Of a stretch of 64,000 bases of DNA, positions 1 to 64,000 are shown in pieces. Numbering within the stretch: position 1 is the first letter of the stretch; each line of letters starts with the position of its first letter. The stretch is taken from the NCBI RefSeq assembly GCF_001544975.2, contig NZ_FCOG02000011.1, positions 62,001-126,000 on the forward strand, read 5' to 3'. Source of the stretch: Caballeronia arationis. GTDB taxonomy: Bacteria; Pseudomonadota; Gammaproteobacteria; Burkholderiales; Burkholderiaceae. The notes under the pieces were generated by a model. That model was not told the DNA's origin. It made no database searches and saw nothing but the letters and a program-made list of their open reading frames with translations. The translations under genes were made by a program, and so were the position numbers.

Positions 1-435
1 AGAGTCGAATTTGCGATCAAGTGCCATTACGCTAACGGCCGTACGACCACGCACGGCACGACCGTGGACTTCGGCAGCCGTCCGCAAATCAACCAGTTCC
101 TGGAAGAGCTGCAGGTGACTACCCCGACCTCGCCCGAACTCGAGGATGAACAGGTGCGCGAATTCTGCGGCGTCATCGCCCAGACCGTGATGTTCCCCTT
201 CGAATCGGAGACTGAACATCCGACCGGAAACAACGCCAGCGCCGGTGCGGCCGGCAAAGAACAGCCCGTGGTTCTCACAGCTGATCTCTACGAAGCCCGC
301 ACGCTCCAGAGCGAGCGTCTTGACGAAAGCATTCACGCGCTCGGCGCCGTCCAGAAAGAAGCTGAGCAGATGTACCAGCGCTACCTGGCGGACAAAAACA
401 ACGGAATTACCCACTATGACCACGAGCGCCAATAA
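1..435 (+). CDS. Hypothetical protein, 5' end outside window
   Basis: The frame is open from base 1 and ends at TAA 433-435, so the gene starts upstream of the window. About 144 residues are visible; the GTG at 64 is internal to an already open frame and is not needed as a start. The product is hydrophilic and acidic, with a C-terminal helical stretch (roughly the last 50 residues) rich in Glu, Gln and Arg. No domain is recognised. The stop lies inside the next gene, which starts at 416, so the two overlap by 20 bases and are probably co-transcribed and translationally coupled. Function unknown. Confidence 0.7.
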   Translation, partial: RVEFAIKCHYANGRTTTHGTTVDFGSRPQINQFLEELQVTTPTSPELEDEQVREFCGVIAQTVMFPFESETEHPTGNNASAGAAGKEQPVVLTADLYEARTLQSERLDESIHALGAVQKEAEQMYQRYLADKNNGITHYDHERQ

Positions 436-970
436 CAGGCTCCCCGCCTTGCTGATTCCGAGGACGGCATTCGATCCTGAGAAAGACGGGCAAACCCACC
501 TCAACGTTTCGACGAATGGCAAGACCGAGCTTGGTCGTAAGCTCGCGCACTTCGCCGTTACGAAGTTCGTTCACCCGATCTACGGGCCCTTCAAGTCGAT
601 GGAGGGTTTCTGGCACTTCATCAAGTGCGAGGACATGGACGACAATTTCCGCGTGCTGACAGCCAGTCGCGCGAAGGCGTATGCCAAGACGAAGAAGATG
701 GTGTGGCGGGAACACTTCGTCGACGTCATCAACGAAGCGAACTTCCACAAGATCGTTCAAAACGAAGACATCAAGCAGGCGATGATCGAGTCCGATCTGC
801 CGTTCGCGTACTACTACATGTTCGGTCCGGAACAGCTCCAGATCTTCCCGCAGCAAGCGACCTGGCTGTGTGCAGGTTTCAACCAGATCCGAGAGCTGCT
901 GAAGAAAGGCGAAATCATGCCTGCGGCACCGAAGGTTCTATTCGTAGAGCCGCAGCCGGCGACGCCCTGA
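416..970 (+). CDS. NADAR-like (DUF1768/YbiA-type) protein
   Basis: 184 residues. I chose ATG 416 (MTTSANNRLP) because the longer frame back to 245 merely shadows the upstream gene. Residues about 40-150 follow the NADAR layout as I remember it from YbiA: an N-terminal HFAVTKF segment like SNF, then GPFKSMEGFWHFIK in the place of the T(S/V)EHYFQAQK motif with Glu and the aromatic residues kept, then ASRAKAYAK like the SPxxA(K/A)xxGR motif, then a tryptophan and a helix with NEDIKQAMIES like the qhaeLRalLLaT helix. The C-terminal DxxWG motif is not obvious. NADAR proteins remove ADP-ribose from guanine in nucleic acid and act with or against DarT-like toxins; a phage copy could reverse host DNA ADP-ribosylation. 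The fold call is by eye and the activity is inference. Confidence 0.55.
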   Translation: MTTSANNRLPALLIPRTAFDPEKDGQTHLNVSTNGKTELGRKLAHFAVTKFVHPIYGPFKSMEGFWHFIKCEDMDDNFRVLTASRAKAYAKTKKMVWREHFVDVINEANFHKIVQNEDIKQAMIESDLPFAYYYMFGPEQLQIFPQQATWLCAGFNQIRELLKKGEIMPAAPKVLFVEPQPATP

Positions 971-993
971 GCGGAGCTGTCAATCAATGCAAG

Positions 994-1022
994 GAGGACA
1001 CTTTCGGGTGTCCTCTTTTTTT
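994..1022 (+). terminator. Rho-independent terminator
   Basis: GAGGACAC (994-1001) pairs with GTGTCCTC (1008-1015) around a 6-base loop, followed by a run of T. It closes the transcript of the NADAR-like gene just before the next gene at 1040. Confidence 0.85.
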
Positions 1023-1039
1023 GCCCGTAGGAGTGTTTC

Positions 1040-2608
1040 ATGCCTGTGAACGTGTTGGCATCCCCAAGTTTTCTAACGGGACCGCAGGACAACCTGGTCA
1101 CCGTTGACGTCTACACCGGCACCTCCGGCGGCATTGTCAATTCGATCAAGAGCCTGGAGGCGAAGTACAACGTCGATCTGATCGGTATGCTGCGCGCCGG
1201 AGCAGCGGCTGCCCAACTCGTCCCAATCGTCGAGGGCATCGCCAATGGCAAGCTGTTGATGAACCCACAGGCAGCCCTTGCGCGGCTGCTGACCGCCTCC
1301 AATCGACTCGTGGCCGCGGTAGGTGGTACGTCGCTCAACAGCGCCTTCAGCGCTCTCTCATCGGGTGTGCAGTCGGCAATTGGCGAAGCCGGTCAGGTGC
1401 TGGGTCAAGTAGAGGCAACCGTAGGTGGCGTCGTCAACACGATCGTGAACGGTGCGGTCGGTGACATTCAGGCCCTGGGCTCGGTCATCAACGGATTCGC
1501 CAATGACGCGGGTGCATTCCTGATGGTCGACACGCAGGCGCTCGCGGGTATGGCTGCCGGGGTCATCAATCAGTGTGCGAAGTACGGCATTTCGGGCGCG
1601 TTCGAACAGATGGTGTCCCGGATTAGCAATCCGTACGTGCTCAATTCGATCATTGCTCAGACGCTCCCGAGTCTGGTCCGCACGGGCGATCTGACAAGCC
1701 TCCAGAGCCTGTCCCTGATCGCAAGCAGCGTCGGTATCTCCGCAGTCAACCCGAGCCTTCTGCCGAGCTTCGTGCAGTCCTACAACCGCTCCTTGATCGG
1801 CAGCGTCATTCAACGCACACCTTACCAAGACGGCGCCACGTACGTGCAGATGATGGACACGTTCAACACGGCCGATCCGACGTGGAACGTATCGACACGC
1901 AGCAGTGATGGCGACGACGATGACGCGGTGGACATCTCGAGTCTTCTTGGCGGAACGGACGATTTCACGAGTGTGCTGGCTTCGGGGGTGATGAACTCAT
2001 CCGATCCCGTCGAGCAGATGAACGGGCTCGCCACGGTCTATCAACCGAGCGACGTGGACAGCGATCTCAAGGCGATGTATCCATCGACCTACATTGATCC
2101 TGCTCTGCGCTCCACGGGCGTGCCACTCGAACCTGAGCAGGCTGCGATCGCAACACCAGCGGTCGACGCCTCGACCAGCAAGACTGCTGTGCCGGCGCCG
2201 ACCACGTACCAGAACATAGGTGGCACGACCTATCGCGTGACGAATGATGGAAACGGTGAAGGCTGGACGTCTACAGGCATCAACTTCGGCGATGGCGTTG
2301 CGCACGGAGATGGTACCAACAACTACTATCCCGTGAGTAGCGGCGAGGCCACACCTGCGACTCCTCCCGCAAGTGACCGCGTTGCTAGTCAACCGAACCC
2401 TGCTACCTACCAGACCGTCAACGGGCAGACCTACCAGACCGTCGCCAACCAGTATGGCGGCACGGAGACCTACCTGGTTGCGAAGGGCAAAGGCAACGGT
2501 CAAGCATGGACCAGTACCGGCATCAACTTTGGTGGGCTGGATCACGGCGACGGGACTGACAACTACCTCGCAGTGGATCCGGTAACGCTGCAGCGTCTCA
2601 ACAACTGA
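1040..2608 (+). CDS. Probable virion structural protein with duplicated C-terminal module
   Basis: 522 residues, ATG 1040 with TAGGAG seven bases upstream. The first 300 residues are rich in Ala, Gly, Val and Ser, with long stretches free of charge, as in helical phage structural proteins. Near residue 290 there is an acidic patch of consecutive Asp. The C-terminal 130 residues hold two copies of a module: each has TYQ, then TY, then WTSTGINFG and HGDGT(N/D)NY (about residues 388-432 and 452-515). Gene order next to the giant virion lysin suggests a tail or head structural protein (phiKZ gp183-like by position). No enzymatic motif is seen. The gene is bounded by terminators on both sides, so it is probably a single transcription unit. 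Confidence 0.65.
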   Translation: MPVNVLASPSFLTGPQDNLVTVDVYTGTSGGIVNSIKSLEAKYNVDLIGMLRAGAAAAQLVPIVEGIANGKLLMNPQAALARLLTASNRLVAAVGGTSLNSAFSALSSGVQSAIGEAGQVLGQVEATVGGVVNTIVNGAVGDIQALGSVINGFANDAGAFLMVDTQALAGMAAGVINQCAKYGISGAFEQMVSRISNPYVLNSIIAQTLPSLVRTGDLTSLQSLSLIASSVGISAVNPSLLPSFVQSYNRSLIGSVIQRTPYQDGATYVQMMDTFNTADPTWNVSTRSSDGDDDDAVDISSLLGGTDDFTSVLASGVMNSSDPVEQMNGLATVYQPSDVDSDLKAMYPSTYIDPALRSTGVPLEPEQAAIATPAVDASTSKTAVPAPTTYQNIGGTTYRVTNDGNGEGWTSTGINFGDGVAHGDGTNNYYPVSSGEATPATPPASDRVASQPNPATYQTVNGQTYQTVANQYGGTETYLVAKGKGNGQAWTSTGINFGGLDHGDGTDNYLAVDPVTLQRLNN

Positions 2609-2646
2609 CGGCATAAGGGCCCGGCGTGACCCGGGCCCTTATGCCG
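2609..2646. terminator. Bidirectional terminator hairpin with CATAA/TTATG arms
   Basis: A perfect 16-bp inverted repeat, CGGCATAAGGGCCCGG and its complement, with a 6-base loop, lies between the convergent genes ending at 2608 (+) and 2652 (-). Its outer arms carry CATAA on the left and TTATG on the right, a pattern repeated at other gene ends in the window. Confidence 0.8.
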
Positions 2647-2651
2647 TCGCA

Positions 2652-4763
2652 TCAAGTCTTGTTGGTACCCTTGAAGAACATGCCGACCATTCGTGATGGA
2701 AGCAGATCGCCTGCCATGCTCGCAAAATGAGCAGGTGTGAGCCAGCTGCGCCACTGAGCCATCTGCATGGTGAGGTTCAACTTGAACCGCCGCATCATGT
2801 AAATCTGATCCGCTAGGCCCATCCCACCCAGCACCGCCATATAGTCGGCGAATGGATTGTCGCCGTCGAACAGACCGTTGAGCGTATCTTGAACGTTATT
2901 GATCGTGTCGACGACCGCGCCTCCGGCTCCAAGTACCGCCGCACCTGCAGTTCCACCGATTGCCGCTCCACCTGCTGCGCCTCCAACGGTACCGACCGGC
3001 CCTGCCGCACTGCCTGCGACGCCACCAGCAACACCACCGACCGCAGCACCGACCTCAAAGCCGAGATCACCGAGTGCTTGAGCCGATGCGTTCGTCAGAC
3101 CCTGTGAAATCGGGAGATAAATCAGATTCGACAAGTCGAGCACACTGAAGGTCACATCACTCCCCATCGCGTTGCCTTGATCATCGAATCCGAGATTGCC
3201 TACACCGCGTGTGACCTGCAAGCTATCGATGATGCCCAATCGGACCTGACGACGGCCACGGTCATACAACTCACAGAGGAAGGGCGACGTGTACGACTGT
3301 GGGCCAGTCGCCAATGGCAGCGCGCCCGCGAGCAGCATAGCAAGCGGAAGGTAAAGGTTCATCAACTGCGAAACGGGATTACCGTACGGACTTCTTAGCT
3401 GGACCGAATACGTCGAACGGCCGAGTTCTGCAGACGCCGATGTCCAATGCTTCGGGATGTCCACGAATGCGGAACCACCAAGCGACGCAATACCGGATAT
3501 TCCGAGTCCATCCGCGATTCCGCTCACAACATCGGCAGCCGTGCCGACAATGGCTCCTAAGGTCTTGCCGATGAGTCCGTCGCTAAGATTCCCATTAGCC
3601 ATGTCGAACCGTGTCTCGCGCGACTGACTCGACATCGTGTTTATCTTGCTGGCGAGAGGCGAGTCACCCGTCTGATTTGAGAACGACTCTGCCACGGGCC
3701 CTGTCGTATCGACTCGAAAGCTGACGAAAGCCGAACCATCATCCAACTCGGCCTTAAAGAACTCGAAGAGTCCGCTGTTCCCGACCGGCGTCGTGTCGAG
3801 GGCTTCCGATCCTGAGTCGCTGGTACTAGTCGAATCACTTGGCTTCGAGTTGGACGTTTTCAGCCAGGTTTTGAGGTAGTCCGGGAAGTTGGGTCGCTTA
3901 TCGTCCGTCAGCTTATTTTGCGGGCTGAACAAGGACCCGATGGCCGAACTGAGGTTCACAGACGAGTCGCCCAGGACTTGCATTTCATTCTGGTGCTGCT
4001 TGCGCTGGAGACGCTTTGCACGAGTAGCCAGTGCATAGACATCGATACCGCCCTTCTCGAAGAAAATGTCGGGCAGCAGATCATGGAGTCGAGAATTGCC
4101 GGTCTGGTCGAATGCGTAATTATCCGCAATGGTCATATTCACGGTCGCGTCAGCAACCGCTTCGCCGGCTCGCGGGATCACGCCCTTGTTCACCGCGATC
4201 TGGTTCACGATCGTCTGCACGACCTGCCAATACACCGGCATCGCAGGCTTCAGATAGTAAAACTTCGATGAAGGCTTGTTCTGGAGAAACCTGAGCCCCA
4301 CGCCAAGCGCTAGGAGGCCAAGCAACTTCCAGCTCATCACCGACACAACGAAGCCCGCTGCTCGACCGATGTTGTAGACTGCGTCGGTTGATCGGCCTGT
4401 TCGCGCGACCATTCCCGCGCCGCTGCTGTAAAAGTGCGTGAAGAACTGCGTGAGTGAGTTGAACTGCGGCACACCGAAACGCATGTGGATCACTTGCGAG
4501 TGATCGTCGATAGCTTCCGAGTAGTAGATACCCATCCCCTTGCCGCCGCTCTTTCTGGAGGGTGCTTTGGGATCTGCGAAGCTCGTGAACTGCGGCGGGG
4601 GATTGATCGCGAAGTTTCCGCCCGGCGTGGTGTCGGTGTACTTCAGGCTTGCTGTAGTGTAAAAGCGGTTCTGCTTATCGACGTCGCTGAGATCCTTGGC
4701 GCTCACGAGGAACGCGTTTCTCACCCAACTCACATCGGACACGCTGGTTAATGGAGCTGCCAC
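2652..4763 (-). CDS. Virion structural protein, hydrophobic segments
   Basis: 703 residues from GTG 4763, chosen because AGGAGT sits seven bases upstream. Residues about 137-158 form a hydrophobic stretch (VSVMSWKLLGLLALGVG), another occurs near residue 480 (LYLPLAMLLAGALPLA), and residues about 570-630 are an extreme Gly/Ala-rich run that looks like a glycine-zipper membrane or packing segment. It lies 72 bases downstream of the giant lysin on the same strand, separated by a terminator-like hairpin. By position it corresponds to a virion protein next to phiKZ gp181. Its hydrophobicity would suit a component that inserts in or contacts the host envelope, but that is inference. Confidence 0.65.
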   Translation of the reverse strand: MAAPLTSVSDVSWVRNAFLVSAKDLSDVDKQNRFYTTASLKYTDTTPGGNFAINPPPQFTSFADPKAPSRKSGGKGMGIYYSEAIDDHSQVIHMRFGVPQFNSLTQFFTHFYSSGAGMVARTGRSTDAVYNIGRAAGFVVSVMSWKLLGLLALGVGLRFLQNKPSSKFYYLKPAMPVYWQVVQTIVNQIAVNKGVIPRAGEAVADATVNMTIADNYAFDQTGNSRLHDLLPDIFFEKGGIDVYALATRAKRLQRKQHQNEMQVLGDSSVNLSSAIGSLFSPQNKLTDDKRPNFPDYLKTWLKTSNSKPSDSTSTSDSGSEALDTTPVGNSGLFEFFKAELDDGSAFVSFRVDTTGPVAESFSNQTGDSPLASKINTMSSQSRETRFDMANGNLSDGLIGKTLGAIVGTAADVVSGIADGLGISGIASLGGSAFVDIPKHWTSASAELGRSTYSVQLRSPYGNPVSQLMNLYLPLAMLLAGALPLATGPQSYTSPFLCELYDRGRRQVRLGIIDSLQVTRGVGNLGFDDQGNAMGSDVTFSVLDLSNLIYLPISQGLTNASAQALGDLGFEVGAAVGGVAGGVAGSAAGPVGTVGGAAGGAAIGGTAGAAVLGAGGAVVDTINNVQDTLNGLFDGDNPFADYMAVLGGMGLADQIYMMRRFKLNLTMQMAQWRSWLTPAHFASMAGDLLPSRMVGMFFKGTNKT

Positions 4764-4784
4764 GTTGGACTCCTAAATCTCGCG

Positions 4785-4822
4785 AAAAAAAAGCGAAGGA
4801 AGAGCCGAAGCTCCTCCCTCGC
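4785..4822 (-). terminator. Rho-independent terminator of virion lysin gene
   Basis: Read on the minus strand, GCGAGGGAGGAGC pairs with GCTCTTCCTTCGC (two G-U pairs) around TTCG and is followed by eight T. It lies directly after the stop of the gene ending at 4836. Confidence 0.8.
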
Positions 4823-4835
4823 CTAGACTACATGA

Positions 4836-7800
4836 TTAAACCATCTTGCGCATCGATACCGGTGGAGTCGGCATCTTCTGGGGCGGTCCCGATTGAATCG
4901 GGCCTGTGCCTGGGGCGGTCGTCGATGGAGCGCTCGTCGCGCCTTGGTCGTTCGACTTTGACGTGGTTTGCATCAGGGCGAGAATTGCCTTCAGCGTGCC
5001 AAGGCTTTCCTCGTGAACCTTCAACGACTTCCCAAGCGTGTCACCCACGCCGCCCAAGGCATCCATGTGCTCGTCATGCTGAGCTTGCTGGACCGCCGCG
5101 ATGTTGCGACTTCCCGAGCCGACGGGTTTGGCAGACGAACCACCGAAACCGAACGGTGAGTCCGCCGGACTGCTCCCTGTCGAAGCCGCCGGAGCTGACG
5201 ACGTCGCCGAACCGGACGAAGCTGAAGCGGTGGAAGCCGTCGACGGTGCACTGCCTCCGGTCGATCCACTGGACGTGTCGGAAGCTGGAGCGGCGGGCGG
5301 AGTGCTTCCCGAACCGGATGCCGGAGCCGAACCGCCAGCGGCCGAGGTCTGTGCAGCCGAGGTACCGTCTGACTTAGCGTCCGTCTTTCCTGCAATGTCG
5401 GTCGGGACGAGCTTTCCGTCCTGAGCCTGCTTGAGGTAGAACTGATACTTCGACTGTCGATCGTTCAGGCCGTTGAGACCCCCGTTGACACCGAGCGTCG
5501 CCGTTCGCACGTCACCGTTCTTACCTGCCGCCTTCACGTTCTCTTGCCAGAATGCGATCGCTAGCTTTGCCGCCGTATTCGGTTCGGACGCGAGGTCCGG
5601 ATTGTTGATCAGGTCGACCCCGATCTTCTTTCCGAAGTGAGCGTAGTTGGCCTTGCCCGTCAGCTGGATAACGCCGCGACCGCGATACTTATAGCCATCG
5701 TCGGCATCGCTGTTGCCGAGACGACCGCCGTAGGCAGCATCAGCGATTGCTCGCTCGCCTCCGGCGACCGCCTCCTGTGCGGCCTGCATGGTCGGAAAAT
5801 GCTTCGGCCCGAACACCTTCATCAGGTTGCCCGCACTGTAGTGCAAGTTTTCCGTGAGCGACTTGAACCCGCCACTCTCATGGTCACACTGCGCCATAAG
5901 CATAGCCTGCTCTTCGGGCTTCGTGATGCCGGCCGCGACCATCGCTTTGAGAAGGGCATTCTTGATTGCCTGAGCGCTCGCTGAATACTTCTTCTCAACC
6001 CAGTTGCCCGCTGACTTCACGCCAGAGACAATGGCACCGCCGACCTTGGTGTTCTTGAAGGCGTCGTATGCCTTGCCCGCAGCGTTGCCGATCGAAGATG
6101 CAACGTTACTGACCACGTTCTTCGCCGAGTTGAACGCGTTGCTCGCCCAGTCCTTGACGCTCTTCCATCCCTCCCCTGCCTTATCGGCCAAGTAGTTGGT
6201 CCAGCCCTTGCCACCGTCACCCTCCTTCTTTTCGTCGGACTTCTTCGAGTCGGCTTTCGGCTTGTCTTTCGACACGCCGGTGCCATCGTTCAGCGTCTTG
6301 GCCTTGTCCTTGCTCTTGCCATCGAGGAAGTCGAGCGCTGCCTGCACGGACTTTTGATCCGTGTTCATCGCGTAGCCAGGCCACGGGGATTGCGTGACCT
6401 CCCGCACCGACTTGCTATCTGGCGTGCGCGTCCCGACGATCGCCTTAGCAATCTGGGCTGCGAGGACGGGTTCGAGCATGTCCTCCGAACGACCCGTGAG
6501 CTTGCCGACCATGGTGGGTCCGCCGCTCAGTCTCGACATCGTGCCGAGGTAGTTCAGGTAGGTGGGCAGGAAGCGCATGTTGAACCACGCGTTCCAGGTG
6601 TAGGCCTGGTTATTGTGGTGGCCCACAACACCAAACTGCGCGCCAAACTTTTCCTGAAGCTGTGCGGGATCGCCGTTGAACTGCGCGGCATCGTTGGTCA
6701 CGCGGACGGACTTGAAGGTCTCCGCTTCGAGCGCACGCAGGAGCGCACACTTGTCGGCATCGAGGTCCTTCAAACCGTACGTCCGGTAACGCACGCCCGT
6801 GAGCGTTTCTACCTTGCCCGGCGTTTGACCGGGCTTTGCGAGCGCCGGGTCGATTGCATAGGACGCAGTCGACTTGCCGCCAACGCCTGTTTCGGACGGT
6901 TTGGCAGTACCAATACCCAGGGCCTGAGCTACAAGCGCTTTCGCCTTGTCCTGCCCGGCCTCCTTCGGCTTCACGTCATCCGCCGTCTTTCCCGCCAGCG
7001 CACCAGCCGCAGCGGCACTCGCGACAACGCCCGCGGTTCCCTTGTCGCCGTCTTTCTTCCCCGCGTCCTTATCGATTTCGGCAGCAACTTCCTGCGTGAT
7101 CTTCTGGACATATTCCGGACCTGCTTGCAGGCTCGGCTGATCCCAGAACGGCGACGCGGAGACGTAGTACGGACCTTGCGGCCACTTTGACGCCTCGAAG
7201 TACTTCTTCTTCTCGTCGGACTTGAGCTTCTCGTCGACCTCCCCGAGCTTCGCGTTAGCATTCGCCGTCTGAAGTGCCGTCATGTGCTTCAAGAAGACCG
7301 GACAGAAACGACCCCTGAACCACTGTGCAAAATTCGCACACTGCTGGTTGTCCTTCAGGTCCAGATCGAAACCTTCGGCGAGCTCCTTCGGCTTCTGCAA
7401 CTCAGGCACCGCCTTCGCGTCGATGCTGGCTTGTCCATTCTGGAAAACGACGCCCTTTATCAGTTTGTCTTCAAGACCAAACACCGCCTGCAGATACGAC
7501 TTCTCCTGCTCCTTCGTGAAACCGTACTGCGCGAAACGCAGGGCAGAGAGCGACCCAAGCCTTTTCTTCGTCAGCGCCTTGTAGCCCTTGTAGAGGCTGT
7601 AGCCCAACAAAGCAGCACCGGCGATACCGAGACCGACCGGACTCAGCAGCGCAGCGCCCAGCATCCCGGCGCCGGTGGCAATTCCCGACAACACCGTTGC
7701 TCCGCCTGCGACCAGGGCGCTACCTCCCGTTGCGCCAGCGAGAAGACCCGCACCCTCAGCACCGGTCAAGGCTGCCGCACCCAGCCCGGCTTCGGCTGCT

Positions 7801-10800
7801 CCCAGACCCGTTGCCGCTGCTGCGCCTTCTGCGCCAACAGTTGCCGCGCCTTCCAACCCGGCAGACAACGCACCGCGGCCAAGGAGACGTCCCATTCCGC
7901 TTCTCAGGACGTTCTTCGCGCCTCCGAGCATCCTGCCTACACGACCGGCACCCGGAATGCGCTTGAGTAGCCGCTTCGCCTTATTGAACATCCCACCGCC
8001 GCCACCGATGCTGTCGCTCTCGGAATCCTGAATCGCGGCTTTCATCGCGGCGTACATACCCGCGATCCTTCCGTCTTTCGCCAGCTCGGGTGGCAACGAC
8101 GAACCACTCAGAAATTTGGCGACGCGATTCAGTCCCAGCGAACTCGCCATACCGCCGAGCATGTTGCCGGCGCGTGACAAGCCAGGCGCGATCTTGCTGA
8201 TGGCCTTGCGGATGAACCCCTTGCCCGCAGTCGCCTCACCGGCTTCCTCCGACTCTTCTTCGTCCTTCTTCTTGAAGCGATCCGTCAAGCCCTTGATCGC
8301 ATCCTTGATTTTGGACAAAGCAGCGCCCATCCCGGTTTCACCGGCCTTGCCGTCGCCCGCGGGAAGTTTCTTCTCGTGCTCCTTCTCTTCCCAGGAGCCC
8401 TTGACGAAGCCCTCTCCGTCATCGCCCAAGAGACGCTTCTTCGGGCGCGGTAAGCGCTCGGTGAGGATGTCGCGGATCTCGGTGAGACGGTCGATCATGG
8501 TCCGGGAGCCTGCAAAGATAATTCCGTCCTTGCCCAGCCAATTCTCGAACCAGTTACCCAGTGCCTTGAAGGGTGCAGAGACGAATGTCTTCGCCATCTC
8601 GAAGCCCTTCGACAGAGCACGGCCCGCCATCGCGAACGGCTTCCTCGCCAAGTCAAGGAGCTTCGCAAGCGGCGTCTTCATTGGCTTCCCGTTCCGGTCC
8701 ACAAGGCCTTTTGCCAGATCCTCTTTTGTCAAGACCAACTTGATGTTGTTCTTGTCGCTGATGTCTTCGACCGGGCCATCGATGAGACTGGGACGGGTGA
8801 TCAGCGTCCCCTTGAGTTGGGACCGATACGCGCCCCCGCGCATCATGATCGCAAGCATCACGGGGTCGTCCTTACCCTTGACGTAGATGTCGACGGGCTG
8901 GTCAAGAAGGTCCATGCCCTTCTCGGCCAACTTGATCCCGTGCTCAATCACCTTGGGGACGAGTCTGAATACACCTCCGGCGATACTGTCGTATGCGCCT
9001 CTCAATCCCTTCCATGCCGCGCCCAGCGCCGAGATTGCCTTGACGCCTATCTTGCTCTTGCTGTACGCGCGACCGATGTCCTTCGCCTCAAGAACGATGT
9101 TGTCGTTGTCGAAGATGTCTTCGACGTCGCTCGTGATGTCCTTGTAAGACTTGATGATGTTGCCGGTCGCCTTGTCGCGGTAGTGACCTGCGCGCATCTT
9201 CCATGCGAGGAGGGCCGGCTCTTTCGACCCGGGAAGGTAGATGTCGTCGAAGCTCTTGGCGTAGCTCAGCGCCTTCTTGCCGCCGCCTGAGACGGCGTCG
9301 AGACCCGACTTACCCCAGCCCTTCACCTTGTGGAACATCGGCGAAGGACGTTTCCACCAGTCCCAGGCGCCCTGAAAGCCACCCTTGACCTTGTCGAGGC
9401 CCCACTTCCCTGCGCCGGCGGCTGCACTGCCAAAGTCGCCGACGGTCCACGTCAGCAGATTCTTCGAGCGTCGAACGCCACCTCCATCGGCGTCACCCAT
9501 GTGAGTTCCAACGCCCGAGCGACGATGACGGACATCAATACCTTCCTCGACCTTCTTTTGAATCGCGAGTAGAGTTTCATGGATCTTCTCCGAGATTGAT
9601 TTGCTGCTGCTTTCCTTGATCGCCTCGATGATCGGTTTCTGGTCGCAACAGTCCTTGACCCCCGTTTCAGCCGACTTCCGACCACCGATGTTCAGGTGGT
9701 GCTCAGGCGTCGTTTCTGCCGGGTCGTCGGCTTCGTCGAGCGCGCGCAGCCACTCGTCAAAGCCGTCCGGCTCGTGACGACGCGCCGCGTTCCAGTTCAT
9801 CGCTCCCAGCGTCTGCGCAGACGGACGATGACGCGCAGTCGGTGTGAACGCACGGCGGGGTTTCTTGCGAGGTCCTTGACCCTTGACACGCTTGGCACCG
9901 CGGTGACGTGACGCCATTGACGCATGGATGCCGTGGCTACTACCACCGCCCATCGGACGAACGTTGCCGCCGGCGTAACTCGCTGCCGGATTGAACGTGT
10001 CATGCAGGTAGTAGTCCATCAGCTTGTCGAGATCCAGCCGGCCGTTCTTGACCAGACCGGTCTGCATGACCACGTCCAGCATGCCGCTGCTGATCATGTC
10101 CTGGATAGCGGCGCGAGGATCCCCCATGCCCGAACCAAGATCGGCGAACCGCGCTTGGAAGCGCATCTGTTTGCCGCCGTCGTGGTCGTCCTTGAAGTAG
10201 TTCTCGAAGAGCTTGGCGAACGTGCCCGCATGTTCCGCATTGTCACCGCCATAGCTGAAAACATCGCTATAGCGCTTCGCGGACCCTGTCCGGTTCGTCA
10301 GGTTGTCCTGCATCATCCGGCGCAGGAGTGCCTTACGCTGCTTCTTCGTGAGCTGAACCCCGCTTTCCTTCTCCAGGTGATCGACCAGGTTCTTGCCCTT
10401 CTCGTGCACCCAGGCTTTGTCTTCCTTTCGCACCAGTGAGCCGAACGCGTTCTTCGCCATCTCGCTCTTGCTATGGAACGAGTTCCGGGTGTAGTCGTAC
10501 GTGGTGAGTTCGGTCTTCGCGTCGCCCGTGCGCAGAATCTGCAGCTCACGGTAGATGCGTGCCAGATAGCCCGGAATGACTTCCGTCAGTGACTTGCGGG
10601 CGAGTCCGTTGAACGGCGCGGGATCCTGAAGGTTGCGCAGGTTGTCGACGTGCATCCCGGTTTCGACACCGTTTGACGCGCGGATCTGATCCTTCAACCA
10701 CCGGATGCCTCCACCTACGAGCGGTACGTTGTCTCCGTGATCCGAGTGCGCCCATTCGGTCAGGTGTTGCGGTGCGTTACCGGCGTAGTACTGAGCCTTG

Positions 10801-11963
10801 TTGCCGTACTTGTCAATCTTGTCGCCAAGGCGTGTCCCTTTGAGCTTCTTCCCGACCCAGCGCCCGGCCTTTGCACCAAGGGAGTCCGCCACCATACCAC
10901 CGGAGAATTCGCCAGCCATTTGTGACTTGCTGGGACCACCTTCACCCAGCATGTCGCTTGCGTCGGCGGCCATGTCAGCAGCGCCCAGGGCCATCTGCGC
11001 ACTACCCGCGAAGCTCGACAGACTGGCGGTCAGTTGCTTCTGAATCCGGTCTGTCAAGTTGCGCATGAACGCCGAGCGCTGACCGAGGACCATCCCGCCC
11101 ACATTGCCGAAGAACTTGTTCCTCGCGAGGGTCGGCCAGTCTTCGCGCATCTTGATCTTGAGCACGTCTGGAAGCGCAGTGTTCTTCTGGATGTTCTCCA
11201 GCAATTCGCGATTCCGTGCTCCCTGTGCCTTCTGCTCCGCCAACGAATCCATGGCGACGAAGTAGTGGCGGTACTGGATCTCGAGCGACTTGCGCTGGAA
11301 GTTGACCGTCACTCGATCCTGGTAGTCCGCCAGACGCTGCAACGCGATGCGCATCGAGTTGAGCTGCCCCAGCTGGTTATTGGAGCGATTATTGTCGATG
11401 TTCTTCTGGATGTCGGATTCGGCCTTGTCTTCTGCGCGCTGTTGCGCGTTCGTCTCAGCCTGGAACTTGAAAATGTCGCCGAGTGTGGACTGAAGCGCCG
11501 CGTGGCGCGACGCCTCTTCCGAGATACCCGTCGAGCCATTGTCGGCCGACTCCGACCAGGATTTGAGGCGCTGCTGGACCTTTTTCGGCAGAAATTTTTC
11601 AGTCGTCGGGAGCAACTTATTGGTCGCGCGCTTCATGTCGTTGAGAAGCGGACGGACCTCTTTGACGGACGAATTGTATAGAGTCCGCAGGGACGCATTG
11701 GTCTGATCTGCCATGTCGAGGGCTGTTCCATAGCCCGTCGGCAAGGCCGATTTGACGGTCTTCTTGATGAACGAGCTGCTCCGGGCCGAGTCCCAGACGC
11801 CGCTCACCGCACCCTTCCCGAAATCCATTGCCGCTTGGGTCGCGGGCTTCCGGTCGTCCTTCTTCTTAGCCTTCGGTGCTGAAGCGTTCCAATCCGACGC
11901 GAAGTCGAGATCTTCGTCGAAGCCAAAGTCGTCGACTGCGGAGAGCTTCCTTTTCTTGGCCAT
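4836..11963 (-). CDS. Giant virion-associated lysin with GH19 chitinase-like domain
   Basis: 2375 residues from ATG 11963 (MAKKRKLSAVDDFG), which has TTGGAGTC upstream; a longer frame starts 11 codons earlier without a ribosome site. The first 350 residues are charged and helical. The middle contains several Gly/Ala-rich hydrophobic stretches (about residues 1370-1470) and a repeated DFV/W-type tail-protein texture. Residues about 2000-2180 form a family 19 glycoside hydrolase domain: CDHESGGF near residue 2028 gives the likely catalytic Glu, followed by GRLGN, YRGRGVIQLTG and the closing VNGGLNGLNDR. Residues about 2190-2290 are a Ser/Ala/Gly/Pro linker before a short helical C-terminus. By size, domain and neighbours this is the phiKZ gp181-like peptidoglycan-cutting virion protein used during genome injection. 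Confidence 0.85.
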   Translation of the reverse strand: MAKKRKLSAVDDFGFDEDLDFASDWNASAPKAKKKDDRKPATQAAMDFGKGAVSGVWDSARSSSFIKKTVKSALPTGYGTALDMADQTNASLRTLYNSSVKEVRPLLNDMKRATNKLLPTTEKFLPKKVQQRLKSWSESADNGSTGISEEASRHAALQSTLGDIFKFQAETNAQQRAEDKAESDIQKNIDNNRSNNQLGQLNSMRIALQRLADYQDRVTVNFQRKSLEIQYRHYFVAMDSLAEQKAQGARNRELLENIQKNTALPDVLKIKMREDWPTLARNKFFGNVGGMVLGQRSAFMRNLTDRIQKQLTASLSSFAGSAQMALGAADMAADASDMLGEGGPSKSQMAGEFSGGMVADSLGAKAGRWVGKKLKGTRLGDKIDKYGNKAQYYAGNAPQHLTEWAHSDHGDNVPLVGGGIRWLKDQIRASNGVETGMHVDNLRNLQDPAPFNGLARKSLTEVIPGYLARIYRELQILRTGDAKTELTTYDYTRNSFHSKSEMAKNAFGSLVRKEDKAWVHEKGKNLVDHLEKESGVQLTKKQRKALLRRMMQDNLTNRTGSAKRYSDVFSYGGDNAEHAGTFAKLFENYFKDDHDGGKQMRFQARFADLGSGMGDPRAAIQDMISSGMLDVVMQTGLVKNGRLDLDKLMDYYLHDTFNPAASYAGGNVRPMGGGSSHGIHASMASRHRGAKRVKGQGPRKKPRRAFTPTARHRPSAQTLGAMNWNAARRHEPDGFDEWLRALDEADDPAETTPEHHLNIGGRKSAETGVKDCCDQKPIIEAIKESSSKSISEKIHETLLAIQKKVEEGIDVRHRRSGVGTHMGDADGGGVRRSKNLLTWTVGDFGSAAAGAGKWGLDKVKGGFQGAWDWWKRPSPMFHKVKGWGKSGLDAVSGGGKKALSYAKSFDDIYLPGSKEPALLAWKMRAGHYRDKATGNIIKSYKDITSDVEDIFDNDNIVLEAKDIGRAYSKSKIGVKAISALGAAWKGLRGAYDSIAGGVFRLVPKVIEHGIKLAEKGMDLLDQPVDIYVKGKDDPVMLAIMMRGGAYRSQLKGTLITRPSLIDGPVEDISDKNNIKLVLTKEDLAKGLVDRNGKPMKTPLAKLLDLARKPFAMAGRALSKGFEMAKTFVSAPFKALGNWFENWLGKDGIIFAGSRTMIDRLTEIRDILTERLPRPKKRLLGDDGEGFVKGSWEEKEHEKKLPAGDGKAGETGMGAALSKIKDAIKGLTDRFKKKDEEESEEAGEATAGKGFIRKAISKIAPGLSRAGNMLGGMASSLGLNRVAKFLSGSSLPPELAKDGRIAGMYAAMKAAIQDSESDSIGGGGGMFNKAKRLLKRIPGAGRVGRMLGGAKNVLRSGMGRLLGRGALSAGLEGAATVGAEGAAAATGLGAAEAGLGAAALTGAEGAGLLAGATGGSALVAGGATVLSGIATGAGMLGAALLSPVGLGIAGAALLGYSLYKGYKALTKKRLGSLSALRFAQYGFTKEQEKSYLQAVFGLEDKLIKGVVFQNGQASIDAKAVPELQKPKELAEGFDLDLKDNQQCANFAQWFRGRFCPVFLKHMTALQTANANAKLGEVDEKLKSDEKKKYFEASKWPQGPYYVSASPFWDQPSLQAGPEYVQKITQEVAAEIDKDAGKKDGDKGTAGVVASAAAAGALAGKTADDVKPKEAGQDKAKALVAQALGIGTAKPSETGVGGKSTASYAIDPALAKPGQTPGKVETLTGVRYRTYGLKDLDADKCALLRALEAETFKSVRVTNDAAQFNGDPAQLQEKFGAQFGVVGHHNNQAYTWNAWFNMRFLPTYLNYLGTMSRLSGGPTMVGKLTGRSEDMLEPVLAAQIAKAIVGTRTPDSKSVREVTQSPWPGYAMNTDQKSVQAALDFLDGKSKDKAKTLNDGTGVSKDKPKADSKKSDEKKEGDGGKGWTNYLADKAGEGWKSVKDWASNAFNSAKNVVSNVASSIGNAAGKAYDAFKNTKVGGAIVSGVKSAGNWVEKKYSASAQAIKNALLKAMVAAGITKPEEQAMLMAQCDHESGGFKSLTENLHYSAGNLMKVFGPKHFPTMQAAQEAVAGGERAIADAAYGGRLGNSDADDGYKYRGRGVIQLTGKANYAHFGKKIGVDLINNPDLASEPNTAAKLAIAFWQENVKAAGKNGDVRTATLGVNGGLNGLNDRQSKYQFYLKQAQDGKLVPTDIAGKTDAKSDGTSAAQTSAAGGSAPASGSGSTPPAAPASDTSSGSTGGSAPSTASTASASSGSATSSAPAASTGSSPADSPFGFGGSSAKPVGSGSRNIAAVQQAQHDEHMDALGGVGDTLGKSLKVHEESLGTLKAILALMQTTSKSNDQGATSAPSTTAPGTGPIQSGPPQKMPTPPVSMRKMV

Positions 11964-12039
11964 ACGCGACTCCAAAAAAATAGGGCCGCGGAACATCGCG
12001 ACCCCTCATAGATTTCCCGTTTTTAAGTAGGAACACTAA

Positions 12040-13665
12040 ATGCCACAGCGTTCTGCGATTCCTTTCAATCTGAGCTTGCTCGAACTCACGCCAGCCAAGT
12101 TGCAAGGGCTGAAGCCCGTGACCTCACTCGCCTTCTTCGACGGCAATAGCAACAACTTTGCGGAAGACGGCCTGTTCTCCGTGAGCATCTTCGGCAAAGT
12201 CGGCGACGAGAAGCGTTCGCAACGCTTTTCTTTCATCGACATTCGCGTGCCGATCTTTCATCCAGTGATCTTCCGCGCGCTCGTCAGCCTGAAGCGCTTG
12301 TACGGCGACATCATCTCGGGTGCCGAATACGCCGTGTGGAATCCGGAGATCCGCGACTTTGAACGCAGCGATCCAGTCAACGGCAAGACGGGCTTTCAGT
12401 TCTTCGTGTCCAACTGGAAGAACATCGCCTTCGAGAAAACGAAGAGTGACACGCGCGAGCAGAACATCCTGCTCATCGAGAAGTTCAAGGAAAAGGGACT
12501 GACGTCGAGGATCGTAGTGATGCCCGCTGGCATGCGCGATCTGGAGATTGGTCCAGATGGTCGGGTGCGTGAGGACGAGATCAACACGATCTACCGGGAG
12601 CTGATCGCCAAATCGAATAGCGTAACCGACTCGGCGCTGCGCACGAACCCCGAGATCATCAATACGGTTCGCTACAGCCTGCAGATGACCTTCAACAAGC
12701 TCTATGACTTGCTCGAGAGCATGGTAGAAGGCAAGCGCAAGCTTCTGATGGGCAAGTGGGCGAGCCGGCGTGTCTTTGACGGTACGCGAAACGTGATCAC
12801 GGCGATGGACACCTCGGCGGCGTATCTCGGCGCGCCCGGCAACGTCGGTTTCAACAACACCGTGATCGGCCTGTATCAGATGCTGAAGGCCGCTCGACCG
12901 GTGGCTGTCTATCACATCCGCAATGGCTTTCTCCAAAAGGTCTTTCCGGGTGCTGGGATGGCTGCGAAGCTCGTCAACAAGAAAACTCTACAGGCGGAGC
13001 CGACGCAGTTGAAGGTGGACTACTTCGACCGCTGGATGACGAGTGAAGGGATCGAGAAAATTCTGACGGCGTTCGGTGAAGAGGATCTGCGCCACAAACC
13101 CATCGAGATCGACGGCAAGTATCTGGGCCTCATCTACCGGGGCCCGGACATGACGTTTCGCTTCATGAACAGCATCGACGAGCTACCCGAGGGTCGCGAC
13201 AAGAAAGACGTCTCGCCGATCACGTTTTGTCAGCTGCTCTACCTCTCGACCTATCGTGAGATGGACCGCCTGCCCCTTTTTGTCACGCGTTACCCGATTA
13301 CGGGTATCGGCTCGATCGTGCCAAGCAAGGCGCACGTTCGCACGACGGTGCTTTCCGAACGACGCAAGGAACTGGGTCCGGACTGGAATCCGCTGGGCGA
13401 CGACTACGTGGCCTACGAGTTTCCTGTCGACGGTGGCGCATTCATCAACTCACTGGTGCCGCACAGCTCCAAGCTGGGCCTGATGGGCGCTGACTTCGAC
13501 GGCGATACGTCCTCGGGCAACGTCACCTACACCGACGAAAGCATTCAAGAAGTTGATGAGTTTCTCGCCAGTCGTCGCGCCTATGTGGGCACCGACGGCC
13601 GAGCGCTTGCAAGCGTAGCAGTCTCCACAGTGAACCTGGTGCTGCACAACCTGACCGGGGATTAA
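12040..13665 (+). CDS. RNA polymerase beta-prime N-terminal-type subunit (probable virion RNAP, gp180-like)
   Basis: 541 residues, ATG 12040 with TAGGAACAC upstream. The LLMGKW-VFDGTRNVI segment near residue 235 corresponds to the GKRVDYSGRSVI region of beta-prime. LPLFVTRYPITG near residue 415 replaces the NRAPTLHR segment. GADFDGD at about residues 483-489 is the metal-binding catalytic loop (NADFDGD in bacteria, with Asn replaced by Gly here). The protein ends soon after, so it is only the N-terminal part of a beta-prime; the rest must be encoded outside the window. It lies five bases before the beta gene and is divergent from the virion lysin, the same arrangement as phiKZ gp178-gp180-gp181. 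I therefore favour the virion polymerase, which starts early transcription after injection. Confidence 0.8.
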   Translation: MPQRSAIPFNLSLLELTPAKLQGLKPVTSLAFFDGNSNNFAEDGLFSVSIFGKVGDEKRSQRFSFIDIRVPIFHPVIFRALVSLKRLYGDIISGAEYAVWNPEIRDFERSDPVNGKTGFQFFVSNWKNIAFEKTKSDTREQNILLIEKFKEKGLTSRIVVMPAGMRDLEIGPDGRVREDEINTIYRELIAKSNSVTDSALRTNPEIINTVRYSLQMTFNKLYDLLESMVEGKRKLLMGKWASRRVFDGTRNVITAMDTSAAYLGAPGNVGFNNTVIGLYQMLKAARPVAVYHIRNGFLQKVFPGAGMAAKLVNKKTLQAEPTQLKVDYFDRWMTSEGIEKILTAFGEEDLRHKPIEIDGKYLGLIYRGPDMTFRFMNSIDELPEGRDKKDVSPITFCQLLYLSTYREMDRLPLFVTRYPITGIGSIVPSKAHVRTTVLSERRKELGPDWNPLGDDYVAYEFPVDGGAFINSLVPHSSKLGLMGADFDGDTSSGNVTYTDESIQEVDEFLASRRAYVGTDGRALASVAVSTVNLVLHNLTGD

Positions 13666-13670
13666 ACAAG

Positions 13671-15461
13671 ATGTTCCTGTACGAATACTTCTATCGACGA
13701 TACGGCGTGCGCCGCACCGCACAGCTGATTCAACCGCCCCTTCCGGGCATGGATCAACTGGCGCTGCCCAAGCGCAGCCTGTTCCACTTCATGGGCGGCG
13801 GTCCGCTCGACAGCGGTCCCGACTCAAACCAGATCGAGTTTCGTGGCATCACGAAGCCGATCGTCGTCTCGCACGTCTTTCAGCAAAGCGCGAATCAGGG
13901 CAACCCGCGCCTCGTCCGGACTTCGACCCCATTGCTCTCTTCGCAGTGGTTCCAGAAGCATCGGCGGTACAAGAAGATCGTGAACTTCGAGACGGGCACG
14001 CGGGACGACAACACGCTGGCCGTGATGAACTATGCGTTCCTGTGGCGGATGTACCGCTACCCGCGATCGTTGTTCGCCAACTTCTATCAGTGGCACAACA
14101 TCGCGGAGACGCTCTGGAGCCAGGTGGGCGACATTGCTTCGCGCTCCAATCGGCATCAGTTCATTCCGATCACCTTGCCCAAGATCCTGCCGTGTCTGGC
14201 TGATCTGAAGGTCGGCGAGATGAGCGGCATCAACCAGCGACTCATCAAACGTTTCAATTCGCACGAAGCGCTGATGATCCTTGAGATCTGGAAGTGGCTC
14301 GGCGAGAACCGCAAGTCGTCGATGCTCTCTCACGTGAACGATGCGAACATCGGTCGTGTCAACCTTCTGTTCGAGGAAAGCGGCCGTTGGTTCGTGGTGA
14401 ACCTCGCCACGCTCAACGGCTGGCGGATTGCTACGCCGTCTGAGCTGGAGGCCAATCCGGACGCGAATCAGCACGGGTACCCGCCTGCTCGCATGCAGCG
14501 TTTCTTCCTGCGTATGCTCATGTCCCTGATGGAAGTCCGCACTGCCGCAGCACCTGAAGTCATGGCTGAGAGCGATAGCGCGGTGCCGGCCACGGGCGAA
14601 ACCCCCCAGGAACCGACCAACGTCGTGGATTCGGTCAATCCGACCACGGGCGAGATCACCAAGACGGTTCAGCAGCCGAGCGAGGTACCAACCTACTTCC
14701 AGGTGCCGAAGCAGCTGGATGCGGATCTCGATGATGAAGACGGTGACCGAACCAAAACCATGCGCGTGGTCGCAGCGCTCAAGCATGAAGACGATGCACC
14801 GGATGAGCGCGGCACTGACATCCATCGCGATATGGAGTTGGAGAAGCAGATCGACGCGGATCTGGACCAGCTCGAGCACATCGCGAATCTGAGCGATCCG
14901 GAGGAAGAGACACGCACGGAAGCGGTGATCGAAGCGCCGGTCACACTCAGTCCCGAAGGCGCCGTGATGAAGATCTGTGATCGGCTCGCCGAGCAGGGAA
15001 TGCTGAGTGCCGGCGAACACCGTCGCTATCAAGCGCTCTCGCAGGCGTACAAGAAGATCGTTGCACCGGACGGCAAGTCGACGCTGGGTGACTTTTCGCA
15101 GGTTGCGAAAGAAGACGTACACATTCCGGAATCGCCAGCCCTACCCGATGTCGCAACGGTGCCGGACAAGACGATGCTCAAATCGTCGCTCATGGTGTTC
15201 GACTCACATTACATCAAGAAGGTCATGCAGAAGGATGTCGCCAGCATGGTGCTCAACCTTCAGCAGGCCGGCCTCTGCGTCACCGGCTACGAGGTCGAAG
15301 ACGTCGATGATGTCATGGGCGAATACAAGATCTACACCGTGCGCGTGACACCGGTCGATGGGACACAATCGACGTTCCGATTCCGGCTGCCAACAGTAGC
15401 TGAAGACGGTACGTTCACCAGCAACGGTGTGAAGTATCGCGTGCGAAAGCAGCGAGGGGAT
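13671..15461 (+). CDS. RNA polymerase beta subunit, exon 1 (probable virion RNAP, gp178-like)
   Basis: Exon 1 codes for 597 residues, from ATG 13671, five bases after the stop of the beta-prime gene. The unspliced frame would stop at TAA 15462-15464, immediately after the exon. Residues about 330-420 are a low-complexity acidic region, unlike cellular beta. The end, NGVKYRVRKQRGD, resembles the conserved F-x-x-NG-x-E/K-x-x-x-x-Q segment of beta. It continues in register with exon 2 at 15850 (LPIRKIGPDIV) when the intron 15462-15849 is removed. The complete product would be 1451 residues. Assignment to the virion rather than the non-virion enzyme is by gene order. Confidence 0.75.
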
Positions 15462-15849
15462 TAAAACATGTATGGTCCCCGTGTCGTAGAAATACGGCAC
15501 AAGAAAACCTATCTAATTGCGGGAACCCGCCTAGACCCAACAACTACCACCTACGCGCGGAAACGCAGCGTAGCACCTGTAGGGTAATCATCCAAACAGG
15601 AATGGTGAAAATGTTGTTGGGTGGCGCAACCGACGCAGCGAAGCTCCTAAGTACCCACGGTATATGGAGTGTGCTCAGAGGCCATCGAAAGCTACGACGC
15701 AAGGCGTCTAACGACACCTGTATAAAGCCAGGTGGTCACCTCTCGGTGATTCAAGCGAGTAGAGTAGGACGTCGCAAGACATCCGAAAAGATAGGCACCC
15801 TACCCTCGAATCGAGGCGGGTGAAGATATGGTCCACCTTGGATGGGGTG
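15462..15849 (+). ncRNA. Group I self-splicing intron in the RNAP beta gene
   Basis: 388 nt between two in-phase halves of one beta reading frame. The 5' exon ends GGGGAU (15456-15461) and pairs with GUCCCC (15475-15480) just inside the intron, giving a P1 helix with the required U-G wobble at the splice site (U15461-G15475). CCAACAAC (15538-15545) can pair with GTTGTTGG (15613-15620). GAAGATATGGTCC near 15822-15834 is the usual 3'-proximal P7-region signature of phage group I introns. Placing the terminal G at 15849 joins GAT to CTT and gives RKQRGD-LPIRKI without a frame change. There is no open reading frame of note inside, so no homing endonuclease within the intron. The exact 3' splice site is inferred from the protein frame. 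Confidence 0.88.
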
Positions 15850-18414
15850 CTTCCCATCCGAAAGATCGGTCCGGACATCGTGGCGCTCACGAGCTACTAC
15901 GGCAAAGTGTTTGTCTCTCGGTCGCCGAAGCGCGTGAACGACTACGGGACCTGGTTGTGTAACTCGATCCGCGCGATCGGGCTCGAGAAAGGCAGCAGCT
16001 TGCTCGGGAACATGCACATGGCGGATGTGTTCGACAATTTCTTCCCGTGTCCTCGGCTCTACAGCATCTTGGCGATGTCGTTCCGTGGATTCACGCTGGC
16101 GGGGTTCGAGTGGAACTTCGATCACAGCAAGCGTGCGGCGTTGTATGGCGAGGAGATGCTGAAGGTCTACGAGCGTGACGGGATTGTCATTTGTGGCAAG
16201 TCGATGAAGGATCCGAAGTCCTTCCTTCTGATGGACGCGAAAGGTGCGCTCTACCATGCCACGTTTGGTCAGCGTCATCTGCCGCTCGTGCTGCCGAGCA
16301 TCGAAGAGATGTTGCAGCTTGAGCCTGCCAAGGCGCCTGTCGACTTCGCCGAAGTGAAAGTGTTGGGACGCACGATCCCGCTGGGTGTGGTGCTCGGTTA
16401 CGAAATGGGTCTCGAGCGTCTGATGAAGCTGCTCAAGGTCGAACCTCGCCGCGTACCGGCAGGGCAGCGCGTCAATCTGCAGCCGAACGAATACAGCCTG
16501 GTCTTTTCGGACGAGACACTCGCGTTCCCGCGTGACAGGACGTTCGCCTCGATGGTGCTCGCGGGCTTCAACGAGTATCACCGCAGCCTGCGGACATACA
16601 ACGTTCACGAGTTCGACCGGCGCGGCGTGTACCTGAACCTGTTGGAGTCGGCTGGCGCATCGACGCGCTATCTGCGCGAGATCGATCTTCAGTATCAGCT
16701 TTTCGTTGACCCGATCACGCGCGAGCTGCTCGTCGACATGAAGGAGCCCACGGACTATCAGAGCCTGCTACTCAAGGCCTGCGAGATGCTGCTCACTGAC
16801 CATCACCCGGACGAACTCGATTCGCGCTACATGCGGATCAAGGGCTACGAGCGGATGGCGGGTGCTGTCTACTCGGAAATCGTGCGTTCCATTCGTGTGC
16901 ACAACGGTCGTGCGGGCAAATCGCGTTTGCCGATTGACCTGCACCCGTTCCAGGTCTGGAAGAACATCACCCAGGATCCGGCAAAGATCCAGGTGTCGGA
17001 AATCAATCCGATCCAGAACCTGAAAGAAATGGAAGCGGTGACGTACTCGGGTGTTGGTGGTCGAGGTTCGCGCAGCATGACGAAGTCGACCCGTGCCTAC
17101 CATCAGAACGACATGGGCACGATCTCGGAATCGACCGTCGACTCTTCGGACGTCGCAATCAACACCTACACCAGCGCGGATCCGCAGTTCACCTCGCTGC
17201 GTGGCGTCTCGCGTCCCTATGACGTGAAGAAGTCGGGCGCAACGGCTCTGCTTTCGACGTCGGCGCTGTTGTCACCGGCGGCTGATCGCGACGATCCGAA
17301 ACGGGTGAACTTCATCGGCATCCAGCAGAGTCACGGCATCGCCTGTCGCGGCTACAAGCAGGCAGCGCTTCGCACGGGTTACGAGGGCGTTATTGCTCAT
17401 CGTGCAGGTGACTTGTTTGCAGTGACTGCGAAGAAGAGCGGCAAGGTGCTATCCGTCAATGAGCACGGCATGCAGGTGCAGTACGAAGACGGTGAGATTC
17501 AAGGCATCGAGCTCGGACGCCGTTACGGCAACGCCGCCGGTCTCGTGGTTCCGCACCAGGTCAACACGAACATGAAGGCCGGGCAGACGTTCAAGCCAGG
17601 CACTCTCCTCTCCTACAACGACGGCTTCTTCGAGCCGGACGTGCTGAATCCTGACAGTGTTGTCTGGAAAGCCGGGATCACGGTGAAGACTGTGTTCATG
17701 GAGGCGATGGTGACGCTCGAGGACTCCTCGGCGATCTCGAGAGAGGTCTCGGAACTGCTGACCACGCAGTTGACCAAGGTGCGGACCGTCGTCGTCAACT
17801 TCGACCAAGAGATCCACAAGCTCGTAAAACCGGGCAGCGTTCTGGGCTCCGAGGATATTTTATGCGTCATCGAGGACGCCGTGACAGCGGGCAACCGTCT
17901 GTTCGACGAGGAGTCTCTTGACACGCTGCGTGTGCTCAGCGAACAAACGCCCAAGGCGAAATCCGCGGGTGTCGTTGAGCGTATTGAGGTCTTCTACCAC
18001 GGGGAGCTGGAGGACATGTCGCCTTCACTCCAGAAGCTCGCGGCCACATCCGATGCGGCCATGATCAAGCGTTCGCGCTCCGTGGGTAAGAAAGGCTACA
18101 CCGGCAGCGTCGACGAAAGCTTCCGCGTCGAAGGCACACCGCTTCAGTTGGACACCGCAGCGATTCAAATCTACCTCACTGCGGACGTGCCGGCTGGCGT
18201 GGGTGACAAGGGCGTGTTCGGCAACCAGTTGAAAACGGTGTTTGGTCAGGTGATGGAGCGTGAGCTGAGAACGGAGTCCGGACTGAAGGTCGATGCGATC
18301 TTTGGCGCGAAATCCGTTGCAGACCGGATCGTGTCGTCCCCGGAACTCATCGCTACTACCACGACCTTGCTCGATGTGATCGGCCAGAAGGCCGTAGAAC
18401 TCTACCGGTCGTAG
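15850..18414 (+). CDS. RNA polymerase beta subunit, exon 2
   Basis: 854 residues plus stop. The frame stays open back to a GTG at 15820, but bases 15820-15849 belong to the intron. Exon 2 starts LPIRKIGPDIVALTSYYGK, typical of phiKZ-like beta. SGVGGRGSRSM, then SDVAINTYTSADPQF and the IQQSHGIACRGYKQA segment lie in the middle. VGDKGVFGNQ near residue 1382 of the spliced protein is the counterpart of the beta GDKxxGRHGNKG motif that lines the catalytic centre, with the basic residues reduced. The protein ends with a short C-terminal region after ELYRS. A hairpin follows the stop. The beta and beta-prime genes form one operon. Confidence 0.8.
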   Translation, partial: LPIRKIGPDIVALTSYYGKVFVSRSPKRVNDYGTWLCNSIRAIGLEKGSSLLGNMHMADVFDNFFPCPRLYSILAMSFRGFTLAGFEWNFDHSKRAALYGEEMLKVYERDGIVICGKSMKDPKSFLLMDAKGALYHATFGQRHLPLVLPSIEEMLQLEPAKAPVDFAEVKVLGRTIPLGVVLGYEMGLERLMKLLKVEPRRVPAGQRVNLQPNEYSLVFSDETLAFPRDRTFASMVLAGFNEYHRSLRTYNVHEFDRRGVYLNLLESAGASTRYLREIDLQYQLFVDPITRELLVDMKEPTDYQSLLLKACEMLLTDHHPDELDSRYMRIKGYERMAGAVYSEIVRSIRVHNGRAGKSRLPIDLHPFQVWKNITQDPAKIQVSEINPIQNLKEMEAVTYSGVGGRGSRSMTKSTRAYHQNDMGTISESTVDSSDVAINTYTSADPQFTSLRGVSRPYDVKKSGATALLSTSALLSPAADRDDPKRVNFIGIQQSHGIACRGYKQAALRTGYEGVIAHRAGDLFAVTAKKSGKVLSVNEHGMQVQYEDGEIQGIELGRRYGNAAGLVVPHQVNTNMKAGQTFKPGTLLSYNDGFFEPDVLNPDSVVWKAGITVKTVFMEAMVTLEDSSAISREVSELLTTQLTKVRTVVVNFDQEIHKLVKPGSVLGSEDILCVIEDAVTAGNRLFDEESLDTLRVLSEQTPKAKSAGVVERIEVFYHGELEDMSPSLQKLAATSDAAMIKRSRSVGKKGYTGSVDESFRVEGTPLQLDTAAIQIYLTADVPAGVGDKGVFGNQLKTVFGQVMERELRTESGLKVDAIFGAKSVADRIVSSPELIATTTTLLDVIGQKAVELYRS

Positions 18415-18423
18415 ACCCCACGG

Positions 18424-18455
18424 ACAAACGGCGGACCTTCGGGTCTGCTGTTTGT
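18424..18455 (+). terminator. Hairpin after RNAP beta gene
   Basis: ACAAACGGCGGACC (18424-18437) pairs through two G-U pairs with GGTCTGCTGTTTGT (18442-18455) around a TTCG tetraloop. The following run is only weakly T-rich, so termination may be partial. Confidence 0.65.
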
Positions 18456-18490
18456 TCAAGATTTATTCAGTCCTGCTGATAGGAATTTTC

Positions 18491-18679
18491 ATGAAATCCA
18501 GAGAATCTGAAAAGACGCTCGTGACGCTCGCGAATGCCACGACTCTCGTGCGCACCATCGTTCAGGGCGTCCTCGGCAACGACGCCGCAGACACCTTCGG
18601 GGGCGCGCCGCTCACAACGGATGTGATCAACCAAATCGCCCAGGCCAAGTTTCAGGCTGCGGTGCAACCCTACCTGTAA
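18491..18679 (+). CDS. Small hypothetical protein
   Basis: 62 residues from ATG 18491 (MKSRESEKTLV), preceded by ATAGGAATTTTC. An in-frame TTG at 18452 would add 13 residues but lies in the terminator arm. The product is predicted helical with no Cys and no membrane segment. It lies 15 bases before the next gene, whose ribosome site AAAAGGACG follows its stop. Nothing recognisable; position between RNAP beta and the gp177-like gene suggests a late or virion role. Confidence 0.6.
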   Translation: MKSRESEKTLVTLANATTLVRTIVQGVLGNDAADTFGGAPLTTDVINQIAQAKFQAAVQPYL

Positions 18680-18694
18680 AAGGACGCGAAGACC

Positions 18695-20128
18695 ATGTTG
18701 AACGAGAAAGTCCTGATGGCTTCGCTGCCGTTGACTGAGCGACTGGACGCGCGCGGTCTCGCGCTGTATCCGGTTTCGGGTACGCCGCTTGACGCGCTGT
18801 GCTCCTCGACCCGCTCGGACTCGGCCCTTTTCATCGCTGCCAACGGCGACCCCCGTGCGCTCATCGGCAGCATCTGCACGATGGCCAACACGACCGACCC
18901 GATGATGCAGTGCTCCGAGCACGATGCTGTTCTCGACTCGATCGCCGAAACTGCGATCGCTGCGGTGAAAGGTCACATCGCCTTCGCCCGTACCATCGTG
19001 GCACCGGCGATCAACGATCTGTACGCCCGCGTGAAAGCATCGCTGGCGGAGGTCAATCAGTCGTCGCTGCTGGGCATGGAAGTCGAAGTGCTGCGCGAGC
19101 CGAAGCCGCTCGACAATGGCGCCCTGCAGAGCGCCGTGCGCAAATTCGACGGTCTGTCCTTCGACAGCCCCTCGCTCACGCTGCGCCTGCCGGATCTGTC
19201 GATGGATGAGATCCGTGAACTGATGCTCTCGGGCGGTGGTGGACTGGACGCCGACATCGCTGAATGGATGGCGGAAAAGGGAGATGACTTTTTCCGTTAT
19301 GTCTGGGCGAGCCTCTTCCAGCAAACCTTCCCGCGTGACGGCGACCGCGTGCGTTCGTTCGGGGAATGGGTCACCGACCGCGCACAGGGCACGGACGTGG
19401 CACTGGCCGTCTTCCTGATCGCGCGCAAGCTGAGCGATGGCAAGCCGCTCGAAGGCACTGCAATGTCGCTCTCGAGCTATCAAGGCACGATCGTCGATTT
19501 CCGCAATCAGGCCGGCGCTGCACTCTGCCGTGCGCTGGACAAGATCGAGCGCGCGAGCAAGTCGGGTCAGCTGGTGCGCGACGTGGTCGGTACGAAGACG
19601 GTGGTGTACGAACCGGTCTATCGACGCTTCCTCGAAGAAGGCGGCACGAACGAGATGCTCTTCGCGAACGCGCTCGGGATTCCGTTTGCGACCTCGATCG
19701 AAGCAATCATGGCTCAGCGCGAACAGCTCGCCAAGCGCTGGAACACGCATGCGTCGATCACCCGCACCGCGGAATCGAACAAGCGCTTCAACATCACCAA
19801 GGATCTGCTCGATCTGCATTTCCGTGCACAACTCGCGGAAGTGACCGATGGCGAAGAAGCGACCGCGAACAACCGCGAAACCGTGCTGCGTCTGTTCAAG
19901 GAATGCCTCGCCAAGCTGCGCGAGAGCGACCTGAACGATCTCTACAGTGCATGCCTGATCCTCGTGTGCCGTGCTCGCTTCTTCAAGACGGACGCTGAAC
20001 GCATCCTCGTCGGCATCGAGCAAGCAAAGTGCGAGAACCCGGACATCTCCGTGCGTGAAGCGGCAGCAGCCAGTGTCCTGAACTACATCGCTTACTGGGT
20101 CGGCACGCAACTTAAGGTAGTCGGCTAA
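18695..20128 (+). CDS. Conserved phiKZ-like hypothetical protein (gp177 position)
   Basis: 477 residues, ATG 18695 with AAAAGGACG ten bases upstream. Largely alpha-helical, acidic and soluble, with no signal peptide or membrane segment. SGGGGLDADIAEWM near residue 185 and a helical C-terminal third are visible, but no catalytic motif is recognised. The order RNAP beta, this gene, next gene, prohead protease matches phiKZ gp178 to gp175 as I recall it, which makes this the gp177-like gene. Whether it is in the virion cannot be judged from sequence. Confidence 0.65.
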   Translation: MLNEKVLMASLPLTERLDARGLALYPVSGTPLDALCSSTRSDSALFIAANGDPRALIGSICTMANTTDPMMQCSEHDAVLDSIAETAIAAVKGHIAFARTIVAPAINDLYARVKASLAEVNQSSLLGMEVEVLREPKPLDNGALQSAVRKFDGLSFDSPSLTLRLPDLSMDEIRELMLSGGGGLDADIAEWMAEKGDDFFRYVWASLFQQTFPRDGDRVRSFGEWVTDRAQGTDVALAVFLIARKLSDGKPLEGTAMSLSSYQGTIVDFRNQAGAALCRALDKIERASKSGQLVRDVVGTKTVVYEPVYRRFLEEGGTNEMLFANALGIPFATSIEAIMAQREQLAKRWNTHASITRTAESNKRFNITKDLLDLHFRAQLAEVTDGEEATANNRETVLRLFKECLAKLRESDLNDLYSACLILVCRARFFKTDAERILVGIEQAKCENPDISVREAAAASVLNYIAYWVGTQLKVVG

Positions 20129-20160
20129 GCGCGCATCTTTCTGTTTCTTGTGAGGACGTG

Positions 20161-20886
20161 ATGGATCCGAAAACTCTTATCAGAGACCCTGAACGGGTCA
20201 AAAGCGCTCTCCGGGAAACGGAAGAAGGTCAGCTCATCGCCAAGGAACCGGTGAAGATCTACATTCCAACCCGGTTCGCTGAGCGAGGACTGGCCTCGAT
20301 CGGGATCGAGACGTACATCTACGGCATCTATGCAATGACTGTCGAAGACAGCTATTACGCGGTGTCGTTGGTGAACGCACTCATCCGGATCGAACCCACC
20401 TCGATGATGAAGATCATGATCGACGAGGACGAATACTTCGAGTTCGAATTCGAGAAGGGCGCGGTGATTACACCGACCCTTGATCTCGTGAAGACCGACA
20501 CGCTTGTGTACAAAGTCTACAAGGAGATTATCGAAGGCGGCCATACGCCTTGGTACCTAGGCTACAACGAGATGGCCCGGATCTTCGACACGGCGCGCTA
20601 CCACGCCGGGGCAAACGTGGGCGGCAACCACGAAGTCACTGAGTTGCTTGTCTCGATCATCGCGCGCAATCCAAAGAACCGCCATGAGTACTACCGCACG
20701 ACGGTCAACGACATGCGGGAGCTCGAAACCAACAAGCCGGTCTTCATTCCGCTGCGCTCAGTCGAGTACGCAGCGAGCAACACCCTCAGCAAGCTCGCGG
20801 GCAGCTACTTCAGTCGCGGTGTCGTCAGTGCTCTGGTCTCCCCCTCTGAGCGCGTCGAGCGACTGGACCAGCTACTGACAAGTTGA
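20161..20886 (+). CDS. Conserved phiKZ-like hypothetical protein (gp176 position)
   Basis: 241 residues. ATG 20161 is preferred over the adjacent GTG 20158 because GTGAGGACG lies at normal spacing from the ATG. The first 30 residues are charged, then KIYIPTRFAERGLASIG and ETYIYGIYAM suggest a beta-rich core; EDEYFEFEFEKG near residue 90 is a strongly acidic strand. No enzyme motif is recognised. It lies 32 bases after the gp177-like gene and 34 before the protease gene in the same transcription unit. phiKZ-like phages keep this gene next to the protease. Confidence 0.65.
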   Translation: MDPKTLIRDPERVKSALRETEEGQLIAKEPVKIYIPTRFAERGLASIGIETYIYGIYAMTVEDSYYAVSLVNALIRIEPTSMMKIMIDEDEYFEFEFEKGAVITPTLDLVKTDTLVYKVYKEIIEGGHTPWYLGYNEMARIFDTARYHAGANVGGNHEVTELLVSIIARNPKNRHEYYRTTVNDMRELETNKPVFIPLRSVEYAASNTLSKLAGSYFSRGVVSALVSPSERVERLDQLLTS

Positions 20887-20920
20887 GCGGCAACCCTTTT
20901 CTTAGAACGAGAACCGCATC

Positions 20921-21679
20921 ATGGGTAACAACTACATCCGCTTCGGTTTCACGGCGCTCAACGGCACGAACAAGGCTGGCGATCTGCGACCGGACGAAGA
21001 CGGCTACTACGAGGTGGTGCTGGGTGGGCTGGATGTGTATAACTCCGCCGACCAGTTCTATCCGTACGAGCCCGCTAAGGAACTCTTCACCAGCTCCAGC
21101 CAGCTGATGCGACGCGTAGCCAACGGCGCGTTGCGCGGCGAATACGGGCATCCCAAGATGGTGCCGGGCCAGAGCTACGACTCGTACGCTCAGCGCATCC
21201 TGTCGATCTACGAAGGCGACGTGTCCCACCACATCAGGGAGATCACGCTGGACTTCGACCGCATCCGCGATCCGCAAGGCCGCAAGTGCATCGCGATCGT
21301 CGGTAAAGTTTGCCCGAGTGGTCCGAAGGGTGACGCGCTGCGTCGCTCGCTCGAGAACAAGAACGAGAACGTCTGCTTCTCGATCCGTGCCTTCACGCGC
21401 GACGATCAGGTCGGTCGCACGACGCACCGCGTGCTCAAGAATATCGTGACGTGGGACTACGTGAACGAGCCGGGCATTGCGATCGCCAACAAGTTCAAGT
21501 CGCCGGCGCTCGAGGAGATCGCCGAATCGATGTTCTCGCGTCGCCATCTGGAAGGTGCGCAGCGGGCGTCCGCACAAGGTATCGCTCAAGAATCGGTTCG
21601 CCTCAACGTTCAAGAGCTGTTCCAAGCTTGCGGATGGGCGTCGGACAACGGTAACAAGCCCGCCTACCTGAACTGGTAA
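20921..21679 (+). CDS. Prohead protease, S80-type (gp175-like)
   Basis: 252 residues, ATG 20921; the upstream GAGAACCGC is a weak ribosome site. GEYGHPKM gives His77 and VCFSIRAFT gives Ser154, the His-Ser pair of the assemblin-fold phage head proteases such as T4 gp21. LDVYNSADQFYPYEP in the N-terminal part fits the family. The phiKZ homologue gp175 cleaves the capsid protein and inner-body proteins during head maturation, often after Glu in an (S/A)xE context. Third catalytic residue not assigned. The C-terminal tail after residue 190 is helical. It ends the operon begun at 18491, followed by a tiny zinc-ribbon frame. Confidence 0.8.
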   Translation: MGNNYIRFGFTALNGTNKAGDLRPDEDGYYEVVLGGLDVYNSADQFYPYEPAKELFTSSSQLMRRVANGALRGEYGHPKMVPGQSYDSYAQRILSIYEGDVSHHIREITLDFDRIRDPQGRKCIAIVGKVCPSGPKGDALRRSLENKNENVCFSIRAFTRDDQVGRTTHRVLKNIVTWDYVNEPGIAIANKFKSPALEEIAESMFSRRHLEGAQRASAQGIAQESVRLNVQELFQACGWASDNGNKPAYLNW

Positions 21680-21690
21680 GGAACTAACCG

Positions 21691-21780
21691 ATGTGTCCCT
21701 GATGCGGAAGTTTCATGCTCGCGGAGCATGAGGGCGGCTGGTGGTGCTGCATGAACTGCGGCAACAACTGGAAGGAATAG
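21691..21780 (+). CDS. Zinc-ribbon miniprotein with in-frame TGA at codon 4
   Basis: ATG 21691 follows AAGGAACTAACCG, a good ribosome site. Translation reads MCP, then TGA (21700-21702), then CGSFMLAEHEGG, WWCCMNCGNNWKE and TAG (21778-21780). If the TGA is read as any residue, the product is a 29-residue zinc ribbon: CPxCG at the start and CCxNCG near the end, the classic two-knuckle spacing. A Trp codon TGG changed to TGA would explain it. Otherwise the first possible intact product starts at ATG 21714 and lacks the first knuckle. It may be a readthrough gene, a pseudogene or a sequence error. Confidence 0.45.
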
Positions 21781-21792
21781 TCGACGTACATA

Positions 21793-21817
21793 CGCCAGCA
21801 GGGGTGACCTGCTGGCG
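21793..21817 (+). terminator. Hairpin followed by TTATGCCG
   Basis: CGCCAGCAGG (21793-21802) pairs perfectly with CCTGCTGGCG (21808-21817), loop GGTGA, followed directly by CTTATGCCGTC. It belongs to the recurrent hairpin-plus-TTATGCCG class and probably ends the protease operon. Confidence 0.65.
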
Positions 21818-21857
21818 CTTATGCCGTCTGCTTACCTGATTGAAACCGAAAACAAAC

Positions 21858-21868
21858 ACATATCACTA
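21858..21868 (+). promoter_or_regulatory. Short relative of the ATATATCACT promoter-like motif
   Basis: ACATATCACTA matches the core of the repeated GGCGATATATCACT element. It lies about 100 bases before the start of the gene at 21969, the same spacing as the two full copies. Confidence 0.4.
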
Positions 21869-21882
21869 ACTTGAACCTGGAA

Positions 21883-21914
21883 CCCCAGAGTTCTAAAGGA
21901 ATCTGGGGAATTTT
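21883..21914 (+). terminator. Hairpin with T-run in the leader of the next gene
   Basis: CCCCAG (21883-21888) pairs with CTGGGG (21903-21908), followed by AATTTTTA. It lies downstream of the motif at 21858, so it may be an attenuator or a leader structure rather than an end of the upstream operon. Confidence 0.45.
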
Positions 21915-21968
21915 TACGTCGGTAACCCCTTGTTATGGCTAGAACCAAACCGGAAATCAATTAGCTCT

Positions 21969-22502
21969 ATGAACATGGAAAACCGCGATGAGATTCGCCT
22001 GCAATTCAAAGGCGAAGAGTATCTCGTGAAAACGCTCATTGGCCTGATGCGTCAGGCTCCCGTAATTGAAGTCAAACCCGAAGATCTGAATCCGATCGAT
22101 CCGACAGGTGCCGACTCCCAGAATTTCGGTGTATGCTACGCGCCTGCTGCACCGGAGCTGCAATACGGGGAAATCGCCTTCTTCAAGCAGGAAGGCAAGT
22201 ACACGGTTTTGCTTGGCAAGAGTTCCGTGCAGAAGGCGTTCGAGCAAGGCGCTGCTACCGTCAAGGGCCGCCTCATCTCCTCGCCAGGGCTGAAGAAGAT
22301 TCGGATCATTACCAGCTCTCCCTCTGAAGTGGTTGTGCCATCCACGCAACAGATCCGCAGTTCGGAGTATTTCCAGCGCGACAACAGCAACAGACCCTAT
22401 CGGAGCGAACGCCCGCCTCGGGAAGGCGCGCGGCCGTACTCCAATCGTTACAACCCGAATTCAAACGGCGCCGGCACGCGGAGGGACTTTCACAAGTCGT
22501 AA
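21969..22502 (+). CDS. Hypothetical protein with basic, disordered tail
   Basis: 177 residues from ATG 21969 (MNMENRDEIRLQF). A TTG at 21930 would add 13 residues but has no ribosome site; the ATG at 21935 opens only a nine-codon frame. The first 120 residues look folded, with LVKTLIGLMRQAP and a beta-rich YGEIAFFKQEGKYTVLLG segment. The last 50 residues are disordered and rich in Arg, Asn, Ser and Tyr (NRPYRSERPPREGARPYSNR), a composition common in nucleic-acid-binding tails. A role in binding RNA or DNA is inference. It is a single-gene unit with a long leader. Confidence 0.6.
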   Translation: MNMENRDEIRLQFKGEEYLVKTLIGLMRQAPVIEVKPEDLNPIDPTGADSQNFGVCYAPAAPELQYGEIAFFKQEGKYTVLLGKSSVQKAFEQGAATVKGRLISSPGLKKIRIITSSPSEVVVPSTQQIRSSEYFQRDNSNRPYRSERPPREGARPYSNRYNPNSNGAGTRRDFHKS

Positions 22503-22538
22503 TGGCTCGCCGCCTGTAATTCGCCTCCTAAAACCATC

Positions 22539-22555
22539 GCCCCGATACCCGGGGC
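22539..22555 (+). terminator. Short GC hairpin after gene 21969
   Basis: GCCCC (22539-22543) pairs with GGGGC (22551-22555), followed by CATAAGCATTATC rather than a T-run. Weak; it may be a processing site. Confidence 0.35.
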
Positions 22556-22596
22556 CATAAGCATTATCACAAACGTAAAATAAGGAATCTGTAATC

Positions 22597-23121
22597 ATGA
22601 CCACGACCACCGACATCAAGTTCAAGCCGACCACGACGGAACTGTCCGCCGAGATCAAGAAGGAAATGAAGCTCGACCCGAAGACCGGCGTCGGTACCGT
22701 GACGGAAAACTGGTACGTCGACAACCTCGGTCGCGCGGTGCCGGAAGACATCAAGGCGAAGTACCCGGGCATCGAGGCCGACGTGGTACCGATCATCAAG
22801 GGCGTGCAGGATCACAACACGATGGTCGCGGCCGCCGCGGGCCTCGCGTTCGGCCAGCTCTCCGAGCACGTGCTGAAGAGCAACAAGGAAATCGAGCGCA
22901 CCACGCTCGACCTGCCGACGATCGGCAAGGACGGCTTCGACTTCACGTACGACAAGACGCGCCAAGTTCCGGACCGCACGGCAGACGGCACGGTCGGCAC
23001 GAAGACGGTTCACGGCTCGCTGCGCGTTGGCTATCGCACCTACGGCACGAAGAGCCGCGGCGAACTCATGAAGGTCAAGGAGCAGCTCGCGATCGACGCT
23101 GCGAAGGTGTTCGGCAGCTAA
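22597..23121 (+). CDS. Conserved phage hypothetical protein
   Basis: 174 residues, ATG 22597 with AATAAGGAATC upstream. The sequence has VTENWYVDNL, then VQDHNTMVAAAAGLAFGQL and a C-terminal beta-rich region with SLRVGYRTYGTKSRGEL. I recognise the ENWY-DNL and QDHN pattern as one that recurs in hypothetical proteins of large phages, but it has no function known to me. Codon use is strongly biased to GC-ending codons, which suggests high expression. A strong terminator follows. Confidence 0.65.
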   Translation: MTTTTDIKFKPTTTELSAEIKKEMKLDPKTGVGTVTENWYVDNLGRAVPEDIKAKYPGIEADVVPIIKGVQDHNTMVAAAAGLAFGQLSEHVLKSNKEIERTTLDLPTIGKDGFDFTYDKTRQVPDRTADGTVGTKTVHGSLRVGYRTYGTKSRGELMKVKEQLAIDAAKVFGS

Positions 23122-23152
23122 GCACTCTCAGCGGTATCGTTTCGAAGACGAG

Positions 23153-23183
23153 AAAACCCCTGCCTTCGGGCGGGGGTTTTTTA
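23153..23183 (+). terminator. Rho-independent terminator
   Basis: AAAACCCCTGCC (23153-23164) pairs with GGCGGGGGTTTT (23169-23180) around TTCG, continuing into a T-run. This is the end of the gene at 22597. Confidence 0.88.
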
Positions 23184-23214
23184 TTTCCCCTTCTTTTGTT
23201 ACTGCGAAGACGGC

Positions 23215-24432
23215 ATGACTGAACAGCAAGACAAGGCATACGTCTACATCTTCCACAACCCTGAGACAGGCGATGTCAACGTAGGGAGTACAAAAGACGA
23301 AAAGTACCGCCAACGCAAACACCTTTCTGCGTTGAGAGGCGCTCGACACAGCAACTACAAATTTCAAAGATGCTACGCCAGGAAACCAAACTTCGAATTT
23401 GTGTCAATGGAAGTACCCGATCGGGATACCGCCCTCGCGCTCGAGCAATCGATCATTGACGAGTTTTACGGCTCACCATCCTTCTTGAACATTTCGAAAG
23501 ACGCGGCTTACTGCAACGTGTGGCAGTCCCCTGCTTCAATCGAACGAATGCGCAAGGCACTGACTGGGCGAAAACTATCTGCTGAACATATTGAGAAGTC
23601 GCGCCAAGGACTTCTTCGCCTCAACAGAAAGATGAGCGCGGAGCAGAAGGAACGCCTGCGGGAATGCTTCAAAGGCATTCCTTTGTCTGCAGCAACGAAA
23701 GCCAAGCTCTCTATAAGCGGCAAGGCTCGATTCGACGATCCGCTAGAACGGCTGAAAATCAGCGTAGGCCATCGCGGTAAGCTTCTAAGCGCGGAACATC
23801 GCGCGAAACTCAGTCTTGTTGCACGCGGTCGAAAAGACACGGACGCGAAGAGGCTGAACATGCGACGCGGTAACGCATATCGATCAAAAAGCGTTCTAAT
23901 CGACGGTACAACATACCGGACCTTAGCCGAAGCGGCGGAGGCACTCGGAGTGCACAAGACCACAATTACCAACCGTATCAAGGCCGGCCTGTACCAGGGG
24001 GCAGAACAACAGGATTCATCGATGCACCGCAAGATGACGATCTGGACAATACAGCTGTCCAAGTGGCGATTAGCACGAGAACTCGGCATTCATCTCATCG
24101 ACTGTACCGCTCGCTCGGGCATTTCCGCGTTTGCCCCACTCTTCGACGACGTCATGGCGTACAAGCGCGGCGTGCTCAGTGAGGAGCAATACACCAAACG
24201 TTACCTCGCACGGATGCGTCACTCGCGACGGGAACAATCCAAGGAATGGGAACGCGTCAAAACCCTGCCGGAAAGGATCGCCCTCGCGTGCTATTGCAAG
24301 GCCGGGGTCTTCTGCCATCGCCATCTCTTCCGAGACTTGCTCAGCGACTATCTCAAGGACGCCCAGTTCGAGGTGAAGTGCGCGGGCGAGCTCATCTCCT
24401 CGATCCCTCCACACGTAAAAGCAGAAGCATGA
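23215..24432 (+). CDS. GIY-YIG homing endonuclease fused to DUF488-like domain
   Basis: 405 residues from ATG 23215. Residues about 9-105 form a GIY-YIG nuclease: YVYIF and VNVGST replace the GIY and YIG strands, RQRKHLSAL holds the Arg, and ALEQSIIDEF holds the catalytic Glu. Residues about 118-220 contain repeated NUMOD3-like elements (GRKLSAEHIEKS, GIPLSAATKAKLS, GKLLSAEHRAKLS). Residues about 225-262 are a NUMOD1-like DNA-binding helix-turn-helix (TLAEAAEALGVHKTTITNRI). From Met274 a second protein begins (MTIWTIQLSKWR) and runs to residues 365-380 (ACYCKAGVFCHRHLF), like phage DUF488-type proteins. The endonuclease seems to have landed at or fused with the start of that gene. The frame is continuous throughout. 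Confidence 0.8.
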   Translation: MTEQQDKAYVYIFHNPETGDVNVGSTKDEKYRQRKHLSALRGARHSNYKFQRCYARKPNFEFVSMEVPDRDTALALEQSIIDEFYGSPSFLNISKDAAYCNVWQSPASIERMRKALTGRKLSAEHIEKSRQGLLRLNRKMSAEQKERLRECFKGIPLSAATKAKLSISGKARFDDPLERLKISVGHRGKLLSAEHRAKLSLVARGRKDTDAKRLNMRRGNAYRSKSVLIDGTTYRTLAEAAEALGVHKTTITNRIKAGLYQGAEQQDSSMHRKMTIWTIQLSKWRLARELGIHLIDCTARSGISAFAPLFDDVMAYKRGVLSEEQYTKRYLARMRHSRREQSKEWERVKTLPERIALACYCKAGVFCHRHLFRDLLSDYLKDAQFEVKCAGELISSIPPHVKAEA

Positions 24433-24704
24433 ATACGCTGGCAATCTTCGCAGGCTTCGCCCTCTTTCTTCCCTTCTATTTCTTAGTCGGGCTTTTCTGG
24501 CTCCGGTGCAATCCCGAAGTCGTTCGCATCATTCGGCGCACGGCCGGGAGCGACCTGGTGTTCACCATTTCCTCGCTTGTCTTGGCGATCCTGTGGCCGG
24601 TCTGGTCAATCTACATCGGCATGGCGTACATTCGCGGTATGCTGCGAATCATTCGTGAACAACGCGCGGTGAAGCACGATGAGTCACGTCCCGACGCCAC
24701 TTGA
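24429..24704 (+). CDS. Small membrane protein, two membrane segments
   Basis: 91 residues, ATG 24429 overlapping the preceding stop as ATGA, so it is translationally coupled to the DUF488-like part. Two hydrophobic helices are clear: residues about 4-25 (LAIFAGFALFLPFYFLVGLFW) and 45-70 (VFTISSLVLAILWPVWSIYIG). Short basic loops follow each. The tail is charged (REQRAVKHDESR). An inner membrane protein of unknown function. Confidence 0.6.
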   Translation: MNTLAIFAGFALFLPFYFLVGLFWLRCNPEVVRIIRRTAGSDLVFTISSLVLAILWPVWSIYIGMAYIRGMLRIIREQRAVKHDESRPDAT

Positions 24705-24731
24705 GCACGCTGACTTTTTTAAGGAGCGCAC

Positions 24732-24956
24732 ATGAACGGTTTCATTCTCATCCTCTCGGTCGTCTGGCAGTTTACGCAAGGCGGACCTACCGGCGGGGCG
24801 GCCGCCAACTACACGACCGCGACGTTTGCTGACGAGTCTGCGTGCAAGAAAGCCGGCGAAGCGGCACGGGCGATGGTCTATAGAGAGTTTGCACGCGGGG
24901 CCAAGACCCCTCATGTAAATTTCATTTGCGTTCCCCAAGTGAGCAAATCCGAATGA
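24732..24956 (+). CDS. Small hypothetical protein, possibly exported
   Basis: 74 residues, ATG 24732 with AAGGAGCGCAC upstream, a strong ribosome site. A short hydrophobic N-terminus (MNGFILILSVVWQF) without basic residues is followed by Gly/Ala-rich sequence, then a helical segment ESACKKAGEAARAM and one C-terminal Cys. It resembles small phage proteins with a membrane-leaning N-terminus, but no family is recognised. The last four bases overlap the next start (ATGA). Confidence 0.55.
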   Translation: MNGFILILSVVWQFTQGGPTGGAAANYTTATFADESACKKAGEAARAMVYREFARGAKTPHVNFICVPQVSKSE

Positions 24957-25339
24957 CCATACGCGTGGAAGGACAAATCGTTCCGACGTTGCCCGGACAA
25001 ACCGCCCTGCTCTTGAAGTTGGACACGCAGCGCGGGATGACTGTCAACCAATCAGCTCTCCAGCGCGCACAAGGTCTACTGTCACGCCTGCCCGCTGTCA
25101 TGATGAGCGGTGAAATCAGTCCGAACGTGGATGGATCGCTCGCGATGCAATGGGTGCGAAAAGACGACAAGCTCGATGTCGATTTGCGACTGAAGTGCTT
25201 GCCCTTCGGAGGCGTTCAATACGCGTACATCGTCGAGGGATCGGATGGCGGTCAAGCTGGAGGCATCCTGAAGCCCCACCAGTCCGACGACGAGGTTATC
25301 TGGATCGTGAGACATGTCGTTGCGATGCTGACGCCTTAG
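24953..25339 (+). CDS. Hypothetical protein
   Basis: 128 residues from ATG 24953 (MTIRVEGQIVP), overlapping the preceding stop by ATGA; a longer frame to 24926 only shadows the upstream gene. Soluble, mixed alpha/beta, with MQWVRKDDKLDVDLRLKCLPFGG in the middle and a beta-type C-terminal end (DDEVIWIVRHVV). No motif is recognised. Last gene of the coupled run 23215-25339; a bidirectional terminator follows. Confidence 0.55.
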   Translation: MTIRVEGQIVPTLPGQTALLLKLDTQRGMTVNQSALQRAQGLLSRLPAVMMSGEISPNVDGSLAMQWVRKDDKLDVDLRLKCLPFGGVQYAYIVEGSDGGQAGGILKPHQSDDEVIWIVRHVVAMLTP

Positions 25340-25376
25340 CCCCGCCCGGCCAACCCCTACGCCGCCGAACTAACGG

Positions 25377-25434
25377 CATAAAAGCCCAAGCCTCCTTGCG
25401 GGGGCTTGGGCCTTATGACGGTCCTTATTTTTTT
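25377..25434. terminator. Bidirectional terminator between convergent genes
   Basis: GCCCAAGCCTCC (25384-25395) pairs with GGGGGCTTGGGC (25400-25411), loop TTGC, with outer CATAA and TTATG arms and a T-run at 25427-25434. It separates the plus-strand gene ending at 25339 from the tail tube gene ending at 25458. Confidence 0.8.
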
Positions 25435-25457
25435 GGCTGGAAACAGCCAAAATGACC

Positions 25458-26432
25458 TTAGGCGAGGATCGTGTCGCTCGGAACGGCCGAGACCGAGTCC
25501 TGAGCCGAGATCACCATATCCGCCGAGATGCTGATGCCGGTGCCGATCGCCGAGGTCGGGCTGACCTGGTTGACCGCGATCTGCGCGACTTCGTTCTGGT
25601 AGCCGGTCGTCGTTGCTGCGACGTTCGGATCGATCTGCTGAGCGAAGGCGTTCTCGGTGTACGGGTTCGCGTTTGCGATGCTGATCGACGTGAGCAGCTG
25701 CTGCGCGAATGCGTCGACGCCCAGTCCGTACTGGGCGATACCCGCGTACGTGATGTTGAGGTCGAGCTTGTCGCCCTGCGCCGTGATGTCACGCGAGCCA
25801 ACGATGTCGCCCGTCGAGAGGGGGAACATGTTCGTCACGAGCCACGACTTCACGACACGGGTGTGCGTCGGATCCGGTTCGATGAAGATCATCGTGGCCG
25901 AATACATGTCAGCCAGCATGTCAGGCGGCGGACCGTACGTCGAGCCCGAACCGAGCGTCGCAACGTTCGCGAACTTCGTGTCCGGGTCCATCAGCAGGTT
26001 CGTGATCCAGCCTTGGTGGAACATCGAGACGGGCATGCCGTACTTTTCGTTCCACGTGAACTGCGGCTGCGAACGTTCGCGTGTAACGTTCACGACGTCC
26101 TGCTGCATGTTCCCGCCACCGCCGACCGGCGTTTCTGCCGTTTCGACCGTGAGGTGTGCGTTCAGACCTTCGATGCGAATCGCGTGCAGCTCAACCAACG
26201 CCCGCAGCGTGCCGACCCAAACGTCCGGGTTGGGCAGATACTGGAAGCCAAGCGGCGCTTCGATCAGCAAGCAGATCAGGTTCTTACGAATGTACTGCTG
26301 GTTGTTCACCCACTGCGTGTAGTTCGGGGTGAAGCCCATCTGACCGCCATACTGGAGGTCCACCATGGGGTTGTTGTGACCCTGCGCGAACGCTGTCGTG
26401 TTCTGCAGAATCGCGTTTGCGATACGACCCAT
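25458..26432 (-). CDS. Tail tube protein (gp30-like)
   Basis: 324 residues, ATG 26432 with AGGAGAATG upstream. Predominantly beta, with LICLLIEAPLGFQYLPNPDVWVG and GSRDITAQGDKLDLNITYAG, rich in Asn, Gln and Thr. It follows the sheath gene by 63 bases on the same strand, the normal order sheath then tube in contractile phages, and in phiKZ gp29 then gp30. The tube forms the inner channel of the tail through which DNA passes. Codon bias is strong, as expected for an abundant virion protein. Assignment rests on position, composition and remembered phiKZ-like sequence patterns rather than a motif. Confidence 0.75.
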   Translation of the reverse strand: MGRIANAILQNTTAFAQGHNNPMVDLQYGGQMGFTPNYTQWVNNQQYIRKNLICLLIEAPLGFQYLPNPDVWVGTLRALVELHAIRIEGLNAHLTVETAETPVGGGGNMQQDVVNVTRERSQPQFTWNEKYGMPVSMFHQGWITNLLMDPDTKFANVATLGSGSTYGPPPDMLADMYSATMIFIEPDPTHTRVVKSWLVTNMFPLSTGDIVGSRDITAQGDKLDLNITYAGIAQYGLGVDAFAQQLLTSISIANANPYTENAFAQQIDPNVAATTTGYQNEVAQIAVNQVSPTSAIGTGISISADMVISAQDSVSAVPSDTILA

Positions 26433-26495
26433 GTTTCATTCTCCTGAAGGCCAGCCGGACCCACGCTCACGCGGAACCGGTCATGGCATGGGTGG

Positions 26496-28598
26496 TTAGT
26501 TGCTCGACGAGAGGGCGTCCAGGCGGTAACTCTGAATGGCCAAAGTCCCGACTGTCCTTAGGTTCGGCGCGTAGATTGCGATCACCAGCGTCCAGCTGTA
26601 GCCACGTTGCGCATCGGCGCCCGTGATGGTCGTCGTCGGGACGATCGTGAAGCGGTTGTCGAAGATGCCCGACACGCGGTCCGTCACGTACTTGTTGATG
26701 TCCTTGATGAGCTGGGCGCTCGTGCGCTTCGTGTCACCGGAGAACGTACGACGAGCCTTGTCACCGATCTTCTCGAGCTGGCAAATCGCCATCGCGTTGA
26801 AGAACGAGTTCAGCACCGACGTGTCGTTGTCGTAGATCGTCTTCAGCGCCGGGAAGTAGGCCTTCCGACGCTCAAACGCCTCGACACCCACCATGCCGTT
26901 GGTCCAGTCGACGTTGCGGACCTTCGCCGGCCAGAACACGCAGTTCAGATCCGAGAACAGGTCGATTTCCGAACCCGGCGTCGTATCGAACGCGTTGCCC
27001 GACTTCCACTTGCCGTTGCTCGCGCCCATGTACCCCGCTGCCTTCGAGGCCAGTTCGATCGTGAGCGGAAGCGGCTTCGTGTACTGGCTGCCCGTGAGCG
27101 TGCCCGAGCCTGGTACGATCATGCCGCGCATGGTCGGCGTGCCGAAGTAATCCGATTCCGGGAACTGCTGGAGGTACGCCTTCAGCGCGATCGCCATGGA
27201 CGACTCTTCTTCCGCGGTGAGCGGGGGCGAGAGGGTCGAGAACGTCGACAGGGCGACGAACGTGTCCTTGCGCTGCGAGATGAACTGCGCGATCGCCTTC
27301 TTCGCGGTCAGGGGGTAGCCCGAGTCCCAGAAGATCGATTCCGGTGCCAAGACCATGTCCTGAACCGGGTTCGTCAGATCCGAGTAGATCGACATGAAGT
27401 CCGACACGAGGCCTGCGAAGAGGGTGTCGTTCATCGTGCCGTCCGAACCGCCAGCGGCCCAGAGGGTCGTCGATTCGCCCAGGTAGGCTGCATCCGTGCC
27501 TTCGGAGTCGATCTGGAACGTCGAGTACGGAGCGCCCTGCGAGGACACGCCGCTCACGAAGTTGAAGAGCCACTCTTCGCCGTCAGCGCCGGTGAAGTCA
27601 GAGAACTGGTTGATCGCCGGAGTTTCCGCGGCATAGAACTCGCCGACCAGCTCCGCGACATTGCTGTCGTAGACGTGCAGCTTGCCGAACGTGCCGAAGA
27701 TGTCAGCCACGCCGCTCGGGTCGTTCAGGCTCTGGTACGACGAGATGAAGATGTCCTGGATCGAGATCTGGTTGTCCAGCGCCACGTTGATCGTGTTCGG
27801 CTTGAACGTCACTTCCAAGGACTGCGAGCCAGCGATCGACGCTGCAACCTTGCCCGTCGCGTTGGACGCACTGCGCTGCACGCAGGCGACACGGAAAGGG
27901 TAGACGAGGTCGTCTTCGATGAAGTTCGGATTGGCCGGCGTGCTGGAGTTCACGGTCGGTGCCCAGAGACGCAGGCCACAGTTGTTGCCGTACTCGCCGA
28001 AGCTCGACACTTGCAGGTCGAGGATCGGGAAGCGGGTCGAGGTGGTCGACGTGCCAGACGTTTGGTCACCTGCCATCTGGGTCGCGGTGCCGAAGTCGCT
28101 TGCGCCGTTGGTGTAGCTGACTTCCGAGAGCACCCACTTTGCGACGAAGCCGGGCATCGTTGCGCCGTTGCCGGTTACGGCGACCTTCGCCCCGTTCGTG
28201 TCCGTCTTGAACGAGCCATCGGTGTTGCGTTCGTATTGCTGGATGTCCGTCGCCAGCACGTCCAGCCACAGACGCAGCGACGCCGGGGGATTCGCATCCG
28301 CCGGTTGCATCCGTCGCACCTGGATGGCGTTGCCTTGTCCGTTCACCGTGCTCGCGAGCACGGTTGCGTGGTTTGCCCACTTCTTGCGCAGATCGAAAGA
28401 GTCCGCGCCGTAGATGGTTTGCAGGTCCGCCCCGGACACCAGCTCGGTCGTCAATGGGCCCTTCTGCGTGTACAGCGGGATCAGCGGGAGGTGCTGCGGG
28501 ATCTGCTCCGGCGTCGGTGTGACCTGCTGGGTACTCAGATCCTGAGTGCCCTGCATGATGGTCATCGGAGCGCCATTGACAATCTGTGCCGTTGTCAT
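26496..28598 (-). CDS. Contractile tail sheath protein (gp29-like)
   Basis: 700 residues, ATG 28598 with CAGGAACTC upstream. The first 60 residues contain PLIPLYTQKGPLTTELVSG and AQSFDLRKKWANHAT-like sequence, the usual start of phage sheath proteins, followed by a variable Ser/Thr-rich insertion domain. The C-terminal 150 residues have the canonical sheath end: a segment with KTIYDNDTSVLNSFFNA, RRTFSGDTKRT-, then a domain with VTDRVSGIFDNRFTIVP and TLVIAIYAPNLRTV. It polymerises around the tube and contracts on infection. Length and composition match phiKZ gp29. Followed by the tube gene. Confidence 0.85.
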   Translation of the reverse strand: MTTAQIVNGAPMTIMQGTQDLSTQQVTPTPEQIPQHLPLIPLYTQKGPLTTELVSGADLQTIYGADSFDLRKKWANHATVLASTVNGQGNAIQVRRMQPADANPPASLRLWLDVLATDIQQYERNTDGSFKTDTNGAKVAVTGNGATMPGFVAKWVLSEVSYTNGASDFGTATQMAGDQTSGTSTTSTRFPILDLQVSSFGEYGNNCGLRLWAPTVNSSTPANPNFIEDDLVYPFRVACVQRSASNATGKVAASIAGSQSLEVTFKPNTINVALDNQISIQDIFISSYQSLNDPSGVADIFGTFGKLHVYDSNVAELVGEFYAAETPAINQFSDFTGADGEEWLFNFVSGVSSQGAPYSTFQIDSEGTDAAYLGESTTLWAAGGSDGTMNDTLFAGLVSDFMSIYSDLTNPVQDMVLAPESIFWDSGYPLTAKKAIAQFISQRKDTFVALSTFSTLSPPLTAEEESSMAIALKAYLQQFPESDYFGTPTMRGMIVPGSGTLTGSQYTKPLPLTIELASKAAGYMGASNGKWKSGNAFDTTPGSEIDLFSDLNCVFWPAKVRNVDWTNGMVGVEAFERRKAYFPALKTIYDNDTSVLNSFFNAMAICQLEKIGDKARRTFSGDTKRTSAQLIKDINKYVTDRVSGIFDNRFTIVPTTTITGADAQRGYSWTLVIAIYAPNLRTVGTLAIQSYRLDALSSSN

Positions 28599-28785
28599 GG
28601 TTGAGTTCCTGTCAATAATGGTATGGGTTCGAAGACGATGCGCCGCATCATATTAATTCCGACGTTTCGCACTACTTAGGTGTATGACCCCGGCACACAG
28701 ACCCGGTGTGCAAGAAACGCACGAATTTCTTTAAGACATAGGATGCTGTCGGTGCCCCGACGGCATGACGCGACGAGGCTCTAAG

Positions 28786-29700
28786 ATGAAGCTCTTTTAC
28801 ACTGCATACGACACGACCGCGTGCAGCGGCTACGTGTTGGACAAGCTCGAGGCGAGCCTCAAAGCGGCGGTGATTCACCTGCAATATCACCGTGACAACG
28901 GCTCGAACATCATCGAGATTCAAGGCAACGGATCGGTGGCGGCAGCCGTGCCCGAGTTCCAGCACCCCTTCATGCTCGAGTTCGATGGCGAGAAACTCAT
29001 CTGCATCGACGCGCGCCCGTACGGCAGCTTCGATCGCCTGAAGGGAACATTCGTTGTTCGCAACACGATTGAGCATGCGCTGCTTCTACGTCGCGCTCAG
29101 CTGAACGATGTCTGGATCAACGAGGACTCGGCACTCTTGCGCGATGTCTCCCCGGTCGCGATGAACCTCTTCGCGAGCTGGGTGAGCGAGAACGTGGCAC
29201 GGCGCTTTGCGCTGGACCCGAAGGAACAGCTCAACCTCGCTATCCTCGCGGCGTTCCATTACCAGTCGCTCTTCACCGACGCGTCGTTCCTCGACGACAC
29301 GATGCGCATGAAGATGGCCACGCAGATCTCGCGCGGCATGCGCTGCTCAGCGGAAGACGTGCTCTCGGTGCTCGACGACCAATCGCGTCCCTGCCACAGC
29401 ATTGCTGACTTCTGCTCGTTCGCCGCCGGCGCGACCGGAAGCGTGCGCCTGCAAGCCTTCAATCCGGGCGTGCTGGTGAGCATCATCAAGGGAACGTGGT
29501 TCGGCGTCGGCGCAGCAGAAATGCTGGCTGTGGCGCTCGAGCATCCGCCCACCTGGCTAGCTCTTCTGATGGCCGCGCACGTGGAGCGCACCTACAAGAA
29601 TTCGGGCCTCGCCAAGCTCGTCGAGCGTCAGGCGCACAAGGAGCCGAACAAGCAGTTCCTGCGCGCTGTGCTCAACCTCACGCAACTGGCAACCGCCTAA
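28786..29700 (+). CDS. Conserved phiKZ-like hypothetical protein
   Basis: 304 residues from ATG 28786 (MKLFYTAYDTT). An ATG at 28765 would add seven residues, but it lies in a GACGGCATG element without a ribosome site, whereas GAGGCTC precedes 28786. A mixed alpha/beta N-terminal half is followed by a helical C-terminal half (TWLALLMAAHVERTYK). No motif is recognised. It is divergent from the sheath gene with a 187-base control region between, and is followed by three virion genes. By position it may be phiKZ gp28-like. Confidence 0.6.
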   Translation: MKLFYTAYDTTACSGYVLDKLEASLKAAVIHLQYHRDNGSNIIEIQGNGSVAAAVPEFQHPFMLEFDGEKLICIDARPYGSFDRLKGTFVVRNTIEHALLLRRAQLNDVWINEDSALLRDVSPVAMNLFASWVSENVARRFALDPKEQLNLAILAAFHYQSLFTDASFLDDTMRMKMATQISRGMRCSAEDVLSVLDDQSRPCHSIADFCSFAAGATGSVRLQAFNPGVLVSIIKGTWFGVGAAEMLAVALEHPPTWLALLMAAHVERTYKNSGLAKLVERQAHKEPNKQFLRAVLNLTQLATA

Positions 29701-29717
29701 TTCCTCTCAAGACTCAA

Positions 29718-29748
29718 GACTCCTGGGGTGCTGTATGGCCCCAGGAGT
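29718..29748 (+). terminator. Hairpin between genes 28786 and 29768
   Basis: ACTCCTGGGG (29718-29727) pairs perfectly with CCCCAGGAGT (29739-29748); the loop holds TATGG. No T-run follows, so it may end transcription weakly or mark processing. Confidence 0.5.
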
Positions 29749-29767
29749 ATTCGCCATTGGGTGACTC

Positions 29768-32380
29768 ATGTTTGATTACCTCGTCGATAACGCACTGAAA
29801 AATATCTGGTGCGCGCCGGCGCAAGACCGGCAGGACATCTTCCAGCTGGCGAGATTGACGCCCGATGGTGGTGCGATGAACACGGTTCAGGTCGGCTGGA
29901 GACAGTACGATCTCCCTTCCAAGGGCGTGTACTTCCACGTGTACCAGATCGGTCAGATCAGCCCGCACATGGTCGGGCTGCTTTCTTCGGCGACGTCATG
30001 GACCACGTTCTCGACGGCCATGAACGCGAACAATCTGATCGCGGATCTATACACGAACGAGGGCTTGCAGATGCCTCGGTTCCAGTCGTACTTCATGGTC
30101 ACGAAGAATAAGAACCTCATCGTGGCAGTCCAGTTCGAATCGCCCATCGCGGTCAACCTGGACACGGACGCACTTTTTCTCCGTCTGTACAGCAACGCGT
30201 TCTTTCAAAGTCCGCGTGCAACGCTCGGTGCGACCAAGAACTACATCGAGACGGCGGGTGTCGTGCCTGCCTTCAAGAGCGACATCCTGAACATTCAGAA
30301 CAAGATTGCGGCGCTCGCGACGAAACCCGGCGCAGTGTATGCGTTCATCAACGGCTACAAGGTCGATCAGGTGAACGTGCTGACCGCCCAGATCGGGGAT
30401 GTTATCGAGTACCTCTACGACAGCTCGGTCTACAAGGTCGTCGACTTTCCGTTTCTGAATCTGCCCACGTTCAGCAGCACCCTCGATAGCAAGTTCAAGT
30501 ATCTGCTGCACTACAACGGCACGAGCGACAACACGATCGACTTCCAGGACGACGTGGACGTGTGGATCTATTACACGTTCCCGAGCGGCTTCACCAAGGG
30601 TCTCTACTACCATCACAACCGTCCGGACGCCCTGCGTAACGTCACGCATCGCGACTACTCGATGCCGACCGCGTATGTGGCCGGGTTCGTGGCAGATCAG
30701 GATGATTGGGTAGCGGCGGCCAAGGTCACGATCCGTCTGCACATCCGTCAAGCGGGGTTCGCGCGACCGCTCGCCTACGAAAGCAATCGCATCATGGAGC
30801 TTTACAAGCTTCCGGACGCGGGCATCGTAAGCGCCATGGCTGGCGCCAACTCGACGCTCGAAAATTGGCAGGCCGCCACGCTCGAAGCATCGTCGTATGC
30901 GCAGGTGATGGGCGCACAGCCGGCGACGAAGGTCACGCGACAACTGGTCGAAGACGCGTATGGCTATAACGCGACCAGTCAGCTCGTCGGAAACAGCCCG
31001 CTCATTCCGACCAAGCAATCCGGTCAGTTGATCGTCACGCTGCCCTACAACCTGCAAAGTAACTCATCCGCGTGGGAATACGACAGCGAAGGCACGCTGC
31101 TCGGTTTCTATAACCATGCGAGCGGTGGCGTCTACACCTGTCAGAACAGCACCTGCGCCCTTGTCGAGATGTACGCCGGTACGGCAGGCCAGCAGTTGGA
31201 CGACACGTACGGGATGACGACGCAGACGCTCAACCCTGCGCTCGACTACCGCATGTACACGTGCCCGGTCGATCAGATCACCGGCAAGCCGACCTATGCC
31301 TGGGAAGACGTGACGGGCAGCAGCCAGTACTCGATCGTGGGCACGACGCTCACATGGGCGATCGATCCAACGAAGGTCTACACCTGCGTGCGAAGCAACA
31401 AGGTGATGCTCGCCTACACGCTCTACATCCAGCCGCAGGAAGGCTACCTGCCGATTCAGATCCAGCAGGAAGGCATTCGGAACTATGTGTTGCAGCTCTT
31501 CGCGATGCAGATTCCCATGGGGCAACTCGATGTGTTCGTGAATGGCCGGACGATGATCGACGAGCTCGACTTCGTGATGCAGTTTCCGACGATCATGATC
31601 AACAACGTGACGGCGCTCGACTTCCCGCAAGACAAACAGCAGCAGATCACGATTCGTTGGAGCGGATTCTGCAATCGCGATCTGACGCCGCGCAGCTATC
31701 GTGAAACGGGCTGGGTGCAGTACGGTCTGCTCTCGAACAACAACCGCTACAACATCCGGGACGACGACGTTACCCGGATCGTCATGGGCGGGGGTGTCTA
31801 TCCGAAGTCCGCACTCAAGTTCGCGGAGAGCTCGGCGGATGTGCTGGGACCGCAATCCATCAACGGACAGCCTTACCAGATTCAGAAGGTGGTGGTGCCA
31901 ATGTTGGGCGTGACCACCGAGGACACGTACGTGTATCTCGAGAAGGCAATGGCGATCGACAAGGCCGTCGAAGATTACATGACCTTGTACTACCCGCTGC
32001 CCCAAGCGAGTGGTCCCGACACGATCACGGAGTTGTATCCGGTCTTCAGTCCGTTCTCCTGCAAGATCATCTACGACCTTGTGCTCGGCATCATCGACGA
32101 AGCACCGTTCAGGCAGTTTTACAACGACGCGTATGTGAAGCAGGTGTGCGCGCCGTACGAGTACTTGCTGGCGTACGACCCGACGCAAACGGCGAACCGC
32201 CCAGACCCGAACTTCGTCACGATCCGCCCGCACAACCTGACGGTCACGATCTCGCTCGACCTGTACGCCTACAACTTCCTGAATCACGTTATCCGCATCT
32301 ACCTGAACGGTCTGGTGCAGTTGAACAACTTCGTCTCGATCGCCAGCATCAGCAGCGCCAGCGCGATCAGCAGCAGCTAA
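29768..32380 (+). CDS. Virion structural protein, tail or baseplate-associated
   Basis: 870 residues, ATG 29768. The protein is beta-rich, with many Tyr, Asn and Thr and few Lys, the composition of phage tail proteins. Recognisable segments include FDYLVDNALKNIWCAP at the start, DVDVWIYYTFPSGF near residue 265 and VFVNGRTMIDELDF near residue 595. The tail ends with a Ser/Ala/Ile run (ASISSASAISSS). It lies 24 bases before a similarly composed gene at 32405 and upstream of the terminase gene, so this is a phiKZ gp27-to-gp25-like block. No enzymatic motif is seen. Confidence 0.7.
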   Translation: MFDYLVDNALKNIWCAPAQDRQDIFQLARLTPDGGAMNTVQVGWRQYDLPSKGVYFHVYQIGQISPHMVGLLSSATSWTTFSTAMNANNLIADLYTNEGLQMPRFQSYFMVTKNKNLIVAVQFESPIAVNLDTDALFLRLYSNAFFQSPRATLGATKNYIETAGVVPAFKSDILNIQNKIAALATKPGAVYAFINGYKVDQVNVLTAQIGDVIEYLYDSSVYKVVDFPFLNLPTFSSTLDSKFKYLLHYNGTSDNTIDFQDDVDVWIYYTFPSGFTKGLYYHHNRPDALRNVTHRDYSMPTAYVAGFVADQDDWVAAAKVTIRLHIRQAGFARPLAYESNRIMELYKLPDAGIVSAMAGANSTLENWQAATLEASSYAQVMGAQPATKVTRQLVEDAYGYNATSQLVGNSPLIPTKQSGQLIVTLPYNLQSNSSAWEYDSEGTLLGFYNHASGGVYTCQNSTCALVEMYAGTAGQQLDDTYGMTTQTLNPALDYRMYTCPVDQITGKPTYAWEDVTGSSQYSIVGTTLTWAIDPTKVYTCVRSNKVMLAYTLYIQPQEGYLPIQIQQEGIRNYVLQLFAMQIPMGQLDVFVNGRTMIDELDFVMQFPTIMINNVTALDFPQDKQQQITIRWSGFCNRDLTPRSYRETGWVQYGLLSNNNRYNIRDDDVTRIVMGGGVYPKSALKFAESSADVLGPQSINGQPYQIQKVVVPMLGVTTEDTYVYLEKAMAIDKAVEDYMTLYYPLPQASGPDTITELYPVFSPFSCKIIYDLVLGIIDEAPFRQFYNDAYVKQVCAPYEYLLAYDPTQTANRPDPNFVTIRPHNLTVTISLDLYAYNFLNHVIRIYLNGLVQLNNFVSIASISSASAISSS

Positions 32381-32404
32381 TTCTTTCCCTCTTTGGAGTC
32401 GTCA

Positions 32405-34096
32405 ATGGCTGACGCAGTCAATCTGCCGACCGGCACCGACGGGGGCGTCCCGATCTACAACCCAAATGGGCTGTGGCAGATCTGGGCGCTTCAGTCCGTC
32501 TTTCAGGGCCAGTCCGGCAGTAACATGTACATCCCGAAGGTCAACGACTACGTCTGCGACTACACCACGAACGACTGGTATCGGGTGGCGGTGGTCGATC
32601 CGGTGACCTACATCCCGACCCTGGTCGCGCTCACCACGGCGCCCAATGCCGTGATGACCTCCGGCGATCTGCTTCAGGGTGTGGGGCCGGGCACACAGGC
32701 CGATACTTACCGCGTCTATCTGGATACGAGCGTGATCCCGTACTCGCTCGCGGTCGACGCGCGTCTGTGGTTCCCGGGCGACGAAGCAGCGTTTGTGAAG
32801 ATCTTCACAGGCGCGGACTTCTCGAACAACAACAACTGCATCTCGGCGAATTACGATCAGTCCGGCAAGTTGCTCAATCAGGCGATTCCGACCACGCCGA
32901 AGACCGTCACGTTCCCGGACGGCTCGTCTGGCACGGTGATGACGGTCCCTGTCTGCTACACCAACGTGCAAGTCGCTGATGGCACGCCGGTGACGGCCGT
33001 GGCGTACTCGAGCTCGGGCATGGTCGTCTCGAAGCGACAGCTGCTGGTCGAAAACACCTCGTTCATCCGTCTGGCGGATACGGGCGTGAAGTATGTGACG
33101 GGCATCCAGCTGCTCTCGCCGTTCCTCTCGACGTCTGATCCGACGCTCATCCAGTTCCCGGTCAACGTGCTGCTCTCGGGCCTGAACCTCATGGGTGTGG
33201 TGCAGTACAGCGACGGCTCGTCGGCAACGCTGCCGGTGGATGGCACGAAGTTCCAGATCTTCGGTTTCGACAGCTTCGTTTCGACGGTCGTGGGCGAGAA
33301 GTTCGACCTGGTGCTCAAGTACAACCTGTCTTCGGACGAGGCGGTCTATGGCGCGAACTCGGTCAACAACGCCAAGTTCATCACGTCCAAGTACAGCGCT
33401 GTCACGATCAACGAAGACGGCGACTACACGCTGAAGCTCTTCGCGTTCCCGGTGTGGATCGACGCGGTGAGCGGCTACCGCCTGCAGTGGTACCTGTACG
33501 AACTCGATCGCAGCAACTGGTGGAATGTCACGAGTCTGGTTACCTTCTCGCCGGCCTCGCCCGCATTCCAACCGCTGGGCTACGGTATCCAGCAGAACAT
33601 CGAAGGTCAGGTTCAGCTGAACAAGGTCGATCCGGGCTTCACGAACTACCTGTTCACGGCGACCGTAGCGATCACGCTTCTGGCACCGGGCACACAGTCG
33701 TCGCCGTGGGAAGTCCAGTTCGAGCCGGGTCAGCAACCGCCGTTCGGTCCGGGCAACTTCGCCGCGACCACGATGTTGGCGGCGAACAACTACACCCTCA
33801 ACCTGACCAGCGGTTACGCGTCCCAGGCGGATTGGCTGCAAGCGTTTTACTACAACGCGCTGCCATTGACCGATCTCGCCCAGGAAGCAAGCGTGCCGGT
33901 GCCGACGCACTTTGCGATTCAGATGCCCGACGGCAGCTCGCCGATCGTCTGTCTGCTCTCGCAGTGGAACTCGACGCAGACCTCCACGACGCCGATCGCC
34001 GATCGCAGCACGTTGTTCATCACGTTCTTCCTGCGCACCAGCACAAACGACCTTCAGCTCTCCATCGCGGGTATCCCCGTTCAACAGACCAACTGA
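32405..34096 (+). CDS. Virion structural protein
   Basis: 563 residues from ATG 32405 (MADAVNLPTG), which has TTTGGAGTCG upstream; an in-frame start at 32393 lies inside that ribosome site. The sequence is beta-rich with Ig-like texture, for example GSSGTVMTVPVCYTNVQVADGTPV and TVGEKFDLVLKYNLSSDEAVYG, typical of tail or capsid-decorating proteins. Same operon as the gene at 29768. Ends before a hairpin at 34112. Probable phiKZ gp26-like virion protein. Confidence 0.65.
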   Translation: MADAVNLPTGTDGGVPIYNPNGLWQIWALQSVFQGQSGSNMYIPKVNDYVCDYTTNDWYRVAVVDPVTYIPTLVALTTAPNAVMTSGDLLQGVGPGTQADTYRVYLDTSVIPYSLAVDARLWFPGDEAAFVKIFTGADFSNNNNCISANYDQSGKLLNQAIPTTPKTVTFPDGSSGTVMTVPVCYTNVQVADGTPVTAVAYSSSGMVVSKRQLLVENTSFIRLADTGVKYVTGIQLLSPFLSTSDPTLIQFPVNVLLSGLNLMGVVQYSDGSSATLPVDGTKFQIFGFDSFVSTVVGEKFDLVLKYNLSSDEAVYGANSVNNAKFITSKYSAVTINEDGDYTLKLFAFPVWIDAVSGYRLQWYLYELDRSNWWNVTSLVTFSPASPAFQPLGYGIQQNIEGQVQLNKVDPGFTNYLFTATVAITLLAPGTQSSPWEVQFEPGQQPPFGPGNFAATTMLAANNYTLNLTSGYASQADWLQAFYYNALPLTDLAQEASVPVPTHFAIQMPDGSSPIVCLLSQWNSTQTSTTPIADRSTLFITFFLRTSTNDLQLSIAGIPVQQTN

Positions 34097-34111
34097 TCAA
34101 TCTGTCGTCTG

Positions 34112-34140
34112 TCCCGCCTTCCCCCGCTGGGGAGGACGGG
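34112..34140 (+). terminator. GC hairpin before terminase gene
   Basis: TCCCGCCTTCCCC (from 34112) pairs with GGGGAGGACGGG (34129-34140) with two mismatches. Its right arm looks like a ribosome site for a GTG at 34141, which I treat as coincidental. Confidence 0.4.
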
Positions 34141-34176
34141 GTGGACGGCGTGTTGTTTGGTTCATTGAGAAAGAAA

Positions 34177-36423
34177 ATGATTCTGTTCCTTGAAGATTGG
34201 TATCGCTATCCGAACGCCATCATCGATACCAAGACGAGCAATCAAAGCTACGTCCGTCTCGCCTCGGTTTATCGAAAAATGGGCGTGAAGAACAACGCCT
34301 TCTGTCTGGCACTCATCAATCCTGCGCTCCAGGGTCTCGACCCGTTCGCGCCCGATCTTACGATCGAGGAAATGGCCGCGGTCGCTGTTGAAGTCAAGAA
34401 CAACCCGTGGTACTTCATGCGCGAAATCGCGCGCGTCCCGCCGATCGGTGGCGGTGGTTCGACACCGTTCGAAGGCAACCGGGGCAACGTAGCGCTGTTC
34501 TGGTGCTTCTTCAACCACGTCATGACGTTCCTGATTCAGATCCGTCAGACGGGTAAGTCGCTCTCGACCGACTTGTTGATGACGCTGCTGATGAATTTCC
34601 GCTGCGAGAACACGGAAATCAACTTGTTGACAAAGGACGAAACCCTCCGCAAGACCAACATCGACCGACTGAAGAAGTGCATTGACGAGCTGCCGCCGTA
34701 TCTGATCCAGCGTAACCCGAAGGTTGATACGAACAACACCGAGGCGATCACGATCAACTCGATGGGCAACATCTACAAGACGCACGTGCCGCAGGCGTCT
34801 GAGAAAGGCGCCTACAAGCTGGGTCGCGGCCTCACCTCGCCGATCATGCACATCGACGAATCGCCCTTCCAGCCTAACGTCCAGATTGCAGTCGGTTCGG
34901 CACTGGCTGCAACCGGTGCGGCAGTCGATAAGGTCAAGGCCAATGGTGGCGACTACGGGACCATCTTCACCACGACGGCTGGGAAGATCGACGATAAGGA
35001 CGGTGCTTTCATTTACGGATTGCTTCAAGCGGCTGCGATTTGGACGGAGAAGTTCTACGACGCGAAGAACCAGCAAGAGCTGGAGGACATGGTTCGTAAA
35101 GCATCGCGTGGCGAGAGGGGTGGCGTCTATCGGGTGAATATCACGCTGAATCACCGCCAGTTGGGCAAGACCGATGAATGGCTGCGTGAAAAGCTCGAAG
35201 CGTCGACCGCGAGCGGGGATGACGCGAACCGAGACTACTTCAACATGTGGACGGCGGGCTCGCTGACCAACCCGCTGCCGATCGCGATCCTCAAGGCGAT
35301 CACAAACAGCGTGCAGGATGTGAAGCACACGGAGATCAGCCCGCAAGGCTACGTCACCCGCTGGTACATCGAGGAAGAAGAGATCGAGCAACGGATGGCC
35401 GAGGGTCGCTTTGTGATGGGTATGGACACCTCCGAAGCTTCGGGCGGTGACGACATCTCGCTCTACCTCCAGGACATCGAGACGTTGGAAACGATCGCGG
35501 CCGGAACGTACAACGAAACCAACCTCATCACCTTCTGCGAATGGCTGTGCAGCTGGTTCGCCCGCTTCTCGACCTTCACGGCGAACATTGAGCGCCGCAG
35601 TACGGGCGCGACCGTGCTCGACTACTTGTTGCTGATGTTGCCCGCGATGGGAATCGATCCGTTCGAACGTCTCTTCAACAAGGTGGTGCAGGACTACGAC
35701 GAGATGCCGGACCGCTTCAAGGAGATCCAGGTTCCGATGGGTCGTCGCCCCGCGGACATCTACGTGCGGTACAAGAAGATGTTCGGCTTCACAACTTCGG
35801 GCGGCATGGGTGCAACGTCACGCGCCCTGCTCTACTCCGAATCGCTTCAACTCGCAGCGAAACGCGGCTGCACTGTCGTCCACGATAAGACGCTGATTGA
35901 GCAGATTACCTCGCTGGTGTCGAAGAACGGTCGTATCGATCACCCGGCAGGCGGGCACGACGACATGGTCATCGGCTGGCTGCTGAGCAACTGGCTGCTG
36001 ACGAAAGGCAAGATGCTTTCGTTCTACGGCATTGACCAGCGTCGTATCGGTGCAGCGTTGGGCGGCGCAACCGAGGAACAGGTCATCGATCGTCAGACGC
36101 GTCAAGAGCAACAGCAGATACGCGAGCAGATCGAGACCGTCTACGAGCAACTGTCGAAGGAGTCGAACGAGTGGATCTCGCAGCGTCTCGAACATCAGCT
36201 CCGTATGCTCGACCGCAAGTTGGTGTTGGAACAGGGCGAGATCTTCAGTTTGGATACGCTCCTCAACAACGCTCGCGAGAAGAAGCGCGAGCGCATGCGA
36301 GAAGGTGCGTCGAACAGGCGGAACATGCCGCAGTCCTATAACAACATGCACGGGCATTTCAGCGATCGACCACCCACCATGTCGATGAATGCGTACGAGC
36401 GGAGATTCCTCCGGGCGGCATAA
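34177..36423 (+). CDS. terL: Large terminase subunit (gp25-like)
   Basis: 748 residues from ATG 34177 (MILFLEDWYRYP); a GTG at 34141 would add 12 residues. RQTGKS at residues 123-128 is the Walker A of the packaging ATPase and IMHIDES at 223-229 is the Walker B with its catalytic Glu. The C-terminal nuclease of RNase H fold starts with MGMDTSE (Asp417) and closes with GGHDDM (residues 592-597, Asp595/596), the two-metal site. The last 100 residues form a charged coiled coil (QEQQQIREQIETVYEQL). It cuts and translocates phage DNA into proheads. The ATPase lacks the usual long N-terminal adenine-binding Q motif segment at the normal distance, as in other phiKZ-like enzymes. Confidence 0.92.
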   Translation: MILFLEDWYRYPNAIIDTKTSNQSYVRLASVYRKMGVKNNAFCLALINPALQGLDPFAPDLTIEEMAAVAVEVKNNPWYFMREIARVPPIGGGGSTPFEGNRGNVALFWCFFNHVMTFLIQIRQTGKSLSTDLLMTLLMNFRCENTEINLLTKDETLRKTNIDRLKKCIDELPPYLIQRNPKVDTNNTEAITINSMGNIYKTHVPQASEKGAYKLGRGLTSPIMHIDESPFQPNVQIAVGSALAATGAAVDKVKANGGDYGTIFTTTAGKIDDKDGAFIYGLLQAAAIWTEKFYDAKNQQELEDMVRKASRGERGGVYRVNITLNHRQLGKTDEWLREKLEASTASGDDANRDYFNMWTAGSLTNPLPIAILKAITNSVQDVKHTEISPQGYVTRWYIEEEEIEQRMAEGRFVMGMDTSEASGGDDISLYLQDIETLETIAAGTYNETNLITFCEWLCSWFARFSTFTANIERRSTGATVLDYLLLMLPAMGIDPFERLFNKVVQDYDEMPDRFKEIQVPMGRRPADIYVRYKKMFGFTTSGGMGATSRALLYSESLQLAAKRGCTVVHDKTLIEQITSLVSKNGRIDHPAGGHDDMVIGWLLSNWLLTKGKMLSFYGIDQRRIGAALGGATEEQVIDRQTRQEQQQIREQIETVYEQLSKESNEWISQRLEHQLRMLDRKLVLEQGEIFSLDTLLNNAREKKRERMREGASNRRNMPQSYNNMHGHFSDRPPTMSMNAYERRFLRAA

Positions 36424-36426
36424 AGG

Positions 36427-36466
36427 CATAATTGCCAGAGCGGATCAATCCGCTCTGGCAATTATG
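36427..36466. terminator. Perfect 17-bp hairpin with CATAA/TTATG arms
   Basis: CATAATTGCCAGAGCGG (36427-36443) and its exact complement end at 36466, loop ATCAAT. No T-run. It ends the terminase operon and lies 70 bases before the next start. Confidence 0.75.
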
Positions 36467-36534
36467 ATGTTTTGCCGTCTATACTCGTGATTGATTCGTG
36501 GACGTTCTTGAATACCTACGCAAGAGGTGAAGAG

Positions 36535-37563
36535 ATGGCTGTCCTAGAAATGACTCGAGATCCGGAATGGTTGTTAATGTCCTCTGAGGAAAAGATGGAG
36601 GCCAGTCTTTCAGAGGCGCTTCAGTTTTTTTACACAATCGACGAGCTGCCCATTACAACTCCAAAAGTTAAAAATTATTTAGTTTTCTTATCGGATTCGC
36701 CAATCGAGGAGCCGTCCGACTACGAGTATGGAATCGCTTGCGTACTAGCACTCCACTTTCCGAACTTTCTACTTCGCGGAATTAGCTCAAATTCAGATCG
36801 CGAGAGGTTGGCCGAAATACGAGAAAGAATCCTTTATCCCTTCTTAGAACACCTGTACGACGCGGAGGCAATTACCAGCACGCTTGCTGAATACGTAGGT
36901 GCCAATTTCGGAGACGTAAGAGCTCAAATTGGAGTTACGCAATTCAGTTACGACTCGTTAAGCGCACTGGTGAAGGGGATATTTGAAGACACCAATTTTA
37001 AAATTTTTAGGGCCTCGCTACAAGCAGCAATGGCCTTGAAGCCGGAAAGCAATAAACATGAGCGAGATTTCGGTGGTCTAGAGGAAATTCTTCTCGAGCG
37101 AATTGGGAACCGTGCTGAAGGTTCCCAGAATTATCCGGAATACCTCGGAAAGTTGAGACGCGCCGAATACCTCGTCGAACGAAGTTATTCCAATCTAACA
37201 TTGCGGATGGCTTTACATTTTCGTGGACACGAAGGTTTTTCCGGCGCCGTGTTAGGAGGGCTCGGATTGCTCCTTCTTATCTTGAACCAAATAACCGGAG
37301 CGTCTTTTGGTCTTATCCCGAGCGCTTACGCTCAATCCGGTGCTCCGCCAAATAAAGTCGGCTTTACGCCGCCCTTAGGTATTCCTCCATCGTTTTGGGT
37401 TTGGATGGTCGTAGGCTTCTACGCGTTTCTGCTTTCGGTTCTGATTGTCTTTTTGTGGAAGGGCTATCTGGCAACACCGAAAAGCGAGAAAGCAGCAAGC
37501 TTCATCGATCGGTTCGGGACGCTTGCACTCGGCGTCTTTCTAGGCAAAGTAACTGGAGCATGA
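36535..37563 (+). CDS. Membrane protein, probable acquired accessory gene
   Basis: 342 residues from ATG 36535 (MAVLEMTRDPEW), preceded by AGAGGTGAAG; the frame is open back to a TTG at 36472. Residues 1-230 are soluble and helical. Two hydrophobic helices follow at about 236-260 (GAVLGGLGLLLLILNQITG) and 287-309 (FWVWMVVGFYAFLLSVLIVF), separated by a Pro-rich loop. Base composition is visibly more AT-rich and codon use less biased than in the terminase gene upstream, suggesting recent transfer, as in a moron. It stands alone between two terminator hairpins. Possible roles include superinfection exclusion or defence interference; nothing in the sequence proves either. Confidence 0.6.
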   Translation: MAVLEMTRDPEWLLMSSEEKMEASLSEALQFFYTIDELPITTPKVKNYLVFLSDSPIEEPSDYEYGIACVLALHFPNFLLRGISSNSDRERLAEIRERILYPFLEHLYDAEAITSTLAEYVGANFGDVRAQIGVTQFSYDSLSALVKGIFEDTNFKIFRASLQAAMALKPESNKHERDFGGLEEILLERIGNRAEGSQNYPEYLGKLRRAEYLVERSYSNLTLRMALHFRGHEGFSGAVLGGLGLLLLILNQITGASFGLIPSAYAQSGAPPNKVGFTPPLGIPPSFWVWMVVGFYAFLLSVLIVFLWKGYLATPKSEKAASFIDRFGTLALGVFLGKVTGA

Positions 37564-37571
37564 AGGGCATA

Positions 37572-37602
37572 AGGGCCAGCGCGGAGTAATCCGCCCTGTC
37601 CT
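37572..37602. terminator. Imperfect hairpin between convergent genes
   Basis: AGGGCCAGCGCGGA (37572-37585) pairs imperfectly with TCCGCCCTGTCCT (37590-37602), flanked by GCATAA on the left and CTATGAC on the right. It separates genes ending at 37563 (+) and 37611 (-). Confidence 0.6.
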
Positions 37603-37610
37603 CTATGACA

Positions 37611-38033
37611 TTACCGATCGAAGATCAGTCCGCTCGTGCTGCGCCGATCAAGTCGGCTGATGAGCACGTCAAGGTAGGCTTCAATCGCCCCCTGCTTCTG
37701 TATAATCTCGTTTGCCCACGTGTACGGACGCGGAATATCCGCGGTGAAGTTTCCCGCAATCATCCGAAGACGCTCTGGGGCCTCGGGTGGCACCAGCGTA
37801 TAGACGTGGTAGCTCGCCATCAGGCGCGACGGCATATAGAAGCGCTCATACCTGCGCTCGTAGTACGTCGCCTCGACACAGATGCTGAGATCGTATCCTT
37901 GTACCGTGTGAATGGAAAGGCTGCTCACCTCTCCCTTCGTTGACTCTTGCACCCAGCTCGGGCCCTGCAATCGTGCAATTCCCCGTTGCACCATTGCCCG
38001 GCCCCATTCCCAGAAATCAACTAGCAGTGCCAT
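37611..38033 (-). CDS. Hypothetical protein
   Basis: 140 residues, ATG 38033 with CAGGATCG upstream. Soluble, mixed alpha/beta, with VQGYDLSICVEATYYERRYERFYM in the middle and a helical C-terminus (EIIQKQGAIEAYLDVLISRLDRR). No motif is recognised. It is the last gene of a minus-strand run 39484, 38068, 37611 and lies 34 bases after its neighbour, so it probably shares their transcript. Function unknown. Confidence 0.55.
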   Translation of the reverse strand: MALLVDFWEWGRAMVQRGIARLQGPSWVQESTKGEVSSLSIHTVQGYDLSICVEATYYERRYERFYMPSRLMASYHVYTLVPPEAPERLRMIAGNFTADIPRPYTWANEIIQKQGAIEAYLDVLISRLDRRSTSGLIFDR

Positions 38034-38067
38034 AAGGGCGATCCTGAGAAGACAAAGAAAACAGCAC

Positions 38068-39297
38068 CTACTTGTTGGTGTAGTGCTGCATGGTCATCGT
38101 TCGAATGACCAGGTACAACAGGACCGACGTCCGGACCGATGCAATGACACTCTCATTGCGATTGCCCGTCGCCTGCTTCACGCACCACTCCGCTTTCTGT
38201 CGAAGGGAGAAGAGCGCAGGGTCGATACTGCGCGAGGACGTGTAGACGCCTTTCAGTCGCGCAAGCAGTGTCGGCAGATCCACATGGTTGCGCACCATCG
38301 TACGTTCTTCGGCCAGATAGTCGAAGCTGTGGATCAGCACCTCGTTTAGCAGCTCCTCGATCTTGCCGGCGCCCGACTGGCGATAGTTGTCCGAGAGCCA
38401 CGTGAGCGTCTCGCGGAAGAGTCGCGGCGGCGTCGTATGCATCAACTTCTCGATCACGCCCATCAGCTCTTCGCGCATGAATGAAGCTTTGTCCGTGATG
38501 AGCGAATGCAGGTACCGCGTGTAGGCAAGCAGGTTCTTGTTTCGGTCCTTCAAGAACACTTCGCCGTCGTACTCCATGAGCGAGGACGTGGACTGGATCT
38601 TGATGCCCTGGTGGTGGACCTGCAGGAACACGTCGTAGATATTCTTCAACATGTCCCGAATGCGACCCTGCGTGTCGTTGAGCAGGTAGATCACCTCCAG
38701 ATCGTTGTTCATCTTGGAGATCGCATTGAAGTGCAGGCCTTCGGGCGAGATCAGATCTTCTGTTCGCTGCTCGAGCACGCGGTTCCAGCTCCCGAGCTGC
38801 TTGATCGCGTACTTGCCGGAGAGCGCAGCATACGTCGCTTCGGCGGTGGCACGATCCGCCGGATACCGGAAGTGACGATAGAGACGCGAGGTCAGGAATT
38901 TGTACTGCAGCACGAGACCGACATCCACCATCGCGTCGTGCTTCTGCTGCGGATTCAGCTTGGGCGAGTTATACAGCGCATGCATGAGCCACGCGCACGA
39001 CAAGTTCATCGTGTCGCTCGACACATTGAACGTCGGATTTACCGTCGGCAAGGCGAGCAGACTTTCGGACAGACCATTCTGGTCCGCCTTCAAAATTTCA
39101 TCGAACCACTGATCGCGGTCCGCGTCGGTGAACCGCACCACTTCCACACCCAGCAGGTTGCCGCCGAAGAACTTGATGTGGTCTTCGTTCTTGTGCGCGA
39201 ACGAGGTTCTGTAGATCGCGAGCTTCTTCGCGAATGCGGCATCGAAAACCAGGCCACCGCAGGCCTCGGTGAAGACGCCCTGAATAGTCCCAGGCAT
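38068..39297 (-). CDS. Conserved phiKZ-like hypothetical protein
   Basis: 409 residues. ATG 39297 (MPGTIQGVFTE) is preferred because GAGGAAG lies seven bases upstream; an ATG ten codons earlier has no ribosome site. The protein is long, helical and soluble, with CAWLMHALYNSPKLNPQQKHD near residue 100, RYPADRATAEATYAAL near 147 and MKNNDLEVIYLL-like sequence near 200. It has no enzyme motif. It lies downstream of a terminator-like hairpin (39364) in a minus-strand group near the terminase gene. Virion association is possible but unproven. Confidence 0.6.
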   Translation of the reverse strand: MPGTIQGVFTEACGGLVFDAAFAKKLAIYRTSFAHKNEDHIKFFGGNLLGVEVVRFTDADRDQWFDEILKADQNGLSESLLALPTVNPTFNVSSDTMNLSCAWLMHALYNSPKLNPQQKHDAMVDVGLVLQYKFLTSRLYRHFRYPADRATAEATYAALSGKYAIKQLGSWNRVLEQRTEDLISPEGLHFNAISKMNNDLEVIYLLNDTQGRIRDMLKNIYDVFLQVHHQGIKIQSTSSLMEYDGEVFLKDRNKNLLAYTRYLHSLITDKASFMREELMGVIEKLMHTTPPRLFRETLTWLSDNYRQSGAGKIEELLNEVLIHSFDYLAEERTMVRNHVDLPTLLARLKGVYTSSRSIDPALFSLRQKAEWCVKQATGNRNESVIASVRTSVLLYLVIRTMTMQHYTNK

Positions 39298-39363
39298 GGT
39301 CGCTTCCTCAAGTATTGGCTCGGACATAAAGCGTCCGGATCACAAGATTGGCGCCGGCATAAA

Positions 39364-39387
39364 GCGCGGCAGGTCTCCCCGCCGCGC
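39364..39387 (-). terminator. Hairpin followed by TTTATGCCGG (minus strand)
   Basis: Read on the minus strand, GCGCGGC (39387-39381) pairs with GCCGCGC (39370-39364) and TTTATGCCGG follows. Same class as the plus-strand hairpins with TTATGCCG. Confidence 0.55.
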
Positions 39388-39394
39388 GACGCGA

Positions 39395-39484
39395 TTACCA
39401 GAGCCACCACGGCGTCATCATCAGCTCCATCTGGGAGCGGACCATGATTGATTGCAGCATGTAAAACTGGACCGGGAAGACCAT
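39395..39484 (-). CDS. Possible 29-residue Met/Trp-rich peptide
   Basis: ATG 39484 overlaps the stop of the upstream gene by one base (TGATG), an arrangement that would couple its translation. The product has seven Met and three Trp, starts MVFPVQFYML, ends MTPWWLW and stops at TAA. A hydrophobic, membrane-leaning peptide is plausible. No family is known. The evidence is only the coupled start and the hairpin located just after the stop. Confidence 0.35.
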   Translation of the reverse strand: MVFPVQFYMLQSIMVRSQMELMMTPWWLW

Positions 39485-40038
39485 CACGCACCCCGCTTCT
39501 TTGCGACCCACGCGGCAGCGAACGCCTCGAGGCTCGGATACACCTTCACGCCGTATGCTTCAGCGAGCGCTTCCAGCGCCTTGCCGAGATACTCGATACG
39601 TTCCGTCGGCACGCCGCTATCGTCGCCGTTGACGGAGGGATTGGTGGCATCCATCACGAGCACAAATTCCGCTTCGTCGAGGTCACGATCAGCGAGATCC
39701 TTGCTGACCTCGACGATGTTTTCCGGCTTCACGTCGCTCGCCGCGACACCGTACACCACGGTCGAATTGCCGTCAGACGGCGTCGCGGCGCCGGCCATCT
39801 CGACATCGTTCACGAGTTGTGCGATTGCCAGCGCGTCATTGGCTTGCGATTCCGTCGCCACACCGCCTTCCGGCGGATCGTTGGATGTGGGACGCGCGTA
39901 AGCCTGAGCGAGTGCTTGTGAGAAGACTTCCGAGAGCGGACCTTTCAGTTCCAGCATCTCTTTATCCGACGCGCCTTGCGCCGGGGTCTCTTGTTGGCCG
40001 ACGAATTCGCCTTCCAGCGCAGCTTTGAGCAGGGACAT
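39484..40038 (-). CDS. Hypothetical protein, possibly a virion component
   Basis: 184 residues from ATG 40038 (MSLLKAALEGEFVG), directly after GGAGGAACT, a very strong ribosome site; a longer frame to 40080 is ignored. It is acidic, with low-complexity Ala/Glu/Val-rich sequence. The C-terminal 90 residues contain DEAEFVLVMDATNP and helical EYLGKALEALAEAYGVKVYP. Short SxE/AxE sites that could suit the head protease occur, but cleavage cannot be judged. A long regulatory region lies upstream. Function unknown; high expression is likely from the ribosome site. Confidence 0.55.
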   Translation of the reverse strand: MSLLKAALEGEFVGQQETPAQGASDKEMLELKGPLSEVFSQALAQAYARPTSNDPPEGGVATESQANDALAIAQLVNDVEMAGAATPSDGNSTVVYGVAASDVKPENIVEVSKDLADRDLDEAEFVLVMDATNPSVNGDDSGVPTERIEYLGKALEALAEAYGVKVYPSLEAFAAAWVAKKRGA

Positions 40039-40635
40039 AGTTCCTCCGGGGATATTCGGACGAGCGCAGACCAACTGCACTCAAACACAGGATTAGCGTG
40101 CGCCGCCGCTCCGACCGCCGCCCCGCCGCGCCCCGGCCGCCCTTTTGGAGGTTTTGCTTTTTAGTCGTTATCCTTTCGTTGATTCTGTTCTCGTTGTTGT
40201 TCTGTGTTGTCTGTCTATGCCTTCTTTCGATGCAACATCTTAGAAACTAAAAGTTGGTCAAACTTGACTCATTGAGGCTTCCGCAGAGAAGCCTCTTAAA
40301 TACATACGACCGACGGAATAAAAAAATACCGTTCTATCTGCATTCTTTGCATCGAAAGTCACACACAACAACACCAAGAAAAAGTGACCTTCAATATATA
40401 AAAAATGAATGGGTTTGGGGGAGGGGGGCCGTCGATCCAAGGAGAGGGGACGAAGGTCCCCTCTCCTCTATCTATTGCAGGAAAAAACCCCGCTTTTTCT
40501 GGGGGGAGGGGGGCCGAAAGTCCGGCCGGCCGCAGGCTGGCTCTTATGCCGGTGTGCGGGGAAGAAATACTGAGAAACCGTAGGGTATGCGACATCAGCA
40601 CATTTCTAAACCACAGTAACAAGGACAACACCAAC
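40039..40635. promoter_or_regulatory. Divergent intergenic region without genes
   Basis: About 600 bases between a minus-strand gene (39484-40038) and a plus-strand gene (40636-41211). It holds an AT-rich core, a hairpin at about 40274-40298 (GAGGCTTC-GAAGCCTC), a strong hairpin at about 40442-40466 (GGAGAGGGGAC-GTCCCCTCTCC) and a C/G-rich hairpin near 40515-40535 followed by CTTATGCCGG. Purine-rich runs of G flank them. It must contain promoters for both sides. No coding potential is convincing. Confidence 0.6.
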
Positions 40636-41211
40636 ATGGCCACCAAGAGCATCACGAAGAAAGCAGACGTCACGAAGGCACCGGCAGTCAAGGCCGCAAT
40701 CGCTCCGGTGAAGGCACCTGCGAAGAAGGCTGCCGCAAAGTCGGTCAAGCCCACCGCTCCCGCGAAGGTCGCTGACGCAGCAACGGCCACGGCGCCGAAG
40801 GCGATCAATCCCAGCGTCGCGGTCAAGAAGCTGCCCGCTAAGGAAGCAGTCGTCGCAAAGCCCGCTGTAAAGAAGGCCGCCGCGACGAAGCCGGCTGCGA
40901 AGAAGTCGCTCGCCCAGAAGAAGGCTGAAGCGAACTCCGCGTTCAAGAACCTCGTCTCGAAGCCGGCCGAAACGTCGGCGGTCGCATCTGCGCCGTCGCT
41001 CGGCAAGGAACTCGGCCGGACATTGCGAGAACTGCGCAAGAAGGCCGGACTGACGCAATCGCAACTGGCCGCGAAAACCACGCTCAGCCCTTCTTCGATT
41101 TCCGAGGTTGAGCTCGGCCGCCAGTCACTGACGATCGATCGTCTGCACGAACTCCTGAACGCGCTGGGCTTCAACGTGAAGTTCGATTTGGTCCCGAAGA
41201 CCGGCTATTGA
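40636..41211 (+). CDS. Histone H1-like tail fused to HipB-type HTH protein
   Basis: 191 residues from ATG 40636 (MATKSITKKAD), with AAGGAC upstream; the frame is open further back but without a site. Residues 1-115 are almost only Lys, Ala, Pro and Val with AKK/AAK repeats, the composition of bacterial histone H1-like proteins. Residues about 122-188 are a Cro/CI-type helix-turn-helix: LRELRKKAGLTQSQLAAK, then SPSSISEVELGRQSLTIDRL and NALGFNVKFDLVPK, which is closest by eye to HipB-like antitoxin regulators. The tail would bind DNA without sequence preference, the HTH a specific site. It may act as a chromatin-like or transcription factor inside the phage nucleus; this is inference. Confidence 0.75.
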   Translation: MATKSITKKADVTKAPAVKAAIAPVKAPAKKAAAKSVKPTAPAKVADAATATAPKAINPSVAVKKLPAKEAVVAKPAVKKAAATKPAAKKSLAQKKAEANSAFKNLVSKPAETSAVASAPSLGKELGRTLRELRKKAGLTQSQLAAKTTLSPSSISEVELGRQSLTIDRLHELLNALGFNVKFDLVPKTGY

Positions 41212-41227
41212 ACGGACCGAACGAAAC

Positions 41228-41875
41228 ATGAAAAACGCACACAGCCTGCTGTTCCATGGCTACAGCTTCCCGCTGGAAGATCGTCCGTTTCTGAAGGCGA
41301 TCGCCTACGACCACATGGGCGACAAAGCGGGACAGAAGTTCCTGGCGGAATGGCGCGAGACGCTACGCATCCTGTCGTCGCACCCGGGCTTCTCGGCGAC
41401 CTACGGTGTGCACGTGTTGCCGAACGAGAACGGTGGCCTGCTTCCCGAGGTCCACGAGCACGTCGCGCTGCTGGGCGATGAAGCCATGCCGTTCGCGACG
41501 CTGCACATGACGACCCAAGGTATCGGCGATCATGCGTATTACCATAGCGTCTCCTACGCTATTCAGGAACTCGAGGCGGTCCTGAAAGCCATGAACAGCG
41601 CTGTCTTCGAAGGCGAGTACCAGCTGGGCACTGGCCAGAATGGGGAAAGGCGAACGCTCCAGTTCGCTACGCTCTTCTACGAACTGCGTCGCACCTTGCT
41701 TGCTCACTCCCATGCGGTTAAGGTCACCTGGACACCCGGGGTCAATGGCACCATCGATCTGTTCGTCGAGCCGAGCCTCCGCGACATATGTCCCCGTAGC
41801 GGTGTGGTCTTCACCTTCGTGTTGCCGGAGGAGTTCAACCGCGCCGTGCGGCAGATGAGCGAAGCTGCCGCGTAA
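41228..41875 (+). CDS. Hypothetical protein
   Basis: 215 residues, ATG 41228, 16 bases after the H1-like gene, so probably the same operon. The first 50 residues have FHGYSFPLEDRPFLKAIAYDH and the middle has EHVALLGDEAMPFATLHMTTQG, then YYHSVSYAIQELEAVLKAM. It looks soluble with mixed alpha/beta. No motif is recognised. The product ends at TAA 41873-41875 before a terminator. Function unknown. Confidence 0.55.
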   Translation: MKNAHSLLFHGYSFPLEDRPFLKAIAYDHMGDKAGQKFLAEWRETLRILSSHPGFSATYGVHVLPNENGGLLPEVHEHVALLGDEAMPFATLHMTTQGIGDHAYYHSVSYAIQELEAVLKAMNSAVFEGEYQLGTGQNGERRTLQFATLFYELRRTLLAHSHAVKVTWTPGVNGTIDLFVEPSLRDICPRSGVVFTFVLPEEFNRAVRQMSEAAA

Positions 41876-41890
41876 TTGACTTAGCGTCAT

Positions 41891-41915
41891 GAGGGCCCGG
41901 GATTTCCCGGGCCTC
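41891..41915. terminator. Bidirectional terminator between convergent genes
   Basis: GAGGGCCCGGG (41891-41901) pairs with CCCGGGCCTC (41906-41915) with one bulge; flanks are GTCATG on the left and TATGCTGTC on the right. It separates genes ending at 41875 (+) and 41923 (-). Confidence 0.75.
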
Positions 41916-41922
41916 TATGCTG

Positions 41923-42726
41923 TCAGCGATTGCCGCCGATCATAAGTCTAAGATACCTAGAGTAACTCTCCGGGTCGTTCATGAACGCGACTTTCCTCCA
42001 ACGAGTGGTCAAGTGGGTCTGGTACAGCTCTTCGGCGTCGGCATAGCCGTCGATAATCTCCTTGATTCGACCGAGCGTCTGCCCACCACGCAATTCGCCC
42101 ATATCCAGTTGGACGACGTAGGTGTTGTAGATGTAGGACTTGACCGCGAATTCCACCAACTTCACGAACGACAGATAGCTGCGCAACTGAATGTTGTTCA
42201 AGTTCTCGTCATTCGCCACAGTGCAGCGCAGATACGCATTGGCCGGCATCGTCATCACATCGCGAACGAGCACGACGTTCTCACCGATCAGTTCGAGCCG
42301 AGCCGTAGACGTTTGGGGAATCATCCCCATCGCATCCATTACGGCCTGACCTGCTTGCAACATCATGTTGTTCTGGCCGTTCGCTGCAATACCTGCTGCC
42401 GAGACACGCGAGGGATCCGCGAAGGAGATATTGAGCACGGACATGATCGTCCGACCGTTGGTCATCCTCTTCGGGATGCGGTAGACCGATTCGTAGATGC
42501 TGCCACCGCTCTCGCACAATCCGTCGAGGCAAATCCAGATCTCAGTGCCACCAACCAGGTTGCAATCGATCAGCACGCGCGGTCGCATGACCAGGTTCAT
42601 GATCTGATCGTCGATGCTCTTCGGCGTGTCGCGCCAACGTTCGACACGTTGAACGAAAACGGTGTGCAAGACCTCGGGCGGGATGCGGAACTTGATGTCT
42701 GCGAGGGCCTTGGTAATGGGATTCAT
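41923..42726 (-). CDS. Conserved phiKZ-like hypothetical protein
   Basis: 267 residues, ATG 42726 with GGGAGATC upstream. A beta-rich core with VLIDCNLVGGTEIWICLDGLCE and SVYRIPKRMTNGRTIMSVLNISF precedes a stretch with MMLQAGQAVMDAMGM near residue 125. The C-terminus is helical (RIKEIIDGYADAEELYQTHL). No domain is recognised. It stands alone on the minus strand, divergent from the tubulin gene with a promoter-like motif between. A virion or assembly role is possible. Confidence 0.6.
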   Translation of the reverse strand: MNPITKALADIKFRIPPEVLHTVFVQRVERWRDTPKSIDDQIMNLVMRPRVLIDCNLVGGTEIWICLDGLCESGGSIYESVYRIPKRMTNGRTIMSVLNISFADPSRVSAAGIAANGQNNMMLQAGQAVMDAMGMIPQTSTARLELIGENVVLVRDVMTMPANAYLRCTVANDENLNNIQLRSYLSFVKLVEFAVKSYIYNTYVVQLDMGELRGGQTLGRIKEIIDGYADAEELYQTHLTTRWRKVAFMNDPESYSRYLRLMIGGNR

Positions 42727-42762
42727 GGGGGGATCTCCCGGGACTCAACCCAATAGAAAAAT

Positions 42763-42776
42763 GGCGATATATCACT
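42763..42776 (+). promoter_or_regulatory. Repeated promoter-like element GGCGATATATCACT
   Basis: Identical to the copy at 60082 over 14 bases. It ends 118 bases before the start of the tubulin gene. It resembles the AT-rich (TATATTAC) early promoter element reported for phiKZ. Direction is inferred from the downstream gene. Confidence 0.6.
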
Positions 42777-42894
42777 TTACTGGAGCTGTGACGTACACAG
42801 CATTCGCCGAGTGCTATTTAGGTCGCAGTTATTTTTTATCCCCGTCAGGCTTGTTATGACCAACCACAAGTCACAACCCCAAGGAACACCAACC

Positions 42895-43902
42895 ATGACT
42901 ACGCATGAACGTGAACGCGGCCGTGTACGCCTTTACGCCTGTGGCGGCGCAGGCGTGAACGTAGGTCACAAAGTCGATCGCGTCGCGCAGAGCAACGACG
43001 AAGCGTTCGCCCAGCTCGACGTCGTATACATCGACACGTCGAAGTCGAACCTGCACTCCGACATCAAGGCAGAAAGCGTCTACCTGATCGACGGCCTCGA
43101 CGGCTCCGGTCAAGTGCGTCGTGAAAATCACGGCGCCATCAGCGAGCGCGTGCGCGACATCCTGCAGACGTTCAAGCCGGTCGATCTCAACATCGTCCTT
43201 TCGTCGGCCGGTGGCGGTTCCGGATCAGTGATCGCACCTTCGATCGTTTCGGAACTCCTCGCGAAGGACTATCCGACGATCGTCATCTGTGTCGGCGATG
43301 ACAGCACGAAGAAGTACAGCGAGAACACACTGAACACGCTGAAGTCCTACGACCAGATCGCGTCGACCGTACGTCAGCAGCCGGTCATCATGTCGTACCT
43401 GCAGAACAGCGCGGACATGACGCGCCCCGTCGTCGATCAGCGCGTGCAGCATCTCGTAGCCGCACTGTGCCTGCTCTTCTCGCGCCGCAACCGGGAGCTG
43501 GACTCGAAGGATCTGTACAACTGGCTGCACTACCAGAAGGTCACTTCGTACAAGCCGGCGCTCACCGCGCTCACGCTCATCGAAGACCTGAACGCCACCA
43601 GCCTCAGCAAGATCGGCAACCTCATCAGCATCGCGACGCTCACGATGCCTGACGTCGATCCGAGCCTGTCGCTGCGTCCGGAAGTGCAGTACGTCGGCTA
43701 CATCGAGGGCGACACCGCCTCCGACAAGCTCAACATGCTGGCACCGTTCCACTACGTCACCTCCGACGGCGTCTTCGCGGAAGTCGCCGCCGGACTGAAC
43801 ACCGTGCTCCGCGAGCTCGAAGAGCAGACCGCCGCACGTCTGAACAAGGCAGGCATTTCGACCAGTGCTGATCAGGCTACCGATACCGGCCTGGTGTTGT
43901 AA
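42895..43902 (+). CDS. phuZ: Tubulin/FtsZ-like GTPase (PhuZ-type)
   Basis: 335 residues from ATG 42895 (MTTHERERGRVRL), with AAGGAACACC upstream; an ATG at 42856 would add 13 residues. YACGGAGVNVG at residues 14-24 is the first nucleotide-binding loop, DVVYIDTSKSNL near 42-53 and LIDGLDGSGQ near 64-73 follow, and SSAGGGSGSVIAP at 103-115 is the tubulin signature loop with Gly-Gly-Gly-Ser-Gly-Ser in place of GGGTGS. A long helical C-terminal half follows with AAGLNTVLRELEEQ near the end. PhuZ filaments centre the phage nucleus and carry capsids in phiKZ-like phages. The gene is behind the GGCGATATATCACT element. Confidence 0.75.
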   Translation: MTTHERERGRVRLYACGGAGVNVGHKVDRVAQSNDEAFAQLDVVYIDTSKSNLHSDIKAESVYLIDGLDGSGQVRRENHGAISERVRDILQTFKPVDLNIVLSSAGGGSGSVIAPSIVSELLAKDYPTIVICVGDDSTKKYSENTLNTLKSYDQIASTVRQQPVIMSYLQNSADMTRPVVDQRVQHLVAALCLLFSRRNRELDSKDLYNWLHYQKVTSYKPALTALTLIEDLNATSLSKIGNLISIATLTMPDVDPSLSLRPEVQYVGYIEGDTASDKLNMLAPFHYVTSDGVFAEVAAGLNTVLRELEEQTAARLNKAGISTSADQATDTGLVL

Positions 43903-44556
43903 CTGGTGGCGGGATCTGATGCGCGGGCTGTGCTTAACCCCCGCGTGCCGGATTCTGATCAAACGCGGATACTCGTCAAAGACGGCGCATGACGTGCACA
44001 TGCGCTCGTTCGTCCCCAAGCTAACTGCACACCCTAAAGAGCCGGATACCGCGGTCAAATGGAGGCCGTATGGACCCCACGCTCTGGCGGGTTTTGCCTG
44101 GGACATGACGAGTCCGCTCGCCAGATTTCTCACCTGACATCGAACAAACAAGAAGCTTCTTTATCAGGAAGCTGGTCATCGCGAAGTGTGCTGACACGAG
44201 ACTTGAGTTCAGCCACCCGAGGCATCGGGCTGGTCCCGAGAGGGAGCAATTGTTTCGAATGAGGTCCAAGGCACTGTCGCATCGATCGAGGTTCAGTGAG
44301 AACCAATCTACCGATCGTCCCGCAGGATCCGATTGCTCGGAGGACGGGATGATCCCAACCAGCCTGCGAAGGCAGGTTTGGAATGCGTTCGCGCTGAGCG
44401 CATTCCAAATCAACATCAACAGTTACGGACGACGGCGAGCCGGTATGCGCGATACCGGGCCAGACGAGCACGCCTAACCGGTTTGGGCATAGCAGCAGTC
44501 TGAAAAGGGCCGGGGGTGAAAAGTCCCCACGTCGTCCACCCGATCTAGGAGAAAGC
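43903..44556. other. 654-base region without a convincing gene; hairpins
   Basis: No frame here has a ribosome site and normal composition. It contains a pair of adjacent hairpins: CCTGC-GCAGG near 44363-44375 and TTTGGAATGCG with its complement near 44377-44410. AGAAGCTTCTTTATCAGGAAGCT near 44150 can also fold. These could be parts of a noncoding RNA or an untranslated leader of the acyl carrier protein gene. No tRNA was found. Confidence 0.5.
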
Positions 44557-44811
44557 ATGAGCGATAAACAGCAAATCGAAGAACGCGTTAAAGCCATCGT
44601 ATCGGCTCAGCTTCAGGTCCCCGTCACGGACATCAGGAACGAGGACACGATCGTCGCAGTCCTCGGTGCTGACTCGCTCGATGAAGTCGAGATGCTGATG
44701 GCAATCGAGGACGACTTCGGTTTGGACATCCTCGACGAGGACGCGGAAAGCTTCAAGACCGTTCAGAGCATCATCGACTACGTCAAAGGCAAAGTTCCGG
44801 CCACGGTCTGA
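44557..44811 (+). CDS. acpP: Acyl carrier protein
   Basis: 84 residues, ATG 44557 with CTAGGAGAAAGC upstream. The whole sequence has the four-helix ACP pattern. LGADSLDEVEMLMAIED at residues 36-52 holds the phosphopantetheine attachment Ser40 in the DSL motif, close to Ser36 of Escherichia coli ACP; EDDFGLDI and the acidic helix 2-3 follow. KTVQSIIDYV closes it. ACPs carry growing acyl chains and also bind other proteins such as SpoT or IscS. A phage copy might divert lipid synthesis or feed a modifying enzyme. No acyltransferase or synthase lies nearby. It is more likely acquired from bacteria than ancestral to phiKZ-like phages, but this is inference. Confidence 0.88.
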   Translation: MSDKQQIEERVKAIVSAQLQVPVTDIRNEDTIVAVLGADSLDEVEMLMAIEDDFGLDILDEDAESFKTVQSIIDYVKGKVPATV

Positions 44812-45752
44812 TTTTTCTTAACCGGCGCGCGCCGCTTGCGGGAACTTGGCTCCCGCGCTGCGGTGCTCTTTTGTTGGGCGTCGGCGCGCAAACGGCGCGC
44901 CCTGCCCGTTGGGCGTGATGGTGAGCTAACACAATGTGAGGCCCGCGTTTGAACGTCACGCCCGCGCTACCTTGGCGCCGGTAGTCGCAGGGTTGAATTC
45001 AGTGCAACAAACTTAGGCTGCAGTAGTTTAGGTCTCGATCAATCCAAGTGATTGACTTCGATCAGATCGCCTGGGGAGGTGATGTGAGGAAGGCGCTCAT
45101 ACCTGATTTCAATCCTGCGTTTGTCCCAGTCTCCGTCACTCGCTACGCGCTGGTTGGCGCTGGCCGCGAGCGGGGCCCATTCCGAGACTGGATTCCATCA
45201 ACATCCGCAAAACAACCGAAGAGGTCCGCCATGAAGTAGGTTAGCTCACGCTCCCATTTCCAGTCCGATTGACTGAAGCCATCCATCAAGTGACCCTCTA
45301 GTGAGTGGTAAGACATTCCGCATTCAGTCTGGAACATATAGCGTCCACCTACGCGGCTGCGCGGGCCTGGCACGAGCATCGACTCGAGCCAACAAGGCAG
45401 CGCGCAGGCTAGTGCTGGCCTAATTGCTGATCCACTGTTTGCACGACGTCGTGATGGTCTCCCAACTGCTCAGCGGGATAAAACAAAGAGCGTCTGTCTC
45501 CGTACTGCTCAGCCGGACACAGCAGAGCTACGGGCCAATTCCCCAGGATCGCATTACGCGAGGAGGGAGTTGGCCCTAATTGCCTTTTATGCCGTCAATT
45601 CAGCCAGCCAGTGAAACAAACGGAACCCGTGTAAAATCCCGGCCTGTTTGTTTTCCAGAATGCCTCTAAAAACGCTCAGAAACGCTTCTGACGGGCTCGT
45701 GCTGGGAAGTTTATATCTCCACGTCAAATCGTGTAGAGACCAGGAGCCAGAA
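44812..45752. other. 940-base region without a convincing gene
   Basis: It begins GC-rich with several palindromes (GCGCGCC repeats, GCGGGA-TCCCGC). A hairpin GGGCCAA-TTGGCCC spans about 45532-45575, followed by TTGCCTTTTATGCCG. One minus-strand frame at 45143-45337 (MFQTECGMSYHSLEGHLMDGF) has a fair ribosome site (GTAGGTGG) and could be a small gene or gene remnant, but support is weak. Otherwise nothing is recognised. Confidence 0.45.
45532..45593 (+). terminator. Hairpin with TTTTATGCCGTC
   Basis: GGGCCAATTCC (from 45532) pairs with GGAGTTGGCCC ending near 45575; CTTTTATGCCGTC follows. This is one more member of the recurrent class and lies before the small-gene array. Confidence 0.45.
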
Positions 45753-46133
45753 GTGTTTCGACAAGCCACTCTCATTCAGGACATCCGCGAGTTTTTCGCG
45801 ATTATCCAACCGCCGTTGCTGGAAATATTCGAGCAAGACAACGTCTGCTTCTCGGGAGCATCAATCGAGGACACGGTGGAATGGATCATCGCGCAGCAGA
45901 TCGAGAACTGCTACGGCCTGTCCGTTCAAGGACACACCCGCGAGCGCTCGGTCTACAGCGCACTTCACGATCAAGTTGCGAATGCCTTGCCGTATCCCAT
46001 CTCGTTGCCGGTTCGACAGTTAATAAAGGTGCCGTTGATTTACGACGACCAGTCCGTGAGCATCGATCTTCGAGGCACGGATTTGTACGTCTTCTATTAC
46101 ATCGACACCGCCCTCCTTTTCACTAGGCCATGA
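45753..46133 (+). CDS. Array gene 1: diverged paralog family, hypothetical
   Basis: 126 residues from GTG 45753 (FRQATLIQDIREFF), with AGGAGCC seven bases upstream. Frames starting at 45648 or 45660 would add up to 35 residues but have no ribosome site. Helical body with EDTVEWIIAQQIENCYG. The end RGTDLYVFYYIDTALLF carries the C-terminal G-x-D-(L/I)-x-V-F signature shared with the following genes. The stop overlaps the next start (ATGA). Function unknown. Confidence 0.6.
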   Translation: MFRQATLIQDIREFFAIIQPPLLEIFEQDNVCFSGASIEDTVEWIIAQQIENCYGLSVQGHTRERSVYSALHDQVANALPYPISLPVRQLIKVPLIYDDQSVSIDLRGTDLYVFYYIDTALLFTRP

Positions 46134-46759
46134 ACTACCCGATTATTCAAACACTCAGGCTGGACCCGTTCCCCATCGCTTCGATGATTGAAGCGGTCGT
46201 CGGCGACTACCTGGTGAAGCCCGCCCCGGGTATCTATGCGAAGGGGAAGTTCGACCCGGTGATGCATCCGAGCGGCGTCTACTATCAGCAGGGTAGAAAC
46301 GAACGAGGCGACATCGGTAACTTTGTTGTCCGGACAATCGCCGACATACAGCGCGGTACTGAGGTCAGAGACCTGGACGGCAATGTGGTCGTGACGCCCG
46401 GGCAAATCCCAATGCTCTCCAACGATCCGACTCTGCCGACCCGCGGCATGGCGATCATTGAACGCCTCCTCATCGATACGCTTTCGATCTACGGCGACCA
46501 GCGCAAGCGGAGCGCTCGACAAGATGACTTCGCCCAGGTCGCTGCCGTCATCCACCCTGACTATCGCTCGGACCCCGAGATTGCCAATCAGATTCTGGGT
46601 ATGGCAAGCCCCATTCGTGGGCAGGTGCGGGACTTCGCAGGCGAGAACCGCTGGGTCATCCACTTTCTGCACAGGGAAGGCTTCGGCTTAATGGTCGAGA
46701 AAAGCATCGATTTTCGAATCGCTGACTGGCACCGAATGAAAGGATGTGCGTATGACTAG
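46130..46759 (+). CDS. Array gene 2: hypothetical protein
   Basis: 209 residues, ATG 46130 overlapping the previous stop by ATGA. It is longer than its neighbours and beta-rich, with RLDPFPIASMIEAVVGDY at the start and VRDLDGNVVVTPGQIPML in the middle. Its end (RWVIHFLHREGFGLMVEKSIDFRIADWHR) is less like the shared tail of the other array members, so it may be an outlier. It overlaps the next gene by eight bases. Function unknown. Confidence 0.55.
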   Translation: MNYPIIQTLRLDPFPIASMIEAVVGDYLVKPAPGIYAKGKFDPVMHPSGVYYQQGRNERGDIGNFVVRTIADIQRGTEVRDLDGNVVVTPGQIPMLSNDPTLPTRGMAIIERLLIDTLSIYGDQRKRSARQDDFAQVAAVIHPDYRSDPEIANQILGMASPIRGQVRDFAGENRWVIHFLHREGFGLMVEKSIDFRIADWHRMKGCAYD

Positions 46760-47204
46760 AGTGCCAGTGCTCGGGCAGCCGCTCTCGCACTTCGTGCGGC
46801 AGCCCAAACGCCATACGTGGATTGGCATGAGCCACGTGGTGAGCCTGCTGCGCTTGAGGATTCGCGATTACTGGGCCCAACACCGACGCGTGCAGTACGG
46901 CGTTCTCGCCGAGCCGCCTCGCCTGATGGACATCAACATCTGCCCGTTCTTCGATGCGCTCGTACAAGAAATCTTTGGCGGGCATGACGGGGACGTGCGG
47001 AATATGGGACAGCTCGTTCAAAGCGAGGCTGAGCTGAAGAAATTAGGGATCGATGAACGCACCGCTCACGAATTCGCCGAGGAAGCGTTCTCCGCATTCG
47101 TCGAGACGGTCGGGCAAACCATGCCGGAGGTCTCTTTCCAGAACCGAGAGGGCCTCGCGTTCGCGATGACCGAATACGACTTGCTCGTCACCCGCCCGTA
47201 CTAG
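46752..47204 (+). CDS. Array gene 3: diverged paralog family, hypothetical
   Basis: 150 residues from ATG 46752 (MTRVPVLGQPLSHF); AAAGGATG precedes it and it overlaps the previous gene by eight bases. Helical middle with HEFAEEAFSAFVETVGQTMPEVSF. The end NREGLAFAMTEYDLLVTRPY fits the family tail (FxF..YDLLV). Function unknown. Confidence 0.55.
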   Translation: MTRVPVLGQPLSHFVRQPKRHTWIGMSHVVSLLRLRIRDYWAQHRRVQYGVLAEPPRLMDINICPFFDALVQEIFGGHDGDVRNMGQLVQSEAELKKLGIDERTAHEFAEEAFSAFVETVGQTMPEVSFQNREGLAFAMTEYDLLVTRPY

Positions 47205-47226
47205 GGGGTGGCAAGGGGTATAATCC

Positions 47227-47697
47227 ATGAAACCAATAGTCCTCGATACGCGCTCGCTGATCCGGGATTTCCAAGAATACGCGCCGTTCTTCGAGTTCTA
47301 CGATTCCGGCCTGAAGGACCTGGTCCGGGAAGCCATTCTCACCCGCTCCTTCAACAGTCCGTACACGACGAACTACCACCACGGCCATCGCTACGCTCGC
47401 GGTCTCGCGGCGAAGGTAATGGAAGACTTCGAGTACGCGGTCGATCGTCATCACGATCTGTACGGGAAACAAAGTCTGCGTGACATTCTGAATCAGGATC
47501 GCGCCCTGTTCAATCTCGGCGTGATTCGCTTTGTCGCGGAAGAGATGGAACAGGCAGCCGATATATTGCTTCAGCAGCACCTGCGCACCAAACTGTTCGA
47601 GATCGCACAGGACAGTTGCGGCGAGCAGATGCGCCCGCGGTGGATCGGTTCCGATCTGCTGGTCTTCATTCGCTTTCTGACCTCACGGGAGTGTTGA
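47227..47697 (+). CDS. Array gene 4: diverged paralog family, hypothetical
   Basis: 156 residues, ATG 47227 with AAGGGG upstream. Helical throughout, with LIRDFQEYAPFFEFYDSGLK near the start. The end MRPRWIGSDLLVFIRF carries the GSDLLVF signature most clearly. It lies two bases before the next gene start. Function unknown. Confidence 0.6.
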   Translation: MKPIVLDTRSLIRDFQEYAPFFEFYDSGLKDLVREAILTRSFNSPYTTNYHHGHRYARGLAAKVMEDFEYAVDRHHDLYGKQSLRDILNQDRALFNLGVIRFVAEEMEQAADILLQQHLRTKLFEIAQDSCGEQMRPRWIGSDLLVFIRFLTSREC

Positions 47698-47699
47698 CC

Positions 47700-48113
47700 A
47701 TGTACTTCCGCGCGACTCGGAAGCCGCAGACGCTTGTACTGGATTCGCCGCCTGAGCTTCGGATTCTCCGGGCTTGGGTGGCGAATCCTTCTATGCCGAC
47801 TGTTGACATCGACTGGCTGTATTCGCAAATCTTCGATGCGATCGGAAACTATCAGGAAAATATTTGGAAGCAGGAACTGTATGGAGTAGCTGACCGGATG
47901 GCCTTCAGCGACATGCTTTACGGTCACAACGACATGTCGCAGATGGAGCGGGACGATCTGGCGCTGAAGATCATTAGCGCTGGCCAAGCCACTGCCGATT
48001 ACCTGTTTCGTATGCGAGCGTATGAGAGTGACGGTTACTTCCCGTACGCGTTTTCTGAGTTCAGATCCGACGGTCTGTTGGTCTTTCTCGCTCGCCAGCG
48101 AACGGCGAGCTGA
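47700..48113 (+). CDS. Array gene 5: diverged paralog family, hypothetical
   Basis: 137 residues from ATG 47700 (MYFRATRKPQ) with GGGAGTG upstream; a longer frame from 47616 overlaps gene 4 without reason. Helical middle with WLYSQIFDAIGNYQENIWK and DLALKIISAGQATADYLF. The end YFPYAFSEFRSDGLLVFLARQ has the family tail. Function unknown. Confidence 0.6.
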   Translation: MYFRATRKPQTLVLDSPPELRILRAWVANPSMPTVDIDWLYSQIFDAIGNYQENIWKQELYGVADRMAFSDMLYGHNDMSQMERDDLALKIISAGQATADYLFRMRAYESDGYFPYAFSEFRSDGLLVFLARQRTAS

Positions 48114-48133
48114 TTTCATACACGACGAAAAAT

Positions 48134-48664
48134 ATGGGCTATTCATTTTTCAGACCGCGCCACGAGCCGGACAGCGTGATTCTGGAGACACGCATGCTGT
48201 TGGGACCGCTCTTCAGGCGGCTGCCCCATCTCAAGGAAGATACCGACGAGTTCATCGGTCGGGTCCTCGACTGTCTCGCATTCGAGAAGGAAGCGCAGGA
48301 TCAACTGAGCCTCATGTGCGCGGAGCTCGTCGACGACTTGCTGCATATGCCGTTGCCCGAGAGTGGTCCCAAGCTTCGGTTGGGTCGCTTTGACCCCGAA
48401 GAGGAGCGTCAGGAGCGTATCGATATCGTCACGCGCCACTCGAACGAGATGTACAAGTTCGGTCAGGACCTGCTCGAGCAGCTGCAAGCCCTCCGACTGT
48501 ATCGCGGCGGCTACCTGCACTATCAGTTCGGCGAGCTGGTCGGCCATGACATGCTGATGCACCGCCTGATGGTGCCGAAGCTCACGACCAAGATTCCCAT
48601 CGACTATCTGACCGACGAAGACCTCTGGGAACGCAGCCAGGTGCACCGGAGGGGTCGTCGATAA
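48134..48664 (+). CDS. Array gene 6: diverged paralog family, hypothetical
   Basis: 176 residues, ATG 48134 with only a weak ribosome site; alternative starts inside are ATG 48191 and later. It is helical and acidic with DQLSLMCAELVDDLLHM and KFGQDLLEQLQALRLYRGG. The tail YLHYQFGELVGHDMLMHRLMV has the FxxxxGxDxLx form of the family. Function unknown. Confidence 0.55.
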   Translation: MGYSFFRPRHEPDSVILETRMLLGPLFRRLPHLKEDTDEFIGRVLDCLAFEKEAQDQLSLMCAELVDDLLHMPLPESGPKLRLGRFDPEEERQERIDIVTRHSNEMYKFGQDLLEQLQALRLYRGGYLHYQFGELVGHDMLMHRLMVPKLTTKIPIDYLTDEDLWERSQVHRRGRR

Positions 48665-48678
48665 ACAAGGAGCCCAGC

Positions 48679-49086
48679 GTGCCGGAGCATGATCGAGAAG
48701 TCAACTTCTCAAAACGGATGGTTATCCCGGTCGCTGACCTCATCACGCAATACCGTCGAGACTTGACCGGTCTCACGATCACGCCCTTCGGGTTCGAAGA
48801 ACTCGTGAGGCAATGTATCGACATCTACATGGGCTGGGAGGGAGACGAAAGCCAGCTGGCCGAGCTCCCGCAAATTCATCGTATAGAGATCCCAGAGTTG
48901 AGAGGGGAGGATTATCAGGCAGTGTATGAGAAGGTGACGCGTGCCACTCAAACATTCGCCTGTGAATTGTTTGGCCGGTTGTCGCAGGCTGGCGTATTCC
49001 TCAACAGGAACACGTTCGGCAACATCAACTATGCGTTCGATCGCTTCCTCGGCAACGACATCGTCCTCTTTCACTTTCCTTATTAG
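48679..49086 (+). CDS. Array gene 7: diverged paralog family, hypothetical
   Basis: 135 residues from GTG 48679, preceded by AAGGAGCCC, a strong ribosome site. RMVIPVADLITQYRRDL starts the folded part. The middle is helical (YQAVYEKVTRATQTFACELF). The end NINYAFDRFLGNDIVLFHFPY is the clearest family tail with GNDIVLF. Function unknown. Confidence 0.6.
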   Translation: MPEHDREVNFSKRMVIPVADLITQYRRDLTGLTITPFGFEELVRQCIDIYMGWEGDESQLAELPQIHRIEIPELRGEDYQAVYEKVTRATQTFACELFGRLSQAGVFLNRNTFGNINYAFDRFLGNDIVLFHFPY

Positions 49087-49107
49087 CGATTCAATCGGTG
49101 AGCGCCC

Positions 49108-49524
49108 ATGTCGTACAACTATCAGATCGGTCAGGTCATCAGCTTCGACGTCTACCCCACTCCCATTCTGGGCAACAGCTTCGAGTATGTGACGGTCCTC
49201 GCCGTCATGGACCAGTCCACCGCTAACGGCATCATCGATACGGTGGCCAACCACATCAAGATGTATCCGTACTTGAAGCCGCAAGGAACGCCCAACGACC
49301 CGGCTCAGTACAACTACATCAAGGTGCGCACGCAGTCGGGTGCGATCACGGCGCTCGGGATGCCGTGGATCAACGAAAGCACGATCAAGGTCTGGACCTC
49401 ACAGACGATCACCGCTGTCATCAGCGGCGTCACCGCGAGTGACATTCAAGCTGTCCAGAACGCGCTCATTAGCAACGGCTTCCCGAACATCTCCGTCACT
49501 GTCTCGGCAATGCCGGGTTCTTGA
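49108..49524 (+). CDS. Hypothetical protein, probably a small virion protein
   Basis: 138 residues, ATG 49108. It is unlike the array proteins: it is beta-rich with SYNYQIGQVISFDVYPTPILG, then VRTQSGAITALGMPWINEST and a C-terminal VTASDIQAVQNALISNG. The composition (few charges, many Thr, Ile, Ser) suits a small tail or decoration protein. It follows the array by 21 bases and may share its transcript. A hairpin follows at 49643. Confidence 0.5.
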   Translation: MSYNYQIGQVISFDVYPTPILGNSFEYVTVLAVMDQSTANGIIDTVANHIKMYPYLKPQGTPNDPAQYNYIKVRTQSGAITALGMPWINESTIKVWTSQTITAVISGVTASDIQAVQNALISNGFPNISVTVSAMPGS

Positions 49525-49642
49525 TCGGTATATTGTGACAGAGTGCGGGAAACGCACCGTCGCCAAGGGGGAAAGTGGTGAAGTAGTTTCGGGGGTAGTA
49601 CCGCGAGAACCATAGCACGTTGATTGCAATTTCCTTTGTTTG

Positions 49643-49664
49643 CCTCTTCCCTCGGGAAGAGGCT
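49643..49664 (+). terminator. Hairpin after the small-gene array
   Basis: GCCTCTTCC (49643-49651) pairs perfectly with GGAAGAGGC (49656-49664), loop CTCG, followed by TTATTCC. The region 49525-49828 contains no gene; a later run of ten T lies near 49682. Confidence 0.6.
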
Positions 49665-49828
49665 TATTCCCCGCAAAGATGTTTTTTTTTGCCTACCCCT
49701 CGTCAAACGAACTCGCGGCCCAGCTCCAGGGATTGGCGCAATCACGATTTACCTCGACCTTCAACGCGCCATGCAGGGTGGGGACGTTATCCATATCGGA
49801 CACCCTCCCCGCCCACACGACCAACTGC

Positions 49829-50485
49829 TCATTTGGTGATCGTCGTGTAGCTGCTCCTGGTGTTACCTAAGTGCGCGCTGAAGTTTTGAATGTCTATGCC
49901 GAAGCTTGGCGTTGAAACGCTAAACGTTCCTGTTGCTGGGACGCCGGCTTCGTCGAGGCTGATTTTCTGAGTGAAGCCCTGATAGCGAGTAGTTTGCTTA
50001 GTGTCCGTTTCGAAGGGCGTCCCAGCAGCGGTCAGTGCCATCTGAATTGTAACGAAGTCACTTCCATCGACTGAAGGAATCTGACCAGATGCAGTCGCTG
50101 ACTTTGGAGGTCTGCTTCCACCGCCGTCCTTGAACGAAAATTGCACGTCGCCTGCGTATAGTGCGTAAGAATAGGCTTGCGTACAGTCATCCCACCAGGA
50201 CATGTAAACTTCCGCAAACGCGAGGGAGGTTACGGGGGTGCCGCTGCCTTTTGAATGCGTAGCATTTGCGGTAACGGATATAAATACCGTTCCGTCCGTC
50301 CGACAGGTAGCGCTGAAGAACCCCAACCCGCTTGCTGCCGCTCCGGTTGACTTAATGGTTAATACCTCCGCAGCCTGGCCCGATGCAAACATGCTCGAAG
50401 CTGCAATAAACGCGATAGCCGCAAGGGCCTTGCTGATCACCGTGCGACCGTAGTGAAATTGTTGGATGAGGCGACGCATGCTCAT
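49829..50485 (-). CDS. Secreted protein with N-terminal signal peptide
   Basis: 218 residues from ATG 50485 (MSMRRLIQQFHYG), preceded by GAGGGGTCAAA; an extension to 50611 has no site. Residues 1-39 look like a Sec signal peptide: basic start with RR, hydrophobic VISKALAAIAFIAASSMF, then ASGQAAE around the cleavage site. The mature part is beta-rich with Ser, Thr and Gly, and has two Cys (ATCRTDG and DDCTQAY) about 50 residues apart that could form a disulfide bond. Codon use and composition are more mixed than in neighbouring genes. Periplasmic or outer-surface placement in the infected cell is likely; role unknown, perhaps exclusion of other phages. Probable recent acquisition. Confidence 0.55.
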   Translation of the reverse strand: MSMRRLIQQFHYGRTVISKALAAIAFIAASSMFASGQAAEVLTIKSTGAAASGLGFFSATCRTDGTVFISVTANATHSKGSGTPVTSLAFAEVYMSWWDDCTQAYSYALYAGDVQFSFKDGGGSRPPKSATASGQIPSVDGSDFVTIQMALTAAGTPFETDTKQTTRYQGFTQKISLDEAGVPATGTFSVSTPSFGIDIQNFSAHLGNTRSSYTTITK

Positions 50486-51251
50486 TTTGACCCCTCTATC
50501 AGATAGAGTCGCTCGCTGCTGTAGTAACGAAGGTTGCTCAGGGAAAAGGAATGAACTGCTTGCAGCGACTTTCTCCTCTTTAAGGAGATACAGCGAAAGC
50601 GTTAGTGGCACTTATTATCAGCATACGGCAGGTGGACCAAATTTCCGCGCCCGTAAGTCTAACTATAGCAATCCGGAAGGAAAATGAAAGTCTAATATTG
50701 CCGTGAAGCGGCACGGACGGATCCGGTTTCGTTTCAACGAGGAAGCCAAAACACGCACGCTCAGGTCACCCAGGCGATCACGCTTATGAGAAGCTCTTTC
50801 ACTAGCGCGCTCGACGTCGAACTTACCTACCGATTTACTGACGAGCCTTCCTCGGTAGAAAAAATACCGCGCGGGCTCATGATTTGACTGGAAGTGATGC
50901 GCCAGTTCAACTCGTGTAATGACGTTCCTAATGCGCGAGCATGCGGGTGGTAAAAAGGGCATGACAGTGTCCGGTTAGCCTGCTGAGCGGCCTTGGCCGA
51001 TAGCGGGAACTCTGATGGGGATCGGAGGGGTGTCAACGGAGACGATTCGTAGCCGGTGGGTCTCGCGGCCGTCGCGCCTTTACTTCCTTGGAGGAAGCGA
51101 CGGCCGCACCAAGAGACACACCTGGGCTCGTCATCTTCGGCTTTGCTCTGGGAAGAGGCCTTCGGGTCTCTTCCCTTTTTTTTGCCGTCTTCCCGGATCG
51201 AGCGTTTTTTATTGCGCGAATCAATCCTGTACGAGAAAGAAAGGAATTCCC
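50486..51251. promoter_or_regulatory. Divergent control region upstream of DNA polymerase gene
   Basis: 766 bases without a convincing gene between the minus-strand secreted protein and the polymerase gene. It holds an inverted repeat with 11-bp arms, GCGGCCGTCGC (51065-51075) and its complement (51097-51107), whose loop itself contains CTTCC-GGAAG. A strong hairpin at 51151 follows. Some purine-rich stretches look like promoters, but none can be placed exactly. Confidence 0.5.
51151..51183 (+). terminator. Terminator hairpin upstream of DNA polymerase gene
   Basis: GGAAGAGGCC (51151-51160) pairs with GGTCTCTTCC (51165-51174) around TTCG and runs into CTTTTTTTT. It lies 69 bases before the start at 51252, so it could attenuate the polymerase gene or end an upstream leader RNA. 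Confidence 0.75.
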
Positions 51252-53420
51252 ATGTCCACCTTCGACAATCCCTTTGTATTGCCGGCTTCGAAGTACGTCA
51301 GAGACATTGATGTCATGCGCCACTACGTCGATCAAAGCGTCGAGTACCTGTCGGCGATGACCGGCGCTCCCCGCGAACAGTGCTTGGCGTTCGTGAAGAA
51401 TAACCTGCGACCAGACGGCAAGTTCCCGTTCAAGGACCCGGCCGTGCTGTATCTGCGCCGCAACGAGCACGGCGACCGTGAACAGGTAGAAGGCACGCTC
51501 GGCGGCTACCTCTCTGAGTCGATCAAGGAACGTCAGCTCATTGCGCCCACGCTCACAACCTACTACCACCCGGCAGTCAAGAAGTCGCTGCTGGCGGGTT
51601 TCATTGACGCGAACGTCAAGCGCCGCGGCGTGGCAAAGAAAGCCATGTTCCAGGCACGCATGGACGGCAATTCCATCCTTGCGATTCTGAAAGACAACGA
51701 GCAGACGAACATGAAGCTCTCGAACAACGCATGTTCGGGCGCCCACGTCAGCGCATCTACCCCGCTCTTCAACAAGACCGCACACTCGACCCTGACCTCC
51801 AACTGCAGGTCGACCGCGGGCTATGGTTCAGCGAACAACGAAAAGTTTCTGAACGGCAACCGGCACTACTGGTCGCCGGACATCGTCAAGAACAACATCG
51901 TCTCGATTGTCACCAACACGGACTACGACTCGATCCTGCTCGCAATGAACGAGTTCGGGATTCGTCACCCGAGCGTCGAAGAGACGATGGAGTGCATTCG
52001 CTACTCGACGCAGCTGTATTTCCGCGACGAAGCAGCACACCGTCTGATTGAGCAGTACGTCAGCAAGCTCACGGACATCCAGCGCAGCGCGTTCGTCTAC
52101 ACCGGCGATCTGTACCACCTGATGAAGTTCAACCGGGAGATCGTCTACAAGTTCGTGCACGAGCTGTCGTCCCGTATCGGTGAGGCCCATCCTGATCCGG
52201 ACAGCATCATCAAGAACGCGCACGAAGATCACATCGCCCTCGCCTCGCAACTGTGTCCGAGAGAGATGAAAGGCAAGAAGGTGAAGGACGTGGCGGGGAC
52301 GGACGCGTATGGAATTCTGGCGTCAACCGTGGCACACATCGGCCAGGTGATCACGGAGTACAAGAACCTGATCAAGGCGTTCTGGGTGACGAAGAACGTT
52401 CCGGCTTCCCTCGCCCACTTCCCGGAAAGCATCCGTCGTTCGGCGCTGATGGGTGACACGGACTCGACCATCTTCACGGTGCAGGACTGGGTCCTCTGGT
52501 ACAACGACGGTCGCCTTGGCTATGACGATCGGTCGTCCGGCGTGGCAGCTACGATGATCTTCCTGGCGGCGCAGACCATCACGCACGTGCTCGCGCGTAT
52601 GTCCGCCAACTTCGGCATCGAAGAAAGCCGGATCTTCCAGGTGGCGATGAAGAACGAATACAAGTTCGACGTGTTCGTTCCGACGCAGGTGGCGAAACAC
52701 TACTACGCCTCGATCGGCTGTCAGGAAGGCAACCTGTATAAAGCGCAAGAGCCCGAGATCAAGGGTGTGCACCTGAAGTCGTCGGATGCCCCGCCTGCCG
52801 TGATGGCAAAGGCGAAAGCCATGATGATTCGGATCATGGACACCGTAATGGCCGAAAAAGGCGTGTCGCTCAAGGAAGTCATGGGCGAGATTGCCGCCCT
52901 GGAACATGACATCCGGACGTCGATTCTGGAGCGCTCGAGCTACGAGTACTTTCGCATGGGTCAGATCAAACCGGCTGCGTCCTACACGCTTGGACCAGAG
53001 CAAAGCAATTTCGCGCACTACACCTTCTGGAACCATACATTCGGCCACAAGTACGGCGAAGTGCAGGAACCACCCTACAACTCGGTCAAGATATCTGTCG
53101 ATCTGAAGTCGCCCGTGAAGATCAAGGCGTGGCTCGACAAGATGGACGATCGAGATCTCGCTTCGAGGTTGCAAAGCTGGTTTCTCAAGACCGGGAAGAA
53201 GGCGATCAGTACGTTCCACGTACCGGAACAGATCATCCAGTCCAAGGGCATTCCAAAGGAGATCAAGAGCGAGATCGCGATTCGGAAACTCATCACGGAT
53301 ACCGTCGCAGTGTTCTATCTACTCTTGGAGAGCCTTGGCGTCTATATGCAGAACAAGCAGATGACGCGCTTGGTCAGTGACCACATGGCTGCTCCAGTGA
53401 AAGATCTGGAAGCAGCATAG
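51252..53420 (+). CDS. Family B-like DNA polymerase, C-terminal moiety
   Basis: 722 residues from ATG 51252 (MSTFDNPFVLP), with AAAGGAATTC upstream. DNEQTNMKLSNNACSG near residues 146-162 resembles motif B (K...NS.YG), and LMGDTDSTIF near residue 400 is motif C with the catalytic Asp pair. The region between, with LTSNCRSTAGYGSANNE, fits the fingers/palm connection. Motif A (DxxSLYPS) and the exonuclease motifs are not present, so this polypeptide seems to be the C-terminal part of a split enzyme, as far as I recall from phiKZ-like phages, with the N-terminal part encoded outside the window. The last 150 residues resemble thumb-type helices (KAWLDKMDDRDLASRL). A terminator follows. Confidence 0.65.
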   Translation: MSTFDNPFVLPASKYVRDIDVMRHYVDQSVEYLSAMTGAPREQCLAFVKNNLRPDGKFPFKDPAVLYLRRNEHGDREQVEGTLGGYLSESIKERQLIAPTLTTYYHPAVKKSLLAGFIDANVKRRGVAKKAMFQARMDGNSILAILKDNEQTNMKLSNNACSGAHVSASTPLFNKTAHSTLTSNCRSTAGYGSANNEKFLNGNRHYWSPDIVKNNIVSIVTNTDYDSILLAMNEFGIRHPSVEETMECIRYSTQLYFRDEAAHRLIEQYVSKLTDIQRSAFVYTGDLYHLMKFNREIVYKFVHELSSRIGEAHPDPDSIIKNAHEDHIALASQLCPREMKGKKVKDVAGTDAYGILASTVAHIGQVITEYKNLIKAFWVTKNVPASLAHFPESIRRSALMGDTDSTIFTVQDWVLWYNDGRLGYDDRSSGVAATMIFLAAQTITHVLARMSANFGIEESRIFQVAMKNEYKFDVFVPTQVAKHYYASIGCQEGNLYKAQEPEIKGVHLKSSDAPPAVMAKAKAMMIRIMDTVMAEKGVSLKEVMGEIAALEHDIRTSILERSSYEYFRMGQIKPAASYTLGPEQSNFAHYTFWNHTFGHKYGEVQEPPYNSVKISVDLKSPVKIKAWLDKMDDRDLASRLQSWFLKTGKKAISTFHVPEQIIQSKGIPKEIKSEIAIRKLITDTVAVFYLLLESLGVYMQNKQMTRLVSDHMAAPVKDLEAA

Positions 53421-53443
53421 CGCCGAGTATCGACCAACAACAT

Positions 53444-53472
53444 TGCCCGCCCTTGCGCGGGCATTCTTATTT
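53444..53472 (+). terminator. Terminator after DNA polymerase gene
   Basis: TGCCCGC (53444-53450) pairs with GCGGGCA (53457-53463); TTCTTATTT follows. Confidence 0.7.
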
Positions 53473-53486
53473 GCTCGAGGTTAGAG

Positions 53487-53672
53487 ATGCCGACATGGCT
53501 CTGGGGTGTCTTGATTTGGTTTGCGCTGCTGGCGCTATTCGTGGCGCGTTGGGACTGGAGTCGTGCGTCGAATCCGGCCGATGCGACGAGCGAGCCGGAT
53601 TCCCGAATCGACGAATCGGATATGAATGGGCTGCTCGCCAAGGCGACCGTCGCGGCAACTGGCATCGAATAG
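53487..53672 (+). CDS. Small single-pass membrane protein
   Basis: 61 residues, ATG 53487 with GAGGTTAGAG upstream. Residues 4-20 (WLWGVLIWFALLALFVA) form one membrane helix with a Trp-rich start. The remainder is acidic and soluble (DATSEPDSRIDESD). No family known. It begins a run of four small genes before the convergent gene at 54420. Confidence 0.55.
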   Translation: MPTWLWGVLIWFALLALFVARWDWSRASNPADATSEPDSRIDESDMNGLLAKATVAATGIE

Positions 53673-53680
53673 GAGCAGTC

Positions 53681-53857
53681 GTGAGGTGGTTCGGATTTTC
53701 CGACTGGCAGATGAAATGCATACGCTGCCCCAAGATCACGCCGAAGACTCAGCCCTTGTGGTGCGCTGTCAGCAGAAGGAGCAAATGCGCCTCGCGCGCG
53801 GCCGCAAGTAGACGTCATAAAGCGTGCCCCGAAGGACAGGCCCTAAGGAGCATTTAA
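53681..53857 (+). CDS. Small Cys-rich protein, possible zinc finger
   Basis: 58 residues from GTG 53681 (MRWFGFSDWQMKC), with AGGAGCAG upstream. MKCIRCPK gives a CxxC pair, followed by LWCAV and SKC, so a four-Cys metal site (C-x2-C-x11-C-x7-C) is possible. The C-terminal half is basic (RRSKCASRAAASRRHK). A small nucleic-acid-binding role is possible. It is too short for a firm call; the good ribosome site and spacing support it. Confidence 0.5.
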   Translation: MRWFGFSDWQMKCIRCPKITPKTQPLWCAVSRRSKCASRAAASRRHKACPEGQALRSI

Positions 53858-53860
53858 ACA

Positions 53861-54052
53861 ATGAAACGCCAGAGTGCAATCATGACCCATGCGATCGAAA
53901 CTGATATGGCACACCTCGTCGAGTTCATGGGCAACCATCCGCTGGAAACGAAGGCCGTGCGTACCGAAGCGTGGCAGCAACTCCTCGTCTATGTGCCACG
54001 CGAAGAATTCCAGGTCCATATGGACAAGATCAAAGAGAAGGAGTCTTCGTGA
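53861..54052 (+). CDS. Small hypothetical protein
   Basis: 63 residues, ATG 53861 with TAAGGAGC upstream. Helical and charged (HLVEFMGNHPLETKAVRTEAWQQLLVYV). The stop overlaps the next start (GTGA). No motif is recognised. Confidence 0.55.
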   Translation: MKRQSAIMTHAIETDMAHLVEFMGNHPLETKAVRTEAWQQLLVYVPREEFQVHMDKIKEKESS

Positions 54053-54456
54053 GCACGATCAAAACAGCGTACACGATGCGTGACCACGCGCCCTGGGAAG
54101 ATCGACCGTTCGACACGGACGTACTGCCGGGAGGCTGGGCGGAAACTATCATTGCCCTCATCGAACGTGGACCGGTTGGCGATGGCGACATTCCAAGCAA
54201 GGTCGCTCGCGATGAGCTGATGTCGCGCGGCTTCGCTGCGAGGGTGATCGTGAACCAGAAGGAAGCAGGGAACGTCGCCACGTACGCTGGCCGCGAACTC
54301 TACAAGCAGTTGGTTGACGCACCCTCACTCGCGGAGGCGATTGCAAAGCGGCAGGCGAATTTGAACTTCCTCAACGATCTGTGGAAGTCGCAGCAACCGC
54401 CGGAATGCGGGTCCTGTGGCTACACCGCAGAGCCGGATTGTTCGACGTGTTCTTGA
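54049..54456 (+). CDS. Small protein with C-terminal Cys cluster
   Basis: 135 residues from GTG 54049 (MSTIKTAYTMRDHAPW), after AGAAGGAGTC, overlapping the previous stop. Residues about 35-80 resemble a small winged-helix or HTH-like fold (IIALIERGPVGDGDIPSKVARDELMSRGFA), as seen in phage regulator-like proteins. The C-terminus PPECGSCGYTAEPDCSTC has four Cys and may bind metal. It overlaps the convergent gene at 54420 by 37 bases, so the two 3' ends cannot both lack terminators. Function unknown. Confidence 0.55.
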   Translation: MSTIKTAYTMRDHAPWEDRPFDTDVLPGGWAETIIALIERGPVGDGDIPSKVARDELMSRGFAARVIVNQKEAGNVATYAGRELYKQLVDAPSLAEAIAKRQANLNFLNDLWKSQQPPECGSCGYTAEPDCSTCS

Positions 54457-55583
54457 GATCTTGAAGGTGGGATACTGGGAAGTTGAGCGCGAGGGCTTGC
54501 CTTGCGTTCGATTTCCCGTATCTCCTCTATGACGTCTTGTTGCACCAGCGGATCCATTACGCCTTCGAACAGACGCTCCTGCGACCAGCCTAGGAACGTC
54601 CTGTTGATTAGGTTGAGGTCTGCCTGATTCCGCGTCTCTGGCGTGTCCTTTGCCATCGTCAGCACAAAGTCCAGCGCGGGAAGCCGAGAGATTGCAAGAC
54701 CCCACATCCCCTGCCGAGTCGGCGCCATGTCAGGCACATGCATCGCCTGCTCCATGTTTTCCTTGACGACCGCCGGCACGCTCTGCAGCACGCCCACGAA
54801 ATTCTTGCCCGTCTTGGTCAGATTCTCGAGAACGATGCCATAGCAGCTGTCGACCTTGCTCGTGTAGTCGATGAGCGCAAACGGATGGCGCTTGATCGAC
54901 TGCCCTACTTCTTCGCCCGATCGCAGTTTGAGAACGCGATTGAAGAGCGCCTGGTCTATGTGACTGAAGATCATATTCGGCAGCACGTACATGTGCACGA
55001 ACATCATCGTCGACTTTTCGCCATCCAGTCCGCCTGTGATGCGGTCCTGATCTCGCCGAAACGCGCGGTACTGAACCATCAGCATTGGGATGTTGATCGC
55101 AATGACGACGATCCCCGTCTCAGTGCCAGTGAGATGGCCATTGGGCAGGTTCAGGTAGAGGTCGCTTCTCGGGTGCCGAAGCACTCGCACCGGCGTAACG
55201 TTCCGCCAGTCCCGATCGGCTCGGTCGAAGTCAAACGGCTCGGTATGCGCAACGACAATCTCATCATGTCCTGGCCCGTAGAAGTCTCCGTCGAACAGCC
55301 TTCCTGGATTGATGGACGAAGTCATTTTTAACGCCGTCGCGCGATTTAATGAAACGGCATCGACGTTCGCGTAGTAGCGCTCGAGGTTGTGCGACAGCGG
55401 CACGTTCACCGTTTGGATGAGCTTCACGAGGATGTGATTGCCCTTCACGGCCATCGGAGCGTTCCGGTAATAGCTAATCACCTGCGCAATGTTGCGGGTG
55501 AGCCCCTCCCGAACATACGGCCATAAGGGGGGTACTTGGATGCCTTGGAGCGCCCGAGGCACCAGATTGAAAAGCGTGTGCAT
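54420..55583 (-). CDS. Conserved phiKZ-like hypothetical protein
   Basis: 387 residues, ATG 55583 with a weak GGATG site. It is mixed alpha/beta with NHILVKLIQTVNVPLSHNLERYYANVD, then DRADRDWRNVTPVRVLRHPR and MMFVHMYVLPNMIFSHIDQALFNR. The last 30 residues are disordered (ASPRAQLPSIPPSRSQEHVEQ). No enzyme motif is recognised. The 3' end overlaps the convergent gene at 54049 by 37 bases. Virion or assembly role possible by composition, not proven. Confidence 0.6.
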   Translation of the reverse strand: MHTLFNLVPRALQGIQVPPLWPYVREGLTRNIAQVISYYRNAPMAVKGNHILVKLIQTVNVPLSHNLERYYANVDAVSLNRATALKMTSSINPGRLFDGDFYGPGHDEIVVAHTEPFDFDRADRDWRNVTPVRVLRHPRSDLYLNLPNGHLTGTETGIVVIAINIPMLMVQYRAFRRDQDRITGGLDGEKSTMMFVHMYVLPNMIFSHIDQALFNRVLKLRSGEEVGQSIKRHPFALIDYTSKVDSCYGIVLENLTKTGKNFVGVLQSVPAVVKENMEQAMHVPDMAPTRQGMWGLAISRLPALDFVLTMAKDTPETRNQADLNLINRTFLGWSQERLFEGVMDPLVQQDVIEEIREIERKASPRAQLPSIPPSRSQEHVEQSGSAV

Positions 55584-55632
55584 AGCGCCGCATCCAGTTG
55601 GAGATTTGAAGGTTCATAAAATTGAGACCGCC

Positions 55633-55791
55633 ATGTTCGAGTCAGAAGAGATGAAAGAGCTTCGTCGGAAGCAGCACGAGGACGACACACCGGAACACGA
55701 AGCTGGCCCCGAAGAACCCGTGATAACGGGATCGCGTTACAAGCGCGGCCGTCGCTGGTGGGAACGGTCGAAGTGGGAGCGCAAACGGTGA
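55633..55791 (+). CDS. Small charged hypothetical protein
   Basis: 52 residues from ATG 55633 (MFESEEMKELRRKQ). The first half is acidic with Glu/Asp/His (EDDTPEHEAGPEEP), the end strongly basic (RYKRGRRWWERSKWERKR). It overlaps the next gene by four bases (GTGA), which supports translation. A nucleic-acid-binding tail is possible; nothing is known. Confidence 0.45.
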   Translation: MFESEEMKELRRKQHEDDTPEHEAGPEEPVITGSRYKRGRRWWERSKWERKR

Positions 55792-56261
55792 AGACACTCG
55801 ACTCGACGATCTTGCAGGTTCTCGCCTACGGCAGGCTGAAGCCGGGTTGGAACACGTCCGAAAGTCTTCCACCGACACCGCACGCCGTGCTGCTTGCGTG
55901 CGAATTCCTGCGCACGATTCCCGAGGGCTTACCACTGCCGGGAACGATGCTGCATGACAACGGTGACCTCGGCTTCTATTGGTACGCAAACCAGCGCTGC
56001 TATGTTGACCTGGAGATTGACTCGCAGAACGATCAGTTCTCTTTCTTCGCGGTAAAGAAGGCCGAAGGCGAAGAGCCACGCGAAGAGACCTACCTTCCGG
56101 TGCGCACGATCGCACACTTCACGATCCCCTTCTACATCGACCACTACAGCGCAATACGAGACGAATATGCGACGCACGCAGCAACGGTCCAGCCTAGCAG
56201 CGCTGACGCTGCTAACGGCGGCAGCAAATGCCAACGGAACGACGCTTTACCGGTCGGATGA
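55788..56261 (+). CDS. Hypothetical protein of GWNxxx-domain type
   Basis: 157 residues from GTG 55788 (MKTLDSTILQVL), overlapping the previous stop, with GGGAGCG upstream; an in-frame GTG at 55758 is less well placed. LKPGWNTSESLPPTPHAVLLACEFLRTIPEGLPLP and HDNGDLGFYWY follow the pattern of a small bacterial domain (GWxGxxxxxP, later a DGxxxxxW stretch) that often sits near toxin-antitoxin or small regulatory genes. Function of that domain is unknown to me. The assignment is by eye. Stop TGA at 56259-56261. Confidence 0.5.
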   Translation: MKTLDSTILQVLAYGRLKPGWNTSESLPPTPHAVLLACEFLRTIPEGLPLPGTMLHDNGDLGFYWYANQRCYVDLEIDSQNDQFSFFAVKKAEGEEPREETYLPVRTIAHFTIPFYIDHYSAIRDEYATHAATVQPSSADAANGGSKCQRNDALPVG

Positions 56262-56306
56262 CACGTACACCGACATGAACGGCAGGGACGGCTCCGGCCA
56301 GTTGCT

Positions 56307-56317
56307 CCCCCCCCCCC
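56307..56317 (+). repeat. Run of 11 C (homopolymer)
   Basis: Eleven consecutive C between the genes ending at 56261 and starting at 56381. A frame at 56167-56439 passes through it, but I see no support for that frame as a gene. Such a run can vary in length or be miscalled by sequencing. Confidence 0.5.
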
Positions 56318-56380
56318 ACCGACGTATACCAATCGCGCCGAACGGCGCGGGCAGGGTGGAGTGTCTAACAGGCGAGGGAC

Positions 56381-56926
56381 ATGGTGGAACCGAAAATGAT
56401 CATCGTCACGTCACCGCACCAACACGAGTTCCTCGATAGATGGTTGCGTGGCTTCATCGAATCGCCACGATTCGCATGGGTGTCAATGGAAGTCGGCTTC
56501 GACGAGATGCAGCGTCGGAGGCGTGACAGCATGCCCCCGGCGCTAACTGGCAGCACTGGTGAGACCGTCTTCAGCTTCAATTCCTCGGCCGTACAAATAA
56601 CTGGGCGGGCCACGTTCAACGACGCGCTTCGGAATCTCTGTGCTCGCAAGAAAATACTAATTAATAAGGACGGGCACTGTCTCGTTTCTCGGTTACTCAT
56701 CGATTCCGAAAAACCGGAAGCTAAAGCGGCTCTATTTCTGGAATTGCCGAAACCGTGCGACCGTTATTCCTACCCGCTTTACTTGGCAGAGCTCAGACGC
56801 GACATTCGATGGGGCATCTTTGGCGACATGTCGGAGCATCAGTGGGAAGTGGCGCTCGCCAGGGAGGAGATCGTCATCTCGTCGAGCGGGGCGTTCGTAA
56901 CAGTAAACGCGACTTTTCGCAGGTAA
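56381..56926 (+). CDS. Hypothetical protein
   Basis: 181 residues, ATG 56381 with GGCGAGGGAC upstream. TSPHQHEFLDRWLRGFIESPRF starts the folded part; the middle is beta-rich (TVFSFNSSAVQITGRATFND) and the end has ELRRDIRWGIFGDMSEHQWEVAL then a beta-type IVISSSGAFVTVNATFRR. The gene is less GC-biased than the neighbouring virion genes. No motif is recognised. It is the last gene before a long noncoding stretch. Confidence 0.5.
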   Translation: MVEPKMIIVTSPHQHEFLDRWLRGFIESPRFAWVSMEVGFDEMQRRRRDSMPPALTGSTGETVFSFNSSAVQITGRATFNDALRNLCARKKILINKDGHCLVSRLLIDSEKPEAKAALFLELPKPCDRYSYPLYLAELRRDIRWGIFGDMSEHQWEVALAREEIVISSSGAFVTVNATFRR

Positions 56927-57811
56927 GTCCTACCTGAATCTGTAACTTTTCTGACTCCCGCGAAATTCGAGTCAAAACTTGTTCGGCGTCGGACCGACCG
57001 GTGACGACTTAGGGTTTTGTAAGAAATCGCGCGCCCGAGCGAAGAGAATTTGCACGTTGACCGTGCGTCCACGGCAGCGCAAAACATAGACACGTTCCAC
57101 CCATGTCAATAGGTTTTTCCGAACGTACGTGCTTTACAACACGGAACACGCGAAAAAAATACCTACTGAAAGGATTTCCGCCTGGACGCTCAGCATTTAA
57201 GCGTCTGCAGAACTAGATAAGGGCCACATCGGAAAGCTACCTTACAACTAGATTCTTTAGAGTCAAATTTTGCAAGAAATTATTTTGATTTGATGACACA
57301 GGTTTACCGACGAAAGGAGTAAAGTGCGCGCCTCTTCACCGGATATCACGTTAACCCTTAGGTAAGTTTGACCGACCGTCGGACGTCTTCAAGTTCCGAC
57401 GCAGCCAACAAAACCCGCTCTTCCGCACGACCAGAACGACTACTCGCTCGACCTCTACGCACCGCCCGAAATAACTTCAAACATAACCAGCCCATACAAG
57501 CGCTCTGTTATCGCAATCGCAATCGACATTAACTTAGTAAAAAATTACGCCGCTCGGTATATGTTGTAGGAGAAGATCTAACCATCTGACCCATCGACCA
57601 CAGTCGCAAGACTCGGTCGACCGGCAACCCCGTAATCCCCGTTGATAGTTTCTCTCCTCATTGAGGAGTGCTTAGACACGTCCGTATCAAAGCCTTTCGG
57701 CGACGCTGATTCTAAATAGTTTCAGGCACATATCACCACCCTGACACTAGACAGAAAAGATTAGTGTTCGCGCGATCATTAACCTGATTTAGAGAAGAAA
57801 AGGAAACAACC
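56927..57811 (+). promoter_or_regulatory. Long AT-rich leader or control region before the chimallin gene
   Basis: 885 bases with no convincing gene and lower GC than flanking coding DNA. It contains GGTATATGTTGTAGGAG near 57557, ACATATCACCAC near 57730 (a weak relative of the ATATATCACT motif), a CTCCTCATTGAGGAG hairpin near 57656 and, directly before the start, a strong AAAAGGAAAC ribosome site. It most likely contains one or more promoters for a highly expressed early gene; a replication role cannot be excluded. Confidence 0.5.
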
Positions 57812-59779
57812 ATGGCAGTCAACCACACTGGCAACAAGCAAGGCGCAGCAGCAGAAACCTCGATGGCCGCAGCATTCAGCCGCCAGCAAGACCAACCTGC
57901 GCAACAGCCGCAGCAGCAAGCCGCTGCGAGCGCCGCACAGCGGCCGATTCAGCGCACCCGTCTGTCGGATATCGGCAGCCTCTCGCGCGCGGCAATGGGC
58001 CGCAACCCGCAGAGCGAAGTCATCACGAAGCTCAGCAAGGCGCTCGAAGTAGCGTTCGCTGGCATCGACAAGAGCTACGAAGTCACGCTCATCCCGATCG
58101 ACTACAACAACACGAAGTCGCTGGTCAAGTCGGTCATCGTCGTCGCCATGCGCGATCTGGTGAACAAGGAAACGGGCGTGGCGTGCCACACCCTCATCCT
58201 GGAAGGCTCGAGCGAGCCGCTGCAGGTCGGCTACCAGATGATCAACAACCAGAACGTCGAAATTCTGCGTGTGAGTGGCGACTACAACAACAAGACGCTG
58301 TCGGACGAAGTCCTGAGCGCCGTGGCGCGCACGTTCGCCGGCATGCCGATCTGGCCGGTGGATGCATGCGTGGTGCCGCGCGACTTCAACGTCGAAGACC
58401 CGACGCTGGTTCACGAGCTGGCAGCGAATGCTGCGACGGCTTGCCAGACCGAACTCGAAGTTCGTCAGCCGGGCGGCTTCCAAGACGTGGACCTCGGCAC
58501 CGTCGAGCATGAGAACTCGCTGACCGTTCAGCCGACGTTCGGCAACGGTCAGTCGCGTGACATGGTCGGCGCGCCGGTTCGCTCCGACATCGTCATCGAC
58601 TTCCGCGCAGGCGGCCAGGAAATCCCGGGTCAGCAAGGCGAGACGCAACGCGTGAAGCAAATCTCGCGCATCAGCGGCTACATGGACCTCTTGTGGGCGC
58701 CGACCGAGCAGCAGACGCAACGTTTCGATCCGTGGGTTCAGCAAACGGCTCAGGCGTCGTCGCCCGACGAGTTCAAGCGTTACCGCCCGCGTTTCGTGAT
58801 GACCGATCTCGAGTCGGTGCAGCTACTCACGATCCCGGCGCAACTCCTGGCGCTCGTGACGGCATTCACGCTGGCTGAGAACAACGCATGGGTCGAAGCA
58901 TTCCGTCCGGCTCCGATGAACAACAGCGCGGAAGTGGACTGGAAGGACATCGGTGCGATCGGCATCGAAGCCAACTTCGAGAAGAACCAGAATGGCTTCG
59001 GTTCGCGCGTGGACACGAAGTCGGACGCGTTCCAGCGTGTTCAAGGTCAGGCAGGCGATCACCTCCTGCGTCTGGTCGGTTCGGTCATCACGCCGAAGCT
59101 GCTCCTCTCGCTGGACGTGCCCGAGTGCGGTCCGCAGACCTGGTTCAACGGCATCTTCGCAGCAGCCGCTGAGCTGAACGGCAACAACTGGCAGAAGGCG
59201 AATGAAATCATCATCCGTGCAGCGAACGTGCTCACGCATGGCAACTTCAGCCGCTACTTCCAGGCCGGCGCGCGTGTGGCGTCCGACGAATTCAACCGCA
59301 TCCACCTGGGTTGGTACGTCGACCGTCATGGCGTGAAGCGCGATCTGCGCGATGTCGATTACCTGGCCGTGCTCAACATGGTCGGCGATCGCGATCCGGA
59401 AGTCGCACGCGAATGGTCGGACTCGTTCGCTCGCACCAACCTGGATCTGCAAGTCCGTCTGGCGAAGCGCAAGCAGATCATCGAAGGCGTCCTCGGCAAG
59501 AACAATGTCGAGTTCACCGGCTTCGCACGCCGCGTGACCTTCGAACCGGCGTTCATCGTCGCGCTGCTCAACGCGTGCAAGGACACGGGCCTCTCGGTTC
59601 GCACCATTGCACCGATGACCGATCTGAACCAGTACGAGCGCGCGGTCAACCCGTACGCGATGTCGGCTGGTCTGGACACGTCTTCGCTGAACGGTTCGGT
59701 GTTCAACCGCGGCTTTGGGCATCAGCAGCAACAGCAGCATGGCGCCCGCGCTGGCTTCAGCCGCTGGTCCCAGCAGTAA
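57812..59779 (+). CDS. chmA: Probable chimallin, phage nucleus shell protein (ChmA/PhuN)
   Basis: 655 residues, ATG 57812 with a strong AAAAGGAAAC site. Residues 1-50 are disordered and rich in Gln and Ala (DQPAQQPQQQAAASAAQ). The folded body has ITKLSKALEVAFAGIDKSYEVTL, then RSDIVIDFRAGGQE and ISRISGYMDLLWAP, and PAQLLALVTAFTLAENNAW, a pattern I associate with the chimallin family (about 600-650 residues). The C-terminal tail is flexible (HQQQQQHGARAGFSRWSQQ) as expected for a segment that links subunits. Codon use is extremely biased, in keeping with very high expression, and the gene has its own long upstream region and terminator. The shell protects phage DNA from host nucleases and CRISPR. 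The alternative, another abundant structural protein, cannot be excluded. Confidence 0.68.
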   Translation: MAVNHTGNKQGAAAETSMAAAFSRQQDQPAQQPQQQAAASAAQRPIQRTRLSDIGSLSRAAMGRNPQSEVITKLSKALEVAFAGIDKSYEVTLIPIDYNNTKSLVKSVIVVAMRDLVNKETGVACHTLILEGSSEPLQVGYQMINNQNVEILRVSGDYNNKTLSDEVLSAVARTFAGMPIWPVDACVVPRDFNVEDPTLVHELAANAATACQTELEVRQPGGFQDVDLGTVEHENSLTVQPTFGNGQSRDMVGAPVRSDIVIDFRAGGQEIPGQQGETQRVKQISRISGYMDLLWAPTEQQTQRFDPWVQQTAQASSPDEFKRYRPRFVMTDLESVQLLTIPAQLLALVTAFTLAENNAWVEAFRPAPMNNSAEVDWKDIGAIGIEANFEKNQNGFGSRVDTKSDAFQRVQGQAGDHLLRLVGSVITPKLLLSLDVPECGPQTWFNGIFAAAAELNGNNWQKANEIIIRAANVLTHGNFSRYFQAGARVASDEFNRIHLGWYVDRHGVKRDLRDVDYLAVLNMVGDRDPEVAREWSDSFARTNLDLQVRLAKRKQIIEGVLGKNNVEFTGFARRVTFEPAFIVALLNACKDTGLSVRTIAPMTDLNQYERAVNPYAMSAGLDTSSLNGSVFNRGFGHQQQQQHGARAGFSRWSQQ

Positions 59780-59821
59780 GCAGTAGCGTCTGCGCCTCGC
59801 TCACGCGGGGTGCAGTTGAGC

Positions 59822-59867
59822 GGAGGGGGCGAAAGCCCTCTCCCCTCCTTTTATGCCGTTTTTTTTT
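59822..59867 (+). terminator. Terminator after chimallin gene, with TTATGCCG and T-run
   Basis: GGAGGGG (from 59822) pairs with CCCCTCC (59842-59848), followed by TTTTATGCCG and nine T. It combines a normal terminator with the recurrent TATGCCG motif. Confidence 0.8.
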
Positions 59868-59913
59868 GGTTCATGGACGCGGATCGACCACCGCGCGCAA
59901 TAAGAGAAAGAAG

Positions 59914-60036
59914 ATGAATGCTTGGTTGTTGTTTGGTGCAGCTTGGTTGGTGTTGGCAGTTTCGCTTGCGTGGCTTCTTCGCGGCACCTCCTCGAACATC
60001 GCGCTGCCCGAGGAGGAAAGGTCGGTGCAGACGTAA
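59914..60036 (+). CDS. Tiny single-pass membrane protein
   Basis: 40 residues from ATG 59914 (MNAWLLFGAAWLVL), with AAGAGAAAGA upstream. Residues 3-22 are one hydrophobic helix (AWLLFGAAWLVLAVSLAWLL) followed by an acidic tail (PEEERSVQT). It lies between the chimallin terminator and the promoter-like motif at 60082. Existence is supported by ribosome site and composition only. Confidence 0.45.
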   Translation: MNAWLLFGAAWLVLAVSLAWLLRGTSSNIALPEEERSVQT

Positions 60037-60081
60037 GCACCGCGTGTGACGCCGGTTTCCTAGACGGTTGAAACGAAACTT

Positions 60082-60095
60082 GGCGATATATCACT
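60082..60095 (+). promoter_or_regulatory. Repeated promoter-like element GGCGATATATCACT
   Basis: Identical to the copy at 42763 over 14 bases. It ends 106 bases before the RNA polymerase gene at 60202. Resembles the early promoter core of phiKZ (TATATTAC). Confidence 0.6.
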
Positions 60096-60201
60096 ACCGC
60101 GAATAGATTGCAGGGCGATTTTTATTTCCCCAGGCAATCGTAAGAAGCACCGCAGCAAAACGATCCCCAATCAAGCAGTTGCACCAAGCAAGGAGAACAC
60201 G

Positions 60202-61728
60202 GTGGGCGTATTCCTCCAACTCGTGAACCAAGACGAAGTGTTCAATCACTTCTCGTCGAAGGAACCGATCATCATCAACGACCTCTCGGACACGTCCGAA
60301 GAGGAAAAAGAACACATCTACAACCTGATCTTCACGAAGTACGATCTGATCAACTCGGATCTGCTCTCGAACATCCCCGCATGCGACTGCGGCAACACGG
60401 TCGGCGTCGACAAGCTCGGCGACGGGAAGTACATCAAGGCTGTCGTGTGTCCGGACTGCCACACCGAGGTGACAGCACCGCATCAGCGCGATCTCGAGCC
60501 CTTGATCTGGCTGCGTGCACCGAACGGCGTTACCGCGCTGATCAATCCGACGGTCTGGACGATGATCGCAGAGCGCTTCGAGAAGAGCAACTTCGACGTG
60601 ATGCGCTGGATCGTGGACGTGAATTACAAGCCGGCTGTGAAGGAGCCGCCTGTGATGGAGTACATCCGCAAGTCAAACATCCCGCGCGGCTACAACCATT
60701 TCGTCGAGAACTTTGATCAGATCATGGACTTCATGTTCAATCTGAAGTTCTACAGCAAGAAAAAGCTCGCCCCGCTTAAGCAGCTGCTGCAGGAACAGCG
60801 CGATTGCGTCTTCTCGAAATACATGCCGCTGCCGAACCGTTCGCTGCTCGTGCTCGAAGACACGAACCACGGCTCTTACACGGACGCGACCGCACCTGTT
60901 GCTGTGGATGCGATCCTGATGATGGTCGGCATTGACGCGCCGCTCTCTGTCCACTCCGAGCGAGTGAAGGAGAACCGCACGATCAAGATGATCATCCAGA
61001 CGGCGCAGTATTACGACGAGACGATGCGCACGGTGTTGGCGAAGAAGGAAGGCATCTTCCGTAAGCACGTGTACGGCACGCGAGCCCACTTCAGCTTCCG
61101 CGCAGTGATCAGCTCGCTCACGGATCGCCACGACTACGACGAAGTCCACATTCCGTGGGGAATCGGGATCGCGGTGTTCGAACTGCATCTGAAGAACCGC
61201 ATGATGCGCCAAGGCATGACGCCGTCCGAAGCGGATGCGTACCTGTTGGACCATGCAGCGAAGTACTGCCCGATGCTGGACCAGATGTTCCGCGACTTCA
61301 TCGAGCGTTCGCCGTACAAGGGCGTACCGATCGTGCTGCAACGCAATCCGTCGCTGGCGCGTTCGTCGGCACAGGCCATGTTCATCACGAAGGTGAAGAA
61401 CGAGCCCGCGATCCCGACGATCTCGATGAGCATTCTGTCGGTGGTCGGCTTCAACGCGGACTTTGACGGCGACCAGCTCAACGCGACGCTGTCGCTCGAC
61501 TTCGTGACGGCCGAGGAGCTGTATCGACTGGCACCGCATCAGAGCGTGTTCGACATGAACGCGCCGCGTACGGTGTCGCGCAATCTGTCGATGCCGAAGA
61601 CCGTGATCGCGACGATCAGCAACTGGATCCACTGGGACGAACCGGAGCAAGCCGACCCGGAAGTCTTGCGTCGTATGGCAGCCATTCCCGAAGCCGCTCC
61701 GGTGGAACCGGTTTCGGCCGTTCATTAA
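60202..61728 (+). CDS. RNA polymerase beta-prime N-terminal-type subunit, second copy
   Basis: 508 residues from GTG 60202, right after AAGGAGAACACG. A zinc site near the N-terminus has CDCGN (residues 61-65) and CPDCH (83-87). GIFRKHVYGTRAHFSFRAVI near residue 283 matches the GLFRKNLLGKRVDYSGRSVI region of beta-prime. IVLQRNPSLARSSAQAMF near residue 375 is the NRAPTLHR counterpart. NADFDGDQLN with Asp420 opens the metal-binding triad in standard NADFDGD form, unlike the gene at 12040. The gene ends soon after, so it is again only an N-terminal moiety. As the window contains another copy next to virion RNAP beta, this one may belong to the non-virion enzyme; gene order alone does not settle it. 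Confidence 0.8.
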   Translation: MGVFLQLVNQDEVFNHFSSKEPIIINDLSDTSEEEKEHIYNLIFTKYDLINSDLLSNIPACDCGNTVGVDKLGDGKYIKAVVCPDCHTEVTAPHQRDLEPLIWLRAPNGVTALINPTVWTMIAERFEKSNFDVMRWIVDVNYKPAVKEPPVMEYIRKSNIPRGYNHFVENFDQIMDFMFNLKFYSKKKLAPLKQLLQEQRDCVFSKYMPLPNRSLLVLEDTNHGSYTDATAPVAVDAILMMVGIDAPLSVHSERVKENRTIKMIIQTAQYYDETMRTVLAKKEGIFRKHVYGTRAHFSFRAVISSLTDRHDYDEVHIPWGIGIAVFELHLKNRMMRQGMTPSEADAYLLDHAAKYCPMLDQMFRDFIERSPYKGVPIVLQRNPSLARSSAQAMFITKVKNEPAIPTISMSILSVVGFNADFDGDQLNATLSLDFVTAEELYRLAPHQSVFDMNAPRTVSRNLSMPKTVIATISNWIHWDEPEQADPEVLRRMAAIPEAAPVEPVSAVH

Positions 61729-61741
61729 CGCGAGGTGAGAA

Positions 61742-62362
61742 ATGGTAATGGTCGTTCAGGGTAATACCCAGACGTTCAACAGTCTCGTGTATGGCGCTCA
61801 AAAACACCCGGGCACCCTCGCGTTTCTGGAGAACCAGGTCCAGCAGTTCAGTGGAGCACTGACCGAGTTCGGTCAGGCATTCTTCAACTCGGCGAAGCAT
61901 CTCTACGACAGCTTCAACAGTTCGGAAGCGATCCGCATTGCGCGGGCAGCGACGCGCAAATTCGACAGCCTCTTCATGAGCGACAAGATCCAGACCATCT
62001 GGGATCTGGGCAGGCTGCAACATGCCCCGCTCACGATGCAGCGCTGGATCATGGCGCAGGAAGATGTGCGTACGCTCTATCACCAGCAGCGTTGCGATGG
62101 CTATTCGCAGACGTATTGCGACGTCGAGCCGGGTCGTCGTGGTGTTGAGCAGTACGACTGGCGCCGCATTCATCACGGCGTGGTGCAGGACACGGAAGAC
62201 GGTGGCTGGGTCGTTCACCACTATCTCGACGAGATTCACGAAGGCGATCGCGAACTGGAGTTTGAGGAGAAGGCAGACGTCCTCAACACCCACGACGTGA
62301 TCCGCGCGTATGTCGAGATGGGTCAGGACGATCCGACCTCGAAGTGGAACGAAAGGCTCTAA
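61742..62362 (+). CDS. Conserved phage protein, probable virion component
   Basis: 206 residues, ATG 61742 with CGAGGTGAGAA upstream; a second ATG at 61748 is possible. Helical N-terminal half with TLAFLENQVQQFSGALTEFGQAFFNSAKHLYDSF, then DKIQTIWDLGRLQHAPLTMQRWIMA and a C-terminal half with DWRRIHHGVVQDTEDGGWVVHHYLDEIHEGDRELEF. No motif is recognised. It lies 13 bases after the polymerase subunit gene and starts a run of virion-type genes, as next to phiKZ gp80-series genes. Confidence 0.6.
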   Translation: MVMVVQGNTQTFNSLVYGAQKHPGTLAFLENQVQQFSGALTEFGQAFFNSAKHLYDSFNSSEAIRIARAATRKFDSLFMSDKIQTIWDLGRLQHAPLTMQRWIMAQEDVRTLYHQQRCDGYSQTYCDVEPGRRGVEQYDWRRIHHGVVQDTEDGGWVVHHYLDEIHEGDRELEFEEKADVLNTHDVIRAYVEMGQDDPTSKWNERL

Positions 62363-62484
62363 GAAACGACGCCCGGGAGATGAAGGTCTTCCGGGTCTCC
62401 TTTCGTATTCCTTTCTTTTTTGCTTGGTCGAACGGTATCGATCGGCAGATTTTATGTCTCCCTTAGATACTGTGAGTCCCAATC

Positions 62485-62919
62485 ATGCCAACTCCCGTGC
62501 CGTCTCTGTCTACTGCTGGCTGGGTCGTATCCCCGCAGCAGAAAGCCGACTTGTTGATGGCGCACATCTACGAGTCGATGAACAACCAGACGTACATGTA
62601 CCCCGGCAACATCACCAGCATTCAGTATGTGATCGAGAAGCACGCTGGTGACATCCCCGGCACGTGTCAGGCGATTCAGGTCGCGATGGAAACGTACCTG
62701 CAGCGCTACTACGACGACGCGACCGTCCAAGTCGCGAGCGACAACAGCGACGGGACCAGTCTCGTGACGCTGATGGTTTACGCGCAGGTCACCGAGGACG
62801 GAGTGACGTACCCGTATTCGGGACTCATCCAGGCAAGTAATTCCAAGTTCATCAAAGCCGTGAATTTGAACAACACCGGAAAGTCGGTAGCGGCCAACGT
62901 CATCCAACAAGCATCATGA
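62485..62919 (+). CDS. Small virion-type protein
   Basis: 144 residues, ATG 62485 with a weak ribosome site, after an untranslated stretch from 62363 that contains an imperfect hairpin near 62370-62400. A helical middle (LLMAHIYESMNNQTYMYPGNITSIQYVIEKH) precedes a beta-rich C-terminal half with RYYDDATVQVASDNSDGTSLVTLMVYAQV. Composition is like small baseplate or head proteins (T4 gp25-like size) but no domain is recognised. The stop overlaps the next start by ATGA. Confidence 0.55.
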   Translation: MPTPVPSLSTAGWVVSPQQKADLLMAHIYESMNNQTYMYPGNITSIQYVIEKHAGDIPGTCQAIQVAMETYLQRYYDDATVQVASDNSDGTSLVTLMVYAQVTEDGVTYPYSGLIQASNSKFIKAVNLNNTGKSVAANVIQQAS

Positions 62920-63518
62920 TTTCCGACATCAAACCCATCACGCCTCCGGGCCCCGCGTTCGAAGAAGTGCCCACGCCGAATAAGACGCCGGGCTGGTTGG
63001 AAAGCCTATTTCGCCAGATCAACAAATCGATCCTCGACGTCGTGCATTTCGCGCAACACGAATATCTCGACTACCGCAAGCTTCCGCATGCCCTGAAGAC
63101 TAGTGAAGTCCTGACCAAGCCGCAACTGCAGCAGGACCGTACGATCATCGTTCAGACGGTGTTCCCGATCGCGACGGAGAACTGTTTCGTGGTTGTCTAC
63201 ACACCGGTCTTCGAAAATGGCGAAGACGCGATGCTGGGTCAGCAGCCCGACGACGTCGCGGTCGTCGACTTCAAGCTCTTCTGTTATCAGGAGCGCGGCC
63301 GCTTCGTCTACGAGAACGTCCCGCAAACCCCAACGCCCCCCGTTGCTGCGGAACTCAAGCGCCAGGCGCATGCACTGGGATTGCGCAACATGCAGTTCCT
63401 GTACTTCACCGTGCTCACGCCGAACGTGGTCGAGGCCTTCGACGATCCGAACGGCTACAGCAAGCCGCAAGCGAAAGTCACCGAAGTCTCTGACGGTCCG
63501 ACGCCCGCAGCCGACTAA
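62916..63518 (+). CDS. Virion-type protein
   Basis: 200 residues, ATG 62916 overlapping the preceding stop. Proline-rich start (ISDIKPITPPGPAFEEVPTPNKTPG), a helix with LFRQINKSILDVVHFAQHEYLD, then a beta-rich part with IIVQTVFPIATENCFVVVYTPVFENG. Disordered C-terminus. No motif is recognised. Part of the virion operon. Confidence 0.55.
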   Translation: MISDIKPITPPGPAFEEVPTPNKTPGWLESLFRQINKSILDVVHFAQHEYLDYRKLPHALKTSEVLTKPQLQQDRTIIVQTVFPIATENCFVVVYTPVFENGEDAMLGQQPDDVAVVDFKLFCYQERGRFVYENVPQTPTPPVAAELKRQAHALGLRNMQFLYFTVLTPNVVEAFDDPNGYSKPQAKVTEVSDGPTPAAD

Positions 63519-63529
63519 GGAGTCTGCGT

Positions 63530-64000
63530 ATGAACCAGCCCGCGAACAAGTTTCAAGCAGCACGCGCTCGTGTAACGTACGGACGCGAAGAGGGCCAGTC
63601 GAACTTCATCAATACGATCGCGGCGAGTCTCAACGCCATCGCTTCGGAAGATGTCGCGCGCCTGCCGGAGGATCTCTTCTCGAAAGTCTTCCTGCCGCTT
63701 CTCGCCGGCGACGCGGAACTCCCGCACAAAGTCACGGTTGCCGACTGGATCTCGATTGCTGGCACGCCGTACAAGTCCGTCGACGTGTTTGAACCGGCGA
63801 CCGACAAGGTGCTTTTCCGGGTGCCACCCCTGTTTGACTATCAGGGTGTGAACCCGGTCCGCGACCCAGCGGACCGGCGGCTAACGCCGATTCAGGATGT
63901 CGTCAAGCTGGCGGATCAGTACTCCCACCTGCACCCGATGGCGGGCGTGAATTATTTGCGCAACGTTTTGGGTCAGCGCGCGACGCTCATGAACACGAGC
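63530..64000 (+). CDS. Virion-type protein, 3' end outside window
   Basis: 157 residues visible from ATG 63530 (MNQPANKFQAARARV), with AAGGAGTCTG upstream; the frame is open to the window end. The visible part has NFINTIAASLNAIASEDVARLPEDLFSKVFLPLLAGDAELPHKVTVADWISIAG, a mixed fold, then VFEPATDKVLFRVPPLFD. No motif is recognised. It continues the virion operon. Confidence 0.55.
   Translation, partial: MNQPANKFQAARARVTYGREEGQSNFINTIAASLNAIASEDVARLPEDLFSKVFLPLLAGDAELPHKVTVADWISIAGTPYKSVDVFEPATDKVLFRVPPLFDYQGVNPVRDPADRRLTPIQDVVKLADQYSHLHPMAGVNYLRNVLGQRATLMNTS

Follow-up and report, generated by a model that had tools for sequence, protein, structure and literature searches.

A predicted group I intron in the virion RNA polymerase β gene of a giant phage, and a candidate downstream-exon hairpin at its 3′ splice site

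Introduction

Introns in the genes of giant phages are already known. The closest described system is the intron of the nucleus-forming phage PhiPA3 (gp211/gp209), which, according to the available text of its report, interrupts the same gene at another site, that of the virion RNA polymerase β subunit, and carries the HNH endonuclease gp210; one site of the virion-polymerase gene is already known to be fought over by an intron endonuclease (PMC11620839). The same source, as far as available, gives the homologous phiKZ protein gp178 as the β subunit packaged in virions (Birkholz et al., 2024, PMC11620839). Choice of the 3′ splice site in group I introns is attributed, in the accessible parts of two papers, to P10 (the guide region pairing with the downstream exon), to P9.0 and in one intron to P9.2 (PMC3984707, PMC6155759). 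In-frame stop codons are common in such introns and are read, in the accessible part of the former, as keeping ribosomes out (PMC3984707).

The virion polymerase transcribes the early genes of giant phages. Phage group IA introns with P7.1/P7.2, of the T4 td and Twort type, share with the intron described here the order of the core helices, a U·G pair at the 5′ splice site and a terminal G. To our knowledge, no 3′-exon hairpin of the kind reported below is known in them.

The present intron occupies a second site in the gene. According to the available part of its report, the PhiPA3 intron adjoins gp178 residue D1072 and carries an endonuclease gene (PMC11620839); the site studied here lies 478 residues upstream, and the present intron has no such gene. 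The PhiPA3 site itself (DD|PKRVNF) is intact at 17296 in the window, the whole 64-kb stretch of DNA that was analysed. A literature search, which covered few subscription journals and for the most part partial texts, identified no paper on an intron at the window's site. The intron in the window is presented as a further group I intron of a lineage that would be set apart, if the role proposed below is confirmed, by a 3′ hairpin that tracks its exon.

The interrupted gene and its junctions

The β gene is divided between a stretch at 13671-15464 and exon 2, which starts at 15850, within a run of giant-phage polymerase genes; the upstream neighbour is a β′-like piece (12040-13665, phrog_2986, motif GADFDGD). 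The features of the locus are as follows.

13671..15461, + strand: exon 1 of the virion RNA polymerase β gene, 597 codons (phrog_3148 positions 1-574 of 1424)
15462..15849, + strand: group I intron, 388 nt, without endonuclease gene (RF00028, 54.4 bits; ORF list)
15849..15849, + strand: terminal guanosine (omega-G) at the 3′ splice site, the sole placing that matches continuous homologues
15850..18414, + strand: exon 2 of the virion RNA polymerase β gene, 854 codons and stop (phrog_3148 positions 575-1421)

The original prediction had placed a group I intron in a polymerase β gene at this position and proposed the Rfam group I models as a check. That check found RF00028 at 15452-15861 (54.4 bits against a gathering cut-off of 50, E 4.7e-11), the sole match in the 64-kb window above any Rfam gathering score, and the whole 9.4-Mb assembly gave no second RF00028 match at E ≤ 0.001. 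In addition, the two exons abut exactly in one profile, phrog_3148 (574|575), which supports the same placement. No endonuclease ORF was seen in the 388-nt intron in the ORF list. The three polymerase pieces had no Pfam match at E ≤ 0.001, and exon 2 had no sequence match to solved structures at E ≤ 0.01.

Both junctions agree with those first predicted. Exon 1 ends in CGA GGG GAT and is followed directly by an in-frame TAA (15462-15464); exon 2 continues in phase from 15850 to give RKQRGD|LPIRKI, a reading supported by nine unbroken viral relatives. The terminal G is present in 18/18 related introns with a readable 3′ junction. What did not hold was the reading of GAAGATATGG (15822-15831) as the 3′-end signature, since this segment enters the 3′ strand of P7 (15829-15833) and the last intron base is G15849. 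Alternative 3′ ends at the in-phase G15846 or G15840 would leave one or three extra residues that are absent from the relatives. The 3′ end implied by Rfam, beyond 15860, is out of frame and contradicted by the nine continuous homologues; the Rfam model extends 12 nt past the intron because it pairs bases of the intron with bases of exon 2. The element is very probably a splicing group I intron with junctions 15461/15850, and self-splicing is predicted.

The 5′ guide and the first intron codon

15456..15461, + strand: P1 exon strand GGGGAU, with U15461 as the splice-site U (6/6 pairs)
15475..15480, + strand: internal guide sequence GUCCCC, the P1 intron strand, closing a P1 loop at 15462-15474 (pairing and loop measurement)

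The six pairs between these strands, with U·G at the splice site, are those that had been foreseen. With the guide taken as the best placing within 60 nt upstream of the core, the pairing is 6/6 in each of the 18 introns whose 5′ junction could be read, with U·G at the splice site and zero mismatches. Six exon hexamers (GGGGAU, GGUGAU, GUGGAU, GGAGAU, GCGGAU and AGUGAU) are matched by seven guides (GUCCCC, GUCACC, GUCCAC, GUCUCC, GUCCGC, once GUUCGC, and GUCACU). Exon 1 ends in GAT in 18/18 intron carriers, compared with nine GAT and nine GAC in 18 intronless loci (Fisher p 0.001, kinship not removed). The first intron codon is an in-frame stop in 14 of the 18 introns, a sign that ribosomes still interfere with ribozyme folding or that the stop is a legacy of such a conflict.

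Catalytic core

Core helices were examined in an alignment of 16 introns running from just before the guide into exon 2, with 59 pairs read from the window.

15481..15500, + strand: P2 hairpin with GAAA loop (8/8 pairs change on both sides, 94.2% paired; gaps in 3/16 introns)
15508..15513, + strand: P3 5′ strand, partner 15790-15795 (100% paired; 3/6 pairs change on both sides)
15518..15523, + strand: P4 5′ strand, partners 15630-15631 and 15634-15637 (100% paired, nearly invariant)
15528..15531, + strand: P5 5′ strand, partner 15623-15626 (81.3% of cells paired)
15535-15544 with 15613-15622, + strand: outer extension of P5 (89.7% of cells paired)
15638..15674, + strand: P6 domain (lower helices 100% paired, tip 54-71%)
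15680..15684, + strand: P7 5′ strand, guanosine-binding helix, partner 15829-15833 (100% paired, one pair changes on both sides)
15790..15795, + strand: P3 3′ strand (16-intron alignment)
15796..15822, + strand: P8 hairpin (basal helix 98.8% paired, 5/5 pairs change on both sides; tip 60-71%)
15829..15833, + strand: P7 3′ strand (16-intron alignment)
15835..15848, + strand: P9.0/P9, A15835-U15848 with a weak helix above, excluding part of the 3′ splice-site hairpin (A-U in 14/16)

Across the alignment 91.8% of 890 cells are paired, against 35.6-41.4% when the partners are slid, although a structure derived from the window by itself favours the unslid version on this percentage. Pairs changed on both sides number 41, against 19-21 in the slid versions and 25.3 in the shuffled one. 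P6a and the tip of P8 (54-71%) and P5 (81%) fit less well, indicating that these parts differ between members. The P7-P3 interval, in which subgroup IA introns have the extra helices P7.1/P7.2, spans 105 nt here and holds inverted repeats such as 15715-15720/15729-15734.

An intron lineage fixed to one site

A core-motif search of IMG/VR gave 26 stretches, of which 15, the window's own included, lie at the same polymerase site and 11 have no polymerase match at E ≤ 1e-4. A search with the 3′-end motif gave 60 stretches, 13 known and 47 new; three of the new ones lie at the same site, and the other 44 have no polymerase match. Together with the Vibrio phages vB_pir03 and vB_VmeM-Yong XC31, 20 distinct introns were found at the site. 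The 5′ junction could be read in 18 and the 3′ junction in 18, with both in 16; exon 2 is missing in L024 and L039, and exon 1 in L029 and L030. For many carriers the term giant phage is inferred from the gene, because their contigs are of unknown full length.

The introns of vB_pir03 and Yong XC31 share with the window the identical site and phase, the start GAT|TAAAA, the guide register and a related core, but differ from it in carrying an endonuclease gene in the P1 loop. No intron is annotated in the examined stretches of these two records. The nearest intron by sequence (L026, IMG/VR 3300042696_000147; 75% over 368 columns) has the same site and the same 3′ hairpin, and is 1950 nt long with an endonuclease gene in P1, whereas that of the window is 388 nt long without one.

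The site is mostly unoccupied among relatives. IMG/VR gave 10 matching loci, one of which (L004) is identical to the window and represents its own contig. The other nine, among which L009 and L012 are near-copies of each other, read through the junction with no extra residue. In eight of them the sequence there is RGD or KGD|LPIRK, and the ninth has RVD|VPIRK. Two loci in Paraburkholderia assemblies, one of them (L017) with the same junction sequence as L010, and one further viral contig likewise have no interruption. A 200-residue query across the junction matched 274 records of the phage collection, and 262 of these cover at least 80% of it in one place, where one place may join pieces some hundreds of bases apart. 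Among the 60 matches listed, 58 cover at least 90% in a single piece, and Yong MS32 and vB_pir03 cover half; three more Yong records carry the Yong intron (BLAST), which accounts for five of the 12 records without such coverage. The closest relative (L008, 93-94% identity in exon 2) is intronless. The host-genome relatives showed the intron in one of 61 genomes searched, namely its own, and a plasmid search returned a single short, weak match.

In a tree of 35 exon-2 proteins, from which L021, L024 and L039 were left out, the intron needs at least nine gains or losses, eight of them forced by well-supported branches. The window is the sole intron carrier in a strongly supported clade of eight. 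This pattern indicates that the intron comes and goes, and that the window lineage recently gained it or its sisters lost it. The intron belongs to a lineage fixed to one conserved site of the virion-polymerase β gene.

Other interruptions of polymerase genes were seen alongside. Polymerase genes in L010:5447-6828, L012, L018 and L071 are interrupted at the PhiPA3 site (DD|PKRVNF), and the ORFs there in L010 and L012 match HNH endonuclease models. The β gene in L020:358-4086 has four group I matches. Two lie in tandem at the PhiPA3 site and a third near exon-2 residue 785; the fourth, at the window's site, scores 47.2 bits and so stays under the cut-off of 50. In Yong XC31 (L014:2475-3860) a group I intron (69.9 bits) with a further ORF splits a β′-like gene within its catalytic motif, GAD|FDGD. 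By its motifs, this ORF looks like an HNH endonuclease.

A hairpin across the 3′ splice site

15838..15847, + strand: intron arm of the hairpin, core GGATGGG at 15840-15846 (10 pairs in the window; exact 7-nt inverted repeat)
15852..15861, + strand: exon arm of the hairpin, core CCCATCC at 15853-15859 (pairing with the intron arm)

At least six contiguous pairs span the 3′ splice site in 17 of 18 introns, and vB_pir03 forms two; in Yong XC31 the hairpin lies in another register. The pairs vary in identity. With the intron base given first, exon base +6 is paired as G-C in 11 cases, U-A in five (one of them from the two-pair helix of vB_pir03) and A-U in two, and exon base +9 as G-C in six, A-U in seven, U-A in two and G·U in one. 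When exons were dealt at random among the introns, a post hoc comparison, as the alignment of the introns had first drawn attention to the hairpin, and one in which shared ancestry remains in the shuffles, the mean duplex energy was -7.0 kcal/mol (sd 0.55), against -10.0 kcal/mol with the own exon, and none of 20,000 deals was as low. A plain helix score agrees (16.3 with the own exon, 11.8 with dealt ones, sd 0.78; 0/20,000). The own exon is the best of the 18 for three introns, stands in the best four for 17, and ranks 16th for vB_pir03.

Introns at the PhiPA3 site served as controls. In five loci, a small set of which four are distinct, they form 2-4 pairs only and lack the hairpin; the pattern used to find them missed L015, L018, L020, L071 and PhiPA3 (L045), so that PhiPA3's own 3′ end lies outside this set.

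P10, by comparison, is short. It comprises one pair in the window and in 10/16 introns overall and 2-5 pairs in the other six, and as the main 3′ guide it was set aside for most members on the strength of that single pair in 10/16. The member with the longest P10 (five pairs, one-base spacer) is vB_pir03, the same one that, unlike the window, has no 3′ hairpin. P10 and hairpin strength show a modest inverse relation over the 16 introns (Spearman -0.56, p 0.024), which is not significant without vB_pir03 (-0.45, p 0.093).

P9, which competes with the hairpin for the same intron arm, is also conserved. Folded alone in the window, the hairpin reaches -14.6 kcal/mol and P9 -3.0 kcal/mol. As the hairpin is so much the stronger, it is proposed to form in the precursor RNA, with P9 taking its place once the intron has been excised.

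From this anatomy, splicing would run as follows. Exogenous GTP bound in P7 would cut after U15461, held in P1 by GUCCCC. G15849 would then dock in P7, U15461 would attack after G15849, and the exons would be joined as RGD|LPIRK. The intron would grip its exons from both sides by base pairing, which on the downstream side is unusual: the guide tracks the final six nucleotides of exon 1, and the stretch just before the terminal G tracks exon 2 at about +4 to +10. The hairpin loop may present U15848 (P9.0), G15849 and C15850 (P10), and the hairpin may do most of what P10 does in other introns. Once the exons are joined, the released intron arm could refold into P9, which would disfavour the reverse reaction.

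We tentatively propose that this lineage selects its 3′ splice site mainly by the downstream-exon hairpin and not by P10. The introns would then have a second guide, which tracks the downstream exon; they would recognise their target from both sides and thereby remain tied to a single gene position across distant phages, and release of the exon arm would let P9 form and drive splicing forward. Against such a role, a hairpin as stable as -14.6 kcal/mol at the 3′ splice site could slow splicing instead. If the proposal is true, the hairpin is a different answer to the choice of the 3′ splice site in group I introns. The literature search found no 3′-exon hairpin; the available texts of PMC3984707, PMC6155759 and PMC4227781 mention P10, P9.0 and P9.2 only, and few subscription journals were covered, so that no priority is claimed.

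A somewhat unlikely but serious alternative holds that the 3′ pairing is a by-product of a G-rich P9 next to an exon that encodes Pro-Ile-Arg, reflecting composition and descent without function. Conserved exon codons do make swapped pairs complementary as well (the mean of -7.0 kcal/mol), only 3/18 introns fit their own exon better than any other, and one intron manages without the hairpin. Nevertheless, own exons outfit the swapped ones on two scores, exon base +6 varies as C, A or U together with its intron partner G, U or A (11, 5 and 2 cases), and introns at the other site do not reach beyond four pairs in the five loci.

The P1-loop endonuclease and mobility

Where both junctions were read, 10 of the 16 introns have P1 loops of 942-1550 nt that match a single endonuclease family (the match in L025 spanning 201 residues only), and these endonucleases are 37.7-43.1% identical to that of vB_pir03, itself the tenth carrier. 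The family corresponds to phrog_559, named HNH endonuclease, although by its motifs the P1-loop ORF may be of the 'EDxHD' type. The vB_pir03 endonuclease had no sequence match to solved structures at E ≤ 0.1. The six introns without endonuclease have P1 loops of 13 (window), 15, 65, 75, 181 and 207 nt, which makes the window intron the most reduced of these copies by P1 loop length. The virion-polymerase gene is thus occupied at a second position, which has an endonuclease family of its own. Introns at this position occur in Vibrio phages of two kinds, in contigs from metagenomes and in the window phage, and six copies are reduced to the bare ribozyme.

The intron probably reached the window lineage by homing through a related endonuclease, either one that it once encoded and later lost from the P1 loop, or that of a co-infecting phage. 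Arrival by reverse splicing at the RNA level, without endonuclease-driven homing, is improbable. It would suit a copy without endonuclease that stands alone among seven intronless relatives and is complementary to both flanking exons, which is a requirement of that route. However, one endonuclease family sits in the P1 loop of 10/16 introns, including the nearest kin L026, the six endonuclease-free loops are graded in length from 207 to 13 nt, as deletion would give, and the pathway is described in the accessible part of a 2014 review as lacking direct experimental evidence (PMC3984707).

A co-conversion tract was sought by comparing the window with intronless L008. Codon differences are denser at the site, but within chance (5.4-7.9% of windows are as dense).

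It is highly improbable that the intron no longer splices and leaves two polypeptides, a 597-residue N-terminal piece closed by the TAA and a C-terminal restart at GTG 15820 or GTG 15847: the exon 2 frame is indeed open from GTG 15820 (864 aa), with GAGG 3 nt upstream, nearer than usual for a ribosome site, and split polymerase genes are normal in giant phages according to the available text of PMC7598289, but a dead intron would lose its guide and core, whereas the window keeps 6/6 guide pairs and all 59 scored core pairs, though these are defined on the window itself, and P3, P4 and P7 are 100% paired across the 16 introns.

The polymerase and the phage

Exon 2 matches 294 phage records, including phiKZ gp178 at 42.5% identity, and the intron site corresponds to gp178 residues 594|595. 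The suggestion that the gene might encode the virion polymerase is borne out by this homology. The window also encodes a homologue (60205-61455, 34% identity) of phiKZ gp55, which is annotated as RNA polymerase β subunit and belongs to the non-virion RNA polymerase. The claim that the unspliced phage would make no functional polymerase therefore goes too far; since the genome encodes this gp55 homologue too, only the virion enzyme should fail without splicing.

A homologue of the phiKZ nuclear shell protein is found at 58340-59638 (28% identity, E 5e-29), and the window phage is, on this evidence, probably nucleus-forming. If the carriers all form a nucleus, for which the shell homologue was checked in the window phage alone, these introns bear on whether the separation of transcription from translation relaxes the conflict between ribosome and ribozyme.

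The relatives of the window phage come from Burkholderia and Paraburkholderia. The giant-phage contig (C275) lies inside a 9.4-Mb bacterial assembly, related phage contigs occur in two Paraburkholderia assemblies, and persistence in culture and contamination are two possible origins. An ORF at 4836-11996 (- strand, 2386 residues) also lies within the window, and by its motifs one end of it looks like a chitinase or lysozyme domain.
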